From positions 21,352,651-21,416,650 of the forward strand of contig OX387603.1 in NCBI GenBank assembly GCA_947568835.1: DNA of 64,000 nt, read 5' to 3'. This DNA is from Protonemura montana (Eukaryota; Arthropoda; Insecta; Plecoptera; Nemouridae). The translations under genes and the position numbers were made by a program. Below the pieces are notes generated by a model. That model did no database searches and was not told where the DNA came from. It saw only the letters and a list, made by a program, of their open reading frames with translations. Position 1 is the stretch's first letter. Every line of letters begins with the position of its first letter. Below are positions 1 through 64,000 of the stretch, piece by piece.

Positions 1-244
1 GGCTGATTGTGTGTGAGGATATCCGTGTGACCGTCGGTGTCCCAGTTCTGGCGCCAATGGAAGTCGCCCATCTGCTGCTCTGCCAGCCACTGCTTCCAAG
101 CGTAGTGCACGCGCTGGATGACGGTGCCGCCCGTGAAGCCAGACGCCTTCAGCAGATAAGGCACGGTGGAGCCGTGGCCGAAGGGGTCAATCGACCAGCC
201 GGACTTGGGCGAGATGCCAAGGTTGTTCTTCAGCCATTGGTGAC
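1..244 (-). CDS. Alpha-mannosidase II (ManIIb-type, GH38), nucleophile exon, cut by the window edge
   Basis: The acceptor cgttgcag/GT completes the Gly codon split from the previous exon. The reading frame then stays open for 80 codons to the window edge, from HQWLKNNLGISPKSGWSIDP to DILTHNQ plus two bases of the next codon. WSIDPFGH contains the catalytic nucleophile Asp, equivalent to Asp204 of Drosophila Golgi mannosidase II, and it also binds the zinc. It falls 112 residues after the Asp of HSHND in the spliced product, the same spacing as 92 to 204. FGHGSTVPYLL, RVHYAWKQWLAEQQ and THNQP are typical of the insect ManIIb branch; classical mannosidase II has FGHSPTM and HYSVKK at these places. 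The exon continues beyond base 1, as do the rest of the catalytic barrel and the C-terminal domains. Confidence 0.96.
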
Positions 245-784
245 CTGCAACGAATGGAACGTGTCCTTTAGAAATCGAGCCAATATCAGGGTTGTTAAGA
301 TCTGCCCTCCAGGAATTTAGATGATAAATATGTTGGGGTGGAAAAAGCAAGGGACAATAAAGATAACTCTTTAATGGGTTGGTCAAATGCGGCTGCCGCG
401 GTCATTTTCATATGAGAAAGGAAGCCATGAAGCACACTTTTATCGAGCTGGTAATCGGGTGTGTGCATCACATTCAAAGACACATGATCTTCAGCACGAC
501 TAGATACAATCAGATGCAAACGCGTCGTGAAATAATTTTTGGAGCATATTCGGTAGGTGAGCAAAGAATACCATAACCGACTCAATTCTGTGACGGTGCG
601 CCTACTAATACATTCAGTTAAAAAAGACTAATCAAAATTTTTAAAGTCAAATGATAATTTTGATTCACTTTAGAAATGAATTCGCTGCGCTGGTACCATA
701 TCTCATCCAGCACGCTTTGCTAGGTCCGCCTAGTGGGGAGGACGATTCGTTTATGAGCTTAGCGAGAAACAAAGCCGCGATCAT

Positions 785-828
785 CGCTGCTGCCGCCGCT
801 GCCGCCGCTGCCGCTGCTGCTGCTGCGA
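785..828 (+). repeat. GCTGCC/GCN trinucleotide tract
   Basis: This is an imperfect run of GCT, GCC and GCG triplets. It reads as polyalanine on the plus strand and poly Ser/Gly on the minus strand. It lies in the intron without a coding context, so I treat it as a simple repeat. Confidence 0.8.
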
Positions 829-3697
829 CTTAGGATTAGCAGTCGGCCCCGTCGCTGTCGCCTCAGCGCAGAAAGCGTCGCGCGAAGCAATCCGTGCCCT
901 CGTCTGCTACCCGAAGAGCTTAGCACTGATACCGTTTGATACTCTTTCAACTCTCACGAATAATTCCGCCCAGCAATCCCGTTAATTAGCATCGGCACTC
1001 GTGACACTTAATGCGATATATCTTTCACAATTTCAAAGAATCTTTTGGCACAGAGCTGGCTTATTATTTAAATTAAAAGCCGGTCGCATTGTTCAAAAAC
1101 ATATTAAATACTGCCGAGGCGAGACGAGGGAAATATTGAAATTTACATTTCGCTCTGAATTTGGTTTAAATGAACCGTTTAGAACAGAGGATCTATGCTA
1201 TTTCGGCGTAGTACTGAACGTGACCATCCATACACCACCAACAAATTTGTTCGCTCATTCAGCCAACCCGAATAGCTGCTCGCTATTGTTCCTGGCACAA
1301 TCGAATCGAAGGGAATGTGATTAGTCCGTTGATGCGTATCATCATTTGGTCACCATTGGCCACTATCTCGACTGTGATCAAACAGGAAAAGAACTAGTCC
1401 CACAAGCATAGGTTCGCATAGCGTTCAGATGTAGTTCCTCTCATACATGATTATTGTAGCCAGTTGCTAGACCAGCGAACACGGAACAAGCGACCATATT
1501 ATTACAGAAGCTTGTGCTATTAATTAATTGCAGTCCTCTCGACTACAAATAATGCGAACAGTTGCAATTGGTGCACACTGCACAGCAAACAAGTAGCCAA
1601 TTTGCTAAATGCATTACTTGACGCAGCTACCAGCGAGTGGTGCACGAATTGCAGGCAAGGATCCCTGACAATGCCGGTTACACTACTCACGTTAATCCAA
1701 TAACAAGAGGGACGGTAACGTAGTAGTTGGGGTTTTTTTTTGGGAGAGGTTGATTCTGTTCCAATAGTGCACGCAAATAGGATTACCTTGTATCATTATA
1801 AACATTGGGAAACGACCGATTTCCAAGCGCTCTGGTAATATGACCGGAGAAGTAATGGTTATTAGAATAACATTGTTATACGTGTAGGTGCAATTAAATG
1901 CGTGGTATTAATGGTAACACATAAAGTCACAGAGATTAACTGCTGCTTTTTGTTACCTGCAGTTATTTTATCTCGTTTGGTACAGAAGGGTTATTATCAA
2001 TAAAAGCGTTTTTCAACTACCATATCTCGGTTTGGGTTGAGCGTACCACTCAAGCTGAACTGCTTCAACGAATGATTCACTTAGAATACATTATAAAAAC
2101 GAAGAAGAAAGAATGACGCTGACTTGTTGTCAGAAAAGGCATTGATGATCAACGACGAGATCATTTTCCTTAACAAAAAGAAACGGAGTGGAAGAAGAAG
2201 CAAAATTCACTTCTTCTAAAATGTTATTACTTGTAATGAAAAATATGTTCTATCGAAAAAGTACTTGCATTATTTACGAAACGAATAGAGGAAACATTGT
2301 TCTAAACAAAAAAGAAGAAATATCACTTGTATGCATTCCAGAATATTCACAGCTATACAAAATTGAATGTTGCGACAAATCTTTTGGACGAAAATTGTAT
2401 AGGGAAAGAAAATTTTAATTTAATTAACGGTAGCTTGCACACAAATGGCAATAATTCCCAATCCCCGCGTAGGTACTAAATAGTCGGTGCAGCAACGAGG
2501 GTAGTGCACATCGTATCCATTGTTTGCAGCATCCAAGGCAGGCTTATGCACGCTCTGATACCTTTATTATGCCATTGAAATGTTCATTATTATTTGCAGA
2601 GATGCCGGAATCCGGAGCCGAGCGCGATTCCTTTTATACGACGCGCCGCCGCGGCTTTGGCCATGGCGGCGCTACAATAGGATCGCATACAATGTGACTG
2701 CCAGATTAGAATAATTAGTTTTTATTATTTCCATAAATCTACAAATGAAAGGTTTTTATTTTTAAGAAAAAGGATTGAAAAGCAAAGATATTCGCTTGCG
2801 AGACCGAACAATGGTGCGTCTACATCATTACTATTGGTATGCTAATTTAGTTATTAAATCTTAAGTTAGGACTTAGGGGAGATATTATTATAATACAGCG
2901 TGATGCCTGATTATTATGTCAAGTACCTTAATACTGTGCGGAATTGTATATCGTTTACAATTTTCAAGAATAATGACTTTCCACTTCAATGTTGATTCCA
3001 ATTTTATACCAATTATATTCCTGATCAAGGAAGCTAATTGAAATAGGATATTGTAGCCACGTTTTAATTTAAATTGCTTTCAAACTCCCTTCTCATTCGC
3101 TGAAAAATCTGAAGAGAGGAAATTCCTTGCGGCCATTCAGGGAGTTTAGGGCTTGAGAAAATCCGCCTCCGCCATAGAACTTGGTGGCAGCAGGGCTTAT
3201 TTTTACCAACACCCATACACAACTTGCTTTTTGAGTGGAGACACAAATCCAAGAGTTAATCGCGCTCTGGTATTTCATATATTTCTTTCTGTCCGGGCCA
3301 TGGAAAAAAAGAGTGGAAGTCAAACTCATTCAACACCCTTCAACAGTAGATTTTCTAAGAGATTCCGAATCCTAGAAGTGGAACCTAGTACCGAAGTCCG
3401 ATAAAATTCATCCAGAATCACATGACATGGAGAAGACCTGAAAGCATTTTAGTTACCTTTAAAACGTAATATTTAAACGCATATTAAAAACGTCAGTGAG
3501 CCTTTTTCACTGCTGTAAGTACTCGGCAAATTGTTTATTCAAGTGCACCAACGCAGTTTTCTGAACCACTCGTGCATAACTACACTCGTTTTCGTCCTTA
3601 AATATTCAATTTAAAGCGAAATGTCTCTATTTTCGCTAACAATATTCGACCACGATATGCAAAACAGGTCGCTTATGTCGTATTTACTATAAGTCGT

Positions 3698-3722
3698 CAC
3701 GACGTCGACGACGACGACGTCG
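3698..3722 (+). repeat. GAC/GTC repeat with palindromic ends
   Basis: CACGACGTCGACGACGACGACGTC is a short GAC tract bracketed by ACGTCG/CGACGT palindromes. Confidence 0.7.
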
Positions 3723-6700
3723 CTTTACCCGTTCGCAGCCGTTTTGCATTCCGAAATGATAAAGGAAGCATGTTGCGTGGACATATAAATCTAGCTATGT
3801 GTATGTGTGGGAAACAGAAAGCTAAAGCCACGTCAGCTACGTCCCTGAATCCACGTCCATGGAAACAACCCGAGCACATAGCAGCATGCCACACATCAAA
3901 CAGAAAATGTGTGCTGTGTAACTAAATATGACCTGCACTCTACGCTGCGGAAAGTAGCGAGTGTTTGTCTGACTATTGCAAAGTTCTAGCGGTGTTAGTG
4001 GCACTACCACGTTCTGTACAAAATGCGAACAATGACTGCGAACAATGTAGTTGACAACGTACATTGCAGTTTGTACAATGGAGAGACACCGAGCTGTCTT
4101 ATGTTGTATAATTGTCTGTGCTTTTCTGCAGTTTGAATATATATGTGTTCACTGAGACTAGGTGCTAACGAACTCAAAGGCAAAATGAATATCATTGTTT
4201 AAGAAGAGACTGCGTTAAATTGTTTACAGCGTATTAAAATCCACTCTCTCGGCGCAGGAAATATCTCCATCAGTTTCAAGCATAAAAGGCGTGTAGCCGA
4301 ATGTAAGTATACTAGATTTTTGTGTACCGCTTCAGCAGAATGCAGATGGTGTGTTAGGACTGTTCCACTTCTTGAAAACAGCCACTTAGGAATGTAAAGC
4401 GTTCCATTTTCTTCTCGAAGTTGGAGTTACAAAAACGACACGACGTTTCATATGCACTTCGAACGTAATCGCTCCTACAGGCAACCCGCTATTATTTTTA
4501 TACAATGTGTGTTAAGTCGAATCGTTTGCTAGAATTGTCACAATTGTTAACATGCACTGTGCATGTGACGTTTATGCAGCCACCCATTGTGTGGACTTAG
4601 ATACATCCATCGGCAAGATCTCATTTCATCTGCAAAGAACATTGGGACATGTTCATTTCAAGTCATATTTGAGAGTCCGGTCTTGTTGTGTAGCCAGATG
4701 GTTACGCCCGAAAGGCAGCGTTTAAATTTGTCTGGTTATGGTTTGTTTTAGATTCGACATGATAAACTTGAAGCAACGTTCGAGATTTAGTGGTGGGATA
4801 AAATTGTTCATGTGACAGCAGAGCGTTGATATGAAGCGTTATCAAAATTGCCTTCAAATGGGACGCAAGAAAAGCATATTATACTATGCAATTCAGAGTT
4901 TCCAAGTGGGTATCAGGAAAAAACCAGCACGAATTTGCGTGCAAGCAAAGCTGTCAAAGGAAATTTTCTTTGTTTGACGTGAGTGCAACGGGGGGAAAAC
5001 CGACGAAAGAATTCTTTGTATGCAGAAACATAAAATGAGAAAATTATTTTGTGACAAATGATTGAGTAATGAATGCAATACGGTTGCATGCATATACGAT
5101 CGGTCATTAGAAACAAACAACATACAATTATCTGATAAAATAGGTTACTGTACATATTTTTGCTATGTCGACATATTCTCGTCGATTTACTGTATCGTGA
5201 GACATGATATGCCGTATGTTGTTTTAGAAATTACTTCTCTGGAAATGAAATCGTTGGTAATTGTTTTAAATTTTATTTGTAAATTGTCATTGAATCCACA
5301 TATATGTGAATCATGCTTGCCGTTCTTTCCAGTGCGTCCCACTTTCCTAACAGGAAGCAAAATGTGAGTAACCGGAAAATGTCCGTAACGTGTCATGTGG
5401 AGTTCCAGAAAATGTAGCAAGTAATCACATGTGGGCGTAATTAACATTTTCGAAGGTGTATCCGTCATACAACACGAAATGACTCTATGCCCCTGAACGC
5501 AATCCGCAGATCAAATGTCAAGCGAACTAGACCGGGCACCTCCACTTTTCCAACAAATTTGAAAATTACAAAAAATGTTTGTGAATTTTTGCCCTTCAAC
5601 AATATCCAAACAAATATCAACCCCTATTGGTTCTTTCTTCGAAGCAGGTGTGTTAAAGTTACTTTCAATCCCAAGCGATATTAAAGCAGTGCCCCTAGAT
5701 GCAGCCCGCAGAGCAATTCTGGTATGGGTTCTCCACCAACAAAAACATACTGTTTCTGAATTTTAGGATCCTAGAAAACAGAAAAAATAGTATTGTAGGA
5801 CTCAAATAATGAAGGTCTGTGTAGAGCATGCGTTCCAAATAGGTAAAAAACATTATTTGAAATTGAACTGTATTTATAGTTTCATAATGCAGCCAATATA
5901 TACCTAAATTATGTGGTAGTATCTCAAGCACGGGTTATTTTTTACTTATAAACTGTGAATTACCGGTAAAAGTACATTGTTATTTCTACGACAAAGCTGC
6001 CGACAAAATATGATTTACATGTGACTTGTCAAGAGCGTAATTCTAAGTCTCCCGTGCGCGCTGTTGGTTTTCAAGTAGTTCATCTTGAAGGCAGCAACCC
6101 CATAAAGTCTTCGTCATAACCACTCTGGCTTTAATTTCACAAAGACAAATACACTCAGCCTAGTACAAAGTCTCATCAAACGAAAGTAATTCTTTCTGCA
6201 ATTTTACAGCTCCAAGAGACGGAAGTTACAAAGTTAAAGCTTAAAACCCCATCCCGAAAGCTTTAATACTTTATGAGTAAGTAAGTAGACAAGACCTGAG
6301 AGGATAAAAGTTAAAACAAACACTGATTCATTTTTTACAGAATTAGAATACAGTCGTGTACTCGTGTTTTTTTAAAGTTGCGGTATACACGGTATAAGCC
6401 ATCTCATCATATGGTTCTTATAGGAAACGAATGCACTGCGACAAAAATCGTTAATATTAAGTATAGATGGGCGAGAAGAGCAGGCTAGAAAAGTCTGGCA
6501 CAGAAAACGCAAAGACATGCATTTTTTAATCATCCCCAAGGAAAATGCACCCGCATCTCGCTGACAAATGGTGGACGACACACAAAGACAGAAAACCTCT
6601 CCAAACGACAAACTATCTTCGAAGTTGACACCCATTCTTTGTCGCCCATCCTGCCAACACGACGGTGCCAACATCATCCCTTACTTCTTACACAGTTTTC

Positions 6701-9700
6701 ACCACCCCGTATATAACACAAACACAATCGCAAGAGAAATATCATTGTCACATCCCGTCGCGTTGCTAATGCATTAGCAGCACGAGGTTTTTCACCCAGA
6801 TTAAACACGAGAACGCTTCGAATTACACCGAGAGCGGGCAACTTCCAGAGATCATAATGTCGCGGGTCTGCGAAAGGTACAATGGCACGGTGCTACATGT
6901 ATATGTATCCGCGTGGCGTTCTGCCGGGGACGCCGAGACCGTGGTAATGCTGGTAGATACATAAACAGTGTCCCAAGAGGGTAGCTTTAATCGTACTGCA
7001 TTACTAATGATAGTCACTAGTCACGGGCGAAGCGGGCGAGAGGTATGGGAAAACGATACACACCCGTTCTGGGTGAACTGCGCGTGAAAAGTCCCTACCT
7101 CGGGAGTCGTGGGTTTAAACTGGGAAATTGGGTTCTAATTATGATTAACTGTCAAGGGAAACTGTTCCCTCGTTTTTTTTTTGGAACGAAAACAATTACG
7201 ATGAGGGATGGATTGCTAGATGATAAATAGAGCATGGAGAATTAATTTTGTGAGGCGTTATCAAGGTTTCAATTTTTGTCCGCTGTCGTGAAAATTCAGC
7301 TTTTGATGCCACGTGTTTGGATTCTTGAAGCCTAACTAACTACAAAGCATTGATAAGATTTCAAGCTTAAATATTTTTTTTAGCTAACATTCTAATGCTT
7401 TTATGAACTGACAGAACATATTTTATTGCCATTATAAATGAGACCATTAAAAAATACAGAATGGCGTGCCATGATCGAAATTCCGTAAGGAACATTCGCA
7501 AGGAAATGATCTGATAATAAAACGGAACAAAAAGGATCGCACGTCATTTCCTCCCAGGAACCAAGGATTTATCGGAAACTGAAATGCATCCTGCATCCTG
7601 CAGCAACCCAGTCACCACCAGTCATGCATATCTCGTGGCGCCCCTTTTGGCTGAATGCAGTTTGCCTTCCGGGTCACAGCAGCTAAATGATCAGCGTGCC
7701 CGCGTTCGCCCGATGCCGCCTCTGTGGTTTCGCCGCCGGCACCCCAGCGCCTCTACAGCCCCCACGAAGGGGTTGAGACCACCCCTAGCACGTGGTGTAG
7801 TATCGCTACACCAGTACCTATCTAGCTGCAGCAGGAGTTGATGTCAGCATGCTATGAAACACTAGGTACAATGATTGCGGTTTGTAGATAACACCTTGTA
7901 AAATTAATGTTCCTACACCATTTTCTCGTACCATGAAACATCATTTTTCATTGTGGCTTTTTTTGCATGCGGGTGTTTCTCGCTATGGATTGCCACCATA
8001 TTGATTACAACCACTTGTACAGCGTTGCAAAAGAGGAAAATAGGAAACTCGGGCAGTAAATGTGAGGCGAGGCGTAAATGTAAATTAGGTATCGCAGATA
8101 AGCAGCTCAAAGTTTAAGTCTTGCTTGTACCTTAAACTTATACGTTAGGTATCATCGTTATCGGAGGCATTCATGTAAAATGTAATACGCTTGATACGCA
8201 AATATGAAAATGCATTTTACATCTGCTTATTCAATTTGAGTTGCACTGCGCCGGAAACTTGTAGAGGAGAGAGTGCAACAGCAACTTCAAATAGCAAACG
8301 CATCAAAGTATACTTCAAGCAGCAATGAGAGCACTTAGTCATAATTAAAATTATCATTTGTTTCATGACTTCCAACTAGATCTGAAGAGCTACCAGTTAT
8401 TTAAATAACAACCACGATTGTTTTGCAAGAAAATTAATAAAACTAGGATGTTGTTTTAGACTATGATGCAAATAAGTGCGGTGCAAGCCCAACGCTGTGA
8501 ACGTATCCGAATTGTTAATTTAAAACTGTTTCATCCCACTGTGAAAGGTTTCTTGACAAGTAAAGGCATTCAATTTCATTAGCGAGTGCATTAGAGACCG
8601 GTCTTGGAGTGAAATAAATAATGCATGCCTTGTGAAATAGAAACCAGAAAAGTGCCAAATTAGATCCATTGAAATCACATCAGGAAGATACTTCAAAATA
8701 AATTCACTGCCTTCATTCTATATAGGTAAGCTATATAAGAAAAGGCGGGGCTGCTGTAATGTATTATTAGTCTAATAGGTCTAATGGAGTTGGCTTAACG
8801 ACTCGGCTGAACGATCTAATGTCGGTCTGACACCACGCAATCTTTTCACTGAAATTTGGGCGCTTTTTGGCAGAGATTTCACCAAACATAAATTAGTTTT
8901 TCCTTGAAACATATCAAGGTATGTAACAGATTTTTGGATTCATGTCTGTACCCAATTATGCCGAAGAATGATTATACCACTGTCAAAAGTCTGATATCTT
9001 TGATCTTAAACGAGGTAAAAATGAGTCCTGCACTAATCACATCGATGTCAAGCAAACTAATTTGTACTTGGCTTGTAAAGTTGTGCGTACCTTACAATTA
9101 GCAATATCCAACCCTAGCATGCACGCATCTGAATAAAAAGCAAATGTCGCGGATTGTCGGTAATTACGCATCGAAGATTCAACTCAAAGAGATTGTTACT
9201 GGTGGAAACGCCGCAAGCCACCTTATCTACCCGCCACATCTCACGACCGAGGAGAATTTATGAACAACCTCTGCTAGGTAACATGCACGAAGTTTAAAGG
9301 ATTTCCGACACTCTTAACTCTTAATCTAATTAATTTTAAAATAATTATACTCATCTTCTCTAATCCTAACTTCTCGCGGTTTGGCTCTGCACCCCCCTGC
9401 ACCCCCTTACTCTGCCCATTTCTCTTAACCGCCGTAAACAATGAAGCTGGCGTCTACCGCCCTGAAAGTTTAGCGTGACACTCTGTTTTCGAAGCTCGTC
9501 GCTGACTTAACATCGCAGCTGCAATTTCTCCTCTCGAAAAGGGGATGCGCTTTTTTTTTAGTCGTCACATTTCAAACGCTAGTTTACAGTTGCTCGTTAG
9601 AGCTCGCTAACGAATTGCTGGATAGTTAGTTAGCTGGTGGCATATTCTTTAATTGACTTGCCAATACTGCGACGTTGAAACTGTTTTACATTTTCACAAT

Positions 9701-10740
9701 TTTTTTAGTTACTTTTGCGTTGCAATTTAGCAAGTTTTCCAACGAAATTTACAATTTTTTCTGCCCTCTGCATATCATAACACATATCTCATTAACCGAA
9801 TTGCATTTCCTGTTTTCCAGTTAGAACATGCAGCACATTTACGAGTAGGATTTCTATTTGAAAATAAACAAGCTCCAAGTTATTTTATTGAAAATTAGAA
9901 TTTAACAAAGCAATTTAACAGAAAGACCGAACGAACAGACTATAAAATTAAGTATTACCTAACAATAATCCCAGATTGAAATTTAAATAATTGATTAAGT
10001 TTTAATTTGTTCAGGAACTACTTTCGCGTTATATTTCATTGCAAAGCGCGAAAAAAATTCTGCGAAAAAGCACACAATACAATAGATATAAGCGTCGAAA
10101 AAATGTCCGTTGGCTTAATTCGTTCCTCCTAAACTGCAAATTACTTCAGGAAGAAATTTCAACGTGACTTTTCCTTCTTCGCTTGTCGCAAAATTCCTCG
10201 CCATTTTATCTCTGGTAAGAGGCTTACCGAGTTTTGGAAGTAAGAGAAAAACTTGGTTTAACATTTCTTTTTTACCCCGACCTTATCAACGTTTATTTTG
10301 ACATTTAGCATAAGACGGATTTCAGTAGCCGAGAAGAAAATCCCGCTACTTATTATTCGCTTTTCCTGGCGCTGCAAGTAAATAAGACGAGAAATGTAGC
10401 AGGGCAAGCACACAGAGTCAGCGCCCACAAGCACTCAAATAATAAGAAAACTGTTGACGCAAAGTCATTGCGATGAAAACGAACAAATAGTCGAGCAAAA
10501 CCCAAATTGCGCCGATAAGCAAAACCATGCAACCATGTGTACCTCCAGTCAGAAAATATATTTTCCAAATTAAAAGAAGGTCGCCATTTTCTTACTTGCA
10601 CTAAACGAAACAGGTTTCGTTTGAAGTCATATAATACTAGAAAAAATTAAATGAACGGCAAAGTCACATCAGAAAGATTTTATATTAAAAAAAAACAAAA
10701 ACATAAAAAGCTGTCTCGTGAAACGAAAGGTTCACGTTGA

Positions 10741-10900
10741 AAACGTAAAGAAAAACGAACTGCTTTGGAATTAATTGCCCAGAAACATGAAGAGGAATTT
10801 TAAACTTGAAAACTTCCGCGAACCGCGCTCTCGCAAAGATATTGCAGCAAAGTTTCGAGTTTCGACCGTTGCATGGTTATTTTTGAAGAGCGGTGAAATC
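10741..10900 (+). mobile_element. Possible fossil of a pogo/Tigger-type DNA transposon (CENP-B/Psq-like helix-turn-helix)
   Basis: In frame from 10741 the sequence reads KRKEKRTALELIAQKHE and then stops. In the next frame, from 10802, it reads KLENFREPRSRKDIAAKF followed by RVSTVAWLFLKSGEIKE. This resembles the N-terminal DNA-binding domain of pogo/Tigger transposases and CENP-B, typically KRKR-T-L-EKL-I---ENG-SRKDIA-EFGVS-STV--ILK---KI. The match spans the frame change, as expected of a decayed DNA transposon. No DDE catalytic region, terminal inverted repeats or TA duplication could be found around it. A chance resemblance is possible, so the call is tentative. Confidence 0.33.
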
Positions 10901-13900
10901 AAGGAGGACTCGAGTGGTCCTTGCGTTGCGTTATTACATCCGGCAAAAACATTGCTCATTAAATTCGAGTTTAATTGTAGTTTCACTGCAGTTGAAATTT
11001 CATTTTGAGTGTTAAGAGAATTGATCTTGAGCTTCTAATGAAACAATAAGTAGTTTTGGTTGCAGAATGGTACAGTCTTGCAATTTTATAGTAACTCCGT
11101 GCTCTTCCAAGATTGTAAACTCATGGAAATTGGAAAATTCGACTCGGTAAGTTAACAACGTCACTGAAGTGTTAAAAGGGGTGTAACAGACAGTATTTCC
11201 ATTATCTGATACTTTTCCTATTTTCGTTTAAATATAATAATCAGATATTTAAATCAACGCTGTTACTTGTTTCACGTTCTATACAGCTGTCGGTGAATAC
11301 CAAATACTGCTGACTAAATAGAAACCTGAAATACTTATCGTGGAGTACGGAAGAAGAGCTACCATCGAGATGTTACAAACAAAGATGTAAAATAACGGTC
11401 ACTAATATAGTATTTATGTCAGGGAGAGGGATGCTATCAACCATATAGCTTGCTTACATTTCCCAGTATTTCCCACTAGAGGGATGTATTATTGTTGCCA
11501 CATCATACCGGAAGCTATATATAACAATAGTGTTTATGTTATTGATGCCAAGATGGGAAACGCCAATCTCTGCAGCTCAGCGTCGCCGATTCGGAAGTGT
11601 CTACTATCCGTTAGGAGGGAACGCTATTGTTGAAATGTGGCTAGTTATTAATGGTTTACGTGCGCCAGGGATGATGATAACTGACCATCCATTGTTGTGC
11701 TATAATTAATCCACTTCAGGGGTGATCAACATCATTGTGAATGCACTGCGTCGAATATATTGCACGGACGTTGCAAGCATCTGAAATTGGGAGGGTCAAT
11801 CTCTGGTAGGTACTCGTGCCGAGCATTAAAGATTGAGTGAAATATTATCTTCAGCCAAGCCTGCTAGGATATGCAAAAATCTTTTGAGAGCAAACAAAAT
11901 TAAACCCCCCTTTTGTACTCCTGAGGACGGTGAATTACTGTTAAAACAAATGTTATCATTATGAAATTGAAAGTATACACACGACGAAAAGAACTCATTT
12001 TGAAAGGGCTGAAAGGATCACTTAAAAAATTAACCGCTACCGAAACAAGTCTTGCAATTAGGTCTACTTTCCCTCTATCTCCCCTTCCCGGTAGCTCAAA
12101 GAGGGTGACGCACGCCGAGTCAAAATGCAGCCAACGGGGCGCTCCACGAACCGAGCGGCCACCCTGCGAATTAGTGAACGGTATTCGCCCCCGCGCCGAT
12201 ATCGTGATGATATCGCCGCTTGGCAGCCTCTGTTGTCGCTGTACACTACCGCCATTGGGACCGTGCGCGCGGGACAATACCACCACCCACAATCGTAATT
12301 AACATTGATAATGCGTACTTAACAGATTGTTACGTGCGATAGTAGCACGTTGAACAAAAGAACAAAGATTATAATGGTTTTGTTTGGTTGGACGCGGCGA
12401 ATTGGGATTCTGACTGTGCATTATAGTTCGATTAGTGATGAAAATTAGTTTGATTCGCTCTAGAATACTAAATATTGGTTCGTACAAGCATAACAGTGGA
12501 GTATATCGATAAAGCGGATTAAAGCAGATCTATGCAGTGTCTTTGAAAATGAGGGAATTTTTCTGGAGCTAGAGCCGTTCGATAAACAAAAAGCGGTGAT
12601 GTGGACGGGCAAAGCCGAGCAATATCTTCATCGCGAACTAAAACGCAATATTTCAGAGAAAATTTGAAAAGTGGCCTAGTAAATTGAATGGGATTGGAAT
12701 ACATGCAGATTTTTCATGCTTAAGTCGCTGTCTCGGAAATATGTTACAAAAATAAACTATGTGGAGAAATCGTACGGCAATATTTTTCCTTTCATCTTTT
12801 AAAACACATTCTGAAATAGTGCTAGACAAAAAACTAGGAAAATGCAGGAAATAATATTCTCTAGAAATAAAAGCTTACGGGAAGCATATCCCCATAGCTC
12901 TCTGAGACACAATACGATGCATGATAATGATAGCTGTGCATGTCAGTGCTGACATAAAAGAAACGCCAACAACAACAAAAAAGTGCATTGAAGAATAAAA
13001 TATAGATCGCACGGCAGGTGGGCAGGTAGCCTAGGAGTGTGCAAGTGCAATTGCAACTTGCAATTGCAGTTGCACTAGCAGCAACTCTTTATGAGGCGAT
13101 GCTGCTCACAATTTATGCTAAAAACATATCTAGTGTCCTACTTTTTAAAGCTCGAGACGCAAAATATGCTCAGAAAGTCTGACAAAAAGCGAGATAAGCA
13201 GCGATGAGTCGGTAAGTGAAGAATCTCGTTGCGATAGGTGTTACTGAGATCGGGGTGATCCGAAGAATGTGAAAGCATGGTTTTGGCAACAAAGAAATAA
13301 AGTGTAGTTTGAGGCGATTTTGATACTGGAAAGGTTGGCTGAGCAAGAAATGAAGCAATTTCCGTCAGTTTTGCTTTGAATATTGACAATGGCAAAGCTT
13401 CTTATTGCAACTTTGTCACGATGGCGACAATTGATAACGTATTATGTGTGCCATTTCAAGCTGAAAACATTTGAACAATGACATTTTACGAGTTCTATAT
13501 CAGAGAAGCAGAAATTCCCAATCGTTCTATACATCCAGCTCGTCGAAGTACCTCGACGTAATCCGATTTGAAATCAATTACCAGGCAACGGTCATCGCTA
13601 AAGCAGGAGTAAACAGAGTCTTGATTGAGATGGGGGACAGCCTAAAAGGACTCGGTGGCCTAAAGCTCAATCTTCATATTGTCAACGTCAGGCTGATGCT
13701 TTAAGTGGTCCAGTCCCAAAGCTTTTACGAGCTCGGATCGCGTAAGTCGAGCCGACATCATCAGCGAGATGAGCTGACGTCCACAGAGGTCACAACCAGC
13801 GGAGGATCGCTGACCCATGGGGGAAACTCGGAAAACTCGGAGGGTTTCTCGGAAAATATTTGCCTCTCTGAGTTCACTTTATATGCCATGGGTTGGGCAC

Positions 13901-14960
13901 GATTATATAATGTTATTCCAGTTCCCAAGAAGGTAAGGAATTCTTCTGGTTAGGCGTTGCACCAACTTGCAACGATAATAATCGGCAAATATTAGGAAAA
14001 AATAAACGTCAACGAGTTGAACTTGAACAGAAAAGAAATTTTTCTCTGTAGCAGTTCCTTCATCTCATTGTTAATCAGCTGTTCGTGGGTTTTCCATTTT
14101 CCACTGGACCCGTGGGCGCGCCACTTTCAAGTTCCCGCTGGAAAATCAGGAAAGCGATTTCCCGTGTTTTGTTTCGCGAGCCGTTATACATTATTTCAAA
14201 CACGTAGCTAATTGCGCAGCCAGTCGAGAGGAAGGAAAACATTCGACTGTCAGCTATTCAAAATTAACTTTTTGATTTATACATTAAATATTTATAGAAT
14301 TTTTCATTAATTAAAAAAAATCACCGTTCGCTTTCCAGTAACGACAGTGTCGTTTTGGCGTTTGGCGCGTTGCGTTTGGCGCAAAGTGTTTTACACGATT
14401 CCGAACATCGATCATCAATTACGAGAAACACATGTCCAGGTCGTGACGGACACAGAGGTCGAGTTTGTCGATAGAAACGAAATAATTGGCTGTCCGTCGA
14501 GGCACGGGGAAAATATTGTGCGATGTCGCGAAGAAAGAGACATGCAGGAAAATCAGCAAAAAGTGTTCTTTGCGTTGTGCGCTGGATCCAAGGAACTATT
14601 TTGTGTAGCTCATAAAATAAAACAAAAAAACGACAACGTTAAAGTGAGTTGCACGGCGTCAAGTTTCACGATATGATGGAAGAATTTGACACCAGCTCAC
14701 GCTTGGTAGAAAATGTCTTATGGGGAACTGTTCTGGAACTGATCTGTACTAAGAAATTGATAAATTCCAAATAAATTTCGAGTTTTCACCCAATTTGGCA
14801 TAGTGGCCTTGTAGTGGAATGGCAAGATGTTATAATTGTAAATTAAGACAACGAATTGCAACCTGGATATTCAAGCAAATCCAAGAAAACTCTGGAAATG
14901 TTTAGCAAACGGTTAAGCGATCAGATAGCGCCGTAGAATAGCTTAGCAAAGTTCCGTTAC

Positions 14961-15094
14961 CTTCTATCAGCTGATCCAGCATCCCGTAGATGTGAGTGGT
15001 GGCCTCATCTGTCATGACCCAACCGCCGGTCGTCATCTCCAGACGCCCCTCCGCGAGCAGCTCCTTGACGACTCGCTTCTTGAACGGGTGAGCG
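14961..15094 (-). CDS. Alpha-mannosidase II (ManIIb-type, GH38), GGWVM exon
   Basis: This 134-nt exon contributes one base completing the Ser codon split from the previous exon (AG/C), 44 codons (AHPFKKRVVKELLAEGRLEM through GMLDQLIE), and one base of a Gly codon. The acceptor is tgtttggtcag/C and the donor is GAAG/gtaacg. The invariant GH38 block TGGWVMTDEATTH is intact; the usual family form is TGGWVMPDEA, so Thr replaces Pro here. The lead-in WWERSAHPFKK matches the ManIIb branch rather than classical mannosidase II. The exon sits 8.7 kb downstream of the HSHND exon and 14.7 kb upstream of the WSIDPFGH exon. There is no frameshift or stop. Confidence 0.95.
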
Positions 15095-15230
15095 CTGACC
15101 AAACAGAGGTACCAAAATAATTAGATTACACTTTCAACGTAAGACAAGGTTGGATAATCAATTTGAAATGGGTGCTTTTAAGTTAACATAATTAGAGTCT
15201 ACGAATTTCAGGGCTCTAAATATTTCAATC

Positions 15231-15835
15231 TGCATTGGGGAGAGGGGATGTTCTGGGTTTACGTGCTTTAAAGCTGAAAATAGATTGAAGTTCATTTTCA
15301 AGGACATTCAGAGCTCTAAGCCTAAAAATCGAAACACAAATGATAATTTTAGTCGGCTTTACCAATCACACATATTCTATAATCCATACTTGGTGGTGGT
15401 GCCAGGTTTTTAAAGCCTTATAAGATGTATAAGTTTTCCAAGTTATATTCTAAGGTATATTGCCAAGATCAACAGAAACTGTGAGCTGTTTAAAAGTCTT
15501 CCATGTTTAAAAATGAAAGGTTTTGAATCCACAACAATCACAGTATGTACGCTCGGTGGAAGTGCCAGTTTTACGCTTTTTTTACGCTGAAAACAACACG
15601 AGGCGATTGCCAAGACCATTGTGAACCGACTAGATATAAAAGTTTACGATTAATGTAAATAAAAGGTTGTAGCACGTTATAACCATAACAATCACACCAT
15701 GCAAGCTTGGTGGAAGTGCCAGGTTTACGCTTTTTAAAGCTGAAAAGTGATTTCCAAGGTCATTGGTCACCGTGAACATGATAAAAAGTCGAAAATTATA
15801 GCAAATTATACACAGCTTTACCACTCATAACGCTC
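15231..15835 (+). repeat. Degenerate tandem array, about 150-160-bp unit, at least four units
   Basis: Related blocks recur at about 15245, 15394, 15557 and 15711, a spacing of roughly 149-163 bp. The best-preserved core is GGTGGAAGTGCCAGGTTTAC followed by GCTTTTTAAAGCTGAAAA, at 15709-15750. The block before each core is also related (ATAACCATAACAATCAC and ACAACAATCACAGTATG types). Divergence between units is high, indicating an old array. It lies just upstream, in gene orientation, of the exon at 15094-14961, inside the intron. No coding potential was seen. Confidence 0.6.
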
Positions 15836-18152
15836 TTCTCGTTGAAATAACCGCGGACCTACCCAAAAGCATCGCGCCCCACGCGCTGCAGAAAGTTTCC
15901 ACGGAAAGCATCGAGTTTCACAGTTATTTATTTGACGTGAGGTTTTGTCGCTTGAGCGTTTTACACAAAACACTATCATTAAGCTGCGTGCATGAAAGCG
16001 ACGCGTAATAATAAAACGACAACAACACGACGCTATGATGTTCATTTCCACAACAATTTACAACAACGTGTGCATTCAAAACCGCCGCATCTTTGCGACA
16101 ACCTATAAAGCAACTTGACGTGCAAATAGCAAACACAGCCATGAGCACAGCTAGCTAACACTCTCTAGTCTGTGAACAAGACGTCTTCAGGAGGAAAATG
16201 AGCGAGTTTCTGCAACAAGAAGGCAAGAATCTGAGTGCTTTATACAAGACAGGAGAATGTTTATGAGACGTCGTTGAGTAAGGTTAGGGTATGTGATTCT
16301 CATCTTACAAGTAAAGCTCAATCTATTATGTAAACCTAGTTTGCCACGGGAACGGTGCAGTCAACACAATACGCTACTAGTGGGCGCATAGAGAAGACTT
16401 GGAATTTATAAAAATGCCGGTAACCTCAGGGTGCATGGTGTGGGCGTTGTTCGCGGGTGTTCAAAGAGAAGATGCAGGTGCCGAGTACCGGGTGCACATT
16501 CCGGCGCGATGCAAAGCAATTTGCTCTAGTGAAACCCGTCAGCGAGACGATGGGGGTGTAAGATTTCGCGACGAGATGTGTTTACCCGGTGCATGGTAAG
16601 GGTGGTTTTCTGATGTAATTCTATAGACAGTGTCAGTCGCGACGGAACAGGATATAGCAACGCGAAGGGCGAAAATTGATGACGCTATCGTTCGGCGATG
16701 TATAACGAAATTATCGGAGCGTTAGATTGTCAACTTCTTGCAATATTGATTGATTGTGGTTCGAAATCTGGGATCAAACACGCAGAGGAAATCCGAGCCG
16801 AGAGATTTTCAATTAACTTTTATGATGGCACGGCAAATAAATGACCTAAGTATTTTCAATAATAATTGGTAAGCTTTTCAGCTTATATCCAGGCATGTTA
16901 TAAAAAAGAATGGCCAAGGCGTCTAATATTTTTTTTAAGTCTTGCAAACAAAGGGCGAACACGTCCTCGTGTTTTCTTTGCAGATCAAGTGATTTGGAGC
17001 GAGCCCGTTGATCCGTCATTCGGTCGCGCACAGGGCACGTGGAAAATCTCTTTTCCGGGACACTCGGCTCGTGATATTAAATCGTTAACGTCACAGCACA
17101 GCTTAGTTTATCAGAAACTTTTCCTCATATTGTTCAACACTCAAAGAAATACCGTAAACCACTGGATTCTACCATACAATACCATTGCTAGCGCGTGACC
17201 AAAGTACATGATTTTTTCTCAACAGAATAGAAATAAATAAAAAATAAAAAAACACACTGATTAGAGCTATAGAAGAAAATAATATTTATTTGTAATATAT
17301 CATATCCATTGCAAGTCTTTCTGTCAGAAATGTTCCTTTCTACCGTCGGCAAAGGGGTTAAGGAGCTTCCGGCTAATTTAACAAATGGGTATGGACCTTT
17401 ACGTAATACACCCTGCGGTGCAGTTTCTGTCGACAATAAATTGCAGGACTGCTTGCATAGTCGACGATGAAGACGTTCGGGAGACGCAGAGAGACGTAAT
17501 AAAGACAAGCGATAAAAAGCGTTCCACTCGCACAAGACAGACGAGGAAAACTGAAGAAGATTCATTACTGTAAAAAGAGAATCAGCACACGTAAGTGACG
17601 GAAAATAACTACGCTGGAAAAACTAGGAAAAACCTACTCCACACGCCTCGTGTTCTCGAACTGTGTAACAAAGAACACAGTCAATATGTTTTTATGAAAT
17701 GGTACGCGGAAAAAATATCAAGCATCGAATACGTTTTCTTGGTTTCGCTGCTGCTTGTAAATTGATGGTAAAAACTAAAGAAGCGAGCGTAGAAGCCGTG
17801 GAGTATACACCGCACCGTGAAGAACGCAATGCAAGGGGAATTGAAAGTGGAGATGGAAAAATCGAGTCAATAAGAGACAATGATTAAAGTCGGTGGCGAC
17901 AGCAAAGTAATGTCCCCGTTGGAAATGCAGACGATAAAGTGACTGCGACATAACGAGAGCTTTTCTATCTTCTCGGCGCCCGCCGTTTTCTTTGGGAAAA
18001 CGCGCTGGAAAAGCGTATCGACGAAAGGAACGTAAACGCGAAGCACGAATCAAATAAGGCGGCGTCGTTGAAACTATTACCGTATAATCGTGAGCTGTGG
18101 TGCTTTTTCAGCTGCATGCCGGTGATATAGGGGCACCGGGCACTACGTGGAA

Positions 18153-18175
18153 GGGGGGGGGGGGGGAAGGGGGAC
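18153..18175 (+). repeat. Poly-G run (14 G, then AA and five G)
   Basis: A homopurine tract of 14 consecutive G followed by AAGGGGG. It could form G-quadruplex structures or be an error-prone homopolymer in the assembly. Confidence 0.85.
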
Positions 18176-21100
18176 ATGCACTTCGCTTCAACGTCTCCTT
18201 TATACGCGTTGACACCTCGACGAAAAATTGTCTTCTCTCTGTAGTCTTGCCATGAATTGTTTAGCGTTCTTGCAAATTAAAGTGTCACATTTTTGATCAC
18301 AATTTTGTAAGAGATGTATAAATAATGAAAAGCGTTAAAAATGATTTTTGTGATTCATTCATCAAGTATTAATGGAGACATTCCCGGCGGAGATCTTTTA
18401 ACAAAAATATGAAAACCCCCAAGAAATGTCTCGCGCGTATGGAGGTATACATAAAGAAACATCTCAACAAAGACTTTCACCGAAATGTTTTTTTCGTCAT
18501 TTGTTAAGATTCGTTCTTTTTAAGTAACTCGTATATACCCAGCAAAAGGAGCTTTTTTTCGGAATTTTTCTATGGAACAGTGCCACCTGTAAGAAACTTT
18601 CCTGGGCCGAACACAAAAGCATGAATGAAGTCTTCGTTTTGTGCCCTCGCTGCAGCACAGCGGACAATAGTTATAATATATCTAAGATCCGAAGTTTCTC
18701 TGTCTATTATTTTTATTACTTTCCGTACTTTTGATATAATATTTTCTCGTGTTGAGCTTCAACTTTCAACCGAGCTCACGTCTTCGCCGGCTTGGTCCCG
18801 GTATAGCCTCGCTGGGCACCGCACAAAATATCGTTAAAACTTGTTGGGGGGCTTCTTCCTTCTCTCTTTCTCTCGGGCCGCATGCGCCCGGCCACGCTAG
18901 ACGTTTTAAAACAGTAAATCCCTTAATACGAGCCGCCGCACCACGGCCCACCCACACCAGCGAACAAAAATCTTTTTTTGGTCTCCGAAAGTGGAACATA
19001 AATTTGTTTGTTTTAGTGTACAATCCTTCCACGGAAAAATAACTATTCTCGCGTCACGTGAAACGTCTCACTCGCGTAGAGGTGTTTTTAAATTTGATGC
19101 TAGTCTAGAAAATAACCTTTTATTCACACCAAAGGTTTTGAATCGCTCTTTGCCTAAAGGATTTATCATGTCGTATACTTCTTCTGCAATAAAACTTTCA
19201 AGTACATAAGGAAGAGAAATTACCTTATCTCACTGAACCCGTAGTAATAAAAAGCCCTGCATACAATGCTTATATACAAAGGTACATCTGCTTACAAATT
19301 ACAAATATCATAACACGAAGATTGTGTATTTACCCGAGCAGAACACAAAGACTGAATAATGCATTAGACAGACAAGTTATTAGCTCACTTATTTCTCGCG
19401 CCCTCGTCCTGAATTCAGCTCGCCATCGTCACTCGAAAATAAGTGTGACGTCTGTCGACCATCTGCACTCACCACTCACAGCTCACGCTAACACTCAGCT
19501 TGTGAATAGCCAATCCGAGTCAGTCATGCACTTTATGGCGCCAACCACGCGATTTCCGGAGAATTTCCCAATCGCTTTGACTCGGGTGAAAAACCACGAG
19601 TAATAACTTGAACGGGAATCCAGTGGCGGTCGGCTGACCGAATGGTCATCTTTAGGTCCTGTGGACCCGAATTGGGCACTGTTTAATGCATGGCACAGTG
19701 GGAAAGTGCGCCTACCCTACTCACGGGACGGTAGCTGACTGGAGATAATTTTGTACAAGCGGGTAAACACTTTCCATGGAAAGCAAATTGTTTGGTAATG
19801 TGTACCAAGCGATATTTTCAGTCGCGATCGAAAATTGGTTGGGACGAGTACAGAGTGTTGGATAAATTCCTATTTCCCAACACAAATGACAAGAGTTTGC
19901 TTGTTCATGCAAATGTACACAAGTTTAGAAGTTATTTTTTCTCACCTTTTATCCGAGGAAACATACAGGCCTGTTTTAACGCAAAGTGTTTATCTTTCTA
20001 ATTACTAGTAGTTTCTGAAACTGAAAACGAGTGTGCCAAAGCGTTGTCTCCCACAACGACCGTCGTCCACCACTGAGCGTCCAAAAAGAGTTCGTTGGGC
20101 GGCCCACCGAGCCTTGCTGAGGGCACAGAATAAATATGTGGTCTCGTGTCCCCACAAATCCGTTGGTGACAATCGGGACAAACTTTCCAAAGAGGAGTGA
20201 GAGGATGTTCCCGGTCTCCCAGAGGATTAATTAGCCAAACGGGCGGGACGCGTGTCGCAACGCACGGCGCCCAAAACTTCGCGCGGCGTCGCTTAGGCAC
20301 GTGTCTTAAAATTTTCGAGCTGACTACTTCAAGTTTTGTGGGATGTATTAAAAAAAAAAGGAAATCTTCGTCGCATGCGAATTAGTGCGTCATTATTTTA
20401 ACCCGTGTCAGAGGCAGGTCCTCCGACAGGCTTAGAGGGTGCGAGGTGCTAGGGATGAGGCGACAAGACAAAGGGCGAGCGTGAATCTTGAACGATCTAG
20501 TCATAATTTATACCTAGTAACAAAATCTAATAAAACTTCCTCGGAGTGGGCTGGCAATTTCGTGAATAAAACTGTAAAATTAGCTTTAGTTTGCAGTGAA
20601 AAAAAAAGAAAGAAAATACCTCAGCGAATAAAAATTATAACGCCATATCAGGTGAGCGATAAATCATTCTACCTTGAAACTATATTTCAATTGAACTCGC
20701 AAGAAAATTTAATTAACTTTTAACTATCCTGTTAATTCATCAAGAAGTTTTGATTGAATTCCACTGTGAATGCAAACTAGTGGTAAACATGCAAAGAGTT
20801 ATGTTTACAAGTTGCAAGCTGTGAACTGCACTTGGGAACTATGCGAGAAATTGAATAGTTCATCAGTCAGCATTAATCACGATCCAATTGAGGGAGATTG
20901 GGGAGCATGGGATAAGAACGCCCCAGAAAAAGTTTCATTACGCTCATGAGAAAACGGAACGTTTACTTTTTAGTAACTGCCCCAATTAATTTGTCATCAG
21001 CAGAATTATAGAGCGCGTTTTTCATTATTTGAATTACAGTATCTCTAGCCAAACAAGTTGTTAATCGCACACTTCTTTTTGAACATACAATTAATTAGCC

Positions 21101-23776
21101 ATGAAAAGGCTCAAACTTCCCCTACCTTCCCATTTTACAAGGTGCAAAAATAATATTCCATTCTCTTGTTGGAATATAATGGAGCATATTACAATATCTC
21201 CTCGTTAGTATATTTAAATATGAAACAAAACAAGGCTTTTGTTGGCACAACAGCCCATTGGCCCCGTGGTGGTTTAGCCCCCTAGCTATACAATGCATCT
21301 CTATGCCTCTTTATTCGTCTCACTCTGCCTCGGTTTTATTTCGCCAAATTGAGTTGAGAAGCTATCCCGGCCCCACCAGAGAATCTACTCCCGAGATAAT
21401 TAAGACTTTTATAGCATTTTATTTTAAAATTGATGCCTTTCTGGCACTCAAATTAATTACTTTATAAAGGAAAAATTCTCCAAGCAGAGCTATTTAATGG
21501 GTAGCGAATAAAACTCGCACATTGCTTAAATTTATGTGAAGCCCGATCAAAATAACGTGTCACTCTCGAGAAATGTCGCTAAATTGACGGATTAATTATC
21601 TGTAATGAAATGTAGATTGTCTTTTTTCCTTTTGTTAGCTTGGAAACGTCTGGTCTACAGCGTCGTACGGGCGACGCCGTATTGACTGACGATGGAGGCG
21701 CCGAGCAAACGGACCAAGCAAAGCCTCGCCGGCACAAACTTCGCAACTTTCCTCTATTTTCTAGCAATAATTTCAAACGCTTTCTGTTTACTCTTAAGAA
21801 CCGTGTTCGGCACGGCATTTGAATCTTAATCTCAAAGATTTCCTTAATGTTCTGTTCCCCTAGGAGCAATAATTAGTCCCGGCATCGTAGGCGACCGGCT
21901 CAAGAATCTCAACTAGATCGCAAGTCCCTTACTACCAATTACGCTTATATTGAAGACCGGGTTCCGACTACAAATTCTCCTTGCGAGTCGCGAAGACCGA
22001 AACTAAAACCCCCTCGGGAGAAAACTCATCCAATATTTATTTCAACTTTGGTGTTTTCATTCGGGGTTGACCCCCCCTCCCCCCCCTATTTTGTCCACGG
22101 TAGAGCTGGTAATAGGCCAATTCCATTGTCATGCCCGCTGATGCCCTATGGGCATTAGTAGGCAATAAAGACACTTCTTGGCTCGTTCCCGCGGACGAAA
22201 GGGCACACGGCGCGATCACAACTTCACCCGCCATTTCGACCGCTCTGTCGTGACGACGCTGGCGACATTTTAATCATTCAATGATTACGTGTTGTTCTGA
22301 TCCTGAGAGACATCCGACCAAAGTACCGAGCAACATAATAAAATTATGTTTGTACCAGATGCGCACGGGACCACCAGTAAATTCACTCCAATTCTCTAAA
22401 ACGTCCTTTTGAATCTTTTTGTTTTACACAGTTTGGCGAAAAAAGCAACGCGGTCCATGCAATTACATAAAACAAGAGGATGATCTAAATGAAGCGGAGG
22501 TTTTGTTTTTTTAAAAGCACACCAGGTGACACCTTGATTATAACGAATGCATTTCGAAATCTTCACGATATTTTATGGCGAGGTTTTCACGTACAATAGG
22601 TAAAAAAATAAAAACGGCGGTAAACTCGCACGTAGAATTATTTCCTGCCAACTCGTAAATTAGCCCGTTAAGAAAGACTTTTGTAAGGTTCGTACATACC
22701 TATGGAGGTATAATAAACCAAATAGTGCAGCCCCTTCACGTGATCGACTTAATCCACGCGACAAATCTATATAGTGCTAGTCGCGCGGGTGAATTTATTC
22801 AGAGGTAATGCATCGGTCCACTGATTGGAGATAGATTTTACCAATTGGCTGGGAATCCACCGTCTCTGCGGGTGGAAACAATACTCGCAATCCATTAAAC
22901 ACGCACAGAGCCTCAGATCCTTTTTCCCCAGCTTCTGAGCGATTTCAACAGTTGAGTGCCGTGTAGTCACGGGTAGAATGTTTCCAGCGATTAGGTGCTA
23001 CGAAGAGGATTATTCTGTGTAGCAAGGGCCGAGTGCTACACAAACGCGACAAGCCCGGCGGATACATTATTAACTAATAGACGCATGTCCGCTGGTAGGA
23101 AAGCATAAATGATGTGCTAGTCCGGGTTATTTAGTCCACCCTTTGCTCTGATCGTGCGAGTGACACCCATCCCATTCCGTTCTCTGCCCACTTTGGAGTA
23201 AAGCTTGCTGATCAACGTGGCAATTGCAGTTCTTTTGACAGGCTCTCTCTAATAAATACAACTCGATTACGAAACGGGGACCGGTGAAAGGATGTCGCGT
23301 TTTATACTCTTTATCGGCGAGCACTTTGAGATGATTCAATGATGGATCGGTTTAAAAGGAAATTAGTCTAATGGATTTATAGATCCGAAATACATACATT
23401 GATGCAACCATCCTCAAATGCTGTGATTTCTTCATCTGTGATTTACAGCACTTCGATTCATTTACAGCAGAATTTGATATACTTTGAAAAAAAAAAGGAA
23501 AACAGTCACTAAAAAAACCAATTTTTATAGGCACATTTCACTGTTATTTAGAAGTTACAGTTGCCTTTATGGCAGCACTACGAAAAATACCTTATTCCAA
23601 TGATAAACCATCAAAATTCAAGTCGGTTTTTGCGTTGCAAATCTGATATAACGACCAGAGCATTCAGTAATAAATATCAAAGCCAAATTTTACATAATAT
23701 GCACATTACCACCGCCGACAAGGTAAAGGGAGGTGTACGATCATCACACAGCAGAGGGTAATAATTTGGTTCTTAC

Positions 23777-23949
23777 CTTTCCCACCAGTGCGCGAAGAAC
23801 GACACCTCCGACCATATAAACGTCATGTTCTTGAATTTGTGCAGCTTGTCGACCATGTTGTTGAGAATGTTCCTGGTCTGGTAGTGGAAGTAGCTCTCGT
23901 ATGTCTTCAGCCAGCCAGGGTCGTTGTGCGAATGAGGGATCAAAATGAC
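23777..23949 (-). CDS. Alpha-mannosidase II (ManIIb-type, GH38), first catalytic-domain exon with HSHND zinc-ligand motif
   Basis: This 173-nt exon encodes 57 codons plus two bases. It starts VILIPHSHNDPGWLKTYESY and ends VSFFAHWWE. The acceptor is cattgttccag/GTC and the donor is GAAAG/gtaagaa, so it enters in phase 0 and leaves after two bases of a split Ser codon. HSHND is the hallmark of GH38: the second His and the Asp correspond to zinc ligands His90 and Asp92 of Drosophila Golgi mannosidase II. A sequon (NMT) lies in KNMTFIW. The enzyme trims alpha-1,3/1,6-linked mannose from N-glycans in the Golgi. Insect ManIIb-type enzymes are reported to be cobalt-stimulated and to act on Man5 glycans lacking the GlcNAc that classical mannosidase II requires. 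That substrate preference is family knowledge and is not visible here. Confidence 0.96.
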
Positions 23950-26900
23950 CTGGAACAATGGGGAAAAATGTACGGTTAATCGGGTAATGATTGGGTCTAT
24001 TGTGGACGCTATTGCTGAAATTAGCAACAGAAACGACAATTACAGTGATCATTTTGATATTCGTTGCTAGGAACTGCAACCCTTTGTTTTGAAGTTGGTC
24101 ACATGGATTAGTTAGAACAATGGTCTTTCGAAATGTTTTCTATAGTTGTCAGCAGATCATTCAGCATTATTGGAAAAACTGAAGCAATTTTCCTGGTATG
24201 ATCAGAATATGTCCCGGAATTCGAACCGACATATGCCAATGAAACGCTCCACGACAAAATGACATTTGACTGACATGGAAGTCGTTCTTCGTGGTTCAAT
24301 AGACAATGTGAAATGTTCCAATATGTAGGCAACGAAGAAAAACATGAAAATCAACTGAGGTTGCCACAAGTTGCTTTGATAGAGCGCACGGTGATATCTT
24401 TCAATAATAACTTATGGAAAAAAGAAGTAAAGCCACCGGTGAAATTATTCTTCTCTTCGTACAGCACCGTTCAGTATGTATGCATGCTGTCAGTAAAATT
24501 ATACTACGTCGTCCCAGCCTGGCATGTAAAAATAAAGAATAATTTAATAAGTCAACGTTGCCTTTGTGCCAAACGCGGAACAAACAAGCGCCCGCAAACG
24601 ACGGCAGCGTAAAAACCGAATTTATCATCTAGATGAATTCACCATAAATTGAAAGGTTACCCGATTTTGATAGAGTCGCACGCGTCGCGCGACCGGTCAT
24701 GACAGCAGAACTTTTTCCATTCAATTATTCGATATTGATCGCCAATTCATGCTAATTCAAATAAATAATTCACGCCCTTCCCATGACACTGGCTGTTGTT
24801 ACATTTTCTTTCAGCTATACCATCACCACACAGTTTTTGTCACCAGTTTCAAAAATAGCCGCGACCAAAAAGCGCAATTTTTTTCTCCTGCTACACACAA
24901 AATCCAAACTTTAACGAGCATACGTCCCACCGCGATACGACCACTAGCTAATGGTGGCGATTTTCCGGCTCCGGGAAATGTGAACGCCTCCAAGCCACGG
25001 GACACAAGCCAGCGAGTCAACACCTGCTGGTGATGATATCTAGCGTTGACAACCAGCTAAAGTTAATGTCTCCACGGTTGGCTACGGATGGGACAGGATT
25101 ATTGGGTCGTTGTCAGCCTGGGTTGCGTAGCCTGCTCGCACATTTCGCCGCGTCCCAGCCCTTGACAAGATGTCCCGGCCACTACCCTAACACCAACTGT
25201 TACTAACCGCACGGAAAACGTAGCCAACCCAAAAGCCGACGCAAAACTATTTGCTCTTTACTGTATATACGAGGGCAGAGGCGACAGAGGGAACCGCCAA
25301 GGATTATGGATAGACCCCTCGACATGATTTTTAAAGCTGGAGGGCACTTGGAGATTGTGGTAGGACGCCCTCGTCATGCCCTCGTAAAGTTGTCCAAAGT
25401 GAAATCGGTTTTTTGCGTTTAATGACTCGATATCGGACTTGTTAGCATTACAAAAGCCACACAGAGACTGTAGGTATATCGAAGACAATATTGATTTCTT
25501 GGGAGGAGTTTTGTAAAATGGGGTGCAAAAATGTGAATGGCGGTGTATGCAACAATGCTGTACGAAGCTACATTCGACGAGATAAGGCTGAAGAAAAAGT
25601 TGCTTACAAAAGCATCGCGATTATTCCCTGCTCTCAAGGTCCCTTGGGTGCGCCACTGAAGGATGTTGTGCGCTCATTTCATGCCATTCTAGGTTTGCTG
25701 TCAACCAGAGATGAAGGTTTCGGTGTCACTTTGGCCAGATCTGGCAAACACTTTGCGGAAAACTTTTTTAATTCTAATCAGCGCGCATGACAACAGTAGT
25801 TAAGGTTCATATCTAGGGAACTGTGTTTTTATTTTTAAATTAAAGAAGTTACGCGACTGCAATTAGTCTGTAAGTGCAAACGCTAAAAATTATCTCAAAG
25901 ACTTGGTGCAGCAGTGAAGAATGCAAGGCAACGTTTTATTTCCCAGAGAAAAAGGGAACCAATTTAAAATGTGGCATTTTATTTTAAATGCTGAAATGCA
26001 GGTGAAACAAAAAATAAAACTGCAGTAATGAGACCAGCTGTGGTCTACTAAAACTACCACCAAGAAAATAGCCAATGACGGTGTATAGAAATCTAAGCGG
26101 TCACAGTTTAAAAAAAAAACACACAAAAAAAAACGGAAAACTCTTTGCACCGCTGAAAACAAAGCTGAACTCGGCGCACGTGGAAATGAAATCGATATTG
26201 AAAACCATATAATGCTAAGTAAACCCCGCATGATATGACTACTCTATTTACCATAACACCTGTGGCAATTTTTTTTAATAAAGATTCACCCCGGCTTTCA
26301 GCACACACACGGTTCGACGATTCAAATCAACTGAAAAACACAGACCGGAATCGTCCCTCCCCGCAGTTATTTGATTCGAATCGTGCTCGTCGCTCAACCG
26401 GCACCAGGCCCCTGTATCGCTGGGTGGTGCACCACACTACCTCATCGCACCCGAACCTGATCCTGCACGCGAACAGATCCTGCAGGCCCCAATTAAAATC
26501 CCGATTACGCCCGACTTCGTCACACACCTGGGGCTCAGGGAGATATGCACGGGATGGTCGGTTTAACCGTCTGTTAAGGGAAGGATTAGACACCCCGTCT
26601 CTGTGAGCCGTAAAACGCCAGCAGCTATATACTGTCCTGTGCAAAATCGCTGTGTGCACAGATCGCGCACTGCCTATGAATTCGATTCGTTTACGCAGGG
26701 ATATTCAGTCGACGCTGGAATTTTCCCCCGGAAAATTTACGGGCCAGTGCTTTTGCACGTTACATTCGGCAAAGATACACGACCATGTGCTAACTTCATG
26801 AATCGAAAGTAAATAATGGAAGCACTTTTGGCATATTTTATCATATTATGATTCATATTTATTTTTCATGTTCAGTTGAAGTTCGGTAATTCCATTTTTC

Positions 26901-27474
26901 TTAATTTTCACCAGATGAAGTCCAAAGTAAGTTCATAATCTCTGTTTCGAGTGGGCTTTAATTAATGAACAGATTTGTTCCATATGAAATTGATAACTTT
27001 CGCAAGAGGTAGGAAACAAAATTTAACACGGATAATATAGCTGTAATATTAGTGTTCCAGGGAGCAGCACTTATGCATTCCTGTCGTGGTAACCTCTATC
27101 GCAAGTCTTCCGGAAGTAAGTTTGCACAAAGATTGACTTACATCGTAAGACGTTACACCCAGAGCATCGGCGCCCGCATAGACGGCACATCTAACGGTAA
27201 TTTGCTTCTTAATATTACTAGCTCATGTCGGAGCCAATTTCAAAATATGCTCTATAAATTATTTAAAACTGTAGCCCCCCTAATGTCTTGGTGAACGGAA
27301 GTGATGATAACTCTAGGAATCATAATTTAGGAAGTAGCTTGATTTACGAGGGTAGGTAATTCATGCGCGTTGTGTGTTGCCTATCTCTCGCAATGAAGGG
27401 GTTAACGCCATGGAGGCGAAATTTATATCACTTCGTGTTCAGTTAAAAGGCTATTTTTATAGGGTCCCCGTGTG

Positions 27475-27499
27475 CCCCCCCCCCCCCCCCCCCCCCCCC
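27475..27499 (+). repeat. Poly-C run of 25
   Basis: Twenty-five consecutive C residues between GTGTG and ACGGTACC. This is the longest homopolymer in the window. Its true length is uncertain from sequencing alone. Confidence 0.9.
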
Positions 27500-29583
27500 A
27501 CGGTACCTAAGTATAAAGAATAGTTATTCCCTGTGGCGGTACTGAATCGCGTTTAGGCTTACGCGGCGGCGACACGTTGCCATCGAAATGTGTGGGCGCC
27601 GAGACATTTTCGCGTGTGACAATTTGTTAAGAAAATGTTGAAATGTAAAGCATTCCTGGTGGGACATTTTTTATCGTAACTTTCTTTCTTGAGGTCGGCG
27701 AGTGGATCACGGCAGGAGTGATTGATTGGTGGTGTTTTCGGAAAGGACACCTTGTTGACCTGTCATTGACCCGAGATCAGTCCCATCCACAATGTCCCGT
27801 CACATATCCACCAGAATTAAACTCGAAAGTGTGTAGCGAAAGATGAATGGTTCGTTCACTTACACAGCACTTTTCTGTACTTTATATAAAATAAAGTAGA
27901 TACTTCTTTTGTATTAAATTAAAACATTAATTGAATGTATTAATATAATTCTTCTCATTAGCATTAATTTAAAGCTAGGCCAGACGTCTTGTGCATGTTT
28001 TTCAAACCAAGTGGAAGGGCAAGGGCAAGGGCACCAGCATTTTAAATACCAGAGTGCAGTTTAAGCAGTGCATCATTATAATATCTCACTTTTCAGATAT
28101 ATGTAATGAGTACCTGCCAACTTCGCTAGCCACCAACATCCGTAATGATCACGCTTAGGCTATTATCGGCACACATGCATGTACATTATTTATGTAAATA
28201 ATGAAACATCCAAAAGCCACTTTTACAGGGTACACACGGTGCACATGTGTATGCACTGGGTTCGGTTTATGTGTAGCTACTATTAAACTGTGTACATGTT
28301 ACTGGGCTAGTTTCATGTAGGAGACTTGCGTTAGAAAACCATTGCATTATTCTATAAAAAGACGTGCAAGCGATAGGGATAAAATTCTATCACGAGCTAG
28401 GTTAATGGAACCTATAGCAAAATGTCATTCGAGCAAGACTATTTGGCTAATACACTTTTTGGTATGTGGAGTCAAATTTTTCTTGCAGTCATCCAAGTAG
28501 ATGCAGAATGTCAGACAAAACCAACAATACGTTGATAGTAATCAAACCAAAAATAAATTCATATATTTAAACAGACACGCTCTGTCAGCCAGATACCATA
28601 AATTATTAATAAGCATGCACTTAGTCACTAATTTCGATCGCGCTCGCAGATTTCTGACAGGCAAGAGCTCTGTGACAGAGCTTTCGGACTGTGCGCCTGG
28701 GCGACAACGCACACCTTAAAACTCACGCAGCCATAGATAATCACATTAAATTTTCATGGATTAACGTTGCCGTTCTGGACGGCACAGCATTTCCTTCTGA
28801 AAGGGAAAGCCATCCAATTTTCACACGCCAGGACAGTCGGCGAGCGCTGGAGGGTGTTAAGTATCAGTCAAAAAATGCGTCATCTTCAGGCTCCAGAAGT
28901 ATCTCCGTTTATTACTCGCACATAAAGCTCTGAAGGTATGCGTATTAAAAGAATACGACGCTTTCATAAACCTTATAGTCGTCCTATTTGAAGAGGAAAA
29001 CGAATATCACATGCAATCTAGGGTAAACCGGAGTTATGTATCTAATAAATGCTCGGCAACGAAGAATTGCCTAATGGCAGGTCATACATCAAGAGGAAGC
29101 GAGCTGGCGATATTTGAAGCCCATGGCCACTGCACGCACCATCTTGTTAATAAATTCCAGTCGAAGAAGCTAATATTTTCTTATGCGATAATATTTTTAA
29201 TATGTAAGACTCGAGAGTGTTCTTCAATCTCCAGATATCCCCGCGTCCTCTCGAGCTCTGCGATATTGCACTCGGGTATCAATCAGTTCCACGCGAATAA
29301 CTTTTACGATCTTCCTATGCTGGCAGTCAGTCCTCAATCTTCATTCGATCATTCGATTCCATGTCAACAGGGGACGGCGACGGCGAAGTTGGAAAAATTA
29401 CATCTCCTTCAACATTGACATCGTATTGGATATATGCATAAGAAATAAGAAAGTCTGGTTATTAGGCGAAGTGATTTAGCGACAAGGAGTTTTCTTTCCG
29501 AGGTGATATTTCTCATGCAATGGAAGTTTCCGTCGGTGAGTAGGTACAGACTGAATCTTTTAACGCGTATCGCGAATTGCGAG

Positions 29584-29600
29584 CACACACACACACACAC
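29584..29600 (+). repeat. AC dinucleotide microsatellite
   Basis: About eight AC/CA dinucleotides inside the 39-kb intron. Similar short CA tracts occur near 30370-30391 and 36535-36552. Confidence 0.85.
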
Positions 29601-31432
29601 TTCTACATATAGCCACGAAAACAAGGAGGAATATAATTTGTTTTCGAAACAAAAAGACATAAACGTAAATAACGACGAGCGTCGGGCCATAACGCACCAA
29701 GCGCCGCACAGCGGGCGCACGTTGTAATGAAAAATACACGATTTTTGAGTCTCGGCGCATTTTGTCGAATTCCACGAGGAACGAATTTTAGGAAATTAAT
29801 ACCGCAGCACGTATTTCAGTGGTTGCCCCGCTTCCCGCAAAGCCAAACTGTTTATTACTCAGCATGGAAACGAAACCATTTAATCTCCACAAACGAGGGC
29901 GCGCGTTCCTCGGAAAAACTACTCGACAATTGCAAAACGGTATTGAGCACCGCACAGTAGAAACGATCACATTTATATCTCCTTGCCCCCGCCGTGAACA
30001 AGTTTTCCCGGACGAGCACAACATTTTCCATGCTTATTTATGACTCGCAACACATTCCTTGGCTTGAGTTTCCCAGCCGCAAAGAGAAGGAAACTTCTGC
30101 AAGGAGTAGTTAAACATCAGGTTTAAATTTCAATGTATTCTACATTATCCTTCGAGCGAGGTACTAAATAAGTATTAGACGTTATTAATGTACGCTTAGG
30201 CGTCTCGGGTGAGAGTGTAAGAGATGAAAGGTTTTCTACACAATTTTAGTTCATCTAAGCGTAACGTGGCTTCAGCAAAGGAGCTGAGATAGAAATGGCG
30301 CGGAGACGCGAGCACAGCCACGCAGAGGAAAGGAAGGCGTTTGGCCCTCTTTGTTTGTTTGTTATGGCGCACACACAAACACACACACACAGTTTGTGGT
30401 GCAACCGTGCGTAAGGTGGTGGCAGTGTGCGGAATCGTTTAATAAAACTTGTCTCTCCAAAAGATTTTTTTTTTAAAGAAGAGACATTCATTACAGAGCG
30501 AAATGGTTAAGAGCCACAATGCAAGTGTTGGAAGCGGCGCGCTCCACTTGGAATATACAATTTAATGTGGATATATCACGCAGCGATGAGAAAAAAAAGA
30601 GGGCGAATTCTTGCAAGTGGAAGGAACTTGGCAAGGTTCAAAGAGCTCGAAATTTCTTTACGAAAGTCCGCGGACTAATAAAGTGTCGATCGTGTCATTT
30701 ACCAAAGCCTTTTATGGGAACGTAGCCGCAGCATTGACTGATTTTAAACCCTCATCGCCCTCGCTTAGCGTCCATTAACGCAGACGACACCGCTTCTTTC
30801 GCGCGAAAATGTGTCGCCCTCCGAAATGGAAATTACATCGAATAACACGATTAACCAACAAACACGAAGCGAACAGGCAATGTTAATAATTTATCTAGTG
30901 TAATTGTTTTATAATTGTACCTTTCAGTGGCATTTTGGCTAGCGCGTGAATGTTTTCGGCGCTGAGAGTAGTAGAGACATTTTGTCGGGGTGAGGTTGTG
31001 TAAAGCTTTTAGCATAAACCACAGGCGAAGAGGAAATAACGCCCTCTTAAATGAGAAGCAGCGACGAGCGGATGTCTGCCAAAGGAAGGAGGGAGTGAGA
31101 ACGTCTCTGATATGCGGAAAGAAACTAAGTTTCAAGAAGGTGGCGCGGGTGAATAAGTTCAAAGAAAATTTCCAAACATAATAATATACAACATGCAATC
31201 AGAGTCTCTTAAGCGTGAATATAATAAGTGTGGCTGTATTGAACGGTGTTTCCTAATGGCGTGAAGCGTTCGCCGTGAAATACTCGACGGTATGTTTTGC
31301 CAGAGCTTACATAATGTGCATTTCCAGTCGCGGACGATGAACAATGTGATTAGATTCGTCAGTGAATGGGATGCCATCTCGTCACTGTTGCATCGGTTTT
31401 TTTTTTCCGGTTTACAGCGATTTTGAATCGTA

Positions 31433-31461
31433 CGCTTAAGTGGAGGTGCCGGGTTTAAAGC
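31433..31461 (+). repeat. Isolated copy of the GTGGAGGTGCC repeat core
   Basis: The sequence TACGCTTAAGTGGAGGTGCC followed by GGGTTTAAAGC matches the core plus flank of the arrays at 15.2-15.8 kb (TACGCTCGGTGGAAGTGCC at 15548-15566) and 49.8-50.2 kb. Only this single unit is apparent here. Confidence 0.45.
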
Positions 31462-32753
31462 AGACCCTTATGTATCGCGCGATTCAAGCGCGTAGGAAAA
31501 ACTGAAACGTTACGTACGCGAGGAGAAATCAAAAAGGATTGTTCAAAAGTTTATCCAAGCAAATAACGGGGGAAAACTTTGACTTGTTGACATGTACGGG
31601 AACTCAAAAACTTATTGTATTATTTCCTATCCACTGAACATGAATAATAATCCCAGCTACATTGCAACTATCAGAGAGTAAAATAAAATACTGTCGCGGG
31701 GAAACTAATTATGGGTTTGGATTTTGATTATTAGTTTCTCGCCGTGCGGCTTCCAGTTTGCAAATAAGATAAGTTTCATCTTGTTTGGCGTAACGAGCTT
31801 TTGACAGAGAATAGGTAGGTAAGCATGATGACCTACTAGTGCGAAACAGAATCTAATTTCGCAACGTCACACCGCGGCATCTCCGGAAAATGTCACAGTT
31901 GATATGCAGAGTGAAATGTATTCATAGCATTGCTTGGTTTTCACTGGCTAAACGAACATGTGTTGCTGTAGCAATAGTCCTTGCCTTGGTTAGAATTGAA
32001 GCTGTCGTCGGTCGTTGAGAGCTGGGACAGACTCTGATAAATTTATTATTGCTCGACACTGAGTATACCAATCTAGGGCTGCAAAGACAACACTGTCCGT
32101 AACTCGATTGCTCCTAAACATATTGCTACAACGCTTTTCAGAAAACACAATTAGGTAAAGGAAAAAAAAAAACAACGAGAAAACACTTTGTTTCTTGTCG
32201 AGTGTTTTCGACATTGAGTATCTGCCGCGCTAGGAAAGTCGTAAGAAACGGTGCCACCATTGTAATGGATGTCTTTACCATTCTTAATGGTGTGCCATAA
32301 TTGAGCGATTAATCAAACCATGTTGTTAGCAAAATGATAGAGCTGGATCTATAATGCGACATTTAGGCACTTTTATCCCGTGGATTTAGCTTAAAGAAAA
32401 AACAATGAAAAAACTGCGTTTTTTTAAGTTTTACAAAATGAATTTCTTCTGAGAACTTTATCTTAGTATCAAAAAAAAAGGAGGCTAATGTAAAAAGCAT
32501 CAGTTACTTTTCAAAGATGTCTAGACTATAACATAGGAAATAAACTTTTTGTGGTCAACATTTCAAAAGCATCAAACGCCCCGGGACAAAAACCCCCATT
32601 TACACCAATTTACACATCCATCAAACCACGTTTGTCGTCGCGACCACATCAGACCAACGCGAATCCTGTTCAATTCCAGACATTTGTTTTGCCGATGGGC
32701 GAAAATGACTGTCACAACAAAACGCAAGGTCCGCGGCGTCCATCTGACGAGGG

Positions 32754-32782
32754 AGGCGTCGGGGGCGTCGGGGGTGGCGTCG
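32754..32782 (+). repeat. GGCGTCGGG short tandem
   Basis: Three imperfect copies of GGCGTCGGG with G-rich spacers; intronic. Confidence 0.7.
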
Positions 32783-35700
32783 CTTAATTGCCAGCTGCAC
32801 AAAATAACGAGCCATAACAACGACGTGTCAACAGGGTGTGAGGAGGACGGCAAATATTGGATCGAGTTAACGAACGCTTTGTGTGCCATGTGACAGAAAA
32901 GCGGCGGATGTCGCCGTCGATAGCTGCAGTGGCGTCGGCGAGGGGTGATGCGAAAGGGGTGCAGTCCCCAGGGCACGTCGATTTTCGGAAGTAATAACTC
33001 CCTGGGAAACGGATTTTCTCGTCGATATGCAAATCGAGTTTTAGAATTCGTGGGGTCACGTTAGAAAATTCGAATCAGCTGACGTAAAAAGGGTGGGTGG
33101 GGTTGGGGGAGGGGGGGCAGGAGTTGAAAGGATCATGACTAAAATCATTAGGTGTCAGTCGTAGGTGCCAGTGTTGTCTGTCCCAAACAAGGTTCGGCGA
33201 TACGTAGTGACTAATCACATTCATAAAAGTCTCAGGGTAAAGTTTTTTTTTTTGTGTTTTTGGTTTGTTTAGAGGATTCCATGAATGTACATGTGTAAAA
33301 TAGGTTTAGCATTCGAACGGTATAACGCAAAATCATGATACTTACACAAGCTTAAATCCTTTTTTTGCTTTTGTTTTCATCTGCGTTTTATAAAATGCGC
33401 GTGTAAATTTCCAAAGCTCTCCGCTCGCCGCCGGAAACGTCGGAAAAGCTCTTTGGGCTTGGTCCTGGGTCCATCAGGTTGGCAACTAGCGCTGTCGGTG
33501 TCGAGCCCGTGGCTTTACCGCGAGAAACGCTCCAAACTCGAGCGCGGAAAATGCGCGCTAATGTATCAGCAGACGGACAAATGCGCCCGTAACGTGTCCG
33601 AATTATTTTTATATTTTATGACAAGTTATTATTTCTTTTTGTCTGTGCTCTCGCGTTTGTTGTGGAATTAACACAAATGTTGGGATTAAAACATGGTGGT
33701 TTATTTTGGACGTGTGATCTTTTAATGCGTACAGGCACGCGCTCATTGAATTTTTTATAAACATGGTTCACAGGCAAACGTCAAAAGTTTACGTTAGGTT
33801 TTGCTCACTTTTATGTAATTATTTTTACTTTTTTATGACAGGTTATTACTTCTTTTTTGTAAACATAATTAACATGCTAGTTGATAATGAATGCTACGTA
33901 GCATCAGCCAACCAAAGAGCTGGTGAACCTTATACAGCTTCGAGCACTTGCTGAAATTTGAAACTTTGTCCATAGTTTCCGCTAGATGTCAAGTATCGAG
34001 TACGTTGATGATAGCCAGACGAATTCCACACAACTTCACTGGTTGAGAAACAAGAAGTTTTCCATTAAAAAATAAATTAAAGTGAGAAACCACGCATTTC
34101 ATTATCAGTTTTCCTTTTCATGAGGCACTTTCTATCAAAGCTCATTATCTGAGCGACCGCCTAGCACCCATACACGCTCGAATAGCATCAATGAATCCAA
34201 TTTAAATTTCGTTCACCCATCGCAATCTAATTTAATTTACCCCGTGCTAGTTTTTGTTTAGGAATTAAGATTCATCCATCTCTTTTAAAGCCAACATCAA
34301 TGGCGTTTGAAGTCAGACATTTCTAGTACCCTTCTCTGCTTACACAGCCAACTTAATCAAGTTAAATAATTTAAAGCTTGATGCAATTTTGCTTTTAGCC
34401 CTTTCTCCTATGGCACGAAACGAGAGACGACGACGAAGAAGGTACTATAAACTTCTCACTCTTTTTTTTTTACCAAATCACTCGTCCATTTTCAAAGTTC
34501 GACTTTCTTTTGTTGATTCTGTTGATAGATTGACGTCAGTTCCGCAGGAAGGAAGTGGAAAACACGACGCCTTAAACGTGGACAAAGGGAGATGAAAAAG
34601 TGGGTCGACGCCTCTATCCCCCCTTTTTCTCTCTCGGCCTGGCTCCCGCGGTGGCCCTTGGCCTATACTCCAGAGAGCCGCAGACGGGTGATGAGAGCTG
34701 CGGCGGGAGTCAATATATGGACTCTGGTCCTAATTATCAAGTTACCCTGATATAGAACAAATTTTTCACGCCCTATTTTGTCCAGAATTGTCTGATTAGC
34801 GCAAGTTAACGTTCAGCTGTTAAATAAAATAATCTGCAGGATTATTAAAAGTGTTCTCTGACGACTGTTTTTAAATTATTTTTGAGGTAATATTCATGTT
34901 TATGTAACAAAGCTATATAAAAGGGACTCAGAACACTGTGTTTCATAAAAAAAAATGTTTCAATGTCGCTCAACGTTTGGAGTTTTTTTCATCCCAACCC
35001 AGCGCTCTGGATCCAACATGGCCGCCATACGCAGCGAGTACTCGTCCACTCCCCGACCAGTGCGGCTCTCACAGGCGTAGCGCCGAAAGCCAGCTCGGTG
35101 GGTAACCGTATCGCATCAATCAATACACTAGGTCATGGCGATGCCGTCGAGCCACATTGACGGGCGCAATGAATTACTTCTGTACACTGCATGCGTGGAG
35201 AACTGCGTAGTGCGTACCGTGCGTATGCACGGCGGTTGTGCGATGGTTTCCAAGAATTGAGAGCGCAGGGCTTATGAAAAATGTCAACCACAATGAAGAA
35301 AAAGTGCGCGAGTAGGACCTCCACAACAAAACCAAAGTTATTTAGTTTGAGAAATAAAATTCGTGGTAAATTTTCAGAATCAGTGTTACAGAAGAGTAGG
35401 TATGTGAACTAAGACTAAAACTTCTGAACAAATTAACCAATATCACGACTATTACTCAAACGCAAAAATGATACACCGACGACCGTTGAATGAAAAACGC
35501 CGGTTTTGAGATGGAAAATTTTGCAGATTTCCCTGCGGGATTAGCCAGACTTAATCAGGAAATAAATTAAACAACGAATCGAGTGTTTTAATCAAGATGC
35601 AGGAGTTTGATTTTGCTTTATCGGTTCGTGTCTTGAGTAGGAAATAAAATATTCAAGCACCAGAGTTAATTTCAGAATATACTGATGGTACGACCAATAT

Positions 35701-37170
35701 TAAACAAAAATCTAGAACCAAATTTTTCTTAGCACAAGAGAAAAAAGACGGCGATGCCAGGAAAAGATCGACGAAGCGCAACTTTTTGATGAAAATAATA
35801 ACTCTTTTACATTGTTTTGCTATAAGTATGAAGCATTCAAAATTTATCGGAGCAAATAAAACGTAAGCTCTTTTCTCACGAAAAAGCCATCAAACTTGAT
35901 GTCTGAAAAAATGACGATCCCATAAAAAGAAGTAAAGCAACCAGGTGTTCTCAATAAGAAGCCATATTATTAGGCATCTTCTTAAAGGGAAGTGCCGATA
36001 AGAAGCAGAAACCGTGTCAACCCCTTGCCTGCGGGGCGACATAGATGCGTCCCACACCAACGCTATCTTGACCGAACGCCGTACCGCACGGCGCCAAAAG
36101 TACGGCGCTCAAAGTATGGCACCGCCGCACTGACGTAGCTACCAGCAACCGCCGGCAGGCACCTACTCCGGTATGCAAACCATGTAAGATATCCAAGTCG
36201 GCAAGCATGCCATCCCCCCACACGTAGTATTTCTTACCGTGTATACTACAATCAAACGAAAAAACGTTGTCTTCGCTATCCGCCAGCGAGGGGCATGGGC
36301 TCTAATGCCATATGAAAGAAAGCACTCGAAGGCCTTTCTTGAGGACCCATGAAAGGATAGGTATTTTCTTTTCAAGCCTCCCACTGCACGGTATTTGAGA
36401 AACCGAGAGACACGGGTCGATTTTCTCTCTTCGTCCGACCAGACATTTCTCCCCCCACACCTTTCCACACGCGCCGCACAGGAAGGAAGATCGCGACATC
36501 CTTGTTTATCTTCCAGAGCTTCAGGCATCCCACACAAACACACGCACACACACGGTTATTTCTATACGAGAAAAATACCAAAAATGCCAGATAAGACAAA
36601 TATGTTTCGTGGTATGATTTCTAATTTTGATACGTCTAATATAAAATGTGTGGACGTGATAGTGTTGGCTATGAAGAGATATGATGTATGGCTTGACGGA
36701 GGAGATATTAACTTTGTCGGTGAGGTTGGGGGCGAATGGGTGGCCATACACAGGCTCGCGGCGTAGGTAGGTCTCTAATCTTCCAGTTATGCCCAGGTAT
36801 CCACGCACACGAGGCCACATGCTACACGGTAGAAGCTAGGCAAGACAGATGAGTTGTTAGGAAAATGATCAACCGCCCTTACACGTGGCATCGCGTCCAG
36901 GTTTTGGCGCCACGTCGCTCGCGTTAGGGCATAAATACAAAAAACACGCGACAATTCCGAGTTAAAAATGAAAATTGATGCATCCATTAGAGCAACTTTT
37001 CCCGACCTAGCCATGCATGATAATGCGCTGGGTATGATGGTTCATGCATGAGGTACGCCAGCGAGGGCTTTTTTTTTGACGTTGCAATGTTATGAATGTG
37101 CTCTTGCCGTGCAGTTTTCATTGGGGCGTACTCAATTGTGAATGCAATAACAAAGTTCAAACAATGAAAA

Positions 37171-37429
37171 TGTTATTGTTATCAACACTATAACTGTCTC
37201 AAAAATTGATGCCCAAACACACTAAAATACAACAAATGCATCAAATACACTAAAATCATTTCAAAAAGCCATGTGTCCAAGTAGCTCAATGGGTTAGAGC
37301 AACACCCCCGATAGGTGAAGATCGGGGTTCAAGTCCCCGTTTGAGCATCAATTTTTGAGACGGTTATTGTGTTCATAATAGTAAAATTACCCGCGCATTG
37401 CAAGCGTATGCAATTTAAATAAGATTTCA
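37171..37429 (+). mobile_element. Fold-back element with tRNA-like core, copy 1
   Basis: A 40-base left arm (37171-37210, ending CAAAAATTGAT) is complementary at 34 of 40 positions to a right arm at 37347-37386 (starting ATCAATTTTTG). Between them are a 64-nt spacer, which includes two copies of a short ACACTAAAAT word, and a 73-nt tRNA-shaped core. After the right arm comes a tail of about 43 bp that is shared almost exactly with copy 2 and contains ATTGCA..TGCAAT inverted halves. The shared order of parts in two copies 23 kb apart shows a dispersed element rather than a chance hairpin. It has features of a tRNA-derived SINE (Pol III boxes) and of a MITE (terminal inverted arms). No protein is encoded. 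Clear target-site duplications were not found, so the outer boundaries are approximate. Confidence 0.75.
37275..37347 (+). tRNA. tRNA-like core of the fold-back element, copy 1 (probable tRNA pseudogene)
   Basis: It is exactly 73 nt and parses as 7-nt acceptor strand, TA, a 4-bp D stem (GCTC/GAGC), an anticodon arm, a 4-nt variable loop, a 5-bp T stem (CGGGG/CCCCG), acceptor strand and discriminator A. The A box is TAGCTCAATGG (37282-37292). The B box is GGTTCAAGTCC (37326-37336), a full match to the GGTTCRANYCC consensus. The acceptor stem has one mismatch at position 3, and the anticodon stem pairs at 4 of 5 positions. The anticodon loop is CCCGATA, with C where U33 is expected, so a functional tRNA is unlikely and no amino acid is assigned. 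A T5 run at 37352-37356 would stop RNA polymerase III a few bases after the 3' end. Confidence 0.6.
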
Positions 37430-40400
37430 ACTAAATGAATATGTGCTCTTCATTTGTAAATTACTTGCATGATCTGGGTATTCGCGGGTACACCCACCTC
37501 TATAGCGAAGAAATACTCAGGTAAACCTAAATTTGTATGTTTTCAAAACTAACTGCGACAACCCGTATATTTTACGGTTCCTTGATGTTGCTCAGAATTT
37601 CAACTTCATCATCATAATAAATTCGGACTACTTCAATGCAACCACGATTAAACCGCAAAAATTAATAATGGGTTCTACAAAGATTTCAGAGCTCATAATA
37701 AACTAGGGAGTATAGACGCACACAATTCAACGACATGAAAAGCAACGATATTTAAAAAATCCCCTCCTACTACACCTAGGTGGGTGGAACATCACCGCAC
37801 ACCCAACTCTTTTTGCAACATTACACCAGTGCTTTGGTAACCATAAAAAAATCTAAGCATCCGCAATTAATATTTTAAATCCTAGCTTTCTTTCATTACC
37901 GGCTCTGGAAGCAATTTCACCTTATAACAACCAAATGCAAGTAAAAATAAGACGTCCCACTGCGAAACATAAGCCCAAGCACAAATCCTTTCGCTACTAA
38001 TGGATAATGGATGAAAGAAGTACTGGTGCGGAAGTTCCTTGGTTCGGATTATAGCGTCTATACACTGCAGATCCCCGACTCGCATTTCGAAGGCAATGTT
38101 ATATCCTGCCTGGTACATAAGTCCATGAGGGTAGACATGAGGCGAGGCAAGCAAAGGCTGCAAGGCTAAGGGGATGGGTGGATGTATGGAAATGAGCTGC
38201 CATATTCTGACTGACAGCCGAGCCAAAGGCCCCCCATAGAATACAAAAGGGCCCGGCCTCGCGACAACGGTTCAAGGGGCTTATGTTGAACGAAGCCAGC
38301 ACGTCCGATCTCCCATGTGAACAAGTGGTACGACATTATCCACCCAGTTCCGTTGGACTGTTCGGCTGCAAACTGGGCGGGGGATGAACTACCTATGTCA
38401 ACTGGCAAGATGAATTCTATTGCATCAACTGCGTGGGCCATTATTAAAAAATGAATTAATAATATCTTCACAGAGGTATGTATACTCACATGGAATATTA
38501 ATCTAGAAAGGTGTGCGTTGGCTAAAAACAAGGGGTTGGAGATTCATTTGAGCGTCCTGTGGTGCACCTTGGTGATAGTTAATTGTGTGCTGGAGGGAAA
38601 CTTCCCGTCTGCGGTGGCTTTTATGTCAGCTGCAGGCGAAAACATTGTGAAGGGGAAGCAAAATATTAGCTATACAAGGATTTTTAGTATAATGCCATTT
38701 ATATCAATTTGTGTAGTGAAACAATATTCCGCGGTAGAATGCGAAGAGATTATCTAGTCGTTCTGCTCTATAAAAGACTGCACAATTGTTAGAAATAGAT
38801 TTTTACAACCCTGCGGGAGGGTTGTCTTTTAAAATAAGAAACAAGTTCGCAATGTTACATCATAAATTTCAGCATCTAACATAAATCAAATGGAATGAGA
38901 ATTATGGCAGTAGGGTACTCGATAAATAAATAAAATTGTCATTTATAATCATGAATGTTACTTTTGCGTATTCCACCGTCGAAGCTTTTGAGCTTAGCTA
39001 CCTTAGAAAACCAATGTAAATACGTGATAGAAAGATACCCGTAACATTTTTAAAATTTAATACGATTTTTGCGATGAATACTAAATGGATGTAAAATTAT
39101 ATCTTTCTGAGAGGAAAATGCAATTTCTATCCTGTATGTGGCAAACACCAGCCTGTGTGAATCCAGCCAAGACTTGCACGTCGCTGCACGTAGAAAATGC
39201 ACGATGGTGAATATCGTATATCGAGGCAAATTCGATCAGCATGCAGGATTATTAAATGTGCTTCCTTGTAGCGCCGAAAGAGGAAAGTATCGGCAGGATC
39301 AGACAGGATCAGTCAGGAGCACTGTGCACAGAGCTTCGACACTCCCCCTTTGATGTGGAAAGCGCGAAATCTCGGCGATATTACTCTGTGCTATGGGTGA
39401 AAACAAATTGAATGAAAAGTGTTTGGGAGGGAATCAATTGTATCAGCCGCGTGTCAAGAAGTTTCGGAACGTACGAGAGAGAGATATGACGCAACAGTTT
39501 TAAAACGTATCGAGTCGCACGATGGAAAAAAGTTTTGGTGTACGTATTTTCCCCTTTTATCTACTATATTTCTGTGTATTGGAATATGTTGAACAAAAAA
39601 GCACTCTACCACTTTCAAACGTAATATTAGAAAATTGTGAAATTATAATTTTTTTAACCGCTGTCAAAACCACGGTACAAAAAGTTTTTGTTTCATCGCT
39701 GTATGTGGTTTAACAGAGAGCTCTGGTGGTTCGCAGAATGTCAGGTTTTAGTGAAATAATGGCCATTGAATTCTGTAGATAGCTATGATGCCAATTACGA
39801 TTAATACATTGTAAAATGCACACTCGGACATGCATGGCGGAATTCCTATCACCCGACATTATACGTTCGCAATTACTCACTCTTGGCCGCATCCTAAAAT
39901 TGGTCGCCCTATAGTACAATTTGTGAACAAAATCAGTGCCCAACATTGAGGATTCAATACTCATAGCTCGTGAGTCATGACAAATAAGCCCACCCTTATC
40001 TTCTACGTGCCAAGGTGATTCCACCCCCTCAAAAAGGTTCGCAGAGCCATAAAGATATAAAAAAATCCAATAAAATGTTCTGCGTATAAAATACATTTCG
40101 GTGTTCGTTCCCTTAAAATTTGTGTGCGACTATAGCCACTAAGGGGCAAGTAATCCTATTGGGTGTTATAAGATATATTTTTGATAAAATATTCATATAT
40201 ATTCCAGTGTCTTCGGTAGTTCTCGTCCCATCTCTTCTACACCACTGCTGAGCTATAACCACGCAGTAGCACGAAGTCTATTTGCATGCATATTGCCAGG
40301 ACATGTCGGCTCTTCTTTTGTACCCACTTTTGTTTGACTAGACTCGGTACAGACTTCGTATATATATATATCCCGACGCATTCAATGAAACGAAACTTTC

Positions 40401-43373
40401 CTCCACTGAAAAGTCAGATAGAAGTCTAGCTTCAGTTTCCGACTATAGGGAAATGTCACATTCAGTACTGCATATTAAGAATAACCCCGCTTCTGTATAA
40501 ATCGTTGGCGACATCACTATATTTTTTTCCCAAATAGTAACACTATTAAACTGTGTATCGATTCACACGCTAGTAAATGTCAATATCCACTTCACTCTGC
40601 ACACCAGATTGGCTTGGCAGAGCAATTATAACTGTTTCCAGCCTACTTTTAGGGATCGCTCAACATTTGAATGAACTCAAAAAATAAGAGAACCGAAGTT
40701 AAAGTGCTTTCGAAAGTGGGGGGCGGGGGTTTGCGAGCCGAGGGCGGATTTTAATGACATATTATTTTCACCAGACGAAAAATCGATTATGTAAAGGATT
40801 AAACTGGTAATACTATGTTTGCCGTTCATATACCAAGTGCACAGAACTAGGACAAAAGAATGAGATGGAACCGCCGTTTCACTCATCGATGATAGGAAAC
40901 TTGATTGGTAAATTTCATTTGATTGTGTTCTCTTCTGGCGATGAGTGGAAGATGCGGGCGGATTGGATCCGAGCGGCAAGGATGAGGCGCTACAGAGAGA
41001 TAATCACGCGGCGAAAGAAGCCGAGGGATGCTGGATTGCAAAGGAAATGAGTAATGAGAACGCCCGTTCCGGATGATATTTTCCCGATATAATATCCTTA
41101 TAAATAGAAAAAGAATCCAATGCCGTGCACAGCGACGTAAAGACTTGCTAGAGAATTTTCTCCCTTACGTGGTAGACCAATCAGAATCCAGCAATGGATC
41201 AACCGCAACGGCCTTGAAAAAAGCCATGTGATTGGCTGAGTCAACCGACCTCGAAACTTACATATTAAAAGCTGTCGCCTGAGGAAGCCCTACTAGAAAT
41301 AGCTTGTATGAGGGAGTATATGGCGTGTTGAAAAATTGTCGTGGTACGTAAAATACAATGTCAAACACACTGCAGTTTTCCAAAACGTAGCATATTGCTT
41401 TCTGCCCGTATTGTTCAAACAAATCGTGCATGAAGTTGAGATGTGCATACTCAATCAAATTTCTGTCCAGCTTTTGAACCGTTTTAATGCGCCTCCGGGC
41501 TGTAAATGCTCCCAAATAATCCGCTTTCGACACATAAAAGAAAGGGATCCATTAAATAATCGACGTGTCACGTTGGCATGAAAGGGTTTTTCTGCGACAT
41601 TCCCTTTACGACACCGCGTCGCGCTCGGCAAAGACTGAAGTAACGTGGCGTAGTCGCTGGCTCCCGCCACCCCCTTTAGCCGTTTTCCATGGGTACTTGC
41701 AGTAGTGGCGCCTGTATCGCACCGGACATTTCTAACAGATACTCAAACGAATCTCCTTTTCCCCGCTATCGCCTGGCTCAAAGTGGTATAAATTAGCATC
41801 CCGAAAATTGAACGGCGTCGGCCCGCAAGCAGATAAAAGCAAATGATTGGCTGGCAAAGGGAAAGACGTACACAATGGTACACGCAAAATAGTTGGTGTT
41901 TATCTGGAAACGAGTTGGCCAACTTACAGAAAAATATAAACAATGCGGTACATGGATGATAATAAATCGATTATGCATAATAACATCACGATTTTTTTTT
42001 GTTTGATTTAAATGATGGCACAACTCTAGAAAACATGCCAGCAAACATGTTTAACAAGGGTGCGATGATGGGCATGGAAGTAAATAGGCTACAACTGAAG
42101 CCGTGCAGGACGGGGCCGGGCAATTTGTACTTTAATGAAAAAAGTTGGGGAACGGTTTAGCGCCCGGGCTTATGACGCTATGTTTAGCAGCGTCAGAAAC
42201 GCGGCGCGTGTGAATTATAAACCAGCTAACTAATGGTAATCGCATCCAGATTACAACCTAATAAAGTATACCAGAGAATGCGTAAAAAGAATATTGCCGG
42301 CAATATTTTACAACAGAAAGTACAGCCACACGAGTAATGTGTTTCGTACTCGCAAGGCGTCGTGCGGTTTTGTATGATAATGACAGAAATCTGTAAGAAG
42401 ACAGAAGAAAATGTGTGTTACCGTGAAAAACGAGGGTGATAAAAATGAGGTGATAAAAATGAAAAAATTGAATTAAAGATGCGTAACATGATAACGGTGT
42501 CTCGTGTGTCGACGCCGACGAGGAAATCCTGTAAACCTAGCTGTAAAGGTGCTAGAAACCGAATGGACACTATTTGAACGGATATACTCGGCTCCTCCAC
42601 CTTGAAGGTCATTCGCAATTTCAAGCTAATTTAAAAAAATTACACCATTTGCATTGCGTTTGAGGTTACAAGAATATGTCTTCAAATAGGAAAAACAATG
42701 TCAGAAACACAAACGAGGATTACGATAATGGTCAAATGAAGAAAACCGGCACCTCTAACTTAAATAACTTTTCCTATTTTAAGAATTAAATGTCATACTT
42801 TATCGCTGTACTTGAGGCAGCAAATAACAACACTGAAATCCTTGAATGCATGAAGATATCAGAACGATGAACATTTTCCGAGAAAAAGTCACCGGCTGCA
42901 ATTAAAAAGTTGGGTGGCAAAAAATGCCAGTAATCTGCAATTGTGTCATTTGTGTCAGCGTGTCGCAGAGGAGAAAGGACAGCCCCTATCCGCGTTCTAA
43001 TGAACGTGGATATATACACGAGACGATTCTTAGAATTATTAAGAAAATTAATTATAACTAACTGGACTAATTTTAAAGTTGAAACCGAAGTGGCAAAAAT
43101 AATGATGTTGTATAATCAGCTTTTCTCTTCCGAGATTGGGAAGATATTTCGAGACCGACGAGGAAGAACACAAACTTGAGAATAAAATTTAATTACTTTA
43201 ACTTAATTAATAACTGAATTTTCAACAAAAAAAAACAGGGTTTCTATCAAATTAAGGGATGTTCTCTAAATCTTCCACTTTTAAAAGTATGGACCACTGG
43301 CCTGATTCAGATTTTCTTAATCAGCCTTCCGACAAGATTAACGATTGCGGTGTTCAGTATTTTAACGTATCTT

Positions 43374-43463
43374 CGAGGCCTTAAAGCGGAAAATGAGTTG
43401 AAAATAATAAGAGCCAAACACAGACTTTGCGGCGTTTTGAAGCGTGGAAAGAGTTGAAAATAA
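43374..43463 (+). repeat. Two 34-bp related units, 56 bp apart
   Basis: The unit around 43374-43408 (CCTTAAAGCGGAAAATGAG and then TTGAAAATAA) is matched at 43430-43463 (GTTTTGAAGCGTGGAAAGAG and then TTGAAAATAA). The AAAGC..GAAAA portion recalls the core of the 15.2-kb array, but the GTGCC word is absent, so a common origin is uncertain. Confidence 0.45.
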
Positions 43464-46400
43464 ACAAAATTGAAATCCCATAGATTTCAAGTTTCACCTG
43501 AGAAGCATCGAAATTGCGCTGGAGGCGCAAACCATTACAGAAAATATGATCGGAAAGCTTAATTGAAATGGGTACGTTACACGACTCAAGTTTACTGGAG
43601 GTATGGTTTAGATTTTAGGCATAATAATATCCATAACATTTTAGTATCATGGCAGCCACTCCACTTTGTCCAAGCCGAGCATTATGCAAAATCTCTCCAA
43701 ACTTTATTAAACCAGCATCAATTTCTTGCTTATGCGGTCATCTCTCAAGTGTCCGGCTTAAAATTACCCAAACCCAACCCCCAAAGTCGATGTTTATTTA
43801 TGACGTACTATAATTTATTCAAGAAATAAATTCCCACTTCTCAGGGAAATCTATTTAAGACATGGCAAGGTAGAGGGATCCTTCTTAATCCTCCAATTTC
43901 AACTAGACTAATTAATCAGAACGTCACTCCAGCCTCAGAAACTCTGCTAGTGACGTAACCTTCATCAACACGGGGGCAAAGCGACGGTTAACAATCCGGA
44001 TAGTAAAGACAAGAGGCCATGAGCCCTATCCACCCTCCCCCGCACAGTACCCGCCCTGAAAACCCCTTTGCCCTTAATAACAGCTTCAATGCCCGTCTCA
44101 CGCACTTTACCGGCGAAGCTAGTTAACAATGCCTAAGCGTTCAAGACAGGGAGACATCCCACCCCATCCGCCACCCAACTCCCATATCCAGACCCTCAAA
44201 ACCGAGCCATCCCCGTGACATTGCATATACCACTATCACAATTTACCATGCTACCGCACCTTCTCATACCCTATGCCAACAAGAACTACCCCACCCACCC
44301 CTTCCCCAGTTACCTGTCTATAGGCACAGACAAGACCTTTAATTGAACAACGGTATACGATGTATTAGTCATTGTGACTCTGGACGAGTTGCGCGAGTCT
44401 CGTCATGTCAGAAGCACGAGAGAGAAAACTTGATAAACGGTTTTCGCAAATGGATGTGGATGTGTTTCAAAATGTTGATAAAATTGCGCCAACAAGACGT
44501 GAAGTTTGAGAAGGAAATTTAAGACAATCTATTACGTTGACGGTGGTGTGAGAGTCGGTGCACAAGTCAGAGATTAATTTTATACAACTTTATATGCTAA
44601 AGACGTTGTTTGGGTAATACTTTAAGCAGTAACATGCTGTATTTTTTTTTTTGAAACATAAAGACATCAGGCATGGAGTTTCTTTGATAATTATGCAATT
44701 TGTGAGTCAGGCGCAAGTGGCAAGCAATTTCACCCATGTGACTTAGAGCTTATAAAATTCGGTGATGTTTGCCAATTTGGCCGGCGCCGTCATTAGAAGA
44801 ATAGTTTGCATGCAAATGAGGGCGAACACCGGCGACCCCGCGCACTTCTTTAATGCGAGCGCGTTTTCACGGCATCCGCGTTTTCCCTGCGTGTGCGATG
44901 GACCGGAACTCTATTCAAAGCGTCGTCCTACCCAAAAGAGTGAAGCCCCCCTCCCTCCCCTACCCTCACTGCCACTCCACCTGCTTTGAAACTTCCAGAA
45001 AAAACGAAATTATTCAGATATTAAACATTTTCTAATAAGGGAATTTTGACTCGCAGCATTGTTTTACGTTCTTAGGGATTTCAGCATAAAAAACCACAAA
45101 AGTTTCATTACTACAAAAAGATTTTAATAAATATTTTAATTTCAGCCGTTTGAGATTGAAGAGCAAGATGAAAAACAAATAATACCCCTTGTTTCAATAA
45201 ACGGAAGAGCGGAACATGCTTTGGCCTAGAGGACGTCGTTACAGCAGAGATGGAAAAAAGAGACTGTCCCAACGGCGCAGTTGTGCAGTCTTCGTGAATG
45301 TGCCTCGTATGCTTTGCAATCTAAGGATCAGGAGGCTCGGGCGAAAGAACCAGAGGGAGAGTTTAATAAAGTGAAGGGACTTGGGCATAATTGAGGGTAA
45401 TTTGTCTGCCAGAAGACACAGGGCTAGACGAATGAACTTGAAACAACTTGCATTCAAGACAATTGTGTCTGTTTTGATTGAGGATGTGGGAGGAATACTA
45501 GCCCTGATGATTGATTCGGGACAGCTCTCGAATGTCCAGAGCTGCAGCTGAGACGTGTATAAAGTTTCAAATTTATTGACCAATGCGAATGAGAATCCAC
45601 TTCTCATTTTCATCTTGTTTGGACATCGTCCTCTCTTTGTGCAGTCTCAATTGGCCGACCTACTCTTCGGCCGACATGATGCGGGCTATATTTCGCCCCG
45701 GAGACGGCGATTTTATTAGCGTCAAGTCACATTTTAAGCAGGAAGGCCGCCGCGGTGAAATACCACGCGAAAAATTTCTCCTCTCTCTCTGTGTGCGCGC
45801 AAATTCCTTTAGACTCGCGACGGCAAAAGATGTGTGAAAACCGCGTAAAATCCTCTCATCTTCTAACGATCATTTCCGCGCTGGCTTTCTCGTTAGGCAG
45901 AGTGTAGCGAACAAAGCCGCCAGCCGAAATTATTATATCGTACATTTCCTGCGCGCAACTTTTCGCAAGAAATACGCCGGGCCAAGCCCACTTTTCTTTG
46001 AGTTTTGTTTTCTCCGTACCGTCGTCATCTCTGTGTGCGCATAAAACAGAAAAGCGAGACGGAATTTGCTCGGGAAATATCTCCGAGATTTCTGCAAGAT
46101 GAAATGCGGGGGGTGGCGGGTGCATTGATGACAACGGAAGAGTTGTTTTTGGGATGAGATGCGGGTTATTTGTTCAAGAAGGTTGGCTAATTAGGGTCTT
46201 TTGTGTTATTTCATCTATACATGGATGGCGTACGTACGGCATCGCTGCTCTATTGCCTACGTGAATGCTGAGCAGTACACGTAAGAACGAAACGTATATA
46301 GTACAATCAGGTCGTTACACAACGTGGACATGGTATTACTTCCTTCCTCCTCCCATGGCTATCCACTTGTTTTTCCTCGACTCAACTTTAGCGGAAAACG

Positions 46401-46977
46401 TTCATTGCAGTTTTATTTTTGAAGCTCAGAATTGCTTCTTGCCTTTGCTACGACCAGAGAGCTTGATTGCCTTTCGAATAAAAACATTTTTGCTCGTTTA
46501 GGATATTAGATGAAAAATCTTTCTTTTTTACAGAAGATGGTTGTATCTCTCAGAATTGAATTGGGACTTTATACCAGAACGACAGAAATATTATTTCAGA
46601 AGTTTTCGCCAACTCTCAGTCATCGAATGAGAAGAATACGAGAGCGAGGAAAATTGTGTTGAAAACAGACATGGCACAAGTCAAAGCCAGCCAAACTTCT
46701 GTTCCCCTTTAAGGCAAATTTTTTCTTTGTTTTCAAAGCTTTATGCGACCTAAGACGGCTAATTGCAACTGGTGGAAGTCTAGGAAGATGTGGAGCCGAG
46801 CACGAGATTGAGAAAGATGTGGAGACGGACGGCCCCCGGGGGGTGGCGGTACGGCAGGGTGGGGGAGGTAAATTGGATTATTTTGGAAACGACGTAGGTA
46901 CGTAGATCGAGTACGAGGGTGCAGGGCAGGCCGGCAGGACGCCGAAAGGAGGAAAGGGATAAGGGATTATTTCGGGA

Positions 46978-47000
46978 AGGAGAGGAGAGGAGAGGAGAGG
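46978..47000 (+). repeat. GGAGA pentamer tract
   Basis: About four uninterrupted copies of GGAGA in a purine-rich strand-asymmetric region that also contains a G-rich stretch at 46830-46870. Confidence 0.8.
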
Positions 47001-49710
47001 ATGGGGTAGGATGGGATTACGAGGTTGAAACTCTCCCGATAACGCGGAAGAGAGGATCTGCAGCATCCTGTGGATGACTTCTTCGCGGGATATTGTACGC
47101 AGCGGCGTGCCATGGAAGGCTAGGCACGGAAGATTAACTTGTGTCAAGCTTAATGTGCCCATTGTGAGCGTTTTGAATAAAATGCGGCGTGAGAGAAGAC
47201 GCAGTGATAACGCGGGCATTCCACTTCGCGGCAGGTACTACGTATAATAATTGACTTTAGAACTTAGTATTCGCTTGAGTGATTCATCCTTGATCTCAAA
47301 GGCAAAGTTAATTATATTTTGCACTCGAGTAAACAGTTTTGCGCGGGGAAGTCGTAAAATGCATGTGTAGGCCCCGATGAAGTTTGCGAGGAGTTGGGAT
47401 GGAGGCCAAACGCGAATTTCGTTGATTAAAACAAGAAAATTTGCCGAGAAACAAGGCACAACACGCTAATTTTGTCTGGACGTAAAAATACATTTCGAAT
47501 AATCAACGTGTACATTCTGGTTTCCCCGAGAAGAGGTGGAAAGTATAAAGCGTGAAGCAGGTCAGGGTTTTCATTTTCGTGCGTGAATTCGCCAGAGATT
47601 TCCTTCATGCACCGTGAAAGTTTCAAACATAAAATTTGCGTCTGTTTTTCCACCCGCTTGAAACTGCTAACTCTGAGGGAAAAGTGTCGCGTCGAGCGCT
47701 TCCGAAATAAACACTGAAGGCGGTTAGTTAGTCATTTTTATTGGTCGTTGTAAGTCTCTTGATATTTAACTTGCTAAGCATTTTCTCGTTTCGTGCAAGG
47801 ATGCACCGCGCTTTGACTTCTCACAATATCGCGGTCGCCGCCAGTTTGAAACATCGCCTCTAGAAAGAACACTCTCCGTGGATTCTGCTTTCAAATGAAG
47901 AAAGTTCTCCTTTTCAATAAAACTTCCACGTGCATTAAGTCTTTTTATATTTACCCATATTGGCATTTCTTCCCTGCACAAAGATTTGTAACATTTAATA
48001 TTTGCATGAAAAGCAAAAGCCACAAAGTCAACGAAAATGTCCAAAAAATGAAATAAAAAAAGATACTGAAGAAATGTCCTTTGAGAAAAGGTCGTTTCCG
48101 CTGAATGTTTTCTTATTTTTCATCCGCGGATATCAAAGCCCGCTTGGACATCACATCAGAGAGAATGCATTATTAGGCTTCCTACAAGACCGCGAAAGCT
48201 TACATTTGTTACTCTTCGTAGGCGTACGTCGTGCTTTAGCTCCAAATGAGAACTCATCCTCGGAAATGTCGCAGCATGCAATTGAACAATCCTATTTGTC
48301 AGTCCGGCCTAATGTCACTGTCAGCCCGCTGGAAGAACTTGCTGATAGGCAGCGAGAACTTTTCCATTAAACCCTCGTCTAATTCATTCTAATTCGCGTT
48401 CAATCGCAATCTAGCTCTTTGTCTATCCTCCGTCGTTGCTCCTTCAGCCTCCGAAGATATTATGCACAATTGCTCGCCTTCTGAAGGCGCTCAGCGCAGA
48501 AGATCTTTACCAAGAGGCGAGTGTTTATGTTGCACTTTTCATTTAAATTCAATTAAGTTTAATTCAGAAACGTTTAGATTAGTTGACGGTACAAAGAAAT
48601 ACAGACGGATACGAAATAAATAGGGATGCCATGACCGGATTAAAGCCTGGCGCGGTGAACATTTGTAACCTTAAATCTAGCATGCAGATTCGATGACTGT
48701 CACCGAACTAAATTCGGTATAAGACAAGAAAAAAATGATAAAAACCGGGTCGTTTTCTCATTAAAATGTATCGAAGAAAAATTTCGATTCGATCAAAGCG
48801 ATTGCCTCAAAATGAATTACTCCGTGTCAAAATGATCGAAACACACGTACATCAATTTAAATTGCGTTCGGAGTAAACTAACACTGAAACAATATTTATT
48901 TGCTACTGTGTCTGAACACGTTACATAAACACAATTCACACCAGCTCTAGGCACCATAGAGGTGTTAGTTTAAAGCTTAATTTCACTATTTTACATTATT
49001 TATCGTGTCCGCCGCAAAGTACATTGCTGGTTCAGAAAAAAATAAAACAGTACCCGTGCATTTGTAGCGTGCACACCAACGCGTTTCCACCCTACAGAAA
49101 GCCCACGCAAAAAGAACCCAACAAGACCCACGGAAACACGAAAATCTCTGCTAGCAGCGACTCCGACCAAAACCATGTTACCTCTAACAGATTATAAAGA
49201 TGATGCTGGTGGCTCCTGCATTGCAAATAATAAGCCACCTTCATCTCGCCATCGGGTTTCGTTCAAACAATAGTGTCCACTGGGGCCCAAACGGAAGCTG
49301 CAATCGCCCAGGGCAGCGAGAGCGCGCGCACTTAACTCGGTTACAACATACCCCTGGTCTTGTTTACGAGTAAAGGGGGTTGTTTTGCTGCTTGCTTACT
49401 TGCTAGCGCGTACATATCGTGGTGTCGACTTGCTGGATTCGCATGTACACCCAGAGCCACACGCGGAGGGCCGGATTGGATTGCAAGTTGCGGTAACCAA
49501 ATACGACACAACGTATAATATGATAAAATATGCACCGTCTCACAAATGGCTGGTGCACGTTGTTTGAGGGATGATAATTAATATATTAAGAGGGTTTCAG
49601 AATCTGATGGAAATTTGGTGAAAGCTTATAATGGTTGTAACGCGCACGCGGTGGTAGTTCGAGTTATGGTTTCCCATAATGACGTCCATAGACATAACTA
49701 AATTATGTGT

Positions 49711-49769
49711 GAGTGTGTGTGTCTGTGTGTGTCTGTGTGTGTCTGTGTGTGTCTGTGTGTGTCTGTGTG
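49711..49769 (+). repeat. Decamer microsatellite (GTCTGTGTGT)n
   Basis: A leading GT tract, then five consecutive copies of the 10-mer GTCTGTGTGT, the last ending in A. It sits about 50 bp before the tandem array at 49815. Confidence 0.9.
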
Positions 49770-49814
49770 AGGCATCTTGGAGATTATAATGACAAGAAGC
49801 TTGATTTCGTAGCA

Positions 49815-50235
49815 TGTGGGTGGAGGTGCCGCGTCACAAAGCCTTAGAATTTCAGAGATTTCCAGCTGTACCAATGGTTCAGTCATCTATTTTTGGTAAT
49901 TTTTTTTTATAAACAAAATTTGCATTACGCCCGAATGGCTAATGAATGTATTCATCACCGCTCTGGTAATTATTAATAGACAACTTAGCATTCAATAATA
50001 AATAGACCCCTGAAACCATTCTGTGGTGGAGGTGCCACACTTTAAAGCGTATGCTTTTGAGATACTGATAAATTAGCGTGTATTTACACACGATCCAGAG
50101 AGTTTCTCTCAAGATCAGACTTGTTTCTACGAAGTGAGTGCATATTCCACATCTAACAACCACATTTACTGAATATACCGTGCAGGTTTACTCAGCATAG
50201 TGGTGGAGGCGCCGTGACTGTGTAAAGAATTCTAA
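49815..50235 (+). repeat. Degenerate tandem array sharing the GTGGAGGTGCC core, three units
   Basis: The core GGTGGAGGTGCC or a close variant appears at 49819-49830, 50025-50036 and 50202-50213, with spacings of about 206 and 177 bp. After the core, units 1 and 2 continue with variants of TTTAAAGC (CACAAAGCC at 49835-49843, TTTAAAGCG at 50041-50049). The core is the same as that of the array at 15231-15835, so the two are diverged members of one repeat family. Confidence 0.5.
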
Positions 50236-52302
50236 TTCAGACAACGCGTCCGCTAATAAAGTAGCCGTCTTTTTTAACGAAGACAAGCAGCGTCTGCATT
50301 TAATGCATGCAAAGTGTAATGCGCCGCATAAACAAGCTCTTGGTAGCTCCCATGTGGTTATCCGGGTATGGTGGCGGTTTACCCCCCTCTCTCTCTCCAG
50401 GGCAAAGAGAGCTGGACATATTTATGAAGATTCACACACGGTATGCGCCTATAGTAATCAGGAAGCACTGAGCTATGCGGAAAATTATTTTAATTAGCGT
50501 AATTGGTATGTGGGGAATGGTGCGAGCTCTTTGTGCCGTTTTACTATTAATATTAAAAGCAGCGTAGGTGGAATGGTGACTTGTCGTAAGTATATGACCA
50601 TTTTCCCGGAGAAATGAATCTTTTTTTTTGCAAATGAAAACTGAGAACGTTATGGCCGAGTTGAATTATTTAATTGAGTGTAAAGTAAATCACAGTGACT
50701 CCATGTGTGGCGATCCCCATTTCTACGGAGTAAACTCTCAACAGTATCCAAATCCGACAAGGACACGAGAAAGTTTTCCTTCTGCTGTGCGTCATTTTGA
50801 AGCAGGTGAGTGAAAAAGCTGCACAAACTTCCAGATAGGCTCTCCTCACATAGCTGTCGGCTTTTTCCGGTGGCCTGTCACAAATTCATCTCCCTTTCAA
50901 TTTCCCTACATGTTTTCTTTCTCAGCTTCGGGCACCTCACTTTCTTCCTCTCGGGCTTTCCTCGATCCTCTCGTCCAATGCCAGACATCACTCTCCCTTT
51001 GCCTACAGCATGATTATGTTGTCATAGGTTTACCAAAATCACAACGAAGAAGGCACCTTTACCGATACGTCCTACCTCGCGATACGAGAGGAATAAAAGT
51101 TTTGAGCCCAATTATTTCCACGTATTATCTGCTATGCAGAAATCACTTGAAAATATTCGCGTAGGTATAGGCACTTCAATCTTGTTATGCATACAAAGTT
51201 CAGGCCAATGTGTATTACTTATTCAATTATCATCACTGTATGATTCCGCTTGTTAGCAATTTTATTCGTACGATATTGAAAAACCTGCACGCTGATGGAA
51301 ATTGATGAAAATAAAATAAATGAGTGAAAAGCTTGCTTCAAACTCTTCGGATGTAGAAACGAAAATGTTCACGTGATCCTGCCCGGTCCAAATTTCGAAA
51401 GGAACAACGGATAATTGGCTTGCTAACTTTTGTCGGTGCAGAGCACTCAATGCTGTACTTAGCAGGTAGTACAGCTAGTCGCTACTTCCCCACACGTTAA
51501 ACAACATTCAGCAGAGTTTAAGTTTCCATTTTCCAGCCCCGAACTACACGTTACAGTCACGAGAAGTACAGGGTGTTAGCAAGCTGTAATATACTCGGCG
51601 AAACTTTGTCTTAATTGTTTTACTGTTGTCTCAAAGCTTTGTAATTTCGTGCCGAGTTCGGTGTTTATCCTTCTGATATTATAAACAGATTTGCTAACTG
51701 AAACCGGACAAACTATTGGTCGTCTAGCTCGGGGATTGCGACGGGTGATACCGACTAGAAGCTCTAATTTCGCAGACTCTGCATGGTGTTGGAAAGCTGG
51801 AAAGGAAAGCCGGGGGAGGGCATTGACGAACGATTTCATGCGAGGACGTTTGCGAGAATCCGATGCTACGTAATTGGGAGGTCACGCAGGGCACCCACCA
51901 TAGAAAAGGGCGGGGGCGGGGGCCTTACTCGTGCCGCAGAATCCAAAGGTTGTGTAAATAGTGTTCGGACTTATTTCCCGTATACTCGCTTAGTAGTTAG
52001 TGGGGAAGTTTGTGTACAATTGCAAAGAAAGTAAAAAACTTGGGAGGTTTTTCCTATTTGCCAAAATAAAAATATGTAAGAGCACGTATGGGAACAAAAA
52101 CTTATTAATCTACACAAAAATTGGCTACCCCTTGTCTCGAATTTTTTATGTGTACCAAAAAACGAGTTAACTCCCAACAGTTTTATTTCGCGTACAAAAA
52201 TTAAGATAATTGTCGCAGATCAACATTTGCATAGTCACGAAGGAAAAGTAAAATTTTCCAGACAACTCCTGAGACTGAATCTAGACGACTCACTACCGAC
52301 AA

Positions 52303-52317
52303 CCCCCCCCCCCCCCC
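52303..52317 (+). repeat. Poly-C run of 15
   Basis: Fifteen consecutive C residues, flanked by ACCGACAA and TCTCC. Confidence 0.85.
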
Positions 52318-52470
52318 TCTCCAATCTTCTTAGCCCAACGTACAAAAAATATATTTCAAGAATCGATATGCAAAAAAAAAAACCTCTAGAGTATCTTAAA
52401 AGAAATCACAAAAGTGACATCTTTTTTCGGCCAAATCACCAAAGATGAACGCAAATCGACAGAGCCATTA

Positions 52471-52513
52471 CCAGACTACCAGACTTCCAGGCTGCCAGGC
52501 TGCCAGACTTCCA
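52471..52513 (+). repeat. CCAGACTTC/CCAGGCTG short tandem
   Basis: Successive imperfect units CCAGACTA, CCAGACTT, CCAGGCTG, CCAGGCTG and CCAGACTT, about 8 bp each. The array is mirror-like around the two GCTG units. Confidence 0.75.
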
Positions 52514-55500
52514 ACTGCACATAGATCGCTCTGATCGATCCCATTGTATTACACCCATAGGCGGTCACTTTGAGTTCGAACCATAACATCCCTTATCGAA
52601 TATGTCAGAGCGTAGAACTGCATCATCGAAACGTCCCAGCCGGCGTTGTCCGTTTCAACTCCCGTGTCCATTACATCAACCGCACGTGCAAGCGTGGTTG
52701 ACCACCTAGTTTGGTTGAATTATTCCCTGGCATTAACCTAAATTATGTAGCAGTCCCGACAACGCGTCCACAGAGTTAACTGCTCCGAGTGACGTAGCTG
52801 TGACGCTGCACATTGCATCCAAGTAGATGACGACCATGATGAACAAGCAAATTGATTGCCGCGTTGTGCAATACAGATGGGGATCCTCATTAATTTTGTA
52901 CACGTTTAGATCAACAGGAAATCGATTGCATTAGATTACAAAAAGATAAGTGTTACTTTAGCGGGCGTTCGCTATTGGTATTGATGTCAGCTATCAATAA
53001 AATTTAAGTCGGTCAATTTGGTGCCCGCCTAATTTTCCTCTACTCAGTGAAAATATCACTGAATTGCGCCCCTTTCGACGCGCCGTGCGTCTCAATGGGA
53101 CTATAATTGGTCGAAATCGTTCTGAAATAGCAATCATTCATTTAAAATCCGTGTACCAAGCCAATAAAAACAACCGCGGCGGGCTCAGTTTTTATGTTTT
53201 TAATTTGTCATTATCTTGAAAATCTTTCCCCACAGTTTCGCACTGTACTACTCCGTGTTAAGATTCAATTAGATATAGCGTGGGGGCAATCACTGTGTAT
53301 AGCTCATACACACAGCGTAGCGGGGTGGAATTCAAAGAAAACCAATGTGCCGCCGACGCCAAAGTCGACGCCGTACTGGGCCAAAGTGGCCTGTTGTAAA
53401 GGTAAGCTGGAGTCGTAACACACCACTATCTAATATATGTTTCTCAACGAGAACGCTCTCTGAGAGTCACGCAATGTACGCTCGTCTAGTTCATTTGTAG
53501 TGCACGAAGCCGGGCCGGCCATCTTCACACCAAGCTAACAGACCCTAAACAATTCGAATTCAACTCGATTGGGACACTGGCTCAGCGGTCGCAAGAAGAT
53601 AAACTTGCCTCCATCTCGCTTATTTTTATTGATCCATCACACAGTTTTTAATAATATCTTTACAATGGTCTATAAATTTTTCATTACCCACTTCAACAAA
53701 TGCTCTATGGATCTGGGAGAGTATAACAATGCCTTTATACAAGCATAAGACCACTGAAAGAATTTACCTGCGGATAAGGCAAGAAAAAAATTACAACTGA
53801 AACTTGCAAAAAAAGAACTGTTTCCCTATGTCCCATAAAAAGCGGCTCGTTTATTAGTTAGCAGCCAAGGGACCTTAAATTTTCGTAAAGAGTGTGTGAA
53901 AGAGCGGGACTGCACGATTTCAACCGACATGGGAAATCTAGGCGGTAAAACCGTGCGGATCTCGCGCAAAGGTTTAAAAAACGCAAACAAATTTATATAC
54001 GACACACGCGGTAAGCGGGAAAATTTACTGGAAAACATGCAGACTTATTAACGAGCAAGGGAAATTCCTTGTGTGTAACGAGTATGTAAATTGTTCCAGG
54101 TTTTTTCTTTTAAATCAAAAAGATATGGGTTAAAACGTTTTTTCTTGAATCTAAATGTGTGGAAATGTCAAGCATCAAAACTCTTTTCAAATTCGAGGGA
54201 ATAAAAACCTGAAAAATCTTCAATGTGTAAGACTTTATGGATCCTTTGTGAAGCAGTAACAAGCAGCTGACAAGATTTTCGACACATTTCTTAATAAAAT
54301 GTACAAGAAAACGCTAGCGACCGCTTTGGAGCTCTTCACCCTGTTAAACAAATTCCACACCTTTAAAACGTTTTCATTTTCACCAAAGAACGATCCTCGT
54401 CATTTTGAAACCTGCTCCAGATTAATACCAACACCAGCCATAATTTACAATATTCCACAAACCTCCACCCCATCGTTAACCTACATGGAGCGCTACAGAG
54501 GTGCTCGACGGTGACGTCGTCTCGCCCCCAGACCCGGGGAAATATCACCAGGTGTGAAGGTGGCTGGGCACCGGCTGGCTCCTATGTGTCTGTTTCCCGT
54601 CTACTCACTGGGTGCCTCCACCCCCTTACTAATCGCCCCCTTCCCCCAAACCCCCCTAGCGCCGGTTAATTACCAGCGTGTCGCGTTCAGATGGAATTAA
54701 AGATTTGCCGGCGATATGAACGCATACGTGAGGCACGATTACACGGAGCGATTCCTGAAGGAGTGTAGGCTATAATGGCTTCAAGCTGATCCCACAACGG
54801 AATTACAGCTTTTCCTGAAATTATGATCCGTATCTTTGAGTTTTGATTGTTTTGAACGTGAGTGACAATAGATAGTGCAGTCGATGTCATGAACATTTCC
54901 GTGTGGTGTGAAAGAAGTTACAAAGAGATTTGTCAAAACAGTGCGTCGTTCAATCCCAATAATCAATCAACCAAAACTGCGGAAGCATTGTGGAAATGAG
55001 GTGCGTACGGTGTTAGGTGATCGTGTCGAAGAAATTTGATCTAGTCAATTAAAAATATTGATAAACTACTCGAATAGGTTCAACCTTTGAGCCAGACGAA
55101 ACCTGCGTCGATGAGTCAGCTGTCAATAAAAACTGCGGGATAGATTTTCCGTGAATGATCGAAAAATTTGACTGACGTTTTTTTGGATACTCCCCACGTA
55201 TTTTTAATAACGTTTTCCGATCCTCGTCGTTTACGTCTTGGAAACCTCAAACTAAATGAGGGAGTATTAACGCAATGACGTTTAGCCACAATTCGATATT
55301 TCCCAGCTAATGGTGCTCAATTCCCAGCCTATTCACCCTAATCCCTGTAGCTGTAAATCCTGAGTCAGTTCGGGAATAAATTATATCCTGAAAGCCCAAG
55401 AGTTGGTTGTCTCTCTCCTTAACGTTGCCTCAATAACATCACGAAGCAATCAACAGTCTCTCCACGTGAGCACGCGTGATATGTCAGACGAGGTCGCCCC

Positions 55501-56364
55501 CTGCCCCCGACCACCCCCTGGCCGCCCCCGAGGCAGCTCCCAGCCCCAAACCATCCCTATCAATCAAACGCGGCATTATCACCTGTGTACAGCAGAACTG
55601 TGTTGTAGCCACGATAATTGCTGGCCTCTCCGCACGGAATTAGACGATTTAACTTTGACGTGCTGCCCCACGCTTGGCATTTTATCAATATTTAGAGACA
55701 TGTCAGAATGTGTTTTGTTAATAAAATGTTTTGATGTGTGCTAATCAAATGATTACATGTGAACGTTCGCGTTGAAACTGGTGATCGTTGGTTCTAGCAT
55801 GAGCTGACACTAATATGGTTTTAACCCGGTATATTTACCTATGTTAATAAAGTACGTCAGTTTTGACTGCGACCCCATCATGTCGGGGTGGGATTTGGAT
55901 GCGTGATAAGAAAGAATTCAAGTTGACTCGTTAAACCACTTTTTTTTTTTCAATTTTCTCAAAATTACACGTCTACATCTTGGACAAATAAAAGCCGAGC
56001 TGATATTGTTTCGAATGCCCTGCGTCGGTACCGACACTGCAATTTACTGTATGATTGAATTTTGGCCCTAGACGGAGTAATTTCTTATACCGAGCCTCTC
56101 TTAATAAGAAATGGCTCGTTCAACACAATTTCCCCGAGAGAAGCTCAATATTGATTTTGCGTGAATGTCATCATCAAGTCGACTGACAATACAACCCTAT
56201 AAATAGGACCACTTAAAAAACCATCTCCATGCCACGGGGAAAGATAGATCAACGAATTCTCATAAAATATTGACGCAAAAAAAACTCATTGTTGACCTAG
56301 CAATCGACGTCCGTTGACTGCGAGAGCCATTAGCGTAGCGCAAAATCACATTCAAGTCTATGTT

Positions 56365-56386
56365 GGGGGGGAGGGGGGGGGGGAGG
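56365..56386 (+). repeat. G-rich run
   Basis: Two long G tracts (7 and 11) separated by a single A, with further GG after it; a candidate quadruplex-forming sequence in the intron. Confidence 0.8.
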
Positions 56387-57228
56387 ATGCAAAACTTAGC
56401 TCTAACTCTCAATCTATACTTCATACATTTTCCAAAAACATTTTATGTGAAACTTTTAGATTGCTTCGATATGTTCAGCCCTCGCGTCGTCTAGCTCGGA
56501 GAGGTTAATAACAAAACGTTGACGACACGTTTATAAATGATTAAGGGGACATAAACTGCACGTACTTATAGCAAGTGCATCAAAGAAAATGCATTTTTCA
56601 GCTGAATAAACATTGCAGAAATCGTATGCATGCAGCAGAGCTCAGCGCCGTACGCGGCTTTATTCCTTCAGTGAGATGAAGCTGTCTGGCCAAAGTTGTA
56701 CCTTGTCGGCCAGTCGGAGGAGTTGTCTGACATTGACACACCCGACCCTAACACCTACCGAGGCTGTCATGAATGTTTCACCCGATCTCTATGCGTCTCC
56801 ATTATTTCGTCAGGCGGACGGAACCCACTGGCGGCACACACGCGAAAAGCGGGCTTTTATCGAGAAGTGCGTCTTTGAATAAAAGATGATTTTGAAAAAT
56901 TAACTATTTCCGTATTTTGAGAACGTATAATCTATAATCCTTGCTTCGTCCTGCGTCCTCTAGCTGCATCCTCATCCTTATTCACACATCACGAACGCGG
57001 ACGTCAAACGACCTTTTAGTCCTTGGCCCTTGCCGCTCTAGCGAGGGTAATAGCTGATTATCGTTGTATAGTATATGAAAAGTTTGCGGTGGGTGGAAAT
57101 TAGAATTTCCAAGTGTATTTTCCCGGCAGACTTGGAAAGTGCGAGATTTACATATCGTTGGCAGCAGCAATGCAGCGAAAATTCGAGCAGCGTTTGCTCG
57201 CGATTTCCATCATTTCCTATAGTCGCCA

Positions 57229-57260
<32 letters not shown>
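57229..57260 (+). repeat. GACGCC hexamer tract
   Basis: About five copies of GACGCC. In one plus frame it reads as a Thr-Pro repeat, but there is no surrounding gene. Confidence 0.85.
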
Positions 57261-58189
57261 CATGATCAGCGAGCGACGTCGGACGACGCCACCAAATAGA
57301 CGACAAGATAAACGCCGCGCGATGTGATTAAAAACAAAGTGTCGCGCGAGCTAAGCACGGTCTCATCAAAAGTCAAAACCGTTTAGCTCGTGGACGCGGT
57401 GGATTTTTAGACTTGAGACACTTGTTTTGGCAGCAACGATTTTGAACCGATGCGTTAAAAAATATGTAAAAATCTCTGTGCAAAAAAAAAAAACAACCTT
57501 CGCAGATGTAAAAAAACCCAACTGTGCTGGTAATTGGTTCTAGTGTGCACTCTTCCTTGAAATCAAGCTCCACGAAGCAGTCGACCACATTCTATTCGGG
57601 TTGCACATCAAGCTACATCGAGCAAAACGTACATCGAAAAAAAAAAAAAACCCTGGAAAACTTGTTTCTCCCCAAAAAACATGAATACCATTTAATTAAT
57701 CAGCTGAGTTCATTAGAGGACGAGCTGACGTACCTACAAGCGTACAACTTTGATTCTGTTAATGAATTACCAGAGATCGCGCGACCCGCTCTGCGCTTTC
57801 CCTGTTCCCCGTGCGATTCCCGCCTTTCAATTAGGAACATCAATCTGGAGTCAGACCAATCAGTCGAGCTCGTTTTCAACCCCCCCCCCTCCCCCCTCTC
57901 AACCCTCCCACACAGCCCACCCTCCCAGATGACTCACGGGCAAAGACGACGCAAAGACGAAAATAATTCTTTTCAAAGAGCGACTGATCTCCTGGCTCCG
58001 CCATTAGAAGCTTTATTAGTGACATAAAAATGTATTAGTAGCTAGTGCTGATATCGCTGCCGTGTTAACTTTTATTCCCGGGTCCTAGCAGACTTTTCGA
58101 CCCAGAAGGATTGGGAAGGTAGGGTTTTAGGAGCTTAGCGCATTCTGCAAGGTTCAATCTCGTATTTTACGCCATAATTGGCTCTCTCT

Positions 58190-58600
58190 AGCTGCCCTGC
58201 GGTCGGGCCAATCATGGGCTAAATCGGCCGCCGGGTAATTATTTGGCCCAATCAGCAATCGCAATAAAACATTTCGATCGCCGTGCGTTAATTTTACATT
58301 TATGCAGGAAAAGTCTCAAATCGCAGTCGAACGAATTATTGACGACCCCCTGCGGTGGCCCAGTCAACCGCATTAACTGCAGTTTAAGTAGATCGCTAAA
58401 CTAATTAATATTCAAAATTAATTAATTCGTTGATCGGAATAATATTATTTAAATTGGCTGCGATTTTCGTAACCGAGCCGGAAAATGTGTTTGATGCGCG
58501 CCGGGGTCGGGGAAAATTGATGTAGGGGCGATCCGCTACGTCGGCGTGACGCAATTCGCATTATGTCACGCACAGGCGAGCGAAATTCCCGCTTGATTGA
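58190..58600. promoter_or_regulatory. Candidate regulatory element rich in CCAAT, TAAT and homeodomain-type words
   Basis: The stretch holds two GCCAATCA/CCCAATCA words (58207-58214 and 58247-58254), several AATTAATTA/TAATTAAT words (58402-58432), CGATCG-type palindromes and CRE-like TGACGCAA (58547-58554), with no coding frame. This density of homeodomain and bZIP-type words resembles deeply conserved arthropod intronic enhancers. That is inference from composition only. Confidence 0.25.
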
Positions 58601-59393
58601 AACGCACAGACGAATTTATCAGCCACCACGCTGCGTTTTCACTTCACAAGCACATCAAACGGCGAGCGAAAGGATTTAAAAACAACGGGGCCCAAAACCA
58701 AACTCATCGAGTGTCAATACGATGGCGTGTGCTTCGGCTGAAGAGATCGCCTTTTGGGGCAACGCCTGTACCGGAAATCGTATCTACAGCGTCGAGGGTG
58801 GCAAAGGAGGGAACAACTTATTTCATCACAAAACAAGAACACATGCAATAATTCCCATTAATCTTCAAGATATGATATAATTTCCTTGTCATCTTCCCCT
58901 TTATTGCAATACATCATCACGTCTTTGGCGAGGAGATATCAACGAATGAGCACGCATTTTCTTTCGGTGAGTTTTTCCTGGGAGTTAGGGGGGAGGAGGA
59001 GGTCAGGTTTGGGGTCGGTCGTCTGTAATTGAATCGCATCAATATGATGATCTCGACGACAGCACCAAGGGTAAAGATTAAGTACGTCCAATTAATCCCA
59101 CGAAAAGGGCGAGAGCGAGCGTAAGAAAATAAGAAAGCCGATCACAATGGGACGGCATGTACTACGATATTTTCGTGTCAGATGAAAGAAAATTTTTCAG
59201 AAACTTATTTATTTTCTGAGAGAGAGAAAAAAATCAACGGTAACCAGGAAAATTAAATCTAATCTCCGTTCGCACACGACCGATAGATATATTTTCCCAT
59301 TATACACTGTGCACGGTTACGTAATTTTGTAATTTGTGCCGTAATCCTCTTCGTTGCAAAGGCTTCCACTTACACAGACTCGACGCTCTGCCG

Positions 59394-59411
59394 CCCCCCC
59401 CCCCCCCCCCC
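59394..59411 (+). repeat. Poly-C run of 18
   Basis: Eighteen consecutive C residues followed by CTCCCT units; the flank is pyrimidine-rich. Confidence 0.88.
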
Positions 59412-60625
59412 TCCCTCCCTCGCGACCAGCGATAACTTCTAGTGACCTATTTTCTTTCAGGAACATCAGAAAAGAAAAGCGAAGAACAGCGCGAGGAAAA
59501 CAGCGCGTGCAAAAAAAACGACGCCAAATTCGATCTACGCCCTTCGCGAGCGAGCACCCCGCGGTGAGAACTGTGAACATTAACTTCAAATCCGAGGTGA
59601 GACCACGTTCACGAGAGCGTGCACGCTATGGCATAAGTGCATTTTAGTGCGCGCGTCATAATTTCAGAAGCGACTTAGCAAATTGCACTCGAGGTTGCAT
59701 AAAATCTTAGTCAAAGTACACCGCACGGATGATAATTATGCATAAACATAAAACAGCTGGCTGTGGTTTTACAGCAGTGCCGATAGCTCTTGTAATTAGT
59801 GCGCATTACGATTCCAAGTTTCGAAGTATGAATCCGGTTTTATTGAGACAAGTTTGTGGCGCGCTAATTTCGCTCGCGAGGGAAAGGATCATTTCCACGT
59901 TGCATATAAATTCACCATACGAAAACCGCTGTGCACATTCTCATGACTTTTAGAGACAAAATACCGAAAACTCAGCCGCAAGAAAACGCTAAAAACGGAG
60001 AAATTAAAATTGCGCGACCCTAAAATTTATGAAAAGCACCTGCATATTGCAAAGGCAATCTCGATTTCCGACGCTGAAATTTACAGAAACTGTAAATCAC
60101 GGTCTAGCTATGTGGCCAAAATGACTTTTCGCACGTTGCAGCGAATGAACCGCGACCACTTTTCTTAATATAAATAAAGTTTCCCGAGCAATTACCTCGG
60201 AAATAGCTTCGCATGCACCCGCGCGTGCGCCTCTTTTAGCTTTACGTCCCTCGGTTCATCTCGGCGGCGGCGCAAGACTGATGTGTTTCGCTCTCATAAC
60301 TTGTCATTATCATTAATTCATTTGTTCGCCGCGGCAGAAGCGCTTTGGGAATACGCCTGTGGCCAGGAGGCAGGAAAGACATGCCAGACATTGTCCTGGT
60401 AGTGTTTTAACCCAAGGGGTGTGCGACGCCTATGGGTCTTCTCTTGTACCCGTCAGCCTAACTTTACAAAACCTTGAGATCGGTTTCATAGTCTGCAAAC
60501 GTAAGACTTCAAAAGAAATTTATTTGGAGATGGTTTTTTTACAATTGGCTGTTGTAATATATCATTGCAAAGTTACCACTGGACTGATTAGGGTTGTAAA
60601 AGTAATAAGATATATATATATTTTT

Positions 60626-60848
60626 TTTTATTATTATCAACACTATAACCGTCTCAAAAATTGATTACACTAAAATCGTCCCATAAATCCAGTGTCCAAG
60701 TAGCTCAATGGCTTAGAGCAACACCCGCGATGAGTGGAGATCGGGGTTCGTGTCCCCGTTTAGGCATCAATTTTTGAGACGGTTATAGTGTTGATAATAA
60801 TAAAATACCCCGCGCATTGCAAGCGTTTGCAATTTAAATAAGATTTCA
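60626..60848 (+). mobile_element. Fold-back element with tRNA-like core, copy 2 (perfect 40-bp arms)
   Basis: The left arm 60626-60665 and right arm 60766-60805 are perfect reverse complements over 40 bases (core words ATCAACACTATAACCGTCTC and its complement). The tRNA-shaped core occupies 60694-60766, so its last base is the first base of the right arm. The spacer between left arm and core is 28 nt, shorter than in copy 1, which carries a partial duplication there. The tail (ACCCCGCGCATTGCAAGCGT onward, to 60848) matches copy 1 with about one substitution over 40 bases. The upstream side abuts an AT repeat and T run, so the left limit could be a few bases off. It is non-coding. Confidence 0.78.
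60694..60766 (+). tRNA. tRNA-like core of the fold-back element, copy 2 (probable tRNA pseudogene)
   Basis: It has the same 73-nt layout as copy 1: D stem GCTC/GAGC and T stem CGGGG/CCCCG are intact, the A box is TAGCTCAATGG (60701-60711) and the B box GGTTCGTGTCC (60745-60755) has one mismatch to consensus. The acceptor stem is paired at position 3, where copy 1 is not, but is mismatched at position 4, where copy 1 pairs; a consensus of the two copies would pair throughout. The anticodon arm is poor (3 of 5 pairs, loop CGCGATG, no U33). A T5 run follows at 60771-60775. Confidence 0.55.
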
Positions 60849-62978
60849 TCCTAATATTATTTTTTCTTTCTGGTTCAAAAGTACGGCAATGTGTGTTAGC
60901 CAAACCTTACGTTCTTATCGTGGTGGATTGGTATCAACAATCACAAGCGAATAGCTCCTGTGCTGGTTGTAGAGGTTGTTTGATTCTGCCGAATACAAGT
61001 GAAATGTGAAGTAAAACGCGATTGTTGCCAAGTCAGTTCTCTGATAGTCGGAATCCCACGTGTTGGGGCAGTGATGGGAATGTTGTGGTATTGGGGATGA
61101 ACTCTACCGCTTTTGCCAATGTGCTGTCGACATTCTATTCCGATTCTGCCAGGTAATAGTGACGAGCAGACAAGCCTCAATCGATAAATAACTCGCGCAA
61201 ACCGCAGCCAATCTTGTTGGTTACAACATGAATTGCTGGCCAATAAAGCCGACACAATTTATTGTGGATTTATCTCGAAACGACTGCTATTATAACCGAC
61301 GTGAGGGGTGAAATGTTTATGGTACAAATTGTTTGATTTATAAATAAAAAACAAAAACGCAGGAAAACTCTGTACAAAATTTGTGTACATGTTTTTCCGC
61401 AGTATTAAACATGCCATCCAATAGCTGGCGTTCCTATCCAAAGTATACATGTCAAAACTTTTGCTTCGAAACTGTGTTTTGTTTAACTGCCGAGTTCGAA
61501 AATTGTTTAAAAATAAAGAATAAAACTTTTTTTATAAATATTTTTATTTGAGATGGAAAAAAAATGTTAAACTCACTGACAAAAGTTCACCATACAAGTG
61601 CTGCGGATGGCTTTTAGGGATGGAGAAGGGGAACAGTCTGCCGTTCGACCCTTTGCGACACGGTTTTCTGACTATATCCACTTCTCGTTGCTACAGAAGT
61701 TAATTAAATTGCCTTAATCGAACGCGTATACATCTAGGTCCCTCTAACAATTAACTTTTGCCCCATGATGCCAGTGTGGTGAAAATTTCCTCGACCACCC
61801 CACCAGAAATAGGTTATAGATACGGTTTCTCGATAAGGGATTGAAGTCGATTTTCAAACTTTTCCCTGTCCCCTCGTGCATCACGACGTTTACCTTTATA
61901 TACACGTTACATAATAGCAGGTATAATTTCATGGTGAGCTAACGTTCATTTGATTAGTCATTTCGGCGAACCATGCCTAGCATCGCAGACGTCTCCTGAG
62001 TGTTCATGTTTCTAATAACAATGCTGGTATACCACAAGGGAACGTCAGTGGTCCGTTGGATTAAATGCCATCCCCGCGTGTGCCCACGTAACAAGATCTG
62101 CCACGCAATTTTCATCTCAAGTGAAACACAGAGATATATAGATTGAGGGTGAACTCTTATGGTGGAGCGGCGAATCAGATGGCGCTCCTTCAATTATGGG
62201 ACATTGTGTGAATTTGACCCGAGGAATTATGTTGCGAAAACGAAGTGTTGTATTTCATTGATGAAATATTCTGTGGAGCGACAAGTAGTTTGAGAATGAT
62301 GTAACGCCAGTTGAAGTAACTAATCAAATAAATCAGTGAGGCAATTAAATCGTATTCTACGACAGAGGACGCGTCTTGCAAAACGACTCGGGATGACGCC
62401 TGCATCATGCAAAGAAAGCTGAAAACATTGCGAAAAATGAAAATAATAAAACGATTCGTCAAGTGATGGTCACTGAACATCTATCCCTCAAATATTTAGG
62501 TGATTTTTTTTTCTGGTTGTTATTGAAAGATGACAAGCTAGTTCGTATTTTGACTATAAATTTAGGTAAAGCAACATCAAGTAACAAACATCTCAGAAAT
62601 GATAAACAGCATTGATTACAAAATATGTTTAAGTTTGTTTCCAGGTCTGAATCAGCCGCTTGACTTACGGTTAGGTCGAATTAGCTCATGGTTACTCACG
62701 CGATTCATTGCTACAAGATTTTGTTTGTTCAAGAAATTTACCCTGTGACATATTTTCCCTTTTCAATTCCAACCTCTCATAACACGTCCCCAGACATTTT
62801 GGTCGAGCGCGCCTCCTTTGAGCCCATTAGCGCAAAGTGACGTGCATGATAACCGATTTATACCAACAAGTCGATTCGCTTTGAGACTACGCGTGGCCCC
62901 CAGGCCAAATGCTTGATTCCGCTGTTCATGTGGAAACACCGCGTAAATGCCGAGCAATAACGGAAGTTGACGAATTAC
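60849..62978 (-). other. 39-kb phase-0 intron, donor-proximal 2.1 kb: nothing identified
   Basis: This is unique-looking AT-leaning sequence between the second fold-back element and the donor AAG/gtaatt at 62978. Minus-strand frames at 60941-61255 and 62190-62480 are open but show no domain, signal or splice context that I can support. Confidence 0.8.
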
Positions 62979-63071
62979 CTTCAACGGGAGCTCGGCCCAT
63001 TTTGTCTTCCGCGTCTTGTAGCGTTCCTCGAAGCTCGTGTCCCAGTATTCGCGACTTTTCATCCAATACGG
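62979..63071 (-). CDS. Alpha-mannosidase II (ManIIb-type, GH38), N-terminal luminal exon of 31 codons
   Basis: This is the most upstream exon of the mannosidase that I can place. It encodes 31 residues, beginning PYWMKSREYWD and ending KWAELPLK. The acceptor is a pyrimidine-rich tract ending tttgtttcag just before the CCG codon, and the donor is AAG/gtaatt. Both boundaries are phase 0. The 3' end joins flush in frame to the exon at 23949, giving PLK-VILIPHSHNDPGW, which is the expected lead-in to the first strand of the GH38 catalytic barrel. The segment lies between the stem region and the catalytic domain, on the Golgi lumen side. The family assignment rests mainly on the junction and on the W..S.EYWD..FE.RY pattern, which I recall from insect ManIIb proteins. 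Exons for the cytoplasmic tail and signal anchor are not visible in the remaining 929 bp and should lie further right. Confidence 0.82.
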
Positions 63072-64000
63072 CTGAAACAAACGAAAGACAATTGGATAAG
63101 TTTCTGGTGACCGAGGTCAACGAAGCCATGACATCAATTTTCTGAGCTTTGATTACTTGTAAGTTATAAGAGATCACTGTGTTAAACATTTTGTTGTTGA
63201 CATCTTGCTAAAATCTCCCGATCTCTAAGACGAAAGTCGTAATAACTTAAGCAAACTCTAAGAATAAGTATGTCGCACTTATTGCAATGCGCTGGGGCAC
63301 GTAGAAGGAGCTTAGAAGTTTGTTCAAGCTTTAGACCAAATATGAGATTTCTGTTTTTCTTTCGATGCTACACAGCTGGAAAAGAATTGTGCTAAGTTGA
63401 GTGTATAGTAACAGAGAAGAAATTGGGTTAGACCCCTTATGCCTTTTAATGTCTCCATGAATTACCGACACCTTCCAGTGAACGCTCATCCTTAAACACG
63501 AAAAAAATGGCGCTTTAGATCATACGGTGTCATAGCGTTCCCTGTCTAAAAATAAAGCTTTGCAAAAGATGCGATTTCTTGAAGCAAACTTTAATGTCCC
63601 GTGCCAAAAATGTTTTCTGCCAACTAGTGGTAATCAGTTAATTAGGGGTTGGGTTGGAAGGATAATATCATGAATTTGTATGCCAATATCGCGGTGAAAA
63701 CGACATGAATCATAACAGGGGTGACTTTTTGCGCCCTCGAGCAATAAGGGCAACTCGATTCTGTCTCGTCGCTGCAGACCAGTACCCCGCACAGTGCACG
63801 TGCAATTGTCTAGATTCTAGAAAGTAATTAAATACCATAGAACCTCGTTGTTTCAAGTTGAAATTGTTTTTTAAGTTCAAAAAGTTAATTGTGACCTTTG
63901 AGAAGCGTTGTTGTAAAATTTCGCTTAATTCAAACCACGGAAATTATATTTTTGCAAACATTTACTTTTAGTTTCGATTTTACGTTTAAAAATAAACGAT
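63072..64000 (-). other. Upstream intron of the mannosidase gene, partial
   Basis: The sequence immediately before the 31-codon exon is a typical 3' intron end (tatccaattgtctttcgtttgtttcag region, 63072-63098). No further mannosidase exon, and no start codon followed by a signal anchor, can be found out to the right edge, so the exons for the cytoplasmic tail, membrane anchor and stem should lie beyond the window. Confidence 0.7.

What the first reader, a model, noticed from the sequence alone, without database searches (positions are those of the whole stretch)
60626..60848. Hairpin element that presents a tRNA-shaped Pol III unit between perfect 40-bp inverted arms
Two copies 23 kb apart share the same layout: inverted arm, spacer, 73-nt tRNA-shaped core, opposite arm and common tail. 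tRNA-derived SINEs normally lack inverted arms, and MITEs normally lack Pol III promoters, so this combines two classes. As a single-stranded foldback it would be a 40-bp stem with a cloverleaf in its loop.
Basis: partly seen in the sequence, partly recalled or inferred. Interest (0 to 1): 0.72.

Follow-up and report, generated by a model that had tools for sequence, protein, structure and literature searches.

The report
tRNA-headed SINE with Penelope-type insertion ends
The hairpin is one copy of a very abundant tRNA-headed short repeat whose inverted arms look like a by-product of how it is inserted, and the pattern of its ends matches the unusual insertion style of Penelope-like retroelements rather than that of ordinary SINEs or MITEs.

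Summary
The 40-bp perfect arms (60626-60665 / 60766-60805) around a tRNA-shaped core are real. The copy belongs to a tRNA-headed family with 18,416 head matches in a 258-Mb genome. It is not a fixed-TIR element.

Of 85 non-redundant copies chosen only by an exact tRNA head, 52 carry an inverted copy of the element's own 3' region at the 5' end. The arm's outer end lies at one of two fixed sites: A (AATAATAAAA), or B about 45 nt further. The opposite end of the copy then uses the other site: A/B 22, B/A 21, A/A 1, B/B 1, 7 unscorable (p = 1e-10). Target duplications flank 27 of 52 armed copies but 2 of 33 unarmed ones.

A tail on only one of two inverted ends, plus partial direct copies, is the reported Penelope-like element (PLE) signature. 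A PLE with an open frame in this genome shows the same end anatomy.

Best reading: a tRNA-headed non-autonomous element inserted by PLE-type machinery. Both nicked target strands prime at the two RNA sites, and the shorter cDNA often stalls in the tRNA-like fold. No sequence match to a PLE was found, so the partner is inferred. New variant of a known kind.

The parts
60618..60629 (+). candidate left target-site duplication (ATATTTTTTTTT), overlapping the arm start
   Evidence: 11 of 12 match to the right copy; low complexity
60626..60665 (-). 5' inverted arm, outer end at site A, no tail
   Evidence: 100% rc of 60766-60805
60666..60693 (+). spacer; diverged form of the native 5' stem strand
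   Evidence: read by eye against reference unit R
60694..60766 (+). tRNA-shaped core with A box; B box does not match the consensus
   Evidence: its homologue in the 37-kb copy is an Rfam tRNA hit
60766..60805 (+). 3' arm ending at site A; TTTTT just after the core
60806..60853 (+). tail up to site B
   Evidence: corresponds to R282-331; site B ends cluster at R321-331 in the sample
60854..60865 (+). candidate right target-site duplication (ATATTATTTTTT)
37163..37173 (+). second copy: left TSD AATGAAAATGT
   Evidence: 10 of 11 match
37169..37218 (-). second copy: 5' inverted arm, reaching into the tRNA 3' end
   Evidence: 50 nt, 86% complementary
37274..37349 (+). second copy: tRNA-shaped core, A and B boxes match
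   Evidence: ARAGORN, Rfam RF00005 47.8 bits; boxes
37339..37388 (+). second copy: 3' arm
37389..37433 (+). second copy: tail to site B
37434..37444 (+). second copy: right TSD AATGAATATGT

Best explanation
A tRNA-headed non-autonomous retroelement (unit of about 331 nt: upstream domain of 170 nt, tRNA-like head, 3' arm, tail) is inserted by Penelope-type machinery. Both strands of an A/T-edged target are cut roughly 8-20 bp apart, and both 3' ends are extended on element RNA, one from site A and one from site B about 45 nt further 3'. One cDNA runs on through the tRNA and often into a preceding unit; the other is short and often stops in or at the tRNA-like fold. Joining the two gives an inverted arm, and filling the stagger gives the TSD outside it. 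Shown: arms, two fixed sites, A/B alternation, the link with TSDs, units joined head to tail, and the same end anatomy in a PLE of this genome. Inferred: that PLE proteins do it, that both cDNAs come from one RNA, and that the tRNA fold is the block.
For:: 52 of 85 copies with an inverted left end; A/B 22, B/A 21, A/A 1, B/B 1, Fisher p 1.3e-10, 7 armed copies unscorable; 12 of 12 settings of E-value and chaining give p <= 1e-5. TSD score >=9: 27 of 52 armed (flank-swap control 1.5%) vs 2 of 33 unarmed (control 3.2%), p 6.6e-6; 24 of the 27 lie within about 9 nt of both ends. Of 27 TSDs with score >=8 in A/B or B/A copies, turned A-left/B-right, 19 start with A and 19 end with T. Inner arm ends: 18 of 52 in R222-243, p 3e-9 against a uniform spread. 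Direct 3' segment before the unit start: 28 of 85. PLE L144: open 856-aa frame with RVT_1 (E 2.8e-13), 12-bp TSD ATGAACCTATTT, inverted end without tail, other end with about 48 nt of tail (read by eye). Papers: tail on one of the inverted pLTRs, TSD outside (PMC3846280, passages); two adjacent RT start sites bounding the tail, both strands cut and extended, ATT preference (PMC11167929, parts 1-2 of 4).
Against: No sequence similarity between R and PLE L144 or the stretches read near five other PLE RT hits, one of them of the L144 family. The unit has no hammerhead core. 33 of 85 copies show no arm and mostly no TSD. Two A/A or B/B exceptions. The 5' ends of direct cDNA as a whole are not clearly enriched in the tRNA (10 of 85, p 0.055). 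Only two PLE copies were seen at an end, so the A/B rule was not counted in PLEs here. Organism unnamed; no RNA data.
Confidence: 0.7

Rival explanations
1. Ordinary LINE-mobilised tRNA SINE with frequent L1-style twin priming: the first nick primes at the RNA 3' end, the second anneals anywhere inside by microhomology.
For: TSDs of LINE-like length; many RT frames of LINE type in the genome; inverted 5' segments are the hallmark of twin priming (recalled).
Against: Outer ends fall at two fixed sites, and the sense 3' end is at A about as often as at B; the inverted segment overlaps the sense copy; unarmed copies lack TSDs (2 of 33); 20 stretches of 3.2 kb after LINE RT domains showed no LINE end with the SINE tail, though 3 of them hold a nearby SINE copy.
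Confidence: 0.17
2. A stable foldback subfamily: the armed element itself is transcribed and copied as such (MITE-like or hairpin RNA master).
For: Several compact copies share a similar layout (W60, L002, L003, L006). The sequence just 5' of the tRNA (R142-162) is itself about 90% rc of R246-266, so one old inversion seems to have become part of the family.
Against: Arm length, inner end and joined partner vary from copy to copy; A/B and B/A occur equally often; TSD length is not fixed (8-20).
Confidence: 0.07
3. cDNA snap-back: the first cDNA folds on the native stem and primes its own second strand.
For: The native stem around the tRNA (z -6.8) could serve as the fold; in L132 and L136 the arm joins at R142-162/R246-266.
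Against: Self-copying would put the same site at both ends (A/A or B/B): 2 of 45 scorable copies.
Confidence: 0.06

Closest known systems
Penelope-like elements (Penelope/Poseidon type)
   Same: Direct partial copy, inverted terminal copy, TSD outside, short tail on only one inverted end, A/T-rich target (papers; here).
   Different: Encodes no protein, has a tRNA-like head instead of an ORF, no hammerhead core, far more copies (18,416 head matches against 80 PLE RT matches).
Metazoan retrozymes (type I hammerhead)
   Same: Small non-autonomous units of about 170-400 nt that occur as repeats; said possibly to rely on PLEs and to be a new type of SINE (PMC8969392, passage); coexist with PLEs (PMC7229834, passages).
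   Different: No hammerhead here; a tRNA-like fold instead; inverted arms with a two-site rule are not described in the passages seen.
tRNA-derived SINEs mobilised by LINEs
   Same: tRNA-related head with A and B boxes, short, abundant, TSDs in armed copies.
   Different: Head lies 170 nt inside the unit, T-run right after it, two 3' ends, inverted arms in 52 of 85 sampled copies, no LINE tail found in the part searched.
MITEs / foldback DNA transposons
   Same: Looks like terminal inverted repeats in a single copy.
   Different: Arms are copy-specific, TSD length varies, the two ends differ by a tail.

Membership tests
Penelope-like element (insertion signature) | Inverted terminal copy with TSD outside it | tested here: met
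   52 of 85 armed; TSD score >=9 in 27 of 52 vs 1.5% control
Penelope-like element (insertion signature) | Short tail on one of the two inverted ends only | tested here: met
   43 of 45 scorable armed copies; 7 not scorable
Penelope-like element (insertion signature) | Partial head-to-tail copy (pseudo-LTR) | tested here: met
   28 of 85 copies; 26 of the 44 long ones; in L079 the partial copy lies on the other side
Penelope-like element (autonomous) | RT and GIY-YIG ORF | tested here: not met
   the 331-nt unit is too short to encode them; PLE RT frames lie elsewhere in the genome
Penelope-like element | Shared pLTR/tail sequence with an autonomous partner | tested here: inconclusive
   no match to L144 or to short stretches near five other PLE hits; most of the 80 PLE hits were not read
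Metazoan retrozyme | Hammerhead ribozyme | tested here: not met
   core motif absent on both strands of doubled R, present three times in PLE L144
Metazoan retrozyme | Circular RNA intermediate | not testable with these tools
   no RNA data
LINE-mobilised tRNA SINE | A and B boxes | tested here: met
   both match in R and in the 37-kb copy; only the A box in the 60-kb copy
LINE-mobilised tRNA SINE | Promoter about 10-15 nt from the 5' end (PMC8969392, passage) | tested here: not met
   head at R171; 44 of 85 copies reach R<=20
LINE-mobilised tRNA SINE | 3' end shared with a LINE | tested here: inconclusive
   20 stretches after LINE RT domains read, of 150 scored among 1781 candidates; no LINE end with the tail seen
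MITE / TIR transposon | Constant terminal repeats and fixed TSD length | tested here: not met
   TSDs 8-20 nt; arms vary

The most novel reading that the evidence does not exclude
A tRNA-headed SINE family that spreads through Penelope-type machinery, in which each complete insertion uses one RNA primed once at each of two fixed sites by the two nicked target strands, and in which the tRNA-like fold limits one cDNA. Its thousands of copies record the two-site rule of PLE insertion.
Probability: 0.55. Interest if true: 0.75.

Novelty: new variant of a known kind. Interest (0 to 1): 0.64.

Why it matters
How Penelope-like elements insert, why they get inverted ends and why only one end carries a tail are open questions, and autonomous PLE copies are few (80 RT matches here). 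This family supplies thousands of copies and, in the sample, a nearly strict one-A-one-B rule, which argues for coupled priming of both target strands. It would also add PLEs to LINEs as drivers of tRNA-headed SINEs, beyond the hammerhead retrozymes already suspected.

Tried and rejected
Rejected: MITE/TIR transposon (variable arms and TSDs); local duplication of the two window copies (different candidate TSDs; the 60-kb one is weak); L1-style twin priming and snap-back as the main route (A/B table); Pol III from the head as the source of the full RNA (T-run after the head; templates that start upstream of the head, for example L101 R133, L129 R104, L133 R88). The GIY-YIG search gave one match, read as an SLX1-like gene (recalled motif); Pfam also reports no GIY-YIG in L144. 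LINE stretches: 3 of 20 hold a SINE copy; for two of them (L121, L125) other copies of the same LINE lack it, and the third (L109) lies about 1.4 kb past the RT frame. The U domain folds well alone (z -3.0), but the alignment of 39 copies gives almost no covariation (term 0.14 kcal/mol, 1 of 28 pairs), so no structured-RNA claim is made. Rfam at a loose threshold gave no ribozyme in the unit. Tail regions of SINE and PLE show no special fold (z 0.6 and -0.5).

Paper searches that showed no tRNA-headed PLE-dependent element in their listings: (open-licence PMC only). Papers opened: PMC11167929 (parts 1-2 of 4, that is abstract, main text and the first methods), and passages of PMC3846280, PMC7229834 and PMC8969392. 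The 2021 PLE survey by Craig et al. was not held and was not read; it could hold a precedent.

Full report
Observation. The fold is far from chance (z -10.2). The window lies in a genome of 258.48 Mb, which I take to be an animal's from one EGF-like reading beside L024 (by eye, recalled motif); the species is not known.

Family size. The head word occurs 18,416 times with up to 3 mismatches, against 0 for the reversed control. Some of these are tandem repeats of a 52-nt piece of the head (7 of 85 sampled copies have two or more head words close together). A word of the upstream domain occurs 2,513 times with up to 2 mismatches.

Sampling. One search lists 100 exact head matches, the first of the genome, on C1, C2 and part of C3. 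I read 90 of them (30 loci, 60), without regard to arms. The 10 left out are the two window copies, a close pair and one more on C2, and five in one tandem array on C3. Five duplicates were dropped by eye (L010, L027, L029, L046, L050), leaving 85; no two of these share flanks. Each was compared with a 331-nt reference unit R: upstream domain 1-170, tRNA head 171-240, arm 241-281, tail 282-331. The longest segment of a copy is a median 92.5% identical to R.

Anatomy. 52 of 85 have an inverted segment at the 5' end. Its outer end is at site A (R261-290, 25 copies) or site B (R321-331, 26 copies), with 1 elsewhere. The sense 3' end uses the same two sites. The two ends of a copy alternate: A/B 22, B/A 21, A/A 1, B/B 1; 7 armed copies could not be scored because one end was at neither site. 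Twelve settings of E-value and chaining give the same picture: 31 to 52 armed copies, at most three A/A or B/B, p from 1e-5 to 3e-12. Of the copies fetched by the arm-biased query, L002-L006 were not counted; L002, L003, L005 and L006 are A/B with TSDs of 12-16 bp, and L004 is complex without a clear TSD. L007 is the same place as L025, which is in the sample; L008 was not scored.

Target duplications. With a score of 9 or more, 27 of 52 armed copies have a TSD at their ends against 1.5% in a flank-swap control; unarmed copies have 2 of 33 against 3.2% (difference p 6.6e-6). In 24 of the 27 it lies within about 9 nt of both ends. So the arm lies inside the inserted piece, and the double-ended product is the one that leaves a TSD. 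Among 27 TSDs of score 8 or more in A/B or B/A copies (control at that score 4.9%), turned so that A is left and B right, 19 start with A and 19 end with T.

Stops. Inner arm ends pile up in the 3' part of the tRNA (R222-243): 18 of 52, about 3.5 expected from a uniform spread (p 3e-9). The direct partial copies before the unit start there in 11 of 28 (p 8e-7; starts). The 5' ends of direct cDNA as a whole show only a weak excess (10 of 85, p 0.055). BLAST ends are fuzzy by a few bases, and a uniform spread is a crude null.

More than one unit. 28 of 85 copies, 26 of them among the 44 that reach R<=20, have a direct 3' segment before the unit start. In L079 the order is the other way round. 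22 exact places have head, tail and upstream domain in a row, and several of these begin upstream of the head. So the template is longer than one unit: a multimer, a circle, or a read-through.

The native stem. The stretch just 5' of the tRNA (R142-162) is rc of R246-266 at about 90%, so even the reference unit without an added arm folds the cloverleaf onto a long stem (z -6.8). I read this as the trace of an older inversion that became part of the master unit (inference).

Penelope. Two papers describe this set of features for PLEs: an adjacent inverted pLTR inside the TSD, with a 31-bp tail optionally on one inverted pLTR (PMC3846280, passages); and cleavage and extension of both strands, with reverse transcription starting at two adjacent internal sites that bound the tail and a preference for ATT (PMC11167929). 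A recalled PLE RT-core query finds 80 matches in this genome, all 98 candidates scored. One, L144, has an open 856-aa frame with an RT domain, a GIY-YIG-like end by eye (recalled motif; Pfam does not report it), three hammerhead core motifs, direct and inverted pLTRs, and a 12-bp TSD that starts with A and ends with T. By eye its inverted end has no tail and its other end has about 48 nt of tail. That is the SINE's end anatomy. L145 shows a second inverted end of the same family at the same tail-less position.

What is missing. L144 and the stretches read near five other PLE hits (one of the L144 family) share no sequence with R, so the actual partner is not identified. The A/B rule was not counted in PLE copies. 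The unit has no hammerhead core. There are no RNA data.

The tRNA. A and B boxes fit in R, but a run of four or more T follows the head in 65 of 85 copies, where Pol III would be expected to stop (recalled). I therefore think the head is not simply the promoter of the full RNA. It may mark processing or act as an RT block; this is open.

Verdict. Real, abundant and well explained as an insertion product with a Penelope-type signature. The combination with a tRNA head did not appear in the listings of my nine paper searches (open-licence PMC only).

Noticed in passing
L009, L022, L026, L037, L080; G000:C3:416100-416546: Tandem arrays of a 52-nt piece of the tRNA head inside otherwise normal copies; some arrays lie in duplicated segments.
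   Followed up: partly
window 37274-37349: ARAGORN calls this a tRNA-Ser(CGA) gene, but it is the head of a SINE copy; tRNA gene counts in this genome may be inflated by the family.
   Followed up: yes
G000:C5:58582, C1:33018164, C2:150261, C12:186435, C13:143177, C14:13008538, C15:12836794: PLE reverse transcriptase frames of 310 aa with nearly the same score, close to contig ends; possibly a subtelomeric PLE family (not compared with each other).
   Followed up: no
G000:C16:27400305 and C5:300311 (L147, L148, L150, L151): PLE RT frames preceded by frames that look like LINE-type RT; nested insertions or composite elements.
   Followed up: no
L006, some 150-200 nt after the SINE: A second, different tRNA-like stretch (GTGTGCCCAGGTAGCTCAGTTGGTAGAGC...), possibly another SINE or a tRNA gene.
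   Followed up: no
L144 978-1011 and 3918-3951 (- strand), 4542-4575 (+ strand): Hammerhead core motifs in the PLE pLTRs; Rfam reported none at gathering threshold over L144, nor at the loose one over 3700-4700.
   Followed up: partly
L149: Long tandem repeat of a 15-nt unit (TAGCTTCAGTTGTAG) upstream of a PLE hit.
   Followed up: no
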